Shown in pieces: positions 1-45,733 of a stretch of DNA of 45,733 bases. Where the stretch lies: assembly GCA_016842085.1 (NCBI GenBank), contig JAEVEX010000031.1, positions 1 through 45,733 of the forward strand. Reading direction: 5' to 3'. Position 1 is the first letter of the stretch. Each line of letters opens with the position of its first letter. Origin of the DNA: Candidatus Thermoflexus tengchongensis (GTDB lineage Bacteria; Chloroflexota; Anaerolineae; Thermoflexales; Thermoflexaceae). The notes under the pieces are model-generated. The model was not told the DNA's origin, searched no databases, and saw nothing but the letters and a program-made list of their open reading frames with translations. Both the position numbers and the translations under genes were made by a program.

Positions 1-188
1 AGGATGTGCTTAAGATGCACCGCCTGGCAGAGGATGGGGAAGCACTCAGACGCCGTGTCGATGCTTTCCTGGATCAATTCGCCTCCGGCTCTCAGGAGTT
101 GCTCCGGTATGTGGGACTGTTGGGCGATGGCAAACTGGCCCAGGCAATCCATGGCCCATGATTACCGAACTTGATCGTCAAAACTCAT
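1..188 (+). repeat. Left copy of contig-terminal inverted repeat, probable insertion-sequence end
   Basis: The first 188 bases are the reverse complement of the last 187 bases (45547-45733), with at most a one-base length difference near 74. Homology stops at 188. The segment holds the 3' end of an open reading frame (stop at 159-161) followed by 27 bp, as at the end of an insertion sequence. The PhnD-like reading frame begins immediately inside it, so the repeat seems to have interrupted that gene. The element family was not recognised; the IS label is inferred from repetition, position and gene disruption. Confidence 0.7.
3..161 (+). CDS. C-terminal fragment of an unidentified protein, possibly a transposase
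   Basis: An open frame runs in from the window edge and gives 52 residues ending LAQAIHGP before TGA at 159-161. It is rich in Leu, Arg and Asp/Glu and looks helical, but I see no diagnostic catalytic motif. The same coding end is present in inverse orientation at the other end of the window (about 45573-45731, minus strand). A multicopy gene end lying about 27 bp from a sharp homology boundary suggests a transposase, but this is inference; the rest of the gene is outside the window. A one-base difference between the copies near codon 24 would shift the frame in the right copy. Confidence 0.4.
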   Translation, partial: DVLKMHRLAEDGEALRRRVDAFLDQFASGSQELLRYVGLLGDGKLAQAIHGP

Positions 189-190
189 AA

Positions 191-931
191 GAGGACATCC
201 GGATCAACGCTTCGCTGCTTCGATATCTGGAAACCCGGACTGGCCTGCGTTTCCGCTTGCATATTGCCCCCCGCGGGGTGAGTGTGGCCGACGAGATCTG
301 CGATGGAAAGGTGCACTTCGGGATCGTCGGCACGGTGACCTATCTTCAGGCCTACCATCGCTGTGGGGCGCGGATTATCGTGCGCGGTCGCAACCTGGAA
401 GGTCAGGACACCTACCGGGCGGCGATCGTGATTCCGGTGAACAGTCCCATCCGGGACCTGAAGGAGCTCCGGGGTCGATCCTTTGCTTTCGGCGCTCCGA
501 ATTCCACTCAGGGTCACCTCATCCCCCGGCTGATGCTCCAGCAGGCGGGGATTTCGCTGCAGGACCTTCGATCCTATGCGTTCCACGATTCCCATGCTTC
601 CACGGCCAACGCGGTGATCAGCGGCCGTTATGATGCCGGAGGACTTCAGGACACCTTGGCTCTGACCCTTGCCCGTCGTGGGCTGGTTCGGATCCTGGCC
701 ATGTCAGATCCCTACCCCTCCAGCGGGATCATCGTGGCGCCCGGGGTGCCTTCCAGGACCGTGGAGATCGTGCGGGAAGCGTTGCTGGCGCTGGATCCGG
801 TTGGTCGGGATGCCCGCATGCTGTATCACTGGGAGCGCTCTGAGATGCCCCGCGGGTTCATCGTGGCGCGGGATGAAGAATATCAGGCGTTGTATCGGAT
901 TGCTCAGGAAATCGGTTTGCTGGGGCCCTGA
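191..931 (+). CDS. PhnD-like substrate-binding protein, 5'-truncated
   Basis: The frame is open from 191, just after the repeat end, and reads as a periplasmic PhnD/phosphonate-type binding domain ([10 protein letters not shown], then [29 protein letters not shown] and [10 protein letters not shown]). About 247 residues remain. The N-terminus with its signal peptide is missing, and the frame has a TAA at 188-190 contributed by the repeat junction. A TTG at 257 could initiate but lies inside the conserved domain, so it is not a natural start. The stop at 929-931 is one base before the histidine kinase ATG. This suggests translational coupling and a role as the ligand-sensing partner of the kinase rather than as an ABC importer component; no permease or ATPase is adjacent. 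Without its start the copy is probably not functional as assembled. Confidence 0.8.
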
Positions 932-932
932 A

Positions 933-3273
933 ATGCCTCGTTTCTGGTTCTGGCTGGATCGATGGTTGCCCAGGCGATTGACCACGCGCCTGATCCTGGC
1001 GCTGGTTGTGATCGTGGTGGCGGCCGGCCTGATTACGGCCGGGGCCGTCCACCTGCTGCTGGCCCGCGCCCTGCGCGCGGAGCTCATCCGCTCCGGGCGA
1101 TCTCTAACCCTGGCCATGGGGGAGAACCTGGCCAACGCCCTGGCCGAGGGAGATCTGGCGACGGTCCAGGAGCTTCTCAACGCGATCGTTCAGGAGAACG
1201 GCGATGTGGTCTATGCCTTCGCCGTCGCCCCCCACATGCCGCTGGTTCACACGTTCCCAAATGGGTTCCCCAGGGATCTGCTCCGGCTGATCCCGGCTCC
1301 TGGGGACCTGCCCGGGGATGGGGTGCTGTTACAGACGGAGTTGGGACGGGTGCGGGATTTCGCCTATCGGCCGCTGGATGGGATTCCTGCGGAAGTGCAT
1401 GTAGGGATCAGCCAGGCGCGCATAGAGGCGCTGCAGGGGCAGGTGACCCGGTTCATCATCGGCCTCACGCTGATTGGCTGTCTGATCGCTGCGGGGATTG
1501 CATATGGGTTCGGGCAGGTGGTGATTCACCCGCTGGTTGAGCTGACCCGCCGGGCCCAACGCCTGGGTCAGGGTTATCTCGATGAACGGGTCCATCTGCC
1601 TCCGGGAGGGGAGATCGGAGATCTCGCGCAGGCGTTCAATCAGATGGCTGACGAGATCCAGCGGGCGATCCGTCAATTGCGGGAATCGGAGGCCGGCTAT
1701 CGGGATCTGTTGAAGGCGGCCAGCACCGTAGGCGAAGGGATCGCCCTGATCGGGGAGGAAGGAGAGGAAGAAGGAAAACTGGTGTTTGTGAACGAGGCCT
1801 TCGCCCACCTGCTGGGGTTTGAACCGGAGGATCTGATCGGGTTGAATGTAGCCAGTATCCTTCCGCCGGATGCCCTGGAGGATGCCCATCGATTATGGGA
1901 GGGGATCCGCAAGGGTCGAGCGGAGCATCCGGCGGAACTTCGGGTGATCGATCGGGATGGGCGGCCGCATGTCCTGGAAACGACAGGGGTCCGCATTGGT
2001 TATCAGGGGCGATGGATGCTGGCCTGGTTTGTCCGGGACATCACCGAACGCAAGGCTCGGGAGGAGGAACTTCGGCGCCGCAACCGGGAGCTCATGGCGC
2101 TAAACGCGGTTGCTTCGGCCGTGAGCGAGCTGATGCCTTCGTCGCGCCTGCTGGAACGGGCGTTGCGTCAGGCCCTGAACGCCCTGGACCTCCAGGTCGG
2201 CTGGATCTTCATCATGGAAGACGGGGGATTGCCCCGGCTGGCTGCCTGGCACGGCCTGATTCCGGGGGAAGACCAGGAGGTCGAGAAGCTGTTCAGCTTC
2301 CCCGAGTGCCGGTGCGGGCAGGTGCTCATCGATGGGAAGCCAGTGATTGTGGGCTCCATGGAATCCCGATGCGCCGTGCGGCGCATACGCTCTGCGCTGG
2401 AGCTCCCCCTGACCTGCCATGCGGCAGTGCCTATCCCGGTTCAGGGACGCATCCAGGGCGTTCTGGCCGTGGCGGCGGAGAACCCCCGGATCTTTGATCA
2501 GGCGGAGATGACGCTGCTGATGACCATCGGCCAGCAAATTGGGATGGCACTGGAGAACGCCCGCCTTTGGGAAGAACTGCGTCGGAAGGAGCAGATCCGC
2601 GGAGAGTTGCTGGCTCGCCTGTTGCGGGCCCAGGAGGAAGAGCGTCTCCGGATCGCCCGGGAGCTCCACGACGGAATAGGCCAATCCATGAGCGCGCTGG
2701 TCTTCGGCCTGAACGCCATCAGCGTGGCCCTCGCCCAGGCCCCGGAGGAGGTTCCCCGTCTTCTGGAGCGTCTGAAGGTTTCCACAAGCGATGCCATCAA
2801 GGAGCTCCAGGATATCATTTACGACCTTCGTCCAACCTTGCTGGACGATCTGGGACTGGTGCAGGCCCTGAAATGGTATGTGCAGGATCGTCTGGAATCA
2901 CGGGGGACGGGTGGTTTTCGAGATCCCGGATGTCCTTCCGCGGTTTTCCCCCGAGATCGAGACTGCGCTGTTTCGCATCGGGCAGGAGGCGATCACGAAC
3001 ATCTGCAAACACGCGGAGGCGACGGAGGTGAGGATCCGCCTGTGGGTTGAGGGAGGATGGGCAGGAATGGAGATCGCAGATAACGGGGTGGGTTTCCGAT
3101 GGTCAGATATGCAGGCGGAGGGAGGACTCCGCCGTGGATGGGGATTGCTGGGGATGCAGGAGCGAGCGGCTCTGCTGGGTGGAAGGCTCACGATTGAGAG
3201 CGCACCCGGCCAGGGAACCCGCTTGTGCGTCCATCTGCCATGGAGGGTGGAAGAATGGGAATCCGGATCCTGA
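933..3273 (+). CDS. NarL-type sensor histidine kinase with a frameshift near 2902-2906
   Basis: Membrane sensor kinase. From ATG 933 the order is TM1 (about residues 18-44), extracytoplasmic loop, TM2 (about 174-193), HAMP (195-247), PAS (252-373), GAF (390-545), HisKA_3 with phospho-acceptor His579 in [10 protein letters not shown], then the ATP-binding domain. The frame used up to about 2900 hits a stop at 3050. The ATPase domain ([28 protein letters not shown]) is in the next frame, ending at 3273. Removing one G from the GGGGG run at 2902-2906 gives an uninterrupted 779-residue kinase, so this is either a sequencing error or a recent lesion. The GAF domain has four Cys (about 459, 461, 480, 495) that could bind metal or sense redox. 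An upstream ATG at 669 lies inside the PhnD-like gene and is rejected. The gene overlaps the regulator by 19 bp. Confidence 0.85.
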
Positions 3274-3893
3274 TTGCCGATGATCATGCCATTGTGCGGG
3301 CAGGCATCCGGGCTTTGCTTCAGCTTCATCCCGACTTTGAGGTGGTGGGGGAGGCAGGGGATGGTCATGAAGCGATCCTTCAGGTGCGCCGCCTGCAGCC
3401 GGATGTGGTTCTGATGGATCTGGCCATGCCGGGCATGGATGGCCTGGCGGCTACCCATGAGATCTGCCGGATATCCCCTCAAACACGGGTTCTCGTTCTC
3501 AGCCAGCATGAAAACCGGGAATATGTGTTGCCTGCTCTCCGGGCGGGCGCAGCGGGATATGTGCTCAAACGGGCGCCTGACGATACGCTGATCCGGGCGA
3601 TCCGGGCTGTCTACGCCGGCGAGACGTACGTGGATCCCCGACTGGCAGAGCTGCTGGTGGAGGAGGTCCGGCGCTCCATCGAGGGATCGGTGGACCCCCT
3701 GGATACTCTGACGGAACGGGAACGGGAAATCCTGATCCTGCTGGCTCAGGGGAAGAGCTATCAGGAGATCGCCCAGACGCTGTTTATTAGCGTGAAGACG
3801 GTCGATTTCCATCGAACCAATCTGATGCGCAAGCTGGGCCTGAAGAACCGGACGGAGCTGGTTCAGTTCGCAATGCGGCGAGGGTTAATTTAA
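3255..3893 (+). CDS. NarL/FixJ-family response regulator
   Basis: 212-residue two-domain regulator. The receiver has the acidic pair in IADDH, phospho-acceptor Asp55 in [13 protein letters not shown], the Thr/Ser-equivalent in VLVLSQHE and Lys in GYVLKRA. The C-terminal LuxR-type helix-turn-helix has [21 protein letters not shown] and [19 protein letters not shown]. It should be phosphorylated by the adjacent HisKA_3 kinase and bind DNA as a dimer. ATG 3255 is chosen because GGAGGGTGG lies just upstream at 3242-3250 and the receiver begins at once. The targets are unknown. It is the last gene of the PhnD-kinase-regulator unit. Confidence 0.92.
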
Positions 3894-4012
3894 TCCTGTG
3901 AGAGGGGCCATCCGGCCTGCCCGGACATTCAAGCGGAACAGTGCAAGTCTCCTCTTGAAGAGGTCCCGGTGAGCACTGAAGGTGCCCCTGGTCCCCGAAG
4001 ATCTTGATTCCT

Positions 4013-4043
4013 CCCTTCCGGCTCAGGAGGCCACCGGGAAGGG
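4013..4043. terminator. Hairpin between convergent genes
   Basis: CCCTTCCGG (4013-4021) pairs with CCGGGAAGGG (4034-4043) with one bulged G. It lies between the regulator (ending 3893) and mltG (ending 4070), which converge. There is no clear T-run on either strand, so termination is only suggested by position. A smaller palindrome, CCTCTTGAAGAGG, lies at about 3952-3964. Confidence 0.3.
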
Positions 4044-4069
4044 GAATCCTCCCCCAGAACGGTTATGTT

Positions 4070-5221
4070 CTATGGGCAGCGCTGGAAATTCCTCAGGTGC
4101 TCCTCCTGGGTGCGAGCGAACCAGTGGCTGCCGTCCTTTTTGATGCAGTCGGCCATGAAGTAGAAATATTCGGTCTCCGCCGGGTTCAGCACCGCTTCGA
4201 TGGAGGCCAGGCCGGGGTTGGCGATGGGCCCCGGCGGCAGCCCGGGATAGCGATAGGTGTTATAAGGGGAATCCACCTGCAGGTCCTCCAGGGTGAGGGG
4301 GCTCTTCCACCATGTCCTCTGATCCGGCTGATAGCCCAGCGCATACTGGACCGTTGGGTCCGCATCCAGTTTCATCCCGGCCGTTAGACGGTTCAGGTAG
4401 ACGCTGGCGATCAAGGGGCGCTCCTCTGGAAGCACCGCCTCCCGTTCCACGATCGAAGCGAGGGTGATCACCTGATGCAGGGAAAGCCCCCGTGCCCGGG
4501 CGGCGGCGATCTTCTCCGGCGTGACCTTCCGGCCGAAGTTCTCCAGCATGCGCCGGATCATCGCCTCCGCCGTCGCATCTCGGGCCAGCCGGTAGGTGTC
4601 CGGGAACAGATACCCCTCCAGCGTCGCGCCGGGAGGTAGATCCGCCAGGAAGGGGAACTCCGCCCGCCAGCGGAGACCATCGCGGGCGGCTTCCAGGATG
4701 GCCTGGGCGGAAAGATGCGTCTGGGCGGCGATGGCTTCCGCGACCTCCTCCAGGCGCAGACCCTCCCGGATGCGCACCGTCCATTCCGCCTTGCGGCCCG
4801 AGCGAAGGGCTTCGGCGATCTGGGGGATGGTCATGGTTTTGTTCAGCGTGTATTCCCCCGCCTCGATCTCCCGGTCCAGCCCGTAGTAACGCACGTAGGC
4901 CCGGAACAGAAGGGCATCGCGGATCAGGCCGGCCTCCTGAAGCGCCTCCGCGACCTCCATCACGGACTGGCCGGGGTGAATCACAAAGGTCACCGGGGTG
5001 GGATCGGTGCCCGCTGGCTGCTGCAGATCGCCCTGTCGGAGAAGCAGATACAGCCCCAGTCCCCAATCCACGGGGGATCCCCGGAGGACCGGGCCGGAGG
5101 GCAAAGCGTTTCGGTTCAGACGGGGGAGGAGCGCTGCGCCGGTGGCTCCGCAGAAGAAGATGACGGTGCCGATGGCCACCAGCCAGCGCCATGTGGAGCG
5201 GCGAGGACGTTTCCGGGACAT
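4070..5221 (-). CDS. mltG: Endolytic murein transglycosylase MltG (YceG-like)
   Basis: 383 residues. A short basic cytoplasmic tail is followed by one membrane helix (about 12-32), a LysM-like region (VTFVIHPGQSVMEVAEAL, about 77-95) and the YceG catalytic domain. The motif ASIVEREA contains the predicted catalytic Glu259, followed by RPLIASVYLNRL. The enzyme cuts nascent peptidoglycan strands at the membrane and so terminates glycan elongation. It is the last gene of a minus-strand cluster ruvB-ruvX-mltG, 105 bp after ruvX. MltG next to the RuvX family is a common bacterial arrangement. The length is normal. Confidence 0.93.
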   Translation of the reverse strand: MSRKRPRRSTWRWLVAIGTVIFFCGATGAALLPRLNRNALPSGPVLRGSPVDWGLGLYLLLRQGDLQQPAGTDPTPVTFVIHPGQSVMEVAEALQEAGLIRDALLFRAYVRYYGLDREIEAGEYTLNKTMTIPQIAEALRSGRKAEWTVRIREGLRLEEVAEAIAAQTHLSAQAILEAARDGLRWRAEFPFLADLPPGATLEGYLFPDTYRLARDATAEAMIRRMLENFGRKVTPEKIAAARARGLSLHQVITLASIVEREAVLPEERPLIASVYLNRLTAGMKLDADPTVQYALGYQPDQRTWWKSPLTLEDLQVDSPYNTYRYPGLPPGPIANPGLASIEAVLNPAETEYFYFMADCIKKDGSHWFARTQEEHLRNFQRCP

Positions 5222-5326
5222 GGATTTATCCCCTGAACAGGAATTACGCAGTCGACTTCCTCCCGGGAGCTTCCGGAGCCAGGCTGGCCTGCCCCCGGGA
5301 GATGGGTCTTTTCTCCCTCCTGGGAC

Positions 5327-5737
5327 TCAGCGGATCCGTTGCGCCTCCAGGTAATCCTGAAGGATCACGGCCGCCGCCTCCGCATCGATGGGTTCGCGGC
5401 GACGTTGCCCGCGCATGGCGCGGTAAGCTTCCGCCGTGACCGTGGAGAGACGTTCATCCCACAGGACGATGGGGACCGGGAGGCTTCGCGCCAGGGCCTC
5501 GGCTTCCCGGCGGACCCAGCGGGCCTGGGGGCCCTCCTCGCCGGAAAGGCTGCGCGGGAAACCCACCACGATCCGCTCGACCTCGTATTCCGCGATCAGG
5601 CGGCGGAGCGCTTCGATCACAGCTTTCCGGGACGTTCGGGTCAGGATCCTCAGCGGGCGGGCGATCGTCCGGGTCGGATCGCTGATGGCCACGCCGATGC
5701 GCTTCTCCCCCAGATCCAGCGCCATCACCCGGCCCAT
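5327..5737 (-). CDS. ruvX: RuvX/YqgF-family Holliday junction resolvase-like nuclease
   Basis: 136 residues with the RNase H-like fold signature. The N-terminal strand MALDLGEKRIGVAISDP carries the first catalytic Asp, RIVVGFPRSLSGEEG follows, and the acidic WDERLSTVTAE is at the C-terminal active site. Members are implicated in pre-16S rRNA maturation and perhaps in Holliday junction processing. Its start codon overlaps the ruvB stop (TGATG arrangement at 5735-5739), indicating translational coupling. Confidence 0.93.
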   Translation of the reverse strand: MGRVMALDLGEKRIGVAISDPTRTIARPLRILTRTSRKAVIEALRRLIAEYEVERIVVGFPRSLSGEEGPQARWVRREAEALARSLPVPIVLWDERLSTVTAEAYRAMRGQRRREPIDAEAAAVILQDYLEAQRIR

Positions 5738-6834
5738 CAGATGGACTCCAGGGGAAGTGGGGGTTGGGCGGCCTCGCCGGGGTAGGGCAGGCCCAGGTGC
5801 TCATAGGCGCGGCGGGTGAGCACCCGACCGCGCGGCGTGCGGTCGAGGAAGCCCAGCTGCAGCAGATACGGTTCCACCACATCCATAATCGTGTCCGGCT
5901 CCTCGGAGAGGGCCGCGGCCAGCGTCTCCAGCCCCACGGGCCCGCCGCCGAATTTCTCGGCGAGGGTGCGGATCAGCCGCCGGTCCAGCTCATCCAGCCC
6001 CAGGGGATCCACGTCCATCAGCTGGAGCGCCTCGGCGGCCACGGCAGCGGTGATCACCCCATCCGCTCGAACCTGGGCATAGTCCCGAACGCGGCGGAGC
6101 AGGCGAACGGCCACGCGGGGCGTGCCCCGGGCCCGACGGGCGATCTCCCGTACGCCTTCCTCCTCAATCTCCACCCCGAGCACCCGGGCGGCGCGGCGGA
6201 CGATGGTTGCCATCGCCTCCAGATCGTAGAAATCCAGGCGGAAAATAGCGCCGAAGCGGGCACGGAGGGGAGCCGTGAGAAGGGCCAGGCGGGTGGTGGC
6301 GCCGATCACCGTGAACCGGGGGAGGCTCAGGCGAATGCTGCGGGCGGCCGGCCCTTTCCCGATGACGATATCCAGAGCGAAGTCCTCCATCGCCGGGTAG
6401 AGGACCTCCTCCACGGTGCGGGGGAGGCGGTGGATCTCATCGATGAACAGGATCTCGCCGGCCCGCAGGTTGGTGAGGATGGCCGCCAGGTCCCCCGCCC
6501 GCTCGATGGCAGGGCCGGAGGTGATCCGGATGGGCACCCCCATCTCGTTAGCGATGACGATGGCCAGGGTCGTCTTGCCCAGGCCGGGGGGACCGTAGAA
6601 GAGCAGATGATCCAGGGGCTCACCGCGGGCCCGTGCGGCCTCGATCAGGATCCGCAGGTTCTCCTTCACCCGGTCCTGGCCGATGAATTCCTCCAGCCGC
6701 TGGGGCCGGAGGGCCATCTCAATGGCCTGCTCCTCCGGTCGCCCGTGGGGGGAGATAGGGCGCTCCGACCTCCCGGGCTCGGCGGATGGATTTCCAGATG
6801 CTTGCACTTCCAGCGAATCTTTCCGACGCTTCAA
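5737..6834 (-). CDS. ruvB: Holliday junction branch migration ATPase RuvB
   Basis: 365 residues, slightly long because of a roughly 30-residue polar N-terminal extension before [15 protein letters not shown]. The Walker A is [11 protein letters not shown], Walker B is [11 protein letters not shown], sensor 1 is VIGATTR, and a C-terminal winged-helix domain ends in the conserved [18 protein letters not shown]. RuvB hexamers drive branch migration together with RuvA and RuvC, neither of which is in the window. The start shown is the first ATG; an internal Met at MALRPQ would give a more typical length but lacks a better ribosome site. A TATAAT box lies about 31 bp upstream. Confidence 0.95.
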
Positions 6835-6864
6835 CCAGCCGCTCCCACTTTGGGATCTATATCG

Positions 6865-6870
6865 ATTATA
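6865..6870 (-). promoter_or_regulatory. Candidate -10 box for ruvB-ruvX-mltG
   Basis: On the minus strand the bases read TATAAT (6870 to 6865), about 31 bp upstream of the ruvB ATG. No good -35 box is seen at 16-18 bp, so the call rests on the -10 match and on position between divergent genes. Confidence 0.4.
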
Positions 6871-6997
6871 CTTCCGTCAGGCAGGGGCCCGGGAGGACCG
6901 ATAAAAGCCGATCGTAACCTGATCCCCTGGTTGGGATTTCGTGGGATCCGGCGTGAACCATCCCTCGCGCTGGATACGGTGCGTGGAGGCGATTCGG

Positions 6998-8500
6998 ATG
7001 CCTGTTCGCAGCCCCGGGTTCTGGCGTTCCATCACACCTGCCCACCTGCTGGCCCTCACGGCGCTGGTGGGGATCTTCGTTTTCGTCAGCACCCATCCCA
7101 TCCGCCCCCACGATTTCTGGTGGCACCTTGCCATCGGGCGTGAGATCCTTCAGACAGGCCATATCCCCACGGTGGACACCTTCTCTTATACCCGGAGCGG
7201 CGCGCCGTATCCGTCCTATGCGATGTTCTGGCTGGCCGACGCGCTGATGTATGGACTCTACGCTCTGGGCGGCCCGGCGCTGATCGTATTCGCTCACAGC
7301 CTGCTCATCACGTCCGCCTATGGGTTGATCCTCTGGGCCGCATGGGAGGCCAGCGGGCCGCGGGCTGCGGCGCTGGGGATCGTTGTTGCCGCCGCCCTGG
7401 GGCTCGACGACTGGAATGTGCGGCCCCAGGCCTTCGCCTTCCTGGCTGGCGCGCTGTTTCTGCGCGGGCTCGCCGGGCTGGAACGCTCGCCGCGCTGGCT
7501 CTGGATTTTCCCCCTGGGGATGGCCCTCTGGGTCAACACCCACGGATCTTTCCCCCTCGGGCTGCTGCTGGTCGGGCTGACGCTGGTGGGGAAAGCGCTC
7601 GAGGGCTGGATCGGGGGGGAACGCGGGATACCCGTGCGCCGTTTCCTTTGGGCCTTCGGGCTGACGGTTCTGGCCACGGGGCTGAACCCGCGGGGGTTCG
7701 GTGTGTATGCGTATCTGATCATGATGGCCCGCAACCCGGTGATCCGGACCATGGTCCCGGAATGGGCCCCGCCGGGCCTGGACCGCCATGGGTTGCTGTT
7801 TTATGCAGCGGTAGCGCTGGTGGGGTTGCTGCTGGCAATCCCCCCACGTCGCCTCTCGCTTCATGATCTCCTGATCACCGCGGCGTTCGCCCTGCTGGGG
7901 TTCCAGACCTCCCGGGGGGTGGTGTGGTTCGGGATGGCGGCGGCGCCGATCCTGGCGGCGCGGATACAGGCCCTCTGGCCGGAACGGCCGGGGCGAACCG
8001 GGATCCCCGTCCTGAACGGATTGTTCCTGGGGCTGCTGGGCGGGATGGCCCTCGCGGCGCTTCCCTGGTTCAAAGCGTGGTGGCCGATGCCCGCTGCCAA
8101 GGCCGGGCTGATCTCGAGGGAAACACCGGTCGCGGCGACAGCGTTCCTGCTTCGGGAACGACCGCCGGGGCCACTGTTCCACGCCCTCTCCTTCGGCAGC
8201 TACCTGATCTGGGCGGCCCATCCCGATTATCCGGTGTTCGTGGACACCCGGCTGGAGCTTTATCCGATGGCGATCTGGGAGGATTACCTCGCGATCAGCG
8301 CCGCGGCCCCGGGCTGGGAGGACCGGCTGGCTCGTTACGGAGTGTGTCTGCTGATGGTAAGCCCGATGGAGCAACCGGCTCTCGTGGAAGCGGTCGCGCG
8401 TTCGCCGCGCTGGCAGCAGGTGTATCAGGATGAAGCGGCCTCCATCTGGATCCGGAGAGGGGATGCATGCGGTGGCCCGTCTGGATTCCGGGCTCCTTAA
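6998..8500 (+). CDS. Polytopic membrane protein, GT-C-like, function unknown
   Basis: About 500 residues with 9-11 hydrophobic segments and a soluble C-terminal tail. The N-terminal loop has the conserved pattern HPIRPHDFWWHLAIGRE, then HIPTVDTFSYT. This acidic loop after the first helix recalls GT-C glycosyltransferases of the mannosyltransferase type. The tail (FVDTRLELYPMAIWEDYLA) is also shared by related proteins of Chloroflexota and Actinobacteria. I chose ATG 6998 because GGAGG is at 6985-6989 and the first membrane helix follows soon; an ATG at 6941 lacks a good site. The substrate is unknown. It is transcribed away from ruvB. Confidence 0.75.
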   Translation: MPVRSPGFWRSITPAHLLALTALVGIFVFVSTHPIRPHDFWWHLAIGREILQTGHIPTVDTFSYTRSGAPYPSYAMFWLADALMYGLYALGGPALIVFAHSLLITSAYGLILWAAWEASGPRAAALGIVVAAALGLDDWNVRPQAFAFLAGALFLRGLAGLERSPRWLWIFPLGMALWVNTHGSFPLGLLLVGLTLVGKALEGWIGGERGIPVRRFLWAFGLTVLATGLNPRGFGVYAYLIMMARNPVIRTMVPEWAPPGLDRHGLLFYAAVALVGLLLAIPPRRLSLHDLLITAAFALLGFQTSRGVVWFGMAAAPILAARIQALWPERPGRTGIPVLNGLFLGLLGGMALAALPWFKAWWPMPAAKAGLISRETPVAATAFLLRERPPGPLFHALSFGSYLIWAAHPDYPVFVDTRLELYPMAIWEDYLAISAAAPGWEDRLARYGVCLLMVSPMEQPALVEAVARSPRWQQVYQDEAASIWIRRGDACGGPSGFRAP

Positions 8501-8570
8501 TACGACAACCGCAGATCGTTGAGCGAAGCCTACCCGTTCCCCGTAGGGCAACTGCTTGCAGTTGCCCTAC
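8499..8570 (+). repeat. Interspersed hairpin repeat, copy A
   Basis: About 72 bp, ending in a perfect stem GTAGGGCAACTGC / GCAGTTGCCCTAC with a TT loop (8543-8570). The preceding arm contains TACGACAACCGC and GATCGTTGAGCG. A second copy in opposite orientation is at 15395-15461. Both are intergenic, as expected of a REP/MITE-like family. The TAA stop of the upstream gene lies at its left edge. Confidence 0.75.
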
Positions 8571-8597
8571 CAAGATTCCTGCGGAAAAAGGAGCGCG

Positions 8598-9401
8598 ATG
8601 AGCTGGGATCCTGTGGAAGTGTTTCGGATGGCGGAGAGGATCCCCTGGATTCGGGATCTCCACCTCTATGAAGAGGTGGGCTCTACCAATGATATCGCCC
8701 GGGATCTGGGGGAAATGGGAGCCCCGGAGGGCGTGGTGGTGCTGGCCGATGCCCAGCGGGCCGGGCGAGGGCGGGCCGGGCGTTCCTGGTGGACCCCGCC
8801 CGGGGTGGCGCTGGCCGTTTCGATCCTGGTGCGCCCACGCCGCCCACCCGGGGATTGGCCGCAGCTGATGATGATCGCGGGGCTGGCCGCTGTGGAAAGC
8901 ATAGAGGCCGTCGGCTGCCCGGCAGGTCTGAAATGGCCCAACGACATCATGATCCCTCCGGATCGGAACCGGGCGACGCCGGCGTCAGCCTGGCGGAAAG
9001 CGGGCGGGATCCTGGTGGAATCGGTCCCCCCCGCCTTCGCTGTGATTGGAATTGGAGTGAATGTGAATACCTCTCTCGAGGCGGCACCTCCTGAACTCGC
9101 GGAGATCCTGGGCAGCATCCGAGAGACCGTTGGGCATGCGATCCCCCGGCTGATGGTGCTGGAAGGCCTGCTGCGGGCCTTCGCCCGCCTGTATACCGAA
9201 TGGAGTGAAGGGGCCAGTATGCTGGAACGCTGGGCGGCTCGCCTGATCATGCTGGGCCAGCCGGTCCGCCTCCATGCGGCTGGAAGGATCTGGGAAGGCC
9301 TTGCTGAGTCCGTAAGCGCCGAGGGGGGACTCTGGTTGCGCCTTCCTGACGGACGTCGGGAATATTTCCTGGCGGGCGATGTCTCCTTGCGCTGGTCATA
9401 A
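8598..9401 (+). CDS. birA: Biotin--[acetyl-CoA-carboxylase] ligase
   Basis: 267 residues. It has the biotin protein ligase core: STNDIAR near the start, the ATP/biotin loop [26 protein letters not shown] and VIGIGVNVN, followed by a small C-terminal SH3-like domain. There is no N-terminal helix-turn-helix, so it is a monofunctional ligase rather than a BirA-type repressor. It transfers biotin to the carrier protein of biotin-dependent carboxylases. ATG 8598 is supported by GGAG just upstream and by the domain boundary; the frame extends upstream only into repeat sequence. Confidence 0.93.
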
Positions 9402-9408
9402 GAAGCCT

Positions 9409-9453
9409 GTAGGAGCCGCTTCAGCGGCGACACAAGGTCGGGGCGAAAGCCCC
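9409..9453 (+). repeat. REP-like double hairpin
   Basis: Two short stems follow birA: GCCGCT-TC-AGCGGC (9415-9428) and GGGGC-GAAA-GCCCC (9440-9453). The phrase GTAGGAGCCGCTTCAGCGGC resembles the REP-type elements of many bacteria. Only one copy is seen here. It may also stabilise or end the birA transcript. Confidence 0.5.
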
Positions 9454-9631
9454 TCGTGCATATACCATGAAGGATTGGACAGGTGGCGAGCCGCCCTTCA
9501 GGGGAGCGGGAGTTGCGTACGGATTTCCCCTCGTGGTCCTTTGAGCCACAGGGGAGGCTATACCCTTCCCGGATGGGAACCGAACGACGCCAGCTGGCTC
9601 CTCTGGGAAAGCCGGGGGTATCCTGTCACCT

Positions 9632-9660
9632 TTGCAGAATCCCACCGGACTGACTATAAT
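9632..9660 (+). promoter_or_regulatory. Sigma-70-type promoter for the S1 gene
   Basis: TTGCAG (9632-9637) and a perfect TATAAT (9655-9660) are separated by 17 bp. The start codon of the S1 protein is 79 bp downstream. The position supports starting the gene at 9739 rather than at the 5' end of the longer open frame (9379). Confidence 0.65.
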
Positions 9661-9738
9661 TGGGGAAAGCCCTTCACGGGACCGGAGCAGCCATCCGTCG
9701 CCGAAGGATTCGAATCTGCATCAGGAGTATACCCGGTG

Positions 9739-10944
9739 ATGAACGAAGAGATCCGGCAGGATCGCCCCGAAGACACCAGCGCCATGGCCGAGATGGGCGA
9801 ATGGCTGGAGATGTCCCCTTCCTCCCTTCGTCGGGGAGATATCGTGCAGGGGACGATCGTTCGGATCACCCCGACGGAGATCCTGGTGGATATCGGAATG
9901 AAAGCAGAAGGGGTGATCACAGGCCGCGAGCTGGAACGGATGCCCAAAGAGATCCGGGAGGTCCTGCGGGAGGGAGACGTAATCCAGGTCCAGGTGGTGA
10001 ACCCGGAGGATCGCAGCGGGAACATCCTGCTCTCCCTCCAGCGGGCGCTGATGGAGGAGGACTGGCAGCAGGCCCGCCGGCTGATGCAGGAGGGGGAGAT
10101 CCTGGAGCTCACGGTCAACGGTTATAACAAGGGCGGGCTGGTGGTGAAGGTGGGTCGGCTTCGCGGCTTCATCCCTGCCTCCCATGTGGTTCCTCAGGAG
10201 GCTGGGGAGGAAAAGCTGCCTGTGGAGCAACGGCTGAAGCGCCGGGTGGGGCAGAAGATCTATGCCCGGATCATCGAGGCGGACCCGGAGGCCAACCGGT
10301 TGATCCTCTCCGAACGGGAAGCGCAGCAGGAGCTCCGGCGTCGTCAGAAGGAAGAGCTGCTCGCTCGTCTCGAGCCGGGGATGCGCGTGAAGGGGCGCGT
10401 GATCAGCCTGGCGGACTTCGGGGCGTTCGTCGATCTGGGCGGCGCAGATGGCCTGATCCACATCAGCGAGCTCTCCTGGCGTCGGGTGAACCACCCCCGC
10501 GAGGTCCTCTCCGTGGGCCAGGAGATCGAGGTGGAAGTCATCAGCGTGGATCGGGAGCGCAAGCGCATCGCCCTGAGCCGCAAACGGGTGGAGCCGGACC
10601 CCTGGCAGCAAGCGGTGGCCCAGCTCCGGGAAGGGCAGCTGGTCGAGGCCGTGATCACCCGACTGACCAATTTCGGGGCCTTCGCGGCGCTGAAGGAGTT
10701 CCCGGGGGTGGAGGGCCTGATCCATATCTCCGAGCTGGCCGAACATCGGGTTCATCATCCCAAAGAAGTGGTTCGCGAAGGGGAAGAGCTGGTGGTCCGC
10801 CTGATCCGGATCGATCAGGAGAACCGGCGGCTGGCCCTCAGCTTGCGTCGCGTGGCTTCCCCCGAATATGCGATGCTGGATTGGGAGATGGCCCGGGCCC
10901 GCCTTCAAACGGAGGAGGGGAAAAGCCCGGAGGAGCCCTCCTGA
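9739..10944 (+). CDS. rpsA: Ribosomal protein S1-like RNA-binding protein, four S1 domains
   Basis: 401 residues with four S1 OB-folds at about 32-103, 117-192, 213-283 and 297-371. Domains 3 and 4 have the classical [20 protein letters not shown] and [12 protein letters not shown]...GLIHISE motifs. The four-domain form is usual in Gram-positive-type and Chloroflexota S1 proteins, against six in E. coli. It should bind mRNA on the 30S subunit. The frame is open 360 bp upstream, but AGGAG at 9723-9727 before ATG 9739, the promoter at 9632-9660 and low-complexity upstream translation fix this start. A terminator follows. Confidence 0.9.
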
Positions 10945-11014
10945 ACTCCTGGATCAACGGGACAGGAGCCGCACGGCTGGTTTTTCCCCTGGAGGTTATG
11001 GATGGAAGGGGCGA

Positions 11015-11044
11015 GCGGGGCGCCTTCAGCGCCCCGCTTTCTGT
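11015..11044 (+). terminator. Rho-independent terminator after the S1 gene
   Basis: A 9-bp stem GCGGGGCGC / GCGCCCCGC (11015-11023 with 11029-11037) has the loop CTTCA and is followed by TTTCTGTT. Confidence 0.85.
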
Positions 11045-11201
11045 TAGGCTTTCCGCTGTGGGGCCCCCGTTCGAGGGGATTGGGATCTCAGGACCTCAGG
11101 GAGAGAGGAGAAATCCCAAACCCCCAGGGGGCTGGCTGCGTAGCCTCGCTTGAAGAACAAACGGTGGGATCCCTAAACTAACTGAAAAGGGGGCGGCGTG
11201 T

Positions 11202-11207
11202 TATACT
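11202..11207 (+). promoter_or_regulatory. Candidate -10 box for clpC
   Basis: TATACT at 11202-11207 is 63 bp upstream of the clpC start. The -35 position holds only a weak TAACTG (11179-11184). No CIRCE or CtsR-type operator was seen. The gap 10945-11270 otherwise holds the S1 terminator and no gene. Confidence 0.4.
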
Positions 11208-11270
11208 ATCATCAGAACCGGCTGCGTGTTCGCCCCTGGAAACCCTGCGGTCGGTTTGAAGGAGGACGCT

Positions 11271-13739
11271 GTGTCCAGCAAGCTGGATCGGTTTACCCAG
11301 CGGGCCAGGCGGGTGCTGGCGTTGGCTCAGGAGGAGGCCGAACGCCTGAACCACACGTACATCGGCACTGAACACCTGCTCCTGGGCCTCGTCAAGGAAG
11401 AGAACGGCATCGCCGGCCAGGTGCTCCGACGCCTGGGCGTCACCCCGCAGAAGGTGGAGGAAATGGTCCTTCGGATGTCGGGGCCTGGCCGCCGCACCCC
11501 CCATAGCAAGCCCGATCTGACGCCCCGGATCCGTCGGGTGATCGAGCTAGCCGTCGATGAGGCCCGACGTATGGGGCATCATTACATCGGCACCGAGCAT
11601 CTTCTCCTCGGGCTGGTCCGCCTGGGTGACGGGATGGCGGTGGATATCCTCAAGAGCCTGGGGCTGTCCCTGGAGCAGATCCGACGGGAAACCAATCGGG
11701 CGATCCAGGAGACGACCGCAGCCGCCCGGCCCCGGCGGGAGCGCCCGAAGACGCCCCTGCTCGATCAGCTGGCCATCGACCTGACCGCCCTGGCCGAGGA
11801 AGGGAAGCTGGACCCTGTCATCGGACGGGAGCAGGAGATCGAGCGGGTGATCCAGATCCTCTCCCGACGGACCAAGAACAACCCAGCGCTGATCGGGGAG
11901 CCCGGGGTGGGCAAGACCGCTATCGTGGAGGGACTGGCCCAGCGCATCGTGGCCGGCGAGGTCCCCGAGCCGCTCCTCAGCAAGCGAGTCCTGCAACTGG
12001 ATGTGGCCTCCCTGGTGGCGGGGACGATGTATCGGGGTCAGTTCGAGGAACGGCTGAAGCGGGTGCTGGAGGAACTCAAGAGCGCCGACTGCATCCTGTT
12101 CATCGATGAGATGCATATGCTGGTGGGCGCCGGGGCGGCCGGCAGCGCGGTGGACGCCGCCAACATCCTGAAGCCGGCCCTGGCTCGAGGGGAGATCCAG
12201 TGCATCGGCGCCACGACCTTCGATGAGTATCGCAAATATATCGAGAGCGACGCAGCGCTCGAGCGCCGGTTCCAGCCGGTGGTGGTGGAGGAGCCCACGA
12301 TTGAAGAAACCATCGAGATCCTGCGAGGCATCCGCCACCGCTACGAGGAGCACCACAAGTTAACCATCACGGATGAGGCGATCGAAGCCGCTGCCCGGCT
12401 CTCCGCACGCTATATCCCCGAACGCTACCTCCCGGACAAGGCGATCGATCTGATCGATGAGGCGGCGGCCCGGGTGCGGATGTATAAGGCCTCCCGCTGG
12501 CCGAGCCTCCAGAAGGTATACACCGAGCTGCGCACGGTGCAGCGCGAGCGGGAGGAGGCCCTGGCCGAACGCCGCTATGAAGATGTGGCCGATCTCAAGG
12601 CCCGGGAAGAGGAGCTCCAGGCCCAGCTCCAGCAATTGCGGATGCGCAGCGAGATCGACGAGGGGCCAAAGGTCACGGCGGAGGACATCGCCGAGGTGGT
12701 CTCCATGTGGACGGGCATCCCGGTCAGCCGCATCGCCGGGGATGAGTCCCAGCGCCTGCTCCAGATGGAGGAGGAGCTCAAGAAGCGCATCGTGGGGCAG
12801 GATGAGGCCATCAGCGTGATCTCCCGGGCGGTGCGACGGGCCCGCGCCGGCCTCAAGGATCCCCGCCGACCCATCGGCTCCTTCATCTTCCTCGGGCCGA
12901 CCGGGGTGGGCAAGACGGAGCTCACCAAGGCCCTGGCGGAATTCCTCTTCGGCTCCGAGGATGCGCTGCTCCAGCTGGATATGTCGGAGTTCATGGAGCG
13001 ACATAACGTCTCCCGCCTGGTAGGGGCGCCCCCCGGCTACGTCGGCTACGAGGACGCCGGCCAGCTCACTGAGTATGTGCGCCGGCGGCCCTATTGCATC
13101 GTGGTCTTCGACGAGATCGAGAAGGCTCACCCCGATGTGTTCAACATGCTCCTCCAGATCATGGAGGAGGGACGGCTGACGGATGCCCGAGGTCGCAAGG
13201 TGGATTTCCGCAACACGATCATTATCATGACTTCCAACATCGGCGCGGAGACCATCCGCAAGGCCCACCTGGGCTTCCCCACCCAGAAGCAGGAGGACGT
13301 GGACCTGGAGCGGCGCTACCGGGAGATGCGGGAGAAGCTCCTCAATGAGCTGCGCAAGGTCTTCCGGCCCGAGTTCCTCAACCGGGTGGATCAGGTGGTG
13401 GTCTTCCGGCCGCTGAGCCGGGAGGACATCCTGAAGATTGTGGACCTGGAGCTGGGCAAGGTGGCCGCCCGCCTTAAGGAGCACCGCCTGAGCATCGAGG
13501 CCACGCCGGCCGCCAAGGCCTTCCTGGCCGATAAGGGCTACGATCCCGAATACGGCGCGCGGCCGCTGCGCCGGGTGATCCAGAATCTGGTGGAGGACGC
13601 CCTCTCCGAAGGGATGCTGGCCGGGAAGTTTGGGCCAGGAGATACAGTGATCATCGACCTGGAGGGGGATCAGCTGGTCTTCCGCCCGAAGGGGATCGAG
13701 GAACTGACCCCACCGCCCGCGCTGATCGTGGAAGGATAA
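11271..13739 (+). CDS. clpC: ATP-dependent Clp protease ATPase subunit ClpC
   Basis: 822 residues. Two Clp_N repeats ([17 protein letters not shown] and [17 protein letters not shown]) precede AAA module 1 (Walker [11 protein letters not shown], Walker [11 protein letters not shown]). A middle region with a UVR-like segment ([15 protein letters not shown]) marks ClpC rather than ClpB, and AAA module 2 ([23 protein letters not shown]) follows. It unfolds substrates for ClpP, which is not in the window. GTG 11271 is taken as start because GGAGG at 11261-11265 is well spaced and the Clp_N domain begins directly. The gene is monocistronic, bounded by terminators on both sides. Confidence 0.96.
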
Positions 13740-13749
13740 GCAGGGGCAA

Positions 13750-13779
13750 CCGGGGGCGCGGACGCGCCCCCGGTTTTTT
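13750..13779 (+). terminator. Strong terminator after clpC
   Basis: CCGGGGGCGCG (13750-13760) pairs perfectly with CGCGCCCCCGG (13763-13773) across a GA loop, followed by six T. It separates clpC from the convergent UbiD gene. Confidence 0.92.
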
Positions 13780-13814
13780 AAACGCAGGAATTCCACGGTG
13801 GGTTTCCTCGACCC

Positions 13815-15281
13815 TCACGGGAGCCCGTATTCTCCCCATCGTCGATCCACCAGCGCCCGGATCTCCGGGCTCATCTCGATGCGCTCCGGCCAGCCCCGGG
13901 GATGTCCCTCCTCCGGCCCCTTGGCCGTCGCGTCGATGCCGATTTTGCCCCCGTATGCCCGCAAGGGCGCGACGTGATCCAGATGATCCACCGGCCCTTC
14001 CACGATCACCACATCCCGCTTCCAGTCCACATTCCCCAGCACCTGCCATGCCACCTCGGATAAGTTGTGGACATCCACCCAGCCATCCACGACCACAATG
14101 CATTTGGCCAGGCTCAGCAGCCCCAGGCCCCACAAACCGAAGATCACCTTGCGGGCATGGCCCGGGAAGCGCTTGCGGATGCTGACGATCACCAGGTTGT
14201 GGAAAACCCCTTCGGCAGGCATGTTGTAATCGACCACCTCTGGCAGGAACAGGCGGATCAGCGGAAGGAACAGCCGCTCCGTGGCTTTGCCCATCCAGTA
14301 ATCCTCCATCGGCGGGCGGCCGACGATCGTGGTGGGGTAGATGGGATCCCGCCGGTGGGTGATCGCGGTGACGTGCATCACCGGGAAAGGCTCCGGCGGC
14401 GTGTAATAGCCGGTGTGATCGCCGAAGGGGCCCTCCATGCGCTGTTCCCGGGGATCGATGTAGCCTTCGATGACGATTTCCGCATGAGCTGGAACTTCGA
14501 GGGGCTGGGTGATGCAGGGAACCATTTCCACAGGTCGCCCCCGAAGCCATCCGGCGAGCAGATACTCATCGATATCCGGGGGAAGCGGTGCGCTCGCCGC
14601 CCAGATGCAGGCGGGATCCCCACCCAGGGCTACCGCGATGGGGATCCGTTCGACCCCCACCTCCCGGGCGGCCCGTTCATGCTCCGCGCCGCCCTTATGG
14701 ATCTGCCAGTGGACCCCCAGGGTGCGCTCATCGTGGACCTGGAGGCGATACAGCCCGACGTTGCGTTTCCCGGTGCGGGGATCCCGGGTGATCACCTGGC
14801 CCAGGGTGATGTAACGGCCTGCATCTTTGGGCCAGCATTTCAGGATCGGCAGGCGATCGAGGGATGGATGTTCGGTTTCCACGACCTCCTGACAGGGCGC
14901 CCGGGAGACCCGCCGGGGGCCCAGCCCGATGCTCCGCAGGGTCCCCAGCACCTGGCCCAGGCGCTGAAAGGCTTCCCCCAGGCTCTGAGGGAGCTCCGGG
15001 CGCAGCAACGTCTCCAGTCGCTTTCGAAGCTCCTCCAGGTCTTCCACCCCCAGCGCCCAGGCCATGCGCTGGCGGGTCCCGAACAGGTTGATGGCGACGG
15101 GGATCCCTTTGCCATCCACATTTTCGAAAAGGAGCGCCTTGTTGCGGGCGGGCGGACCCTTCATCACCCGGTCGGCGATCTCCGTGATCTCGAGCTCGGC
15201 GGAGACCGGGGCGCGAATGCGGATTAACTCTCCGGCTCGTTCCAGATGGTTGAGAAAATCCCGAAGATCCTGATAGGCCAT
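13815..15281 (-). CDS. UbiD-family prenylated-FMN decarboxylase
   Basis: 488 residues matching the UbiD family throughout: LRDFLNHLERAGELIRI at the start, then IPIAVALGGDPA, the signature EGPFGDHTGYYTPPEPFPV and a late KCIVVVDGWVDVHN. Such enzymes use prenylated FMN, made by UbiX, to decarboxylate aromatic or alpha,beta-unsaturated acids. In quinone-using bacteria they may serve menaquinone synthesis. The substrate cannot be read from sequence and no UbiX or quinone gene is adjacent. ATG 15281 is chosen because GAGGAG precedes it and the family N-terminus begins there; the open frame extends 27 codons further. Confidence 0.9.
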   Translation of the reverse strand: MAYQDLRDFLNHLERAGELIRIRAPVSAELEITEIADRVMKGPPARNKALLFENVDGKGIPVAINLFGTRQRMAWALGVEDLEELRKRLETLLRPELPQSLGEAFQRLGQVLGTLRSIGLGPRRVSRAPCQEVVETEHPSLDRLPILKCWPKDAGRYITLGQVITRDPRTGKRNVGLYRLQVHDERTLGVHWQIHKGGAEHERAAREVGVERIPIAVALGGDPACIWAASAPLPPDIDEYLLAGWLRGRPVEMVPCITQPLEVPAHAEIVIEGYIDPREQRMEGPFGDHTGYYTPPEPFPVMHVTAITHRRDPIYPTTIVGRPPMEDYWMGKATERLFLPLIRLFLPEVVDYNMPAEGVFHNLVIVSIRKRFPGHARKVIFGLWGLGLLSLAKCIVVVDGWVDVHNLSEVAWQVLGNVDWKRDVVIVEGPVDHLDHVAPLRAYGGKIGIDATAKGPEEGHPRGWPERIEMSPEIRALVDRRWGEYGLP

Positions 15282-15394
15282 GGGCTCGTCTCCTCGCCGA
15301 TTGTGGGGATCCAGGTTAATCCTGCAGCCGCACCTGGCCTTCCAGTGGGGCCACCACCCCACCTGGAGGCTCCTTCAGAGCATCCAGAGTGGGC

Positions 15395-15461
15395 GTAGGG
15401 CAACTGCTTGCAGTTGCCCTACGGGGAGGCTCCGCTCAACGATCGGCGGTTGTCGTATTAA
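15395..15461 (-). repeat. Interspersed hairpin repeat, copy B
   Basis: Inverse-orientation relative of copy A at 8499-8570, with the same 13-bp stem (15395-15422) and the same flanking arm with small differences (GATCGNCGGTTGTCG type). It lies between the divergent UbiD and VOC genes. The gap 15282-15583 otherwise contains only the VOC promoter. Confidence 0.75.
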
Positions 15462-15546
15462 TCATAGCGGATTTCCCCGGGGCTCTGGGGGCCGGCGGGT
15501 CGCCAAAGACGGTCATGAGGGGCTCTTTAGAACAGGCCAATGCCGC

Positions 15547-15552
15547 TATAAT
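15547..15552 (+). promoter_or_regulatory. -10 box for the VOC gene
   Basis: A perfect TATAAT lies 31 bp upstream of ATG 15584. The -35 region (TCTTTAGA around 15524-15531) is poor. Confidence 0.5.
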
Positions 15553-15583
15553 GGAGGTAACCTGGAGCACGGAGGAGGTCAGA

Positions 15584-16021
15584 ATGCCGGTGGTGCGCAA
15601 AGTTCAGGGGGTCCTGTATCGGGTGCAGGATCTGGCGCGGGCCAAAGCCTTCTACGGGGAAACCCTGGGCCTGCCGATGCGCGGGGAGGACCCGGAGGGG
15701 CGATGGGTGGAATTTGGCCCGCCCCGTGGACCACGGATCCTGCTGCACCAGAGCCCGGAAGGGGTGGCGGGAAATGCGGGGGGCGGCGCCCTGTTTGAAG
15801 TGCGCAACGCCCGACGCGTCCTCAACCGCCTGAAGCGCCAGGGGGTCCGAACCGGGGAGCTGGTCGAGATCCCGGGCGTGATGGTGCTGGGGACGTTTTA
15901 TGATCCGGATGGGAATCCCCTGCACGTGGTCCAATCGCTGCTTCCGAAAGCTCCCCGCCGCCGGAAAGCCCCGGAGGAGGGCGAGGCAGGGTCTGTTGAG
16001 GGGAGCGATCAGGGCAGCTGA
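15584..16021 (+). CDS. VOC (glyoxalase/bleomycin resistance fold) protein
   Basis: 145 residues in one vicinal-oxygen-chelate module: VLYRVQDLARAKAFYGETLG at the start and MVLGTFYDPDGNPLHVVQS at the end, followed by a basic, charged tail. The family includes glyoxalases, dioxygenases and resistance proteins; the substrate is unknown. ATG 15584 is preceded by GGAGGAGG (15570-15578). It has its own TATAAT box and a terminator, so it is a single-gene unit. Confidence 0.85.
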   Translation: MPVVRKVQGVLYRVQDLARAKAFYGETLGLPMRGEDPEGRWVEFGPPRGPRILLHQSPEGVAGNAGGGALFEVRNARRVLNRLKRQGVRTGELVEIPGVMVLGTFYDPDGNPLHVVQSLLPKAPRRRKAPEEGEAGSVEGSDQGS

Positions 16022-16040
16022 TCGTTCCGGATTCCGGAAG

Positions 16041-16080
16041 ATTCGGGGCAGGTGGCTCCGCCGCCTGCCCCGAATCATTT
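16041..16080 (+). terminator. Terminator-like hairpin after the VOC gene
   Basis: A 16-bp stem (16041-16056 with 16060-16075, one G-T wobble, loop TCC) runs from ATTCGGGGCAGG to CCTGCCCCGAAT and is followed by CATTTCTC. Confidence 0.8.
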
Positions 16081-16189
16081 CTCTCCCTTTCGCCGTGCAT
16101 CCGATCGGGGTGAAATAGAATCAGAGTAGGACGTATACCCATCATCTCTGAACGATCCGTCAGATCCTTTCGGAGGAGCATCCTTCGCG

Positions 16190-16897
16190 ATGGGGCGACC
16201 GTTACGAATCGCGATCGATGGGCCGGCGGCCTCGGGGAAGAGCACGCTGGCCCAGCGTCTCGCTGCCTATCTGGGATATGCGTATATCGATACCGGGGTC
16301 ATGTATCGGGCGGTGACCTGGGCCGCCCTGCAGCGCGGCATCCCGGTGACGGACGAAAACGCCCTGACCCGTCTGGCCGAGACCCTGGACCTGGACATCC
16401 TGCCCCCCACTGAGGCCGATGGCCGGCCATATACGGTGCTGGTGGAGGGTGTGGATATCACCTGGGCGCTGCGGAGCCCGGAGGTGGACGCCGCGGTCTC
16501 CCAGGTATCGGCTTATCCGGGCGTCCGTCGCGCCCTCACCCAGCGTCAGCGCCAGATCGGGTTGCGGGGCCGGGTGGTGATGGTCGGGCGGGACATCGGA
16601 ACGGTGGTCCTTCCCGAGGCCGATTTCAAGCTTTATCTGGACGCGGATCTAAAGACCCGGGCGTGGCGTCGTTATCGGGAGCTTCAGGATCGTGGGGAAG
16701 CCGTATCCTTCGAGGAGGTCCTGGAGACCATGCGGCAGCGGGACGCCCTGGATCAGGGGCGGGAGGTTGCGCCGCTGCGCCCGGCCCCTGACGCCGTGGT
16801 CCTGGACACCACCGCAATGGATATCGAGGAAGTGTTCCAGCGGGTGCTGGCCCTCATGGAGGCCCGGTGCCGGGAGACGCCCCATGTGGCGGGTTGA
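16190..16897 (+). CDS. cmk: Cytidylate kinase
   Basis: 235 residues. The P-loop is DGPAASGKSTLA; the acceptor region is YIDTGVMYRAVTW; VVMVGRDIGTVVLPEADFKLYLDA is the CMP-specific region, and RR and DSxD-like positions follow (QRDALDQGREVAPL). The enzyme phosphorylates CMP and dCMP in the cytoplasm. ATG 16190 is preceded by GGAGGAG (16171-16177). The PHP gene overlaps its end by 14 bp, so the two are co-transcribed. Confidence 0.95.
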   Translation: MGRPLRIAIDGPAASGKSTLAQRLAAYLGYAYIDTGVMYRAVTWAALQRGIPVTDENALTRLAETLDLDILPPTEADGRPYTVLVEGVDITWALRSPEVDAAVSQVSAYPGVRRALTQRQRQIGLRGRVVMVGRDIGTVVLPEADFKLYLDADLKTRAWRRYRELQDRGEAVSFEEVLETMRQRDALDQGREVAPLRPAPDAVVLDTTAMDIEEVFQRVLALMEARCRETPHVAG

Positions 16898-17543
16898 GCT
16901 GCACGCCCATACGGTTTGCTCTCCAGATAGCCTGGTTTCCCTGGAGGATTTCCTTTCCGCCTGCCGTCGGAAAGGCCTGGACCGCGTGGCGGTGACCGAT
17001 CACAACACCATCGAGGGGGCGTTGCGGCTGAAGGAACGGGCCCCGGATCTGATCATCGTGGGCGAGGAGATCCGCACCCGGGAGGGGGAAGTGCTCGCTT
17101 ACTTCATTGAGCGGGAGATCCCAAGGGGTCTTCCCCTGATGGAAACCATCCATCGGATCCGGGAGCAGGGCGGCGTGGTGGCGCTTCCTCATCCCTGCGA
17201 CCGGGCGCGAGGCTCCGCAGTGGGTCGGGAGATCGCCGAGGCTGTGCTCCCCATAGTGGACGCGGTAGAGATCTTCAACGCGCGCTGTGTGTTTCCGGGC
17301 GACAATGTCTGCGCCGCGGCGCTGGCCGCGCGGTTCGGCAAGCCGGGCTTCTCCGGCAGCGATGCTCACACGCTCTGGGAGCTGGGCCGGGCGTGGACGG
17401 CCCTTCCGCCCTTTGAGGACGCGGCGAGTTTCCTGCAAGCCCTGCGTCAGGCCCGCCCCACCCGCCGTCTGAGCCCCTTCTGGGTGCACCTGCTTTCCAC
17501 GTGGGCGAAGTGGCGCCGTGCCCGCAGGAGGGTTCGAGATTAG
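16884..17543 (+). CDS. PHP-domain phosphoesterase
   Basis: 219 residues with the PHP metal-site series: [12 protein letters not shown] near the start, [11 protein letters not shown], a Glu in [13 protein letters not shown], and SGSDAHT near the C-terminus. Family members are metal-dependent phosphoesterases such as nucleoside bisphosphate phosphatases; the substrate is unknown. It starts inside the end of cmk (14-bp overlap). Its 3' end lies about 2 bp from the ruined end of the integron integrase, which marks the integron boundary. Confidence 0.88.
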
Positions 17544-17544
17544 A

Positions 17545-18465
17545 TTCGCCTCCTTCCTGTGCCCCAGCAACTCCTGGGCCGTGCGAATGCCGTGTATCCG
17601 GCTTCCAGCAAGAGGGTGGCGAAAGAGTGGCGGAAGGTGTGGGGGATCACCCTCCTGGAGATGCCGGCCAGTTGGGCGGCGCGGCGTATGGCTTTCTGGA
17701 GGCTACCTGGATCCACAATGGTGGCGCCGCACGACGCCGGAACGCGGATCCACGGAGAGGCGCGCCGGCGGGAAGACCCACTGCCAGATCCACTCCCGTT
17801 CTGCGCTGGGAGACTTGTGGGCCAGGGCGTCCGGCAGGTAGACGGCGCCGTACCCGCGGGCGAAGTCCTGTTGGTGGATGCGTTTCACCTGCTGCAAGTG
17901 CAGCGGCAGGGGTTCGACAAGGGCGTGGGGCGGCACCGTGATACGGCCCTTCTGCCCTTTCCCATCGCGGACGATGATCTGGTGCCGGGCAAAATCCAGG
18001 TCTTTCACGTGCAGGCGCAGGCCGCTGCCGTAGAGGAACGGGGCCATCAGCAGGTGCACGCCGGAGAGGCGAGCCAGCACGCGCTGCACCTCCTCGCGGG
18101 TGAGAACGGTGGGGAGGCGTTTGGGCTTCTTCGCGCGCACGGCGTCGATGGAAAAATCCAGCTCTTGTCCGAGAACCTCATGGTACAGGAACAACAACGC
18201 GCCGAGGGCCTGGTTCTGGGTGCGGGCGGTGACGTTTTCTTCTACGGCGAGGTAGGTGAGGAAGGCTTCGATCTCCGGAGCGCCCATGTCTTTCGGATGG
18301 CGCCTGTTGTGGAAAAGGATGTAGCGTTTGATCCAATCGATGTAGGCCTGTTCGGTGCGGTAAGAGTAGGGCTTGCGGCGCAGCGCCTCGCGCACGCGCT
18401 CGAGGAGCCTGGGCGGGTGTTGCGGACGGGCGGAGTGTTATGATGACGAATTTGACATTTGACAT
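17545..18465 (-). pseudogene. intI: Integron-type tyrosine recombinase (IntI), degraded
   Basis: The N-terminal part matches IntI closely: [39 protein letters not shown] and [19 protein letters not shown]. The integron-specific insert is also present ([21 protein letters not shown]), as is box [18 protein letters not shown]. Lesions: the ATG at 18465 is out of frame with the body (a TAA lies in frame near 18439); about six residues are missing after YGSGLRL; a one-base insertion lies near 17715-17719; a two-base insertion lies near 17595; and the gene ends after LLGHRK, losing the catalytic Tyr. It lies divergent to the cassette array, exactly as intI should. It cannot make an active enzyme as read. 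Confidence 0.9.
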
Positions 18466-18485
18466 GAGAAAGCTTTCCTTATAAG
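18459..18485 (+). promoter_or_regulatory. Candidate Pc promoter of the cassette array
   Basis: TTGACA (18459-18464) and TATAAG (18480-18485) are separated by 15 bp; another TTGACA is at 18452-18457. They point into the cassettes and overlap the first codons of intI on the other strand. The spacing is shorter than the usual 17 bp, so strength is uncertain. Confidence 0.5.
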
Positions 18486-18533
18486 CTCCCTGGAAGGCGG
18501 AGATTGCGGATTCCGTCTAATCAACAGTTGGGC
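18466..18533 (+). other. Candidate attI site
   Basis: The segment between intI and the first cassette ends in CAGTTGGGC. GTTGGGC (18527-18533) fits the integron crossover consensus GTTRRRY and marks the left edge of the first cassette. attI sites vary between integrons, so the call depends on position and on the crossover box. Confidence 0.5.
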
Positions 18534-18578
18534 GGCGTAGCCACTTGTGTCGCTCCTCCACAGGAAAGGAGTCGCCTA

Positions 18579-18998
18579 ATGTCCGATACAGTCGCTGAAG
18601 TAACGCAAGTTGTCCACGCATTCGCTGAATGCTGGAATCGGCATGATATGAACGCTTTTGCTGAGCTCTTCGCGCCGGATGCGGAGTTCGTCAACGTCGT
18701 GGGTCTCTGGTGGAAAGGCAGGGATGAAATCAAGAAGGCCCACGAGTTCACACACGCAACGCTGTTCAAGAACAGCCGATTGACCATCACCGACGTTTCC
18801 GTTCGATTTCCTGTCGCGAGTGTTGCCATAGCCAGGTCTCGATGGGTTCTTGAAGGACATGTCTCTCCCGAGGGCGCGCCACTTCCCCCACGCGCCGGAA
18901 TCCTTCTCATAGTGCTCGCTCGCAGTTCGGGAGTATGGTCGATCATCGACGCACAGAATACGGACATCATCGAGGGCGTACTCTCGCGCCCTCAGTAA
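18579..18998 (+). CDS. SnoaL-like (SgcJ/EcaC-type) protein, cassette gene
   Basis: 139 residues of the SnoaL/NTF2-like fold: VTQVVHAFAECWNRHDMNAF, FAPDAEFVNVVGLWWKG, then a beta-sheet region ending IIDAQNTDIIEG. This DUF4440-type family is often carried on integron cassettes; its substrates are mostly unknown. ATG 18579 has AGGAAAGGAG at 18562-18571. The codons are less GC-rich than those of neighbouring chromosomal genes, consistent with acquisition. The gene lies between the attI candidate and the first attC-like site, in the expected orientation, so it could be read from Pc. Confidence 0.85.
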   Translation: MSDTVAEVTQVVHAFAECWNRHDMNAFAELFAPDAEFVNVVGLWWKGRDEIKKAHEFTHATLFKNSRLTITDVSVRFPVASVAIARSRWVLEGHVSPEGAPLPPRAGILLIVLARSSGVWSIIDAQNTDIIEGVLSRPQ

Positions 18999-19028
18999 AG
19001 CATGGGCTGTAGTGAACAGAGCGGTGAC

Positions 19029-19098
19029 GTCCAACGACGGGTTGCCCCCGACGTTGCTCCGCTGCGCTCCGCGACGCGGCTGATCCCGACCATTAGCC
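19029..19098 (+). other. attC-like site 1 (divergent)
   Basis: GTCCAAC (19029-19035, fits RYYYAAC) opens the site and ATTAGCC (19092-19098) closes it, with one mismatch to GTTRRRY. The inner arm CGCGGCTGA matches the other sites, but its partner arm is poorly paired. It starts 30 bp after the SnoaL-like gene stop. Confidence 0.5.
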
Positions 19099-19270
19099 AG
19101 CCTGGTCGGGCCTGGGCGAGGCGCGGTCGCAGGTTGCCGGTTGGCGGGGGTCTTGCCTCGCGCAGCGCGGCGCGATGGCCGGGCGTGGAGCCGTTGGTCG
19201 GCGGTGGTGCGTGGGGTGGGCGACTTGGTAGTCGGCCGGCGTTCTGGGGCCTGAGTTAAACGGCGCTTGT
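19099..19270 (+). other. Cassette 2, no credible gene
   Basis: 172 bp of GC-rich DNA between attC-like sites 1 and 2. The only plus-strand open frame begins in the preceding attC and has low-complexity translation, so I regard the cassette as non-coding. Confidence 0.45.
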
Positions 19271-19397
19271 GCCTAACCCCGCATGCAGCGGACGCGGCTG
19301 GGCCGTGCGCCAGCGAGGGCGGGCTTTCGGGCCATGGCGGTTTCGCCTGCCGTGGCCGCTGGATGGCGATGCCGCGCCGCTGACGCCCTCGTTAGCC
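19271..19397 (+). other. attC site 2 (long)
   Basis: GCCTAAC (19271-19277) and GTTAGCC (19391-19397) bound 127 bp. The inner arms CAGCGG-A-CGCGGC (19285-19297) and GCCGCGCCGCTG (19371-19382) pair perfectly, with the single extrahelical base expected of attC. The long middle is itself self-complementary. Confidence 0.8.
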
Positions 19398-19710
19398 GGC
19401 GGCCGAACGCCGTTGTAATTCCCGGCGGGTGCGAGAAAAAACGAGAGAAAGGCCGTTTGCCGGGTTGCATTCGGTGATGGAAAGCGATGCGAAGGTTCCC
19501 GAAGAGCGGCAACCCGTTCAGGCCTTGCGGAAGGCACAAAGGAGTGGGCCGAAAAGCAGGGCGTGCGAGAAGACGGCCCATGGCACGGCCCACCTTGCGA
19601 GGGACCCCCTGGGCGGTTATGGCATGCGGCGTAGCGGTAGCGGCCCGGGAGGGCGTGGCTTGTGGTGCGGGCGGGTGAACGAGCCGAAGGCGCGGGGTTG
19701 GCCGTGTCGA
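19391..19710 (+). repeat. Duplicated non-coding cassette, copy 1
   Basis: The cassette begins at the attC2 crossover (GTTAGCCGGC). It includes a 178-bp block (19528-19705) found again at 21197-21374 with one mismatch; the upstream parts are alike but diverged. The length between shared words GTGATGG and CGGAAGGC differs by 13 bp between copies, which breaks every long frame, so coding is unlikely despite several open frames on both strands. Copy 1 continues to attC3 at 19857. Confidence 0.8.
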
Positions 19711-19856
19711 GCGAAGCTGTTCGGCTGCCCTGGCCAGGGTCACGGCGAAGCCGTTCGGCTGAGCTCGCGACGAAGCCGAGGGCAGGTGGGCCGGCGGCGA
19801 AGTGACGGTGGGCGGAAGCCGGAAGCGAGCGGCAAGGCTTTGAAGAGCGGGGTGGC

Positions 19857-19919
19857 GGCTAACCCCCGCTGCAGCCGACGCCTCGCTCCGCTCGGCGCGG
19901 CTGAGCTGGGTCGTTAGGA
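19857..19919 (+). other. attC site 3
   Basis: GGCTAAC (19857-19863) and GTTAGGA (19913-19919) bound a 63-bp site. The arms CAGCCG-A-CGCC and GGCGCGGCTG pair with one extrahelical A, and the loop is TCGCTCCGCTC. It closes the duplicated cassette. Confidence 0.8.
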
Positions 19920-20080
19920 AAGCCTGGAGGGCACCCATGCATTGTGTAGGGCTCTGTATTGTTTGTTACTGGTTTGGGGTTCATCGTATTAAGTGGTTAT
20001 CTGCTCATTGATGGAACTTTCTTTGACTTGAGCGGAATCGTGTTAGTATCTGGGGCAGCTTTGTTTGATCTCTTGCTTTG

Positions 20081-20094
20081 TGTAACGGGTTACA
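20081..20094 (+). promoter_or_regulatory. Palindrome upstream of the toxin-antitoxin genes
   Basis: TGTAACGGGTTACA is a perfect inverted repeat 45 bp before the antitoxin ATG. A possible promoter lies upstream (TTGACT 20023-20028, TAGTAT 20044-20049, 15-bp spacing). It may be the autoregulatory operator. The segment 19920-20138 is AT-rich and has no other gene. Confidence 0.45.
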
Positions 20095-20138
20095 GAATGT
20101 CACAACGAAACTTTTGACCCTCAGTCAGGAGGCGAAAT

Positions 20139-20384
20139 ATGGTTTCCGTACCAGGGTTTGATCGGATCACCTTTGACCCCAATGTCATGGGTGGACGCGC
20201 TTGCATTCGAGGTATGCGAATAACCGTCTCTCTGATCCTGAACCTGATCGCTAATGGAATGAGTGTTGAAGAAATCGTTGAAGCCTACCCCTATCTGGAG
20301 CCAGAAGACGTGCGCCAGGCGTTGCGTTATGCTGCCTGGCTGGCTGAAGAGGCCATCTATGCCCTGGAGTCGAGCCCAGCATGA
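20139..20384 (+). CDS. DUF433 antitoxin-like protein (VapB-type)
   Basis: 81 residues of the DUF433 family: RITFDPNVMGGRACIRGMRI followed by the helix-turn-helix-like VSLILNLIANGMSVEEIVEAYPYLEPEDVRQAL. Such proteins pair with DUF5615 PIN-like proteins as toxin-antitoxin systems. ATG 20139 has AGGAGG at 20127-20132. Its stop overlaps the next start by 4 bp (ATGA). It lies between attC sites 3 and 4, so it travels as a cassette with its partner. Confidence 0.9.
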   Translation: MVSVPGFDRITFDPNVMGGRACIRGMRITVSLILNLIANGMSVEEIVEAYPYLEPEDVRQALRYAAWLAEEAIYALESSPA

Positions 20385-20755
20385 GATTTCTGGCGGATAT
20401 GGGAATCTCACCGAGAACGGTGGCTTTTCTTCGGGAACTAGGATATGAGGCGGTGCATCTCCATGAAGAGGGGTTAGACCGCCTGGAAGATGCGGCGATC
20501 CTGGCCAAAGCGCGAGAGGAGGGTTTCATTCTGCTCACCCATGACCTGGACTTTGGGGAGCTCATCGCTGTCAGTGGTGCCCGGCTTCCCAGTGTCATCG
20601 TGTTTCGTCTGCGAAATATGCGTCCTGAGAATGTCAATAGGTATCTCCAGCACATAGTAGAAGAGCATGCGAAGGTTCTGGCGAGCGGTGCAATTATAAG
20701 CGTGACTGAAGGACGTATCCGGATTCGTGCTCTCCCCTTGCGAACAAGGAGGTAA
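20381..20755 (+). CDS. DUF5615 PIN-like toxin
   Basis: 124 residues. The N-terminal RFLADMGISPRTVAFLRELG carries the first acidic residue of the PIN-like site; HEEGLDRLEDAAILAKAREE and FILLTHDLDFGEL provide the others. PIN-like toxins are RNases neutralised by their partner antitoxin; activity here is inferred from family. It is translationally coupled to the DUF433 gene and ends 16 bp before attC site 4. Toxin-antitoxin cassettes commonly stabilise integron arrays. Confidence 0.9.
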   Translation: MRFLADMGISPRTVAFLRELGYEAVHLHEEGLDRLEDAAILAKAREEGFILLTHDLDFGELIAVSGARLPSVIVFRLRNMRPENVNRYLQHIVEEHAKVLASGAIISVTEGRIRIRALPLRTRR

Positions 20756-20771
20756 TCGCCATTGGGCAGAA

Positions 20772-20816
20772 GCCTAACCTCGCTTCGCCCGGCGCGGCTG
20801 AGCTGGATCGTTGGGC
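20772..20816 (+). other. attC site 4, one arm deleted
   Basis: GCCTAAC (20772-20778) and GTTGGGC (20810-20816) are intact, and GGCGCGGCTGAG remains, but the matching CAGCCGACGCC arm is absent. Compared with site 5 the loss lies between two CTCGCT words, suggesting slippage. The site is probably dead. Confidence 0.7.
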
Positions 20817-21025
20817 GGCGCGGCGTCCGACGCTCATCGCCAAGCAGTCCTGGCAAGCACCCGCGGCTATGAGGCGTCGTACATCCGCGTGAGCGTGTTC
20901 TCCTCATCGAGTCCACACGAGGTAGTGGGCCCAGCATGTGGCGCCGTCGCGCAAGCGGTCATCGCCTCAGGGGACGGCCTGAGGCAGGGCTTGTAGTCAG
21001 GCCGTCTGTCCTTCTCCACTTGCCC
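20817..21025 (+). other. Short cassette, uncertain small open frame
   Basis: 209 bp between attC sites 4 and 5. A 61-codon frame starting at 20811 (TTG, inside the attC) ends at 20996. It resembles nothing I recognise and has no ribosome site, so it may be a remnant. Confidence 0.3.
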
Positions 21026-21088
21026 GCCTAACCCCTCGCTGCAGCCGACGCCTCGCTCCGCTCGGCGCGGCTGAGCCACACGTTAGCC
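21026..21088 (+). other. attC site 5
   Basis: GCCTAAC (21026-21032) and GTTAGCC (21082-21088) bound 63 bp with arms CAGCCG-A-CGCC and GGCGCGGCTG, almost identical inside to site 3. It is the best-formed short attC of the array. Confidence 0.82.
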
Positions 21089-21380
21089 GGCAGCCGAAGG
21101 CTGTTGCCATTCCGAGCGAAAGAGGCGAGCAACGCCGTTGGCCGGGTTGCCCTGGGTGATGGAAAGCGATCCAATGATTTCCGGGGGGCCGCCCTTCGGA
21201 AGGCACAAAGGAGTGGGCCGAAAAGCAGGGCGTGCGAGAAGACGGCCCATGGCACGGCCCACCTTGCGAGAGACCCCCTGGGCGGTTATGGCATGCGGCG
21301 TAGCGGTAGCGGCCCGGGAGGGCGTGGCTTGTGGTGCGGGCGGGTGAACGAGCCGAAGGCGCGGGGTTGGCCGTATTGGG
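21082..21380 (+). repeat. Duplicated non-coding cassette, copy 2, truncated
   Basis: It starts at the site 5 crossover like copy 1 and shares the 178-bp block (21197-21374). It diverges from copy 1 right after GGCCGT at 21374, and no closing attC follows. The array therefore ends here, about 50 bp before the end of the minus-strand ABC ATPase gene. Confidence 0.8.
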
Positions 21381-21429
21381 GGAGACTGCCTGCGTTTGCC
21401 CGGATTTCGACTGGAGCACGCATGGGGTT

Positions 21430-22194
21430 TCAGGCCGGCCAGACCAGCCAGCCGGCTTCGGGATGCCGCTCCACCCGCATGGGGATCTCATAGGCGGCTT
21501 CCAGGAGGGCCGGTTGAAGGACCTCCTCCGGGGGGCCGAACGCCAGCGCCCGGCCGTTTTTCAGCAGCAGCAGCCGATCGCAGAAGCGGGCCGCCAGATG
21601 GAGATCGTGAATCGCCAGAACCCCCGCCATGCGATCTGTCCAGAGCATCTGGCGGATCAGCTGGAGCAGCCGAAGCTGGTATTTCAGGTCGAGATGGGCG
21701 AAGGCCTCGTCCAGCAGCAGGATGCGTGGGGTCTGGGCGAAGGCGCGGGCGATGAGCAGGCGCTGGCGTTCCCCCCCTGAAAGCGTCCCCACCGGTCGCT
21801 CTGCGAACGCGTGAGTCTCCGTCCGGATCATCGCCTGCTTGATATGCATACGGTCCGTTGCGGAAAGCGGCGACAGCCAGGCAAGATATGGGGTGCGCCC
21901 GAAGGAGACTACCTCCTCCCCGGTGAACGCCTCGGGAAGCGAAGCTCCTTGAGGAACCACAGCGATCCACCGTGCCCGATGCTCCGGTGGAAGCCGGTGA
22001 AGGGGAACATCCTCCCAGAGGATCGCACCAGCCTGAACGGGGATCACACCGCTCAGGGCGCGGAGCACCGTGGTCTTTCCCGCGCCGTTGGGGCCGATCA
22101 ATCCCAGCGCCTGACCCGGCTCCACCAGGAAACTTAACCCCGGGATGACCACGTGATCCCCATAGGCAACTCGTAAACGCTCGACCCGGAGCAT
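21430..22194 (-). CDS. ABC transporter ATPase, FecE/BtuD-like
   Basis: 254 residues: Walker A GPNGAGKTT, Q-loop VVPQGASLPEAFTGEEV, signature LSGGERQRL, Walker B RILLLDEAFAHLD, and switch His in AIHDLHLAARF. The sequence type is that of iron-siderophore/cobalamin/haem importers. No permease or binding protein lies beside it, so it is an orphan here; partners may have been lost when the integron arrived, or lie elsewhere. ATG 22194 is preceded by GGAGGGGA, better than the upstream ATG at 22215. Confidence 0.88.
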   Translation of the reverse strand: MLRVERLRVAYGDHVVIPGLSFLVEPGQALGLIGPNGAGKTTVLRALSGVIPVQAGAILWEDVPLHRLPPEHRARWIAVVPQGASLPEAFTGEEVVSFGRTPYLAWLSPLSATDRMHIKQAMIRTETHAFAERPVGTLSGGERQRLLIARAFAQTPRILLLDEAFAHLDLKYQLRLLQLIRQMLWTDRMAGVLAIHDLHLAARFCDRLLLLKNGRALAFGPPEEVLQPALLEAAYEIPMRVERHPEAGWLVWPA

Positions 22195-22416
22195 GCGATC
22201 TCCCCTCCGCTTCACGAGCAGGCAGGGCTGTCCGCATCGGGGATGGCCTCGCCGGTCCTGATTGCGATCCCATCTGCCCTCAGGAAACGACGTTCCCTCC
22301 CGTTCAGTTTAACCACCCCGCTCGGTCTCCGCAAAGCCGGAGAGCTACTCTAAGACGAATCCACCATCTGGTCCTGTTGTAATCCGGGGATTGTGACGAG
22401 CGATTCGCCCATCTAC

Positions 22417-22445
22417 TTGACAGTATCCAGATAAATTACTAAAAT
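22417..22445 (+). promoter_or_regulatory. Promoter of the sugar operon
   Basis: TTGACA (22417-22422) and TAAAAT (22440-22445) are separated by exactly 17 bp. Transcription should start near 22452, about 24 bases before the lacI-type start codon. It is the best sigma-70-type promoter in the window. Confidence 0.85.
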
Positions 22446-22453
22446 GTTCTTGA

Positions 22454-22471
22454 TGCTAACACGTGTTAGCA
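22454..22471 (+). promoter_or_regulatory. LacI-family operator
   Basis: TGCTAACACGTGTTAGCA is an 18-bp perfect palindrome with the central CG typical of LacI-family sites. It begins just after the predicted start point and ends 4 bp before the regulator's ATG. It suggests autorepression of the whole operon and leaves no room for a normal ribosome site. Confidence 0.85.
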
Positions 22472-22475
22472 AGCG

Positions 22476-23516
22476 ATGATGAGGCGACGATCTCCAACCG
22501 CAGAGGATGTGGCCCGCCTGGCCGGGGTTTCCCGGACCACGGTCTCGCTGGTGCTGAACGGGGTTTCCGATGCCCGGATCCCCCCGGAGACCCGACAGCG
22601 GGTCCTGGAGGCGGCGGCTCGCCTGAACTACCGCCCCCACGCGGGAGCCCGGCATCTGGTCCGCGGGCGCTCGGAGGTGATCGCCTTTGTGATGCGTCAG
22701 ACTCCCGATCAGGTTTTCGCGGATGCCTTCCTTCCGGAGGTGCTGCGGGGCCTGAGCGATGCCCTTCGAGAGGCGAATCTGCATCTGCTGCTCTTCCCCC
22801 TTGCCCCCGATCGTGCCCCTGAGGAGACCATCCGCCTGCTTCAGGAGCGCCGGGTTGATGGGATGGTTCTATCCGGCCCGCGCTTTGAGGATCGGGAGTG
22901 GCTGGAACGCTGGGGGCAGGAAACCCCGGTGGTTCTCCTGGGCCATCTGGCAAACAGTTCGCTCCCTTCTGTCGATGTGGATAATGGGCAGGCGGCCGCC
23001 ATGGCGACACGTCATCTGGTCCGGCTGGGCCATCGACGGATCGGGCTGATCACCAACGCGCCGCTCTCGTATACGGCCAGTTACGAGCGCTGGCTCGGCT
23101 ATCGTCAGGCCCTGGAGGAGGCAGGCCTGCCTTACGATGAAACCCTGGTCGCCTTCGGAGCCTTCACCCCGGCCAGCGGCGCGGCGGCGATGGAGCAATT
23201 GCTGAAGCTCCCGGATCCCCCCACCGCGGTCTTTGTGGCCAGCGATGTGGTCGCTTTTGGTGCCCTTCAGGTCATCCGCCGCCATGGCCTGCGAGTTCCC
23301 CAGGACCTGGCTCTCGTGGGCTTTGATGATGTGCCCCTGTCCGCCTACCTGGATCCCCCGCTGACCACCGTTCACCTGCCGGCGGAGGATCTGGGACGGG
23401 AGGCAGGCCGGATGTTACTCCAGTGGATCCGGGAAGGAAGGCCCCCCACCTCAACGATCCGGCTGGCCACCGGGCTGGTGATCCGTCAATCCTGTGGCGC
23501 AGGAGGTGGAGCATGA
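22476..23516 (+). CDS. LacI-family transcriptional repressor
   Basis: 346 residues. The N-terminal helix-turn-helix is TAEDVARLAGVSRTTVSLVL, followed by the hinge helix RVLEAAARLNYRPHAGARHL and a periplasmic-binding-protein-like sensor (VDGMVLSGP, PSVDVDNGQAA, HRRIGLITN, AVFVASDVVAFGAL, DLALVGFDDVP). It likely senses a sugar transported or made by the operon, perhaps trehalose or maltose. Two adjacent ATG codons (22476, 22479) are possible starts. Its stop overlaps the start of the binding-protein gene. Confidence 0.93.
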   Translation: MMRRRSPTAEDVARLAGVSRTTVSLVLNGVSDARIPPETRQRVLEAAARLNYRPHAGARHLVRGRSEVIAFVMRQTPDQVFADAFLPEVLRGLSDALREANLHLLLFPLAPDRAPEETIRLLQERRVDGMVLSGPRFEDREWLERWGQETPVVLLGHLANSSLPSVDVDNGQAAAMATRHLVRLGHRRIGLITNAPLSYTASYERWLGYRQALEEAGLPYDETLVAFGAFTPASGAAAMEQLLKLPDPPTAVFVASDVVAFGALQVIRRHGLRVPQDLALVGFDDVPLSAYLDPPLTTVHLPAEDLGREAGRMLLQWIREGRPPTSTIRLATGLVIRQSCGAGGGA

Positions 23517-24781
23517 AACGCGTTGGGTTTGCGCTGGTGGTTTTGATGCTGGCGGTCAGCGCCTGTGTGCCGGCCGCCACGCCGACCCCGGAACGGATCG
23601 TGGAGACCCGCGTCATTGAGCGGACGGTGCCGGTCGAAAAGACGGTTGAGGTCACCAAGGTGATCCCCACCCTGACCGTCATCGGTCCATGGGCCGGCGC
23701 GGAGATGGATCAGTTCCTCCCCGTCCTGAAGGCCGCGGAGGAGAAGCTCGGCGTTCAGATCCGCTACCGGATCTACCGCGCGGAGGATCTCTCCCAGGTC
23801 TTGCCGCCCCAGTTCGAAGCGAAGCAGGCCCCCGGCGATGTGATCTTCATGTGGGACTGGTGGGTCCGGGAGAACAAAGATCACGCGGTCGATCTCACGG
23901 ATCTCTGGCAGAAGGAGGCGAGCCAGTTCGTTATCCAGCCCAGCACCGTGGACGGCCGGGTTTACGCGGTTCCCTATGTTCTCTTTGTGAAGCCCGGCTT
24001 CTGGTATAAGAAGTCCTTCTTCCAGAAGCATAACCTGAAGCCGCCGACCACGTGGGAGGAGTTCCTGGCCCTCCTGGATCAGATCTCCAAGATCCCCGGC
24101 GTCAAGAAAGCGATCATCAGCGGTGATGGCGTGGGCTGGCCGTTGAGTGACATCGTGGAGCACTTCCTGATCACCTTCGGCGGGCCGGAGCTCCAGGAGA
24201 ACCTGATCGCCGGCAAGGTCCGGTTCACCGATCCCCAGGTCCGCGCCATCTTCGCGGAGCGCCTGGTTCCCCTCCTCGGCAAATACTTCAGCGACCCGGT
24301 GGAATGGACCCAGGCCATTGACCTCTGGTGGAACGAGGAATATGGCCTGTTCTTCATGGGGAACTGGCTGACCGGGATGGTGAAGGACCCGAACGACCTG
24401 GGCGTGTTCACCCTGCCCGGGGCGCGCGGGGTGGTGGGCGGCACCGACTGGGCGTTCATCCCCAAATACAGCGAAAACGTGGAGGCGGCCAAGCAGCTCA
24501 TTGCCTTCATGATCAGCAAGGAGGGGATGGAGATCCGGGCCAAACAGGGCGGCAAGCTCGCCAGCCGCAAGGACATCTCCCCCGACGTTTACCCGCCGGC
24601 CGACCGGGCCCTGGCGGAGGCCCTGGCGAAGATCGAGCGGCCGAACGTCCCGGACCTGGATGACACGGTGGGCGGGGACTGGCAGCGCACGTTCTGGGAT
24701 CAGTTGAAGCTCCTCTGGGTGCGCCCCCAGGCGCTGGATAGCGTGCTCCGGACCCTGGACGCTCGCTTCCCGACCCGGTAG
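23513..24781 (+). CDS. Sugar ABC transporter substrate-binding lipoprotein
   Basis: 422 residues. The signal MKRVGFALVVLMLAVSAC has a lipobox (LAVSAC) with the lipidated Cys at residue 18, followed by a Thr/Pro/Val linker and a MalE-like extracytoplasmic solute-binding fold (family 1). FMWDWWVRENK, VYAVPYVLFVKPGFWYKK and FFMGNWLTG are typical. It should deliver a di- or oligosaccharide to the two permeases. ATG 23513 overlaps the repressor stop (ATGA) and has AGGAGG upstream. A strong hairpin follows the gene. Confidence 0.92.
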   Translation: MKRVGFALVVLMLAVSACVPAATPTPERIVETRVIERTVPVEKTVEVTKVIPTLTVIGPWAGAEMDQFLPVLKAAEEKLGVQIRYRIYRAEDLSQVLPPQFEAKQAPGDVIFMWDWWVRENKDHAVDLTDLWQKEASQFVIQPSTVDGRVYAVPYVLFVKPGFWYKKSFFQKHNLKPPTTWEEFLALLDQISKIPGVKKAIISGDGVGWPLSDIVEHFLITFGGPELQENLIAGKVRFTDPQVRAIFAERLVPLLGKYFSDPVEWTQAIDLWWNEEYGLFFMGNWLTGMVKDPNDLGVFTLPGARGVVGGTDWAFIPKYSENVEAAKQLIAFMISKEGMEIRAKQGGKLASRKDISPDVYPPADRALAEALAKIERPNVPDLDDTVGGDWQRTFWDQLKLLWVRPQALDSVLRTLDARFPTR

Positions 24782-24852
24782 CGGGCTCCTCCTGCGCCGG
24801 CATCCGATGGGATTTTCCCTGGGGGCTCTCTTCCCACGCATTTCTGATTCTC

Positions 24853-24893
24853 CCCCTCCCCGTGGCCCGAAGCCACGGGGAGGGGCCATTTTA
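24853..24893 (+). terminator. Attenuator-like hairpin between binding protein and permeases
   Basis: A 14-bp stem (24853-24866 with 24872-24885, loop CCGAA) is followed by CCATTTTA. Partial termination or RNA protection here would raise binding protein over permease levels, a common arrangement in sugar ABC operons. Confidence 0.75.
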
Positions 24894-24959
24894 CCTCCTG
24901 GTAGGAACCGAGCGGTGTAAATCCTGCGCTCTCCGAATCCGGATCGGGAGTTGGGGAAT

Positions 24960-25868
24960 ATGCGGGCATGGCGATGGTGGAAGCGAATCGGACGCTGGGG
25001 AAGTTTTCTGGGGTTCACCGCACCAGCCCTGCTTCTCATTCTCTTTTTTATCATCCTCCCCGCCTTGCAGACCATCGCCCTTAGCTTCACCGACCGGCAG
25101 GGGGCCTTTGTGGGCCTGCGGAATTTCGTTCAGGTCCTCTCCGACCCCGACACCTTCAATCTCCCAGGCTTCCCGCCCGGCCCACCCCCATGGGGGTCGA
25201 TCGTCCACAACGCGGTGTGGATCCTGCTCCATCTTCCGCTGACGGTCGGGCTGGGTCTGATCCTGGCCGTGTTGCTGGATCGGGCCCGGGGGGCCACCTT
25301 CCTCAAATCCATTATCTTTCTGGGAATGGTCACGCCGATGATCGTGGGCGGCGTGATCATCCGCTTCCTGTTCGACGAGAACGCGGGGATTGTCACCGCG
25401 ATCCTGCGGGCCGTGGGGCTGACGGAGCTGGGGCGGAGCTGGACCGCTTACCCGGAGACGGCATTGCCGGCCCTGATCCTCGGGTCCGTCTGGCTCTGGG
25501 TCGGGTTCAGCATGATCCTTTACAGCGCCGGCCTGGCGACGATCCCGCGCGATTACTATGAGGCCGCCGCCGTGGATGGCGCAGGTCCCCTCCAGCAATT
25601 CTGGTATATCACCATCCCCAGCCTCCGCCCGGTCACGATGGTGATCGTGGCCATGACGGTCCTCTGGGAATTGAAGATCTTCGATATCGTCTACACGGCG
25701 ACCCTGGGCGGCCCGGGCGGGGCCACCATGGTGCTCGCCCTCCAGATGTATTTCTACGCCTTCCGGGCCCTGGAGTTCCATCGAGCAGCCACCGTGGCCA
25801 CCCTGCTGACGCTCTTCACGCTGATCGTCGGCCTCTGGTTCGTGCGGACTACACGTTCCCCGGAGTGA
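24960..25868 (+). CDS. Sugar ABC transporter permease, MalF/UgpA-like
   Basis: 302 residues with six predicted membrane helices. The first follows a basic N-terminus (GFTAPALLLILFFIILPAL). The cytoplasmic EAA loop reads YYEAAAVDGAGPLQQFWYI, which docks with the ATPase. No MalK-type ATPase gene is in this operon, so a shared ATPase elsewhere is likely. ATG 24960 with GGGAG at about 24946 is preferred to TTG 24951. Confidence 0.92.
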   Translation: MRAWRWWKRIGRWGSFLGFTAPALLLILFFIILPALQTIALSFTDRQGAFVGLRNFVQVLSDPDTFNLPGFPPGPPPWGSIVHNAVWILLHLPLTVGLGLILAVLLDRARGATFLKSIIFLGMVTPMIVGGVIIRFLFDENAGIVTAILRAVGLTELGRSWTAYPETALPALILGSVWLWVGFSMILYSAGLATIPRDYYEAAAVDGAGPLQQFWYITIPSLRPVTMVIVAMTVLWELKIFDIVYTATLGGPGGATMVLALQMYFYAFRALEFHRAATVATLLTLFTLIVGLWFVRTTRSPE

Positions 25869-25874
25869 AGCGCG

Positions 25875-26705
25875 ATGCGGCGATGGGGACGGGAACTGGC
25901 GGTGAACGCGCTGGCGTGGGGGGTGGGCCTGATCTGGATCATCCCCTTCATCGGCATCCTGATGAGCGCCCTGCGCCCCCAGAGCGAGCTGATCCACGGG
26001 TGGTGGCAGTTCTCCTCCTTCACCATCTCCCTGGATAACTTCCTGAAGGCCTGGAACCATCCCACCGCTCCCATCGGACAGGGGATCCGCAACTCCCTGG
26101 TGGTGGTGATCCCGGCTACGGTCCTGCCGATCTTCATCGGGGCGATGGCGGCTTACGCGCTGCTGCGCTTCCCCTTCCCGTTGCGGGATCCCCTCTTCCT
26201 GACGATCGTCCTCCTGATGGCCATCCCTCAGCAGATGGTGGCCGTTCCCCTCTTCCGGTTCCTGCGGGATCTGGGGCTGATCAACAACTATCTCGGGCTG
26301 ATCCTGGTGCACACGGCGTGGGCGCTGCCCTGGGTGATCCTCTTCCTGCGGAACTATTTCTCCACCCTGCCGCCGGAGATCGAGGAGGCGGCCAGCCTGG
26401 ATGGGGCGAGCCGGTTCCAGATCTTCACCCGGATCGTGCTGCCTCTCAGCCTGCCCGGCCTGGCCTCGGCGGCCGCCCTGCAGCTGACCTGGGCCTGGAA
26501 CGATTTCTTCATGGCGCTGATCCTGATCTACGATCCGGATATGCTGGTGGCCACCCAGCGCATTCCCCTGCTGCGGGGCCAGTATCATATCGATTGGGGT
26601 GTGCTGACCGCCGCTTCCATCCTGACCATGAGCGTGCCGATCCTGGTGTTCGCACTGCTCCAGCGCTATTACATCCGGGGTCTGATCGGGTGGACCCTGA
26701 AATAG
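25875..26705 (+). CDS. Sugar ABC transporter permease, MalG/UgpE-like
   Basis: 276 residues with six predicted membrane helices and the EAA loop EEAASLDGASRFQIFTRI. It should form the channel as a heterodimer with the preceding permease, whose stop lies 6 bp upstream. The C-terminus (YYIRGLIGWTLK) is typical of the MalG/carbohydrate uptake-1 type. Confidence 0.93.
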   Translation: MRRWGRELAVNALAWGVGLIWIIPFIGILMSALRPQSELIHGWWQFSSFTISLDNFLKAWNHPTAPIGQGIRNSLVVVIPATVLPIFIGAMAAYALLRFPFPLRDPLFLTIVLLMAIPQQMVAVPLFRFLRDLGLINNYLGLILVHTAWALPWVILFLRNYFSTLPPEIEEAASLDGASRFQIFTRIVLPLSLPGLASAAALQLTWAWNDFFMALILIYDPDMLVATQRIPLLRGQYHIDWGVLTAASILTMSVPILVFALLQRYYIRGLIGWTLK

Positions 26706-26828
26706 TGAGCGATGCGCGTTCATGGCGTTTCGGCAATTTCTCAGGACTTGTGCTGTTCGGTGCCTGACCTCGGAAGCCGCGGGGGAGATTCAACGGTGTA
26801 ACTTCTATCTCTGAGCGGAGACCACGCA

Positions 26829-28079
26829 ATGCACGAACCGGTAGCTGTCCCTTCCCGATCCCTGGAAGCGTTGCGCCCCCTGGTGGGGGGTGAGGTCATC
26901 GAGGCCCTTCGGGAGCTGGCTGCGCCCTTGCGCGGCCTGCGGGTGCTGCACGTGAACGCCACCGCCTTCGGCGGGGGAGTGGCCGAGCTCCTGGCCACCC
27001 ACATCCCCCTGCTGCGGGATCTCGGTCTGGAGGCGGAATGGCGGGTGATCCATGGGGACGATGCCTTCTTCCGGGTCACCAAGGCGATGCATAACGGCCT
27101 CCAGGGGATGGATCTCGCCTTCACCCCGCAGATGCAGGAGATCTGGAAGGAGGGCAACCAGCGGAACGCGGCATCTCTCTCAGGGGACTATGATGTCATC
27201 GTGATCCATGATCCTCAACCGGCCGGCATCCCGCTGCTACGGGAACGCCGCGGGGCCCGGTTCTGGATCTGGCGCTGTCATATCGATACCAGCGCCCCGA
27301 ACCCCGCCTTCTGGTCATTTCTGCTCCCCTATCTTTCTGTTTACGATGCGGCGGTTTTCACCATGGCGGAATACGTGGGGCCTGGCTTTCCGGTCCCTCG
27401 CGTGGCGATCATCCCTCCGACCATCGATCCTCTCTCGCCCAAAAACGCGCCGATGGATCTGGGGGAAGCGCGGGCCATCGTCGCCCGGTTCGGGGTGGAT
27501 GTGAACCGGCCCCTGCTCCTGCAGGTCTCCCGCTTCGACCCGTGGAAGGATCCCCTCGGGGTGATCGATGCCTACCGGCTGGTCAAGCGAGAACGCCCGG
27601 AGGTTCAGCTGGCCCTGGTGGGATCCATGGCCCACGATGACCCGGAGGGATGGTTTTATTATGATCGCACGCTGCGCCATGCAGGGGAGGACCCGGATCT
27701 TCACGTGCTGCACAACTTCCATGGGGTGGGAGCATGGGAGGTCAATGCCTTCCAGCGGGTTGCGGATGTGGTCATCCAGAAATCCCTGCGGGAGGGCTTT
27801 GGGCTCACGGTCACAGAGGCCCTGTGGAAAGGGAAGCCGGTCATCGGGGGCCGCGTCGGCGGGATTCCATTGCAGGTCCTGGATGGGGAAACCGGTTTCC
27901 TGGTGAGCAGCGTGGAGGAGTGCGCGGCAAGGGCGCTGGAGTTGCTGGCCCACCCGGAGAAAGCACAGGCGATGGGGGAGCGGGGCCGGGACCATGTGCG
28001 ACAGCATTTCCTTTGCACCCGGGGTCTGCGGGATGAACTGATGCTGCTCCGATCTCTCCTGGAGGGGCGCGCCCGCTGA
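26829..28079 (+). CDS. treT: Trehalose synthase TreT-like GT4 glycosyltransferase
   Basis: 416 residues of the GT4 (GT-B) fold: LRVLHVNATAFGGGVAELL at the start, FWIWRCHIDTSAPN in the N-domain, VSRFDPWKDPLGVIDAYRLV, and the nucleotide-sugar motif KSLREGFGLTVTEALWKGKP. This pattern is that of trehalose glycosyltransferring synthase, which joins NDP-glucose and glucose to trehalose, or runs in reverse. It ends a LacI-transporter operon, as in thermophiles where treT is linked to a trehalose/maltose importer, so import and trehalose turnover are probably linked. Confidence 0.88.
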   Translation: MHEPVAVPSRSLEALRPLVGGEVIEALRELAAPLRGLRVLHVNATAFGGGVAELLATHIPLLRDLGLEAEWRVIHGDDAFFRVTKAMHNGLQGMDLAFTPQMQEIWKEGNQRNAASLSGDYDVIVIHDPQPAGIPLLRERRGARFWIWRCHIDTSAPNPAFWSFLLPYLSVYDAAVFTMAEYVGPGFPVPRVAIIPPTIDPLSPKNAPMDLGEARAIVARFGVDVNRPLLLQVSRFDPWKDPLGVIDAYRLVKRERPEVQLALVGSMAHDDPEGWFYYDRTLRHAGEDPDLHVLHNFHGVGAWEVNAFQRVADVVIQKSLREGFGLTVTEALWKGKPVIGGRVGGIPLQVLDGETGFLVSSVEECAARALELLAHPEKAQAMGERGRDHVRQHFLCTRGLRDELMLLRSLLEGRAR

Positions 28080-28099
28080 TTCAAGCCGGAAGGGAGCGC

Positions 28100-28591
28100 T
28101 CACCGGTTGGGTTCCTCCAGGAACGTCCGGAGCTCCTGAGCCTGCTCCGGGTTCAGCGCCTGGATCAGACGCAGGAGGGCCTCAAAGCCCTCCGGAGTGA
28201 TCCGGAAAACCGTGCCGTGGTGAACACGGAGGAACTCGAAGTGGTCGCGAGCCCGGGGGATCTGGCGCACCAGGAAAAGGGGAACGGGCTCATGGAGCCA
28301 TACGCTGGGGGACGGGGCCAGGTCGAAGGTATCATAAGGCCCTCCTTCGACCTCCGGGTAGCCATCCGAGGCCAGTCGGGCCAGGCCGATAATCCCCTCG
28401 CCGGCCTGGTAGGCCACGACAATATCCCCCTTTCGCATCTCCCGGATCCGGGCCCATGAGACCGGGGAGCGAATCCATTCTCGACCTCCCCAGTTCCGAC
28501 CCTCCTCCGCCGGGTTCTGGAAGAAATCCCGCCAGTGCCAGCGCCCTGCCGAGGCGCTGGCAACGATCCACCAGGCGCGGTATGGGCTCAT
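28100..28591 (-). CDS. EVE-domain protein
   Basis: 163 residues. The N-terminal part has the EVE pattern YRAWWIVASASAGRWHWRDF, then MRKGDIVVAYQAGEGIIGLA and a PVPLFLV segment. EVE folds are related to YTH and PUA domains and are proposed to bind modified bases. The gene starts 49 bp after the Mpg gene. ATG 28591 is preceded by GGAGGGTGA; the longer frame (to 28795) would overlap Mpg. Confidence 0.87.
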   Translation of the reverse strand: MSPYRAWWIVASASAGRWHWRDFFQNPAEEGRNWGGREWIRSPVSWARIREMRKGDIVVAYQAGEGIIGLARLASDGYPEVEGGPYDTFDLAPSPSVWLHEPVPLFLVRQIPRARDHFEFLRVHHGTVFRITPEGFEALLRLIQALNPEQAQELRTFLEEPNR

Positions 28592-28640
28592 CCGGAGCTC
28601 ACCCTCCTGTGCCGCGAAGCGCCATAAGCGCGGTGGATTA

Positions 28641-29231
28641 CTAATCCGACACACACGGATGGTCGCGAATATAAAACCGCCATGGTCGGGTGCGGGCGAG
28701 GAGATCCCCTCGCACCCGGACGCGGGGGCCGGTGGCCACCTGATCATCGGGGACCGGCTCACCGATCTCGATCCAGAGCCGGGCATCTGGCGCACACAGG
28801 TCGTGGCCGTTCAACCTCCGGTCGATGTCCAGCCCCGCGCAGACCCGACCGGGGCCCCGCAACCAGTCCCGCTCCGGGATCCCGGGACGCCGGCGGGCGA
28901 TCCATGAGAGTCCCTCCTCGGGCTCCAGGGCTCGGATCAGGATGGCCGCCGGGAACCCTTCCGGTTCCGTGACGATGTTCAGGCAATAGTGCTGGCCGTA
29001 GATCATATAGACATAGGCGTGTCCGGGCGGGCCATACATCACCGCATTGCGGGCGGTGCGACCGACGGAGGCATGGGAGGCCTGGTCATCCTCTCCAATG
29101 TAAGCCTCCACCTCCACAATGCGCCCTGAGATCCGACGCCCACGGATCAGGCGCACAAGGCGTCGCCCCAGGAGATCCCGGGCGACCTCTAAGGTGGGCC
29201 GCTCGAAGAACGCACGGGGTAGCCGTTGCAT
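28641..29231 (-). CDS. mpg: 3-methyladenine DNA glycosylase (AAG/Mpg type)
   Basis: 196 residues. The conserved segments are RAFFERPTLEVARDLLGRRL, GRIVEVEAYIGEDDQASHA, MYGPPGHAYVYMIYGQHYCLN and PGRVCAGLDIDR. The Glu in EVEAY is the expected catalytic base. It excises alkylated purines to start base excision repair. The start is uncertain: ATG 29231 has a close GGAG and matches the family N-terminus, while ATG 29270 and TTG 29282 are also in frame. Confidence 0.93.
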   Translation of the reverse strand: MQRLPRAFFERPTLEVARDLLGRRLVRLIRGRRISGRIVEVEAYIGEDDQASHASVGRTARNAVMYGPPGHAYVYMIYGQHYCLNIVTEPEGFPAAILIRALEPEEGLSWIARRRPGIPERDWLRGPGRVCAGLDIDRRLNGHDLCAPDARLWIEIGEPVPDDQVATGPRVRVRGDLLARTRPWRFYIRDHPCVSD

Positions 29232-29392
29232 CGTCTCCGGAGCCGGCGGTTTGGAAAGGATACCTCGCATGGCCAGGTTCAAGGAAGAACAGTGTCCTTT
29301 TGAAGAATATTTTCCCCCGCGCGGTGGCCTGGGAGGCCGTGGGGAAGGGCTACCGCGCCCTCCCGATCGAAGCTCAGCTGCGCAAGTCCCGT

Positions 29393-30223
29393 TCAGGATC
29401 CAAAGCCCAGTTCACTCAAACGGGTCATGGGATCCCGAGCGCTCAGGAGGGCTTCCTCTAAAATCACCGCGTGAAAACCCAGCGTCCGGATTTCTTCGAT
29501 CTCTTGGCGATTGGAAACCCCTCCAGCGACGATCTGAATGGCCTCCCTGGGGAGCAGCGGGCGCAGCCGGGCGGGCAGCGTGGGATCCACCTCAAAGGTC
29601 CGCCAGTCCCGCCGCTGGACGATGAGGGTGTCCAGGCCGGCTGCCCGGGCGGCTTCCAGTTCGGCCTCGGTTCGAACCTCCGCCAGGACCTCCAGGTTGC
29701 ATTCCGCGGCGGCTTCCAGAAGGGCTCGAAGGCTGGAGGGGCTCAGCATGCCCATGCTGATCCAGATGGCGTCGGCCCCGAAGGCCCGGGCCTCCAGCAC
29801 CTGGAAGGGATCGAGGAAGAAATCGTGCCGGATCACCGGGATACTCAGCCGTCGACGGAGCAGGGCCTGTTTCACCGCTGCCAGATGTTCCAGGCGGCCC
29901 TGATAGTAACGGGCATCCGTCATGATCACCAGGGCGGCGACCCCACGGGTCGCCAGGGAGAGGGCGAGGCGGACCGGGTCATAAGAGGGACGCAGCAAAC
30001 CGTGGAAGGGAGCGGCTCGCATCAGGGCGACGATGGGGCGGAGCCGGCCCTGGGGATCGGGAAGGACAGTTCGGAGGGAAACCGGGGCGGGCCACAGGCG
30101 GGTTTGCAGGCGCAACGCCCCTTCATCCAGCACACGACGTCGTCGCGCCAGCTCCTCCCGCTTATCTTCCAGAATCAATTCCAGGAAGCGGCCGCGCCGT
30201 CGGGCCCGTTCCCAGACGCTCAT
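29393..30223 (-). CDS. Indole-3-glycerol-phosphate synthase-like protein lacking active-site residues
   Basis: 276 residues with a TrpC-type TIM barrel (ILEDKREELARRRR at the start, then LVIMTDARYYQGRLEHL and RRDWRTFEVD). Compared with the S. solfataricus enzyme, residues equivalent to E51, K53, K110, N180, E210 and S211 are L67, R69, H133, Q203, A233 and G234; only the E159 equivalent (E182) remains. It is therefore unlikely to make indole-glycerol phosphate, and no trp genes are near. The reading frame is intact, so another function is likely. Its ATG overlaps the stop of the upstream MBL gene by 4 bp. Confidence 0.8.
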   Translation of the reverse strand: MSVWERARRRGRFLELILEDKREELARRRRVLDEGALRLQTRLWPAPVSLRTVLPDPQGRLRPIVALMRAAPFHGLLRPSYDPVRLALSLATRGVAALVIMTDARYYQGRLEHLAAVKQALLRRRLSIPVIRHDFFLDPFQVLEARAFGADAIWISMGMLSPSSLRALLEAAAECNLEVLAEVRTEAELEAARAAGLDTLIVQRRDWRTFEVDPTLPARLRPLLPREAIQIVAGGVSNRQEIEEIRTLGFHAVILEEALLSARDPMTRLSELGFGS

Positions 30224-31110
30224 GAGGTCCTGGAGGAGCGCGAGGAGGTTTTGGTTGCCCGCGCCCTGGAGACAGGCTGGATCTCTGCGCTGAGGCGCTG
30301 ATATAGCGCGATGAGGTTGCGGTGGTGCAGCTGAGGGGCCAGACCGTTCAGGGCGATGCGGGGGATCCCGCAGCTTTCCACATCCAGTTCCCGCAGCGCC
30401 TCCCGGGGCTTCCCCTGCTGGAGATAGCGCCGAACCTCACGCACAATCGTGTTCAGGTAATTGATGTTGGCCTGGATCGCGTCCGGCACCTCCCCCCGAA
30501 GGATCGGCTCGCCGTGGCCGGGGACCATCGTCTCGATCTGAAGTTCCCGAAAGCGCTGAAGGGTGGCGATGGTCTGCTCGACATCGCCATCCACGATGTA
30601 AGGGATGGGCATCATAACATCCCCGGTGAAGAGGATCCGATCCTCGCGAACATAGACGGCCAGCCCATCCGGGGAGTGGCCGGGGGCGTGAAACAGCTGC
30701 AGCGTTTTGTTCCCCAGGCGCAGCAGGAGATCGCCTTCTTCCACAACGACCTCCGGAAGGCGAAGGCTCAGCGGAGCAAAGGCGGGGTCCTGGGCCTTGG
30801 CCGCCTGGAGGGCCTGCTCCCCATGTTCCTCCAGGCGTTTCCGGCAAAGGGTGTGGGCGATGGCGATCGCATTCGGAAAGAAGCACGCGCCAAAGGTGTG
30901 ATCCGTATGATAATGAGTGAGAACCAGATAAATTGGGCGCCCCTCCGCCTCCTTCTCCACCAGCGCGACGATCTCCCGGGTCTCCTCGGGAAATGGAAGG
31001 GTATCGATCACCACGACCCCATCGGAGGCGAGGACCACCCCCGCATTCACCTGGGCATACAGGTCGCTGGTGAGGACGTAGATATCGTCCGTAATCCGAT
31101 CCCGCTGCAT
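30220..31110 (-). CDS. Metallo-beta-lactamase-fold hydrolase
   Basis: 296 residues with the MBL metal motif THYHTDHTFG, the later HAPGHSPDGLAVY, the bridging Asp in LFTGDVM and the last His in MVPGHGEP. The family includes glyoxalase II-like thioesterases, lactonases and other hydrolases; the substrate is unknown. It starts the minus-strand pair with the IGPS-like gene, and coupling by overlap suggests that the two products act in the same process. The C-terminal 35 residues are variable. Confidence 0.9.
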   Translation of the reverse strand: MQRDRITDDIYVLTSDLYAQVNAGVVLASDGVVVIDTLPFPEETREIVALVEKEAEGRPIYLVLTHYHTDHTFGACFFPNAIAIAHTLCRKRLEEHGEQALQAAKAQDPAFAPLSLRLPEVVVEEGDLLLRLGNKTLQLFHAPGHSPDGLAVYVREDRILFTGDVMMPIPYIVDGDVEQTIATLQRFRELQIETMVPGHGEPILRGEVPDAIQANINYLNTIVREVRRYLQQGKPREALRELDVESCGIPRIALNGLAPQLHHRNLIALYQRLSAEIQPVSRARATKTSSRSSRTS

Positions 31111-31243
31111 GGGCGAGCGTTCTCTCCTCGGAAATGTCCCACCCGGGCGGATCTTCTATATCATGAAGCAGAGGCTCACGGCAAGCATTTTAAGGGGACT
31201 TCCTGTGATCGTCAACAACCGTATTCCATGCGGGGAGGGATCT

Positions 31244-32059
31244 ATGGAAGGGCGGACGGTGCTGATCACAGGGGCGAGCAGCGGGATTGGGGCGGCCACG
31301 GCTCGATGGCTGGCCTGCCAGGGCATGCGCGTGGTCCTGACTGCCCGGCGTCAGGATCGTCTGGAGGCCCTGGCCCAGGAGATCCGCGCTCAGGGCGGCG
31401 CCGCCCTGGTGATCCCGGCGGACCTGGCCAGCTTCTCCGACCGTCAGGCCCTGGTGCGTCAGGTGGAGGACGCGTGGGGCCCGGTGGAGGTGCTCATCAA
31501 TAATGCGGGCTTCGGCTACTACGGGACCGTGGCGGAGACCCCCTGGGAAGTGGTCGAGCGGATGTTCCAGGTGAACATCCTGGCCATGATCCATCTGGTG
31601 CAGCTGGTGTTGCCGGGCATGCGGCAGCTGGGGCGCGGTCATATCATCAACGTTGCCTCCGTCGCCGGATATATCTCCACCCCGCCCCTCACCGTCTATT
31701 CCGCCACCAAGTTCGCGGTGGTGGGATTCAGCGAGGGATTACGACGGGAGCTGGAGCCGTACGGCATTCACGTCACGGTGATCAGCCCCGGGCCGGTTCG
31801 CACGGAGTTCGGACGAGCCGCCAGCGGGCTGGCGGTGGATCCTGGCGAGGTGCCCGGGGGGCTGAACCCCGAGGCGGTCGCCCGGGCGATCGCCCGGGCA
31901 TTGCGCCGGCCGGTGCCCGAGATTGTGATCCCCGCTCGTTATGTCCCGGCCATCTGGATCAACCGGGCGCTGCCCCGCCTGGTCGATTGGGGGGCCGCCC
32001 GGCAGGGCCGTGCATGGCTGCGCCATCTGGAGAAAGCCCGAAGCGGGGGAAGCGGATGA
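31244..32059 (+). CDS. Short-chain dehydrogenase/reductase
   Basis: 271 residues. The NAD(P) motif is TGASSGIGAAT, NNAG follows in LINNAGFGYYG, and the catalytic Ser and YxxxK are in NVASVAGY and YSATK. TARRQDRL suggests NADP preference. The substrate is unknown. ATG 31244 is preceded by GGGGAGGGA; the frame is open further upstream but its translation has no SDR similarity. Confidence 0.92.
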   Translation: MEGRTVLITGASSGIGAATARWLACQGMRVVLTARRQDRLEALAQEIRAQGGAALVIPADLASFSDRQALVRQVEDAWGPVEVLINNAGFGYYGTVAETPWEVVERMFQVNILAMIHLVQLVLPGMRQLGRGHIINVASVAGYISTPPLTVYSATKFAVVGFSEGLRRELEPYGIHVTVISPGPVRTEFGRAASGLAVDPGEVPGGLNPEAVARAIARALRRPVPEIVIPARYVPAIWINRALPRLVDWGAARQGRAWLRHLEKARSGGSG

Positions 32060-32082
32060 AGCGGCCCGGCCCAGGGGCGGGG

Positions 32083-32760
32083 TCATGCGGAATCGTCTTT
32101 CACATCTCCGTTGCGCTCCAGGAGCAAGCGCTGGATCACCGGCTCGATGCTCAGGATATCCGGGACGTGGAAATCCACCCCATCCTCCGGCTGGCCATCC
32201 ACGAGGATCGTGACCATCCCCAGCGCTCGTGCCGGGCGGAGATTGCGAGCCGAGTCATCCACGAAAATGCATTCCGGCCCCTGGGCCCGCAGGTGCTGGA
32301 GGATCCGCCGGTAAGCCTCCGGGTCCGGCTTGTTGTAATATTCCAGGCGACGCACATCCAGGATGATCGGGAAATGATGAGCGATCCCCAGGCGCTCGAT
32401 GACCCGTCGGGCGTGCTCCTCGCTGGCGTTTGTGAAGATCACTTTCGTCAGGGGGATCCGACCCAGCATTCGGTCGAGAGCGGGATCGGGCTGGATGTAG
32501 ACCTCCAGGGGCACATCGTGGACATAAGCGAGATAATCCTCGGGGTCGATCGAATGTTCCTCCATCAGCCCCCGCAGGGTGGTCCCATACCGGGCGTAAT
32601 AGCGCTGCCGCAGCGCTTCCGCCTCGGCAGGGGGGAACCCCAGGCGCTCCACCATGTAGCGGCCGATCCGCTCACTGATGAGATCCATTAACCCGGAGCG
32701 GCGGGGATACAGCGTATCGTCCAGGTCCAGGATCAGATAGCGCAACCGGGGGCCGCCCAT
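32083..32760 (-). CDS. HAD-family hydrolase, pyrimidine 5'-nucleotidase-like
   Basis: 225 residues. HAD motif I is LDLDDTLYPRRSGL, motif II FTNAS, motif III Lys in YYNKPDPEAY and motif IV VDDSARNL. The pattern resembles the SDT1/PynA type of nucleotidases. ATG 32760 has GAAGAGGTGA upstream; the open frame extends 24 codons further without similarity. It converges with the SDR gene. Confidence 0.87.
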   Translation of the reverse strand: MGGPRLRYLILDLDDTLYPRRSGLMDLISERIGRYMVERLGFPPAEAEALRQRYYARYGTTLRGLMEEHSIDPEDYLAYVHDVPLEVYIQPDPALDRMLGRIPLTKVIFTNASEEHARRVIERLGIAHHFPIILDVRRLEYYNKPDPEAYRRILQHLRAQGPECIFVDDSARNLRPARALGMVTILVDGQPEDGVDFHVPDILSIEPVIQRLLLERNGDVKDDSA

Positions 32761-32939
32761 GGCCAGTTCACCTCTTCCATTTCTCCCCTTCGCGGGGATG
32801 TTTAGTTTAACGCGGGGCTGGAGTTTGGCCAAAATTCCGCTGTTTATGTCTCTCGGAGTGAAGAAGGCAGTGGGGATGCATGTAAAGCCCCGCTTGCCTG
32901 CCCGTTGCTCTTTTTCTAAAATTCCTTCGGGAGGCTCAA

Positions 32940-34325
32940 ATGGCGCTTACAGTCGATGACCTGCGGGATCTAACGGAGCTCTTACGGGCGCATCCTGAGT
33001 GGCGGGAGGTCCTGTGGGCTTTGCTGGCCTCGGAGGAAGTCCTCCGTATGCCAGCGGAGCTTACGGCCTTCCGCGCCGAGGCCGAAAGTCGCTTTGCGGA
33101 ACTGGCCGAAGCAATCCGGCGCCTAAGCGAGACTTTCACCACCCATCGTCAGGAGTTCCTGGCATTCCAGGCCCAGACGGAGGCTCGCTTTGTTGCTCTG
33201 GCGGATGCGGTTCGCAATCTGAGTGAGACTTTTGTTGCCCATCGTCAGGAGTTCCTGGCATTCCAGGCCCAGACGGAGGCTCGCTTTGCTGCTCTGGCGG
33301 ATGCGGTTCGCAATCTGAGTGAGACTTTTGTTGCCCATCGTCAGGAGTTCCTGGCATTCCAGGCCCAGACGGAGGCTCGCTTTGCTGCTCTGGCGGATGC
33401 GGTTCGCAATCTGAGTGAGACTTTTGTTGCCCATCGTCAGGAGTTCCTGGCATTCCAGGCCCAGACGGAGGCTCGCTTTGCTGCTCTGGCGGATGCGGTT
33501 CGCAATCTGAGTGAGACTTTTGTTGCCCATCGTCAGGAGTTCCTGGCATTCCAGGCCCAGACGGAGGCTCGCTTTGCGGAGCTCGGCGCAGCCCTTCACA
33601 CTCTGGCTGGCATCGTTCGTGAACTGGCTGAGACCCAGCGTCAGCTGATGGAAGTCCATGCTCGCACTGAAGAGCGCTTGGCCACCCTGCGTCAGGAGTT
33701 GCTGGAACACCGCCAGGGGCTTCTGGGGCTTCGTCAGGATTTCCAGGAGCATCGTGAGGAGTTCTTGCAGCTGCGCCAGGATCTCCAGGAGCACCGCCGG
33801 GAATTCCTGGAGCTCCGCCCTGAGTTTCAGGAACACCGCAGGGAGTTCCAGGAACACCGCCAGGGGGTGGCCAACGATATGTCTGTCCTGAAGAAGATGT
33901 ATCTGGAGTGGCAATATCGGGAGCGGGCGGCGGCTTACTTCGGCGGTCGGAATTTCCGCCGGGTGCAGGCGCTGACCTTTGAGGAGCTGATGGAGGCGCT
34001 GGGGAACGCGCTGGATGCCGGGCGGATCACGCCGGAGGAATACGAGGAGGCGCGGCGGGTGGATGGGGTGATCCAGGGGCGACGACGCGAGGGGTCGCTA
34101 CACCTGGCCCTGGAGGTCTCGTGGGTGGTGGACCGGGGAGATGTGGAGCGGGCAGTTCGGCGGGCGGAAATTCTGGGGAAGGTGCTGGGGGAGACATGGC
34201 CGGCGGTGGCAGGGCGGGAGCTGACGGAGGGGGCGCGGGAGGCTGTGGAAGGGCTGCGTCGGGAGGGGCGGCCTCTCGTAGTGATTCAGGACGGTGGGAT
34301 CGACTGGCCACAGGAGTCAGCTTGA
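32940..34325 (+). CDS. Coiled-coil repeat protein with DUF3782/PD-(D/E)XK-like C-terminus
   Basis: 461 residues. A short helical start (LTVDDLRDLTELLRAHPEW) precedes a long coiled coil made of 32-residue units (about 70-213), then a second region of HRQ/QEF-type repeats to about 315. The C-terminal domain (RERAAAYFGGRNFRRVQAL, then DGVIQGRRREGSLHLALEVS, ERAVRRAEIL) resembles DUF3782-like PD-(D/E)XK nucleases of cyanobacteria, archaea and Chloroflexota. D and E-x-S at the core would be metal ligands. Function is unknown. ATG 32940 has GGGAGG close upstream. Confidence 0.75.
   Translation: MALTVDDLRDLTELLRAHPEWREVLWALLASEEVLRMPAELTAFRAEAESRFAELAEAIRRLSETFTTHRQEFLAFQAQTEARFVALADAVRNLSETFVAHRQEFLAFQAQTEARFAALADAVRNLSETFVAHRQEFLAFQAQTEARFAALADAVRNLSETFVAHRQEFLAFQAQTEARFAALADAVRNLSETFVAHRQEFLAFQAQTEARFAELGAALHTLAGIVRELAETQRQLMEVHARTEERLATLRQELLEHRQGLLGLRQDFQEHREEFLQLRQDLQEHRREFLELRPEFQEHRREFQEHRQGVANDMSVLKKMYLEWQYRERAAAYFGGRNFRRVQALTFEELMEALGNALDAGRITPEEYEEARRVDGVIQGRRREGSLHLALEVSWVVDRGDVERAVRRAEILGKVLGETWPAVAGRELTEGAREAVEGLRREGRPLVVIQDGGIDWPQESA
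33147..33577 (+). repeat. 96-bp tandem repeat, about 4.5 copies, coding
   Basis: Units start at 33147, 33243, 33339 and 33435, with a half unit at 33531-33577. They are identical apart from one base in the first unit (GTT for GCT near 33193). The period is 32 codons, so frame is kept whatever the copy number. The near-identity at DNA level points to recent expansion or gene conversion. Confidence 0.95.
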
Positions 34326-34332
34326 AAGCCTG

Positions 34333-34358
34333 GGGACCGGGGCGATCGCCCCGGTCCC
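34333..34358. terminator. 26-bp palindrome between convergent genes
   Basis: A perfect inverted repeat of GGGACCGGGGCGA with its complement lies 7 bp after the DUF3782-like gene and 11 bp before the end of rimO. It may end transcription from both sides, though T-runs are weak. Confidence 0.6.
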
Positions 34359-34369
34359 TCGTCAGGGTT

Positions 34370-35791
34370 TCAGGGGGATGGATGCCGTGAGGTAGGGGAA
34401 AGGGTGAGCGGAATCCGGGAGGGAGTTCCCCGATCCAGGGAAGGGGCCGTTTCCACCACGCCGATGAGGTCATAGGTCATTGCCCCGGTGATCCGCACCG
34501 GGAGGAACTGGCCCACGGGCCATTCCCCTTCCACCAGCACTAGGCCATCGATTTCCGGAGCATCCCGATATGTCCGCCCGACGCTCAGGCCATCTCCCGT
34601 CCCTTCGATCAGCACCTCCAGGGTCTTCCCCACCAGCGCCTGGTTCTTGCGGAGGGAGATCGGCTGCTGGGCCGCCATCAGCCGTTCATAGCGTTCCTGT
34701 TTGACTTCCTCCGGGAGATGGCCGGGTTGCCGGGCCGAGGGCGTCTCCGGCTCGTAAGAATACGTAAAACACCCGACGCGATCGAACTCCAGATCCTGAA
34801 CGAACCGGATCAGCGCTTCGAATTCCTCCTCGGTCTCCCCGGGATAGCCCACGATGAAGGTCGTGCGGATCGCGATATCGGGCATGGCCTTCTGGAGCTT
34901 CTCGATGGTGCGGTAGACCCACTCGATGTTCGCCGGACGACGCATCCGGCGCAGCACCGCGGGATGGCCATGCTGGAGCGGCAGATCCAGATAATGGGCC
35001 ACCTGGGGATAGCGGGCCATCACTTCGATCAGGCGATCGGAGACGGCGCCCGGGTAGGCATACATGATGCGGATCCATTTCACTTCGGGAACCCGCTGGG
35101 CCAGGCCCTCGATCAGGGTGGGCAGCCCATCCCGCATCCCCAGATCGTGGCCGTAGTCCGTGGTGTCCTGGGCGATCAGGATCAGCTCTCGCACTCCCTG
35201 ATCGACCAGGCGGCGAGCCTCCGCCCAGATGACCTCCGGCGGGCGGCTGACGGCAGGGCCTTTGATGAGCGGGATGGCGCAGAAAGCACAGGGGCGGCGG
35301 CAGCCGTCGGCGATCTTCAGATAGGCGCTGACCCCCTGGACCGCGGCCCGCAGCACGCCGTGTTCCTCTCGCCGGATCGGTCCATCTTCCGGGATATGGA
35401 AGAGAGGCTCGGGGATCATGCGCCCCCGTAGCCGTTCGATGAATTCCAGGATATCCATCCATCGCCGGGTGCCGATCACCCCGTCGATCCCGGGCACCTC
35501 CTCCACCAGGCGGGCTCCCCACCGCTGGGCGAGACATCCGGCCGCGATGAGCAGCTGCCCTTTCTTCTTCCGGGCCGCCAGCTCCCGCAACACCTGGAGG
35601 GATTCCTGTCGGGCCGCTTCGATGAAGCCACAGGTGTTCACAATGAGCACATCCGCGCGAGCCGGGCGATCCACGGACTCATATCCGGCTTCCTCCAGCA
35701 ACTGGGCCATGCTGGCGGAGTCCACCACGTTCTTCGCGCAGCCCAGCGTGATCAGATGATAGCGCTTGCGGGATGCGAAGGCCCCGGGCAT
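34370..35791 (-). CDS. rimO: Ribosomal protein S12 methylthiotransferase RimO
   Basis: 473 residues. The N-terminal MTTase domain has LITLGCAKNVVDSASM and IVNTCGFIEAA, whose Cys bind the auxiliary cluster. The radical SAM motif is CRRPCAFC, and a TRAM domain follows (KTLEVLIEG to DLIGVVE). The ALITLGCAKN and D/A pattern fits RimO, which adds a methylthio group to an Asp of S12, rather than MiaB. The C-terminal tail after TRAM is Ser/Pro-rich and longer than usual. It follows priA with a 30-bp gap. Confidence 0.92.
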   Translation of the reverse strand: MPGAFASRKRYHLITLGCAKNVVDSASMAQLLEEAGYESVDRPARADVLIVNTCGFIEAARQESLQVLRELAARKKKGQLLIAAGCLAQRWGARLVEEVPGIDGVIGTRRWMDILEFIERLRGRMIPEPLFHIPEDGPIRREEHGVLRAAVQGVSAYLKIADGCRRPCAFCAIPLIKGPAVSRPPEVIWAEARRLVDQGVRELILIAQDTTDYGHDLGMRDGLPTLIEGLAQRVPEVKWIRIMYAYPGAVSDRLIEVMARYPQVAHYLDLPLQHGHPAVLRRMRRPANIEWVYRTIEKLQKAMPDIAIRTTFIVGYPGETEEEFEALIRFVQDLEFDRVGCFTYSYEPETPSARQPGHLPEEVKQERYERLMAAQQPISLRKNQALVGKTLEVLIEGTGDGLSVGRTYRDAPEIDGLVLVEGEWPVGQFLPVRITGAMTYDLIGVVETAPSLDRGTPSRIPLTLSPTSRHPSP

Positions 35792-35821
35792 TGTTCACGC
35801 TCCGAATTCCAAAGGTTCAGG

Positions 35822-38392
35822 TCACAGGATATCCAGAGGATCCACATCCACCCGCCAGTCCGGCGGCAGCGGGAAATCCCGAAGCCAGGCCACCGGGTCA
35901 GGACCCCGGAGGAGGATCTGCCACCGGTAAAGCCCCCGCAGGCGGCTGAAGTAGCATGGGGCCGGGCCGATCATCGCGGTCGGAGGCGCTTCCTTCTGTT
36001 CCAGATGATGGCGCAGGGCCTCCCCCATCCGCTCCGCCGCCTCCCGGGCCCGCTCCGGATCCGCATGCCAGTAAAGCAGGCGGACCAGGCGCTGGAAAGG
36101 CGGGTATCCGTGGGCTTTCCGGAAGGCCAGTTCCTTGCGATAAAAGGATTCTAAATCATATCGCGCCGCGGCGGCAATCGCCGGATGATCCGGCCGGTAA
36201 GTCTGAAGGATCACCCGCCCTCCGAAGAGCCCTCGCCCGGCCCGGCCGGCCACCTGGATCAGCAGCTGGAACGTCCGCTCGGCGGCCCGGAAATCCGGCA
36301 GCCCTAACCCGACGTCGGCCAGGATCACCCCAACCAGGGTCACCAGCGGCAGATCCAGCCCCTTGGTCAGCACCTGTGTCCCGATCAGGACATCGGCCTC
36401 CCCGTCGGCGAAACGCTGCCAGATGAGCGCATGCGCGGCCCGGGTTGGGGCGGCATCCAGATCCCAGCGCAACACGCGGGCTTCGGGCCAGCGCTTCCGC
36501 ACGGCTTCTTCCACCGCCTGTGTGCCGATACCCATACCTTTCAGCCGCCGGGATCCGCATCGGGGGCAGCGAGCGGCTGGTTTCTCCACCGCGCCGCAGT
36601 GATGACAGACCCAGCGGGTGGGGTGATGGTGCTCCGCGAGGGGAAGATCGCAGCGGGCGCAGCGGATCAGATGTCCGCAATCCCGACAGAACAGAAAGGG
36701 CGCGGCCCCCCGCCGGTTCAGGAACAGGATCGCCTGCTGTCCGCGACGGAGCACCTGGTCAAGGGCTTTCTCCAGCGCCCGGCTGAAGATCCCGGTGTTC
36801 CCGGCTTTCAGCTCCTGCCGCATATCCACGATCTCAACCGGGGGCAGGCCGCTCTCCAGAGCTTCGGTCTCCACCTCCACGAACCGATCCAGGGAGGCCC
36901 CGAATTGCCGGGCCTGCTCCATCAGCCGCCGGCGATATCCGCGCAGGCGACGAGGGAGGCTCAATTCCTCCAGCACGCCCCGCTCTGCCAGATGGCGCAG
37001 CTCCACTCCGGGCGTCGCGGTGCCCAGGATGACCACCGCCCCCACCAGGCGGGCCAGGGCCAGCGCGGCATCCACCGCATGGTAGGCGGGGAGGAGATAG
37101 GGGATCTGGGGCTGGATATCCTGTTTATAGCTCGGATCGTGGGCCTCGTCGATGACGATCAACCCGAGGTCAGGGATGGGGACGAAAAGGGCGGAGCGGG
37201 TGCCCACAATCACCCGGGCCTGGCGACGACGCACCCGCTCCCACAGGGCCCGTTCCTGAGCCGGAGGCATTCCACCGGTCCAGATGACGACCTGGCCCGG
37301 GAAGCGCGCTTCAAAGCGGCGCGCCGTCTGAGGAGTCAGAGCCAGTTCCGGCACCAGGACGATCGCCCCTTTCCCCTGACGCAGGGTCTCCGCCACGGCC
37401 CGCAGGTAGAGCTCGGTTTTCCCGCTGCCGGTGATCCCATGGAGCAGGAAAGCGTGGAACCGGCCGGCTTCCAGGGCTTGGGCGATCGATCGCCATGCCA
37501 GCGCCTGATCGGGGGTCAGGTTCGGGGGCTCCTCCGGCACCGGGTAAGGATCGAAGGTTTCCCACGCCAGCTGTTCGAAGAGCTCCAGGAAGCCCCAGCG
37601 GGCCAGCTGTTGCAGATCGTAGGCGCTGCAACCGGTCTCCGCCTGCAGCCAGTCCGCGGGCAACGGCCGCGCGGCCTCCCGGAGGCGCTCCAGCAGCCGT
37701 TGCCGTCGCTCGAGCACCGCCGGGTTTCGCCCCAGGCGGAAGGTCGGATCCGGCAGGTTTTTCAACCGAACCCAGCGGAGCATCGGAAGCCGGCGTTCAC
37801 CGATTCGCCAGCCCCGCCGGATCCAACCCCGCTGAAGCAGTCGCTGGAGCGCCCGTCGTCGTTCCGCCAGGGGGAAATCCCGCAGGACAGCGTGCACCTC
37901 GCTCTGGGTCAGCGGTCCTTCCGCCAGCGCGGTGAGCAGAACCTGTTCCGCGAATGAAACTGCCACCGCCTGTTCCAGCCCGCCGCCGATGGGGCCGGAA
38001 ACCCGCTCATAGATCGGCTCTCGACGGGGGATCAGGCCGGAGGGGATCATCAGGCGAAGGCACTCGTTGATCGGAGTCAGGTAAGTCCGACTCAGCCAGG
38101 CGGCCCATTCCAGGCGCTGGGGGTCCAGAATGGGGTCCTCTTCCAGACAGCGCAGCACCGTTTTCCGGGCGCGGCCGTTCTCCACGCGGTCGCCCTTCTG
38201 GGAGCGGGCGGGGCTCCTCCCGGAGATCCGGCGCAGCACAATCCCCGGCTCGGGCCGCCCGCTGCGCCCAAACGGCACCAGCACGAGGTGCCCGGGCCGG
38301 AGACGACCATCCGGGCCCTCGGGTTCTTCGTAGGTGAAAACGCCGCCGGCATAGGCCGCGCTGGCGGCCAGAACCGCAATCTCCAGAGCCAT
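35822..38392 (-). CDS. priA: Primosomal protein N' (replication restart helicase PriA)
   Basis: About 856 residues. The N-terminal DNA-binding domain, winged helix and superfamily 2 helicase are present: Walker A GITGSGKTE, DEAHD box, GTRSALFVP. The zinc region has CRDCGHLIRCARC, then CHHC and CPRC. The later LIGTQVLTKGLDLP and VAGRAGRG are motifs V and VI. It reloads the replisome at repaired forks. The start is unclear: ATG 38392 begins the typical N-terminus, while TTG 38437 is in frame and has no better site. Confidence 0.93.
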   Translation of the reverse strand: MALEIAVLAASAAYAGGVFTYEEPEGPDGRLRPGHLVLVPFGRSGRPEPGIVLRRISGRSPARSQKGDRVENGRARKTVLRCLEEDPILDPQRLEWAAWLSRTYLTPINECLRLMIPSGLIPRREPIYERVSGPIGGGLEQAVAVSFAEQVLLTALAEGPLTQSEVHAVLRDFPLAERRRALQRLLQRGWIRRGWRIGERRLPMLRWVRLKNLPDPTFRLGRNPAVLERRQRLLERLREAARPLPADWLQAETGCSAYDLQQLARWGFLELFEQLAWETFDPYPVPEEPPNLTPDQALAWRSIAQALEAGRFHAFLLHGITGSGKTELYLRAVAETLRQGKGAIVLVPELALTPQTARRFEARFPGQVVIWTGGMPPAQERALWERVRRRQARVIVGTRSALFVPIPDLGLIVIDEAHDPSYKQDIQPQIPYLLPAYHAVDAALALARLVGAVVILGTATPGVELRHLAERGVLEELSLPRRLRGYRRRLMEQARQFGASLDRFVEVETEALESGLPPVEIVDMRQELKAGNTGIFSRALEKALDQVLRRGQQAILFLNRRGAAPFLFCRDCGHLIRCARCDLPLAEHHHPTRWVCHHCGAVEKPAARCPRCGSRRLKGMGIGTQAVEEAVRKRWPEARVLRWDLDAAPTRAAHALIWQRFADGEADVLIGTQVLTKGLDLPLVTLVGVILADVGLGLPDFRAAERTFQLLIQVAGRAGRGLFGGRVILQTYRPDHPAIAAAARYDLESFYRKELAFRKAHGYPPFQRLVRLLYWHADPERAREAAERMGEALRHHLEQKEAPPTAMIGPAPCYFSRLRGLYRWQILLRGPDPVAWLRDFPLPPDWRVDVDPLDIL

Positions 38393-38666
38393 CGCGATCC
38401 ACCAGCCGGAAATTCTCCCCGGGGAGGGGAGAAGCAACTCTCGCCCTCCTCTCTTCTCCCTTCCTCCCGGGCATCATAACACCAGCGGGAGGAAATCGCG
38501 GACCTCCCTGAGACCATGGAAGAGCCCGGAACCTCTTTCCGGATTTCAATTGAATTTGTGCCGTCATGCCTGGCTCGGGAAGGCAGGATGCGCCCTCCCC
38601 AGAAACCCTTGCCTTTCTGGAGGAGGCCAGCCGCAGAACCCAGGTTCAAGAGGCCTGTTCGGGCCC

Positions 38667-40886
38667 CTATTTGTGGATGGCCGTTCCTTTCACCCGATCG
38701 GGATACAACCCCGCATAGACGCGATCCGGGGTCAGCGGGAACGCATCGAACCAGACACCTGTCGCATCGTGAACAGCTGCGATCAGGGCAGGGGCCAGCG
38801 GCAGGAAGGGCATCTCGGCCATCCCCCTTACCCCCCATGGACCCAGCGGGTCCGGGTGCTCCAGGATCAGGCTTTCCATCTCTTCGGGGATATCGTAGAT
38901 CCCGGGGATCAGATAGGTGCTGAGATGGCGGGTGAGGATGCGACCCTGCTGCACGATGAAGTTCTCTGTGATGGCGTAACCGACCGCCTGCACGACCCCG
39001 CCCTCGATCTGACCCCTGACGTTGATCGGGTTCACCGCCCGCCCCACATCATCCGCGCAGATCACCTTCACCGGTCGCACCTGACCGGTCTCCACATCGA
39101 CCTCCACGAGAACTGCCTCGGCGACGTAGCCGTAGGTCACGTTGGGGCGCTCGGAGAAACCGGTCTCCGGATCGAAGGGGAAAGTGCGCACCGGTCGATA
39201 GGTGAACTCCCCAATGGCCGGGCGCTCCTCGTTGCGCCAGGCAGCCAGGGCCCGTTCCGCTGCGCCCCGGATGGCGTTGCCCGCCATGAAGGTCATCCGG
39301 GAGGCGGAGGAGCTCCCCGAGCTCTCCGTGAACGCGGTGTCCGAGGCGCGCAGTTCGATCCGCTCCGGGGGCACCCCAAGGGCCTCAGCCGCCATCTGGA
39401 TCATCACCGTGTGGGCTCCCTGTCCTACATCAGCGCCCGCATGGAAGACGATGGCCCTCTCAATGTGGGCGTCGCCGTGCAGCTCCACGCGAGCCCAGCA
39501 ATGCTCCGGGAAGCCAAAGCTGTAAGCGATGTTCTTGAACCCGCAGGCGAACCCCCAGCCATATCGTTTCGTCGGATCCGTCGAAGAGGGCGCCTCCGGT
39601 CGGATCCAGCCGCTCGCCGTCTGGCGCCAGCCGGCCGCTCGAGCGCACGTTTCAATGACTTCGGGAAGGCTCACCCCCTCCGGGACGATCCCGCCGGTGG
39701 GCATGCGGGAGCCTTCACGCCATGCGTTTTTCAGGCGGATCTCGACCGGGTCCATCCCCAGGGCCTCCGCGAGCTTGTTCATCTGGGTCTCCGCGATGAA
39801 GAGGGCCTGGGGCGCCCCGAAGCCCCGCATCGCTCCGGTCGGGGGGTTATGGGTGAGCGCTCCCCGGATATCGGCCCGAACATTGGGAACCTCGTAGGGG
39901 CCGCAGATCGACATGGTGATGTTGCCCAGGACCTTGGTGGAGGTATACGCGTAGGCGCCGACGTCGGCGATCACATCGGCCTCCACCGCCAGCAACCGGC
40001 CCTCCCGATCCGCCGCCCAGCGCACCCGGGCCACCACCGGATGGCGCTTGTGGTGGCCGATGATGGATTCCTCGCGGCTCCAGATGATCTTCACCGGGCG
40101 GCCCAGTTTCCACGCCGCCAGGGCCAGGAGGATCTGCACCGACATATCCTCTCGACCGCCGAAGGCTCCGCCGATCGCCGCGTAGATCACCCGGATCCGG
40201 TCCTCGGGGAGCCCCAGGGCATGGGCGATCTGATGGCGATCTTCGTGGGCCCACTGCCCGGCGGTCACTACCGTAATTCGGCCCTCTTCATCGATATAGG
40301 CGACCCCCGCCTCCGGCTGGAGGTAGGCATGCTCCTGGAACGGCGTCCGGTAGGTTCCCTCCACGATCACCGCTGCCTCCCGGAAGGCCGCCTCCACATC
40401 TCCCTGACGGATCCGGTAATGGCAGAGCAGGTTCCCCGGATAATCCGGATGGACCTGTGGGGCGCCCGGGCGCAGGGCTTCCTCGGGGTCATAGACGCCG
40501 GGGAGATCCTCGTAGTCCACCTCGATGAGCTCGACCGCCCGGGCCGCGATCTTCTCGCTTTCCGCCGCCACCAGGGCGACCACATCCCCCTCATAGCGAA
40601 CCACATCCGCGCCGGGCTTGCTCCCCGGGCCGCAAATCACCGGTTGATCGAAGTAAATCAGACCGTATTCATTCACCGGCACATCCTTCGCGGTGAACAC
40701 CGCCACGACGCCCGGCAATGCCTCCGCCCGGCGGGTATCGATCCACCGGATCCGGGCCGGGGCCCGACCCGCCCATTTCACCTTCAGGAACAGCTGCCCG
40801 GGCAGATCCAGATCTCCCGGATAGGGAGTCCGACCGGTGACCTTTCCTTCCGCATCGATCCGCGGGATGGAGATCCCGATGGCCAT
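38667..40886 (-). CDS. Molybdenum hydroxylase large subunit (xanthine dehydrogenase family)
   Basis: 739 residues. Regions typical of the Mo-binding chain are [11 protein letters not shown], the pterin-contact [31 protein letters not shown] and the late catalytic Glu region [13 protein letters not shown]. The family oxidises purines, aldehydes, nicotinate or CO; the substrate cannot be assigned. ATG 40886 has GGAGGAATT before it. It follows the FAD/Fe-S subunit gene with a 73-bp gap, so both form an alpha-beta complex. Confidence 0.9.
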
Positions 40887-40959
40887 AGCTGAATTCCTCC
40901 GCTGAAGAGCTGGCCAGATCGCGCCGAGAGGCGCGCGAGCGGGCAGGACCGGAGATCGT

Positions 40960-42423
40960 TCAAACCTTCAAGCCCGGCCCGCCAGCGGCGGCTTCTTCCA
41001 CCGCCCGAATGATGCTGTAGTAGCCCGTGCACCGGCAGAGATTCCCCGCGAAGGCCTGGCGGATCTCCTCCAGAGCCGGCCGGGGCACTTCTTCCAGCAA
41101 CACCACTCCGGACATGATAAAGCCGGGGGTGCAATATCCGCACTGAACCGCTCCGTGACGGATGAAAGCAGCCTGAAGGGGATGGAGGCTCTCCCCGGAG
41201 GCCACGCCTTCCACGGTCACGATCTCCGCCCCATGGGCCCGGGGCGCGGGGACCAGGCAGGACATGACCGCCATGCCGTCCAGGATCACCGTGCACGCCC
41301 CACATTCTCCCTCGGCGCATCCTTCCTTCGTGCCGACCAGCTGCAGGTCTTCCCGCAACATGCGCAGGAGGGTCTTATCGCTGGCGCCATGCACGGCATA
41401 GCGACGCCCGTTGACTGTGGTAACGATCGGCTCCGGACCATCCGCGAGATGGCGAACCCGACCGTTCCAGGTGGCCAGCTCCGAGGGGATGGAAATCCAG
41501 GGGCGAGATCGCCCATCGGAGCGCCCCCAGAGCAGCACCGGGCGCTCCGGGAAGCCGATCCGCTCGGTTCCTTCCCGCAGCTGGCGCAGGGCGCGCATGG
41601 TGAGCACCCGGACCATCTCCGCACGATACCAGGCCGGCCCGCGGATATCGTCGATGGGGCGGGCCGCGGCCTGGGCCAGCTCTCCCGCCCGGGCGATCAC
41701 TTCGTCGGTCAGGCGCTGCCCCTGCAGGAACGCCTCCGCCTCGCGGGCGCGAACAATCGTTGGCGCCACCGCCCCCAGAGCGATCCGGGCCCGGGTCACC
41801 CGATCGCCGTCCAGAGCCACCACAGCGGCCACGCTGACCACGGAAATCGCCTGAAACCGGCGCAATCCGAGCTTGAGGAAAGTTCCTCGCTCGTTCGGCT
41901 TCAGGGGCTCCAACGCGATATCCACCAGCATCTCATCGGGGGCCATGGCGGTCCGGCGGACCCCCTGGTAAAACTCCTCGAAGGAGAGCACGCGCCGGCC
42001 CCGCACGCTCTGGAGGGTCACGGTGGCATCCAGGGCCCACAGGGGCACGATGGTGTCATTCGCCGGCGAGGCGGTGATCAGGTTGCCGGCCACCGTGCCC
42101 CGATTCCGGATCTGCGGAGATCCCACTTCCCAGCAGGCCCGGGCCAGCGGGAAGGCCTGCTCCCGGCAGAGGGGGGAGGCCACCACCTGATTGTGGGTGA
42201 CCAGAGGCCCCAGATGCAGGCGTCCATCCGGACCGATCGCGATGGCATCCAGGTTGGGGATCCGGGTGATATCGATCAGGATCTCCACGCCTGGGCGCTG
42301 ACCCCTTTCCAGCTCCAGGAGCAAATCCGTGCCGCCAGCGATGATCCGCGCCCGGTGGCCATGTTCCGCCAGCAGGCTCAGGGCTTCCTCCAGGGATGTC
42401 GGGGTGTAATAAGCTTTCCACAT
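40960..42423 (-). CDS. Fused FAD-binding and [2Fe-2S] subunit of molybdenum hydroxylase
   Basis: About 487 residues. The first 285 or so form the FAD domain ([32 protein letters not shown], a CO-dehydrogenase flavoprotein C-terminal part). After a linker comes a [2Fe-2S] domain with the plant-type cluster [12 protein letters not shown] plus a later C, and the second cluster CGYCTPGF and CRCTGY. FAD-then-FeS order in one chain is less common than separate genes or FeS-then-FAD. It passes electrons from the Mo subunit to FAD. ATG 42423 has AAGGGGGAA upstream; the frame extends 56 codons further. Confidence 0.88.
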
Positions 42424-42739
42424 AGGATTCCCCCTTGGGTGAGCGGTGCATTCATTGCCTCTGACAAAGAGCGCTTCCTCAACCCTAAGTTTAACGGGAT
42501 TCGGATGGTCTCTCCAACTCCCGGGATGTTTGGGCTGGCTCGTGGCCTCTGGCGATCCATCCTTCCCTCCTGAGGGGTAGAGGGAGAACACATCCTGAAT
42601 TCATGGACAGGATCGCCAAGATGGAAACAGGACATTATCATATAGTTAGAGTCGGGCAATCTGCGTGGGCAAGCATCCTCCGGCGTGCTTCCCCCCACTC
42701 AGAACCCGAGCGGGAAACAGGACGTTTGCGGAGCATCGG
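42424..42739. other. Divergent intergenic region without a gene
   Basis: 316 bp between the FAD/Fe-S gene and coaE. It must hold promoters for both directions. I see only weak candidates (TATAGT near 42640). No repeat or RNA gene was recognised. Confidence 0.5.
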
Positions 42740-43408
42740 ATGGGAAAGCGGCCGGTGTTGATCGGCCTGACCGGGAACATCGCCTGTGGCAAAAGCACGG
42801 TGGCCCGCATGCTGGCGGAGAAAGGGGCATATATCATTGATGCCGACGCGATCGCCCATGAGGTGATCCGGAAAGGCACTTCGGCCTATGAATCCATCCT
42901 CCGCCGCTTCGGGGAAGGAATCCTCGGGCCGGATGGGGAGATCGATCGCCGGCGCCTTGGGGCGATCGTTTTCCAGGATCCGCTCGCCTTGCGGGATCTG
43001 GAAGCCATCGTCCACCCGGCGGTGCTGGAGGAGATTCGGCGGCGGATCCAGGCCTGTTCGGAGGCCCCGGCGATTGTCATCGAAGCGATCAAGCTCATCG
43101 AATCCGGGTTTGCCCGGGCCTGCGATACCCTGTGGGTGGTCACCTGCCCGGAGCCCGAGCAGATCCGTCGCCTGATGATCGAGCGCGGGCTCACCGAGGA
43201 GGAGGCCCGCCTTCGGGTCCAGGCCCAGCCTCCTCAGGAGGAAAAGATCCGGCACGCCGATGTCGTCATCGATAACAGTGGGGACCTGGAAGCTACCCGC
43301 CGTCAGGTTGAGCACGCATGGCGCAAATGGGTGGATTCGCAGATCCAGGGTGTGAGCGCTGAAGATGCTGCCGGCGGATCAGGGGTTCCGCCGTTGATCT
43401 CCTCATAA
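42740..43408 (+). CDS. coaE: Dephospho-CoA kinase
   Basis: 222 residues. The P-loop is GLTGNIACGKSTVARML, with the DADAIAHEV segment, RRRLGAIVFQDPLAL and a lid region near RLMIERGLTEEEARLR. The usual QxxQ appears as QAQPPQEEK. It phosphorylates dephospho-CoA in the last step of CoA synthesis. ATG 42740 has GGAG closely upstream and the P-loop follows; the longer frame upstream has no similarity. Confidence 0.94.
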   Translation: MGKRPVLIGLTGNIACGKSTVARMLAEKGAYIIDADAIAHEVIRKGTSAYESILRRFGEGILGPDGEIDRRRLGAIVFQDPLALRDLEAIVHPAVLEEIRRRIQACSEAPAIVIEAIKLIESGFARACDTLWVVTCPEPEQIRRLMIERGLTEEEARLRVQAQPPQEEKIRHADVVIDNSGDLEATRRQVEHAWRKWVDSQIQGVSAEDAAGGSGVPPLISS

Positions 43409-43516
43409 GGGGCCTGGAGGCTTTTGGGGTCGGGCTGGCCACCTCCGGCGGGAGAAGGCCGATCCCGTTGTGAAGAAAATTTCGAGACGAATTTCATCCT
43501 GGATGATGAGGGGATC

Positions 43517-44011
43517 ATGAAAATCACCATTCGCCGGGCTCGAATTGCCGATGTGGATGCCATCCGGGATTTCGTTCGCCAGGCCACGCGAGGACGTCTG
43601 GACCCTTCCGGGGATGAGGTGTTCGACCGGCTGGCCGAACGGGGGATGCTGCTGGCCTTCAACCCGGAGCGGGAGCTGGTGGGCCTGGTCAGCTGGCGGG
43701 TGGAGAACCTGGTCGCCCGGATCCTGGATTTCCTGGTCTATCCTCCGGATCTTCGACCCACGGTTGGCCGGCAGCTGATCGAGGCCGTTGAGGGAGAAGC
43801 GCGTCGTCTGGAGTGCGAGGCCTGCATGATTTACGTCTCCCCGGAGATGTCCTCCGGGGCCCTTGCGTTTTATATGGGTCTGGGGTATACCCGATGGCCG
43901 GAGGAGAGTTTGTCCGAGCCATGGCGGGAGGCCGCCCATGAATTCGATGCCCTCGGTCGCGTGGCGCTGATCAAGCAGATCCGCGCCGAGCGCGTCACAC
44001 GGCCGATTTGA
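43517..44011 (+). CDS. GNAT-family N-acetyltransferase
   Basis: 164 residues: the N-terminal ITIRRARIADVDAIRDFVRQ, VGLVSWRVENLVARILDFLVYPPDLR with the acetyl-CoA-binding P-DLRPTVGRQLIEAVE region, and AFYMGLGYTRW at the end. The substrate is unknown. ATG 43517 has GAGGGG upstream. It follows coaE by 108 bp. Confidence 0.85.
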   Translation: MKITIRRARIADVDAIRDFVRQATRGRLDPSGDEVFDRLAERGMLLAFNPERELVGLVSWRVENLVARILDFLVYPPDLRPTVGRQLIEAVEGEARRLECEACMIYVSPEMSSGALAFYMGLGYTRWPEESLSEPWREAAHEFDALGRVALIKQIRAERVTRPI

Positions 44012-44096
44012 ACCCCCTCTGGTTATTGTTCTCTCCTCCCTGTGCAGCCAGGCCGCCTCAGTATCCTTTGAGATTTCTTTCAGGAGGCAATATGCG

Positions 44097-44336
44097 ATGT
44101 GGGCAGCCATTAAGGGATTTGCGGAACGACATCCTCGCCTGACCGCGTGGATTGCGCTGGCGATCGGGATGGTGGCGATCCTCCTGTGGTCCGCCCGGGA
44201 TGTGGGGTTGACCCCTTCGCAGCTCCTGGCCCTGGTGATCGCGACCATCGTGCTGGCCGGGCTTTGTGTATGGATCATCAGCTGGGAAGATGAGGAAGAG
44301 GAGACGGGCTCTCCGGGCCAGTCCTCGAAGGGATAA
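44097..44336 (+). CDS. Small membrane protein with two predicted helices
   Basis: 79 residues: helix 1 LTAWIALAIGMVAILLW, helix 2 LLALVIATIVLAGLCVWII, and an acidic C-terminus (WEDEEEE). AGGAGG lies closely upstream (44082-44087), so it is likely real. I do not recognise a family. Confidence 0.65.
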   Translation: MWAAIKGFAERHPRLTAWIALAIGMVAILLWSARDVGLTPSQLLALVIATIVLAGLCVWIISWEDEEEETGSPGQSSKG

Positions 44337-44479
44337 GCCCCAGCGGCGCTCCTGAAAATGTTCGAAAGGGGATATCCCGTTTTCACTCCTGGAGGGAGCG
44401 GAGGTGCCGCACAGGGGCGGGGAAGGCGAACGAAGGTGGCTTTCCCTCCCCCCACATCCCACCACGGAAAGGATCCTTT

Positions 44480-44839
44480 ATGGAACTCCTGGACGCGTTG
44501 AAAGAGGTTCAGTCCGCCCAGGGCCTGTTAAGCTGGCTGGATGTCTTCAATATGTGGGCTCGCGCCCGAGCGGCCGGTCCCGAAGGACCTTCGGTACAGG
44601 CCACAGCGGAGGCCGCGCTGAATTATCTGGAGGAGAGCTCCCCTCAACCCTCGTATGAGGCGATCCGACTGCTGGCCCGGGCGATCCTGGGCTGGTGGTC
44701 CCTGGCGGTGGATGCGGTCGGGGTTGGCGAAGAGGCGGCCGGTCTGCGGGTTCGAGCGCTGGCGCTCGCTCGACAGCTGGACGAGGTGACGGAGCGACGC
44801 TGGGCCCTTGCAGACTGGCTGGAGGCCCACAGCGCATAG
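44480..44839 (+). CDS. Small hypothetical protein
   Basis: 119 residues, mainly alpha-helical, with Ala- and Leu-rich segments (ALKEVQSAQGLLSWL, IRLLARAILGWWSLAVDAV, ALARQLDEVTERRWALADWL). There is no known motif. A GGAAAGGA sequence lies at 44464-44471 before ATG 44480. Coding is supported by codon pattern and ribosome site only. Confidence 0.55.
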   Translation: MELLDALKEVQSAQGLLSWLDVFNMWARARAAGPEGPSVQATAEAALNYLEESSPQPSYEAIRLLARAILGWWSLAVDAVGVGEEAAGLRVRALALARQLDEVTERRWALADWLEAHSA

Positions 44840-44914
44840 GAGTTGGGCGGTGGGTTTTTCACAAAGCCCCCCTTCGAGCGGAGGTCAACTGTCCCTCTCC
44901 TGCAATAAAACAAA

Positions 44915-45071
44915 AAGCCCCGCCATGCCGTGGGCCGCCGGGCTTATGCACCCTCTCGCTCAAGTGGGGGCCTCCTGCCGGTTACCGCCTTGACGGGCCC
45001 CGCGCGCAGGCCGTCTAACGCGTCCCCGGACCAGAGTCCGGCCCCCTCTTTAAAGGGTGTTGGCGCAAGCC
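44915..45071 (+). ncRNA. Hairpin-rich non-coding segment, candidate structured RNA
   Basis: Stems on the plus strand: AAGCCC/GGGCTT (44915-44920, 44940-44945), CAAG/CTTG (44961-44964, 44989-44992), GACGG/CCGTC (44992-44996, 45011-45015), CCGGAC-CAGA-GTCCGG (45026-45041), CCCT/AGGG (45044-45047, 45054-45057) and GGC-GCAA-GCC (45062-45071). GNRA-type loops favour the plus strand. No frame gives a known protein. Parts recall HEARO/IscB-associated RNA from memory, but I cannot verify this, and no iscB or tnpB gene is present. Confidence 0.35.
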
Positions 45072-45191
45072 GCTGAGCACGACCTCACGCACATGGCCGG
45101 GCTACATCTATTTTAAGTCAAAATCCCCGAGGAGGGCAAGCGCCTGGCGTTTCCGGGCAGGGCTTTTCAATGTTCTGAGAGATAGGGGAGT

Positions 45192-45213
45192 GCAGGGGGC
45201 TTTTGCCCCCTGC
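45192..45213 (+). repeat. Perfect hairpin GCAGGGGGC-TTTT-GCCCCCTGC
   Basis: A 9-bp stem with a TTTT loop (45192-45200, 45205-45213). It lies in a non-coding stretch 45072-45261 with no other feature that I recognise. It may be another REP-type unit or an RNA terminator. Confidence 0.5.
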
Positions 45214-45261
45214 CGGGGGGCTGCGGGGGATGTCCTCCCACCCTCTCCCTCCACCTCCTGT

Positions 45262-45375
45262 CTGCATGATGTACTTCGGGCCAGAGAGGCGGGCTTGAGC
45301 CGTGCAACGGATCAACAACTCCTTGAACGGGCGCATGCCGAAGATCGCCTCCTTCTCACCCGAGACAAAGGGTTT
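45262..45375 (+). pseudogene. Remnant of a DUF5615 PIN-like (or Mut7-C) gene
   Basis: About 38 residues match the family ([30 protein letters not shown]). Both ends diverge: the upstream open frame starts in a hairpin and the downstream part is unrelated up to 45498. No complete start or antitoxin gene is present. The right-hand repeat begins at 45547, so an insertion event may have removed part of it. Confidence 0.6.
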
Positions 45376-45546
45376 AGTGCCAGGGATAAGGTCTTCCGCA
45401 TCCATCGACTGTTCATCTGCCGGGACGTCCGGTGGGTCCGCTCGACATCGGTGGTATGTTCACCCAGCAGCTCTTGCGTCTCCTCCAGGTGTCCATAGAT
45501 GACTCGGTTGCCAACGACAGTTCCCCATCATAAGCCCTTGGCCTGA

Positions 45547-45733
45547 TGAGTTTTGACGATCAAGTTCGGTAATCATGGGCCATGGATTGCCTGGGCCAGT
45601 TTGCCATCGCCCAACAGTCCCACATACCGGAGCAACTCCTGAGAGCCGGAGGCGAATTGATCCAGGAAAGCATCGACACGGCGTCTGAGTGCTTCCCCAT
45701 CCTCTGCCAGGCGGTGCATCTTAAGCACATCCT
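45547..45733 (-). repeat. Right copy of contig-terminal inverted repeat, probable insertion-sequence end
   Basis: Reverse complement of 1-188. The outer edge of the repeat lies at 45547 (ATGAGTTTTGACG inward). The copy of the coding end reads on the minus strand with its stop near 45574-45576. It runs off the window at exactly the base where the left copy starts, which suggests an assembly break at a collapsed repeat. Confidence 0.7.

Follow-up and report, generated by a model that had tools for sequence, protein, structure and literature searches.

Integrons are known bacterial gene-capturing devices. Genes for their integrase (intI) were reported from Chloroflexi in 2008, and at that time roughly one in three of the intI genes recovered was a pseudogene (PMC2426708); Chloroflexota are also named in later papers (PMC8618304, PMC9668308). 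Sedentary chromosomal integrons with an inactivated intI have been described, for example in Xanthomonas (PMC8618304, PMC2426708), and clusters of attC sites without intI are termed CALINs (IntegronFinder 2.0, PMC9024848). Our own search with the TIGR02249 profile detected IntI over the cut-off in 43 of 400 Chloroflexota genomes. Given these reports and counts, the suggestion made in the first-pass annotation of this DNA, that a cassette array in this phylum would extend the range of integrons beyond Proteobacteria, fails. We found no literature naming Thermoflexus and integrons together.

The locus described here is a 3.9-kb chromosomal integron in a hot-spring member of the Chloroflexota, a species of Thermoflexus. 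It occupies positions 17544-21430 of the window, the whole 45.7-kb stretch of DNA that was analysed, which comes from a 3.9-Mb assembly in 100 contigs (G000). The integron lies between two convergent genes, a PHP-domain (PHP phosphoesterase) gene ending at 17543 on the left and, on the right, an ABC-transporter ATPase gene whose 3' end is at about 21430. An Rfam scan at gathering scores and a tRNA scan of the window gave no match. We read the locus as a sedentary chromosomal integron that has been inherited in a frozen state, with a probability of roughly 0.9. The degenerate integron proposed in the first-pass annotation was upheld, and every part that it had named was found except the promoter.

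The integrase gene is a dead intI pseudogene on the minus strand (17544-18465), recognised by its profile match, by frame translations, by alignment with intact Chloroflexota IntIs and by comparison with Candidatus Thermoflexus japonica. Its TIGR02249 match, of 297 bits, lies above the 265-bit cut-off, which none of the control genomes attained in that search, and spans 17556-18407 with one stop inside. Six-frame reading located a stop codon at 18438-18440; near the gene start, at about 18450-18463, 7 bp are duplicated in tandem. The alignment revealed that a block of six codons is gone near 18012, downstream of box I; the frame shifts near 17718 and again near 17585, and the end carrying the catalytic tyrosine is absent. 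Such an integrase is non-functional, so the locus belongs to the integrons as a degenerate, dead member. The N-terminal domain is retained, and the IntI-specific additional domain around patch III is present as a 53-residue aligned stretch. In order to place the protein we built a tree from 82 IntI rows, to which three Xer-like proteins encoded in this genome were added. The pseudogene product fell among the IntIs, mostly near Chloroflexota rows, and the three Xer-like proteins stood outside on a fully supported branch, which settled on the IntI side the question of a possible XerC/D-type grouping. Its closest relatives were the IntIs of loci L026 and L027 (66-67% identical; 61-67% over L026-L029).

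A candidate attI site adjoins intI on the plus strand (18499-18533), with the R' box GTTGGGC at 18527-18533, and the array reads away from intI. Its sequence, GCGGATTCCGTCTAATCAACAGTTGGGC, is closely similar in form and place to GCGGATGTCCGTATAACCACTAGTTGGGC, which adjoins an intact Chloroflexota intI (L036), and both the box and this likeness fit the proposed attI. The divergent Pc-like promoter that had been proposed beside it was left unconfirmed: a scan of 18300-18700 for the sigma-70 consensus returned no match, host promoters possibly differing from that consensus.

Five attC positions follow on the plus strand, of which three are complete in boxes and pairing arms, one is weak and one is without its left arm. 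We scanned the whole 45.7-kb window for pairs of RYYYAAC and GTTRRRY boxes between which the inner arms pair and leave one base bulged out. Exactly three sites were recovered, all on the plus strand and all at the integron, compared to 0-1 in shuffled windows; they were sites 2, 3 and 5, the same three for which such boxes and arms had been noted earlier. A wider stem search added one minus-strand chance match. Because this box-plus-stem scan was of our own design, we built an independent covariance model (R2), for which all 14 attC sites came from other organisms and none from Thermoflexus. The best plus-strand matches of the window to R2 were attC5 (21026-21088; 47.6 bits, E = 2.7e-10), then attC3 (19857-19919; 42.6 bits, E = 6.1e-9), attC1 (19029-19098; 24 bits, E = 6.6e-4) and the degenerate attC4 (20772-20816; 15.6 bits, E = 0.13). 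R2 missed attC2 (19271-19397), a 127-nt site with full R boxes, 12-bp arms, one extra-helical base and a terminal loop of about 80 nt. Folding of the bottom strands, which had been proposed as a check, gave a divided answer. For attC3 and attC5 the canonical attC hairpin was the minimum-energy structure (z = -3.1 and -3.0, respectively), but the free minimum-energy fold of attC2 contained no attC hairpin (z = -0.05), that of attC1, where ATTAGCC stands in place of GTTRRRY, was non-canonical (z = -1.3) and attC4, which has lost its left inner arm, gave no fold. The attC hairpins have a GC content of about 70% or more; folding at 72 °C with DNA parameters was set aside, as it produced implausible structures and energies. 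Sites 3 and 5 are thus full attC sites, site 2 is one by its boxes and arms only, site 1 is weak and site 4 is broken.

These sites delimit a series of plus-strand cassettes. Cassette 1 (18534-19098) carries a gene for a SnoaL-like/DUF4440 protein at 18579-18998 (Pfam DUF4440, 1.7e-11; SnoaL_2, 1e-10) and ends in the weak attC1. From the sequence and the list of open reading frames (ORFs), cassette 2 (19099-19397), with attC2 at its end, is short and without a convincing ORF, and cassette 5 (20817-21088), with attC5, is ORF-less. Cassette 3 (19398-19919) has no credible ORF either, its longest one lacking constraint in the comparison with T. japonica (dN/dS about 1). Cassette 4 (19920-20816) holds a DUF433 gene (20139-20384) followed by a DUF5615 PIN-like gene (20381-20755), with Pfam values of 9e-27 and 1e-26; on few changes, their dN/dS was 0.32 and 0.13, respectively, and they are probably a toxin-antitoxin pair. 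Stretches related to these genes occur elsewhere in the same genome at L160 (G000:C85:48000-51000) and L161 (G000:C14:15000-18000), with 72% and 88% DNA identity; the box-plus-stem scan detected no attC at either place. Cassette 6 (21089-21430), identified from repeats D1, D3 and D4 and from empty sites, is a shortened copy of cassette 3 without a terminal attC and forms the right end of the element. The two cassettes share a 198-nt ORF-less repeat (19522-19719 and 21191-21388, 95% identical), for which a DNA search of nine Thermoflexus genomes reported no other locus.

The window contig is syntenic with T. japonica (L120; G400) and about 94% identical to it, which places the host in Thermoflexus. 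The cassettes are common to both, in unchanged order and 91-99% identical on T. japonica contig C4, and so is the truncation of intI at the catalytic-tyrosine end. The T. japonica intI has its own 0.7-kb internal deletion and is without the 7-bp duplication and the stop seen in the window. The common truncation together with the differing later lesions indicates that loss of the active-site end came first and separate decay of the copies followed. Seven other Thermoflexus genomes have no integron at the corresponding site. In five of them (G208, G276, G402, G403 and G404) a single contig carries both flanking genes, a short gap apart, and in G401 and G405 the flanks lie on different contigs; the right end of the element was set by comparison with these empty sites. 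This distribution is most simply accounted for by one gain, in the common ancestor of the two carriers; several losses in the relatives may have produced it instead.

A second T. japonica contig, C18, matches C4 exactly over 99-base stretches to either side of the array and has the look of an assembly bubble. This allele lacks intI and cassettes 1, 4 and 5, and its sequence is cassette-3-like until the shared block and cassette-6-like beyond. Such a switch points to a deletion by crossover within the 198-nt repeat, for which no integrase is required. Most Thermoflexus genomes are in many contigs and several are MAG-like, so the reading of C4 and C18 as two alleles could reflect a binning or assembly effect.

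Integron traces were also found elsewhere in the genus, in keeping with the earlier proposal to look there for further intI genes and CALINs. R2 detected four strong and one weak attC without intI at G400:C19 of T. japonica and five attC sites without intI at G405:C513; in both places two or more attC lie near each other, as in a CALIN. The genes at the former (L187, G400:C19:31000-40966, positions 3149-7258) encode an alpha/beta hydrolase, a cupin, an F420-type oxidoreductase, a methyltransferase and a DUF5615 protein. A second integron remnant occupies another chromosomal place in G405 (L189, G405:C310:9000-15496), adjoining a RelA/SpoT-like gene. It contains an IntI C-terminal fragment without the N-terminal part, a subtilase gene and one attC about 3 kb from the fragment. 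The CALINs and this second remnant indicate that integrons were active in Thermoflexus more than once. In the genome of the window, single R2 attC sites occur on contigs C33 and C12 (L190, G000:C33, and L191, G000:C12:42000-47474). Both have the same gene neighbourhood (95.7% identity), each with one attC and the same 148-aa cassette gene near the contig end, which points to a duplicated locus or else to two strains binned together. Lone attC-like matches in G208, G276, G401 and contigs C67 and C48 of G000 may be due to chance.

The anatomy of the locus and the known mechanism lead us to propose the following history. The integron would have sat between the PHP phosphoesterase and ABC-transporter ATPase genes in an ancestor common to T. 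japonica and the host of the window. Its integrase would have joined the folded single-stranded attC sites of circular cassettes to attI and so assembled six or more cassettes into an array; the past capture activity suggested in the first-pass annotation holds as a reading of this kind. The catalytic-tyrosine end, whose truncation is shared, was lost before the two lineages split or exchanged the locus, and each intI copy decayed independently afterwards. With the integrase gone, the cassettes would have become ordinary genes carried with the chromosome, which also agrees, again as a reading, with the idea that the array is fixed because its integrase is dead. The DUF433-DUF5615 pair may help to retain the array as an addiction module. 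Present change would proceed by homologous recombination: in the T. japonica assembly, a crossover between cassettes 3 and 6 removed 4 and 5, and the second allele is missing intI and cassette 1 as well.

Two other explanations deny part of this scheme. The degenerate state of some sites and the presence of repeats could fit a phage or Xer-type recombinase pseudogene lying beside unrelated GC-rich repeats, an explanation to which we give almost no credence since it is refuted by the IntI profile match, the IntI-specific insert, the tree and the independent attC model. Nor is it at all probable that an IntI encoded elsewhere in the genome still mobilises the array in trans. Sites 3 and 5 do look intact, but the TIGR02249 search detected no intact intI in the nine Thermoflexus genomes and no further match over the cut-off in this genome or the eight others, and the order of the array is equal in the two species.

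The sedentary, frozen integron that we favour leaves room for descent that was not purely vertical. Synonymous change between the two species amounts to 4-6% within the array and in that half of the ABC gene which adjoins it, and to 14-20% just outside. It affects 10 of 253 sites in the cassette genes compared to 53 of 366 in the neighbouring CMK and PHP genes (Fisher p = 1e-5), and 6 of 102 in the array-side part of the ABC gene compared to 22 of 108 in its far half. The non-coding array DNA is mostly 91-99% identical, against 71-87% for nearby intergenic DNA. Exchange of the integron block between Thermoflexus lineages after their separation, by homologous recombination through the flanks, would explain this low divergence, and we consider such exchange slightly better than an even bet. 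These figures come from one genome pair, however, identity falls to 83-85% in attC2 and at the beginning of cassette 3, and selection on the non-coding array DNA could account for the conservation. More tentatively, and with the odds rather against it, homologous recombination by itself may have maintained the dead locus, spread it among lineages and reshaped it, so that it would behave as a gene island driven by recombination in a thermophile.

Taken as a sedentary integron, the locus is real and ordinary in kind, a well-documented new case of a known system. It offers a case of an integron after its death whose events can be ordered, with a common truncation in two species, separate later decay and seven relatives without the element, and it makes visible an integrase-free route of cassette loss. 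The range over which integrons are known stays as it was, with integrons and cassette arrays now on record from across a thermophilic genus. CALINs are matched by the integrase-less arrays at G400:C19 and G405:C513, whereas the window locus retains an intI remnant. The other Chloroflexota integrons (PMC2426708, PMC8618304, PMC9668308; loci L026-L055) supply its closest IntI relatives and have an attI-like site in the equivalent place, but their IntIs are intact while that of the window is a pseudogene. Like the sedentary integrons of Xanthomonas, it combines a dead integrase with a stabilised array and vertically kept cassettes; it differs from them in belonging to another phylum and to a thermophilic genus, in its very short array and in the loss of the catalytic end in two species.

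Follow-up and report, generated by a model that had tools for sequence, protein, structure and literature searches.

Genes and features at the locus

The window, a 45,733-nucleotide stretch of DNA from Candidatus Thermoflexus tengchongensis (contig JAEVEX010000031.1), carries a gene whose product resembles indole-glycerol-phosphate synthase (IGPS, TrpC) next to a gene for a metallo-beta-lactamase (MBL)-fold hydrolase. These genes and their neighbors are arranged as follows.

28641 to 29282, minus strand: methylpurine-DNA glycosylase (MPG), syntenic in seven of eight genomes
29393 to 30223, minus strand: IGPS-like (beta-alpha)8 barrel protein of 276 amino acids with a rebuilt active site (A66, M68, H133, E182, Q203, R205, A233, G234, E256)
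30220 to 30223, minus strand: 4-bp ATGA stop/start overlap between the MBL and IGPS-like genes
30220 to 31110, minus strand: MBL-fold hydrolase of 296 amino acids with an intact metal motif (H66xH68xD70H71, H145, D164, H199)
31111 to 31240: divergent intergenic region from the MBL gene to the likely SDR start
31241 to 32059, plus strand: divergent short-chain dehydrogenase (SDR), a syntenic neighbor

The IGPS-like open reading frame starts with ATG and is intact, and our gene calls agreed with the sequence-only reading on both this frame and its overlap with the MBL gene. The overlap, which is 4 bp long (ATGA or GTGA) in all but one of the eight Thermoflexus genomes with the pair and 1 bp in the exception, suggests that the two genes are translationally coupled. 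The protein matches the Pfam IGPS family over its full length (PF00218; 153.9 bits against a cutoff of 27, E = 5.7e-45). However, it falls under every NCBIfam equivalog cutoff for TrpC (best score, 166 versus 260 bits). We found no T-box or trp leader among Rfam matches within the window. Scanning for promoters and terminators gave results at chance level: one promoter-like match lies in the MBL-SDR intergenic region (31215 to 31187, minus strand), against 0.8 expected by chance. Because similarity to the SDR begins at residue 45 to 47 in several species, the real start of that gene is probably near 31241.

The MBL protein matched PF00753 (Lactamase_B) with 98.5 bits, and its metal ligands (H66, H68, D70, H71, H145, D164, and H199) were invariant. 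It has the MBL fold and the full metal-ligand motif in common with SoxH-related hydrolases (TIGR04559, TIGR04558) and B2 beta-lactamase-like proteins. Nevertheless, it scored far under the NCBIfam equivalog cutoff for the SoxH-related quinoprotein relay hydrolase (108.5 versus 280 bits).

The MBL gene adjoins the IGPS-like gene in all eight Thermoflexus genomes that carry the latter. In one of these genomes (G006), the MBL and IGPS-like genes are together, but MPG is on a different contig, and its place downstream is taken by an ABC-transporter ATPase-like frame. Since the whole SDR-MBL-IGPS-MPG block is mostly syntenic, this adjacency is by itself weak evidence for joint function. Outside the genus, the picture is different. 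Relatives of the MBL protein occur in 385 of 396 genomes of the class, and none of the 22 best non-Thermoflexus loci has an IGPS-like gene within 1.5 kb of the MBL gene. The MBL protein thus does not depend on the IGPS-like protein; its role is older, and the barrel gene was added next to it in Thermoflexus. The coupling proposed from sequence inspection therefore held as a constant adjacency in the genus but not as a dependence of the MBL family on a barrel partner.

Several further observations concern the gene neighborhood. Judged by eye from translations only, the MBL gene of many other Anaerolineae is directly followed by an RNase HI-like gene (L082, L083, L089, L090, L095, L097, and L098) or by an AlaX-like gene (L084 to L088). 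Within the window, there is a sub-threshold match to an EVE domain beside MPG (28100 to 28795), where both open frames overlap. A 461-amino-acid protein with several near-identical repeats of about 32 residues (FVAHRQEFLAFQAQTEARFAALADAVRNLSET) and without an informative family match is encoded at 32940 to 34325.

Active site and predicted structure of the IGPS-like protein

The catalytic residues of Sulfolobus IGPS are E51, K53, K110, E159, N180, and S211, and its ligand contacts include L131, L231, I232, G212, and G233 (PMC3391178). In characterized IGPS enzymes, K53, K110, E159, and N180 are essential (PMC7681013). Against this list of six, the IGPS-like protein retains E159 alone, as E182, which is also the single survivor when seven catalytic residues are counted. 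In an alignment to IGPS, K110 is replaced by H133, N180 by Q203, E210 by A233, and S211 by G234, while an ungapped alignment places A66 at E51 and M68 at K53. The sequence-only reading had claimed that six of seven catalytic residues are replaced. That count and four of its assignments (H133, Q203, A233, and G234) stand, but the L67 and R69 it named are the residues adjoining the true equivalents.

The active site differs from that of IGPS in other ways that had gone unremarked. The phosphate-site residue G233 is replaced by E256, L131 by W154, S56 by A71, and S58 by F73. Not everything has been lost, however. R182 is retained as R205, also unremarked until now, as are D111 and F112 (D134 and F135). 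Of the phosphate-site glycines, the G212 equivalent is present in seven of eight orthologs, while the G233 position is glutamate in all eight. The named substitutions are identical across the eight Thermoflexus orthologs, and since they are invariant in eight species at pairwise identities of 72 to 100%, they reflect neither sequencing errors nor chance. At the replaced positions, the usual residues are near-universal in 62 other IGPS sequences from the phylum. In short, the protein is like TrpC (EC 4.1.1.48) in its barrel fold over the whole length, with 31 to 42% identity, but it differs in a fixed set of replacements and in lying away from trp genes.

These replacements bear on whether the protein could still act as an IGPS. 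In Mycobacterium tuberculosis IGPS, each of the mutations E57A, K59A, K119A, E168A, and E219A left no detectable activity, and K119R lowered activity more than 2,700-fold (PMC10591298). The corresponding positions are E51, K53, K110, E159, and E210, four of which are altered together in the IGPS-like protein. A glycine of the G233 type, which contacts the ligand in IGPS, presumably serves the phosphate in this barrel family. Given the changes at four of five activity-abolishing positions and the glutamate at a ligand-contacting glycine, the residues present indicate that IGPS activity has very probably been lost. It is correspondingly improbable, by a wide margin, that the protein still catalyzes the IGPS reaction, be it only as a weak back-up, with H133 in place of K110. 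The fold and the retained equivalents of E159 and R182 are what such an enzyme would have kept, but the joint loss of residues that are individually indispensable, the glutamate in the phosphate site, and a normal TrpC in the same genome all speak against it.

AlphaFold2, given the window's own IGPS-like sequence aligned with five orthologs, predicted a barrel (mean pLDDT, 87.1; pTM, 0.84) with a single poor stretch, the loop at residues 70 to 72 that follows strand 1. The best Foldseek matches in the PDB were IGPS enzymes and Kemp eliminases designed on the IGPS scaffold, and retro-aldolase designs on IGPS were also among the top matches. The model of the MBL protein was of low confidence (pLDDT, 48) and was left out of the analysis.

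Distribution, selection, and descent

Apart from the IGPS-like copy, a single protein of the genome matches PF00218 (275 bits): a TrpC in which no catalytic residue is missing. Its gene is flanked by trpD and trpF, and TrpA is encoded downstream on that contig. The true TrpC that had been called for as a check on the sequence-only reading is thus present, normal, and in a trpD-trpC-trpF operon. The IGPS-like copy is found in eight of nine Thermoflexus genomes (identity, 72 to 100%) with the same substitutions. Within the fetched loci, trpD or trpF was near none of these eight copies, compared to 39 of 39 ordinary TrpCs.

The ninth genome of the genus (G005) lacks the IGPS-like copy along with a close MBL, MPG, and a close SDR. 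We considered it as an empty-site test but dropped it, as TrpC, TrpF, and TrpA matches are absent too. The genome is probably incomplete or divergent.

No further ortholog was found among 396 genomes of the class and 400 genomes of the phylum. The next best matches were IGPS sequences (176 to 182 bits), and those that we inspected were ordinary or partly altered. A scan of 84,980 species, which needs near-exact peptides and can miss distant relatives, returned Thermoflexus relatives only, including one record named just Chloroflexota. The closest named relatives were Candidatus Thermoflexus japonica, Ca. T. sinensis, and other Thermoflexus. Homologs with normal catalytic residues, which the sequence-only reading took as grounds for refutation, are absent among the Thermoflexus orthologs but exist in the wider lineage. 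As an observation on the same searches, a single in-frame TGA or TAA interrupts some of the IGPS matches in the phylum (G512, G456, G448, and related genomes).

The IGPS-like genes show the marks of purifying selection. Pairwise dN/dS was 0.10 to 0.23, with the exception of one near-identical pair (dN/dS = 0.79), for which the ratio is meaningless at a dS of 0.009. The operon TrpCs of these genomes gave a similar 0.12 to 0.20. We then considered 23 pocket positions, defined from TrpC biochemistry as the equivalents of IGPS catalytic or ligand-contacting residues and their neighbors. Of these, 21 were invariant, versus 157 of 274 positions over the whole protein (hypergeometric P = 2.7e-4); the true TrpC pocket is likewise conserved (20/23). 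On the modeled barrel, invariant positions are concentrated on the catalytic face (24/32) relative to the opposite face (16/32), whereas the two faces of the true TrpC are without such contrast (24/32 and 27/32). Conservation is also strong at the basic N-terminal helix; 31 of the first 40 positions are invariant. In the tree, the stem of the IGPS-like group measures about 1.6 changes per site and the branches that follow are short, and the substitutions have been constant since before the split of the sampled Thermoflexus species. A burst of change was followed by constraint.

With the pocket conserved beyond the level of the remaining protein, these patterns point to a selected protein with a working, altered pocket rather than a decaying copy, and indicate that the pocket is under selection in its new form. 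Decay would be in keeping with the lost catalytic residues, and stand-alone relatives from the second TrpC lineage described below have lost some of theirs in other genera as well. Yet with the frame intact in eight species, low dN/dS, and an invariant pocket, a decaying or nonfunctional duplicate is contradicted by the selection data, and we regard it as the least credible of all the explanations.

Judging from its sequence relationships, the protein probably has its origin in a second lineage of TrpC in the Anaerolineae. It scored up to 176 bits against other Anaerolineae IGPS but 142 bits against its own genome's TrpC. The second lineage is a clade of 21 sequences (support, 95/98; e.g., L030, L023, and L029) that includes the best relatives outside the genus (L023, 176 bits). 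An N-terminal extension, R-x-R-x-x-G-x-[ILF]-L-x-x-I, is present in 8 of 8 IGPS-like copies and 20 of 21 members of the second lineage but in none of 39 other TrpCs, seven of them from Thermoflexus; the motif was defined post hoc, so this count is descriptive. Alternatively, the gene could have arisen by duplication of the operon TrpC within the genus, which would be compatible with the functional readings discussed below. Grouping with Thermoflexus TrpC received a support of 58 in a quick tree, and in a careful tree it was not rejected (p-AU = 0.38; lnL 1.74 lower). Grouping with the second lineage was likewise neither rejected nor established, and it costs less likelihood (p-AU = 0.25; lnL 0.44 lower). 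With the N-terminal extension common to the second lineage and absent from Thermoflexus TrpCs, we consider an operon origin unlikely, though well within reason.

Most members of the second lineage retain all catalytic residues, unlike the IGPS-like protein. Nine of the 21 lie beside trpD or trpF and have kept their catalytic residues. The other 12 are without such a neighbor, and four of these, in four genomes, are partly altered (L122 in G198, L027 in G188, L032 in G109, and L046 in G021). These four carry the same N-terminal motif as the IGPS-like protein and have likewise lost part of their catalytic residues away from trpD and trpF. However, they differ from it in having other substitutions, no MBL neighbor, and separate tree positions. 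We read this as extra TrpC copies having been set free repeatedly, and see Thermoflexus as the extreme, stabilized case.

The altered copies are also of interest individually. L122 (G198:C195:968-1771, minus strand) is a third IGPS copy, stripped independently, beside a sucC-like gene (E51 to Q, K53 to I, K110 to F, E159 to A, N180 to D, R182 to Q, and E210 to R); its Anaerolineae genome has two ordinary copies as well, one of them the operon TrpC. In contrast, L027, L046, and L032 are the sole IGPS copies matched in their respective genomes. In G021, which is 96% complete, neither TrpA nor TrpF was matched; an IGPS-like gene has thus been kept there in the absence of the remaining pathway.

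A possible new role for the barrel

With a true TrpC elsewhere in the genome, essential residues lost, strong selection, and a conserved pocket, the protein is best described as TrpC-derived with a non-IGPS role. It is real, selected, and restricted to the genus, and it has probably been neofunctionalized. The suggestion that it is a new enzyme or a TrpC-derived regulator is thus borne out as to its descent and changed role, while nothing in the data demonstrates a regulator. Our main reading of the sequence data is that a neofunctionalized IGPS barrel acts together with the MBL hydrolase, probably on a nonphosphorylated ligand, to which we assign a probability of about 0.5.

Such a protein could have arisen and could work as follows. 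With the operon TrpC making tryptophan, the second-lineage copy would have been free to change. The pocket would hold a ligand without phosphate, since E256 replaces the phosphate-contacting glycine and both K53 and S211 are gone. In Pseudomonas IGPS, the R182 counterpart touches both the carboxylate and the phosphate (PMC7681013); R205 would still anchor a carboxylate. H133 and the retained E182 would serve as an acid/base pair. The barrel and the hydrolase would be made together and share one metabolite; for example, the MBL protein might open an ester or lactone, whose product the barrel would convert or bind. In its most specific form, the proposal is a Thermoflexus-specific IGPS-barrel enzyme for a nonphosphorylated metabolite, with histidine for K110 and a glutamate-filled phosphate site, working in series with the coupled MBL protein and representing one of several independent repurposings of the second lineage. 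This version is tentative and somewhat less than an even bet.

In the main rival explanation, the barrel is catalytically inactive and serves the MBL protein by regulating it, by supporting it structurally, or by sensing a ligand. Such a pseudoenzyme would explain why most catalytic residues are gone and why the two genes look translationally coupled, the strongly conserved basic N-terminal helix could be an interface, and MBL genes that occur elsewhere without a barrel are as expected for an added regulator. A pure scaffold, however, should let its pocket drift; this pocket varies less than the remainder of the protein and has gained polar residues (H133, Q203, and E256) besides the retained E182 and R205. 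Even so, a conserved pocket is just as compatible with a protein that only binds its ligand as with an enzyme. On balance, we find a noncatalytic partner doubtful but a serious contender.

A neofunctionalized barrel would be of wider relevance for this family. The IGPS barrel is a favorite scaffold for designed enzymes, such as Kemp eliminases and retro-aldolases. In the literature that we searched, we found no natural IGPS relative with a different function and no description of a noncatalytic or repurposed IGPS, nor anything on point for Thermoflexus together with metallo-beta-lactamase. Domain-based annotation would label the IGPS-like protein TrpC. With a conserved case in Thermoflexus, an internal control in the form of the operon TrpC, and intermediates in sister genera, a natural route from one barrel enzyme to another would become directly testable.
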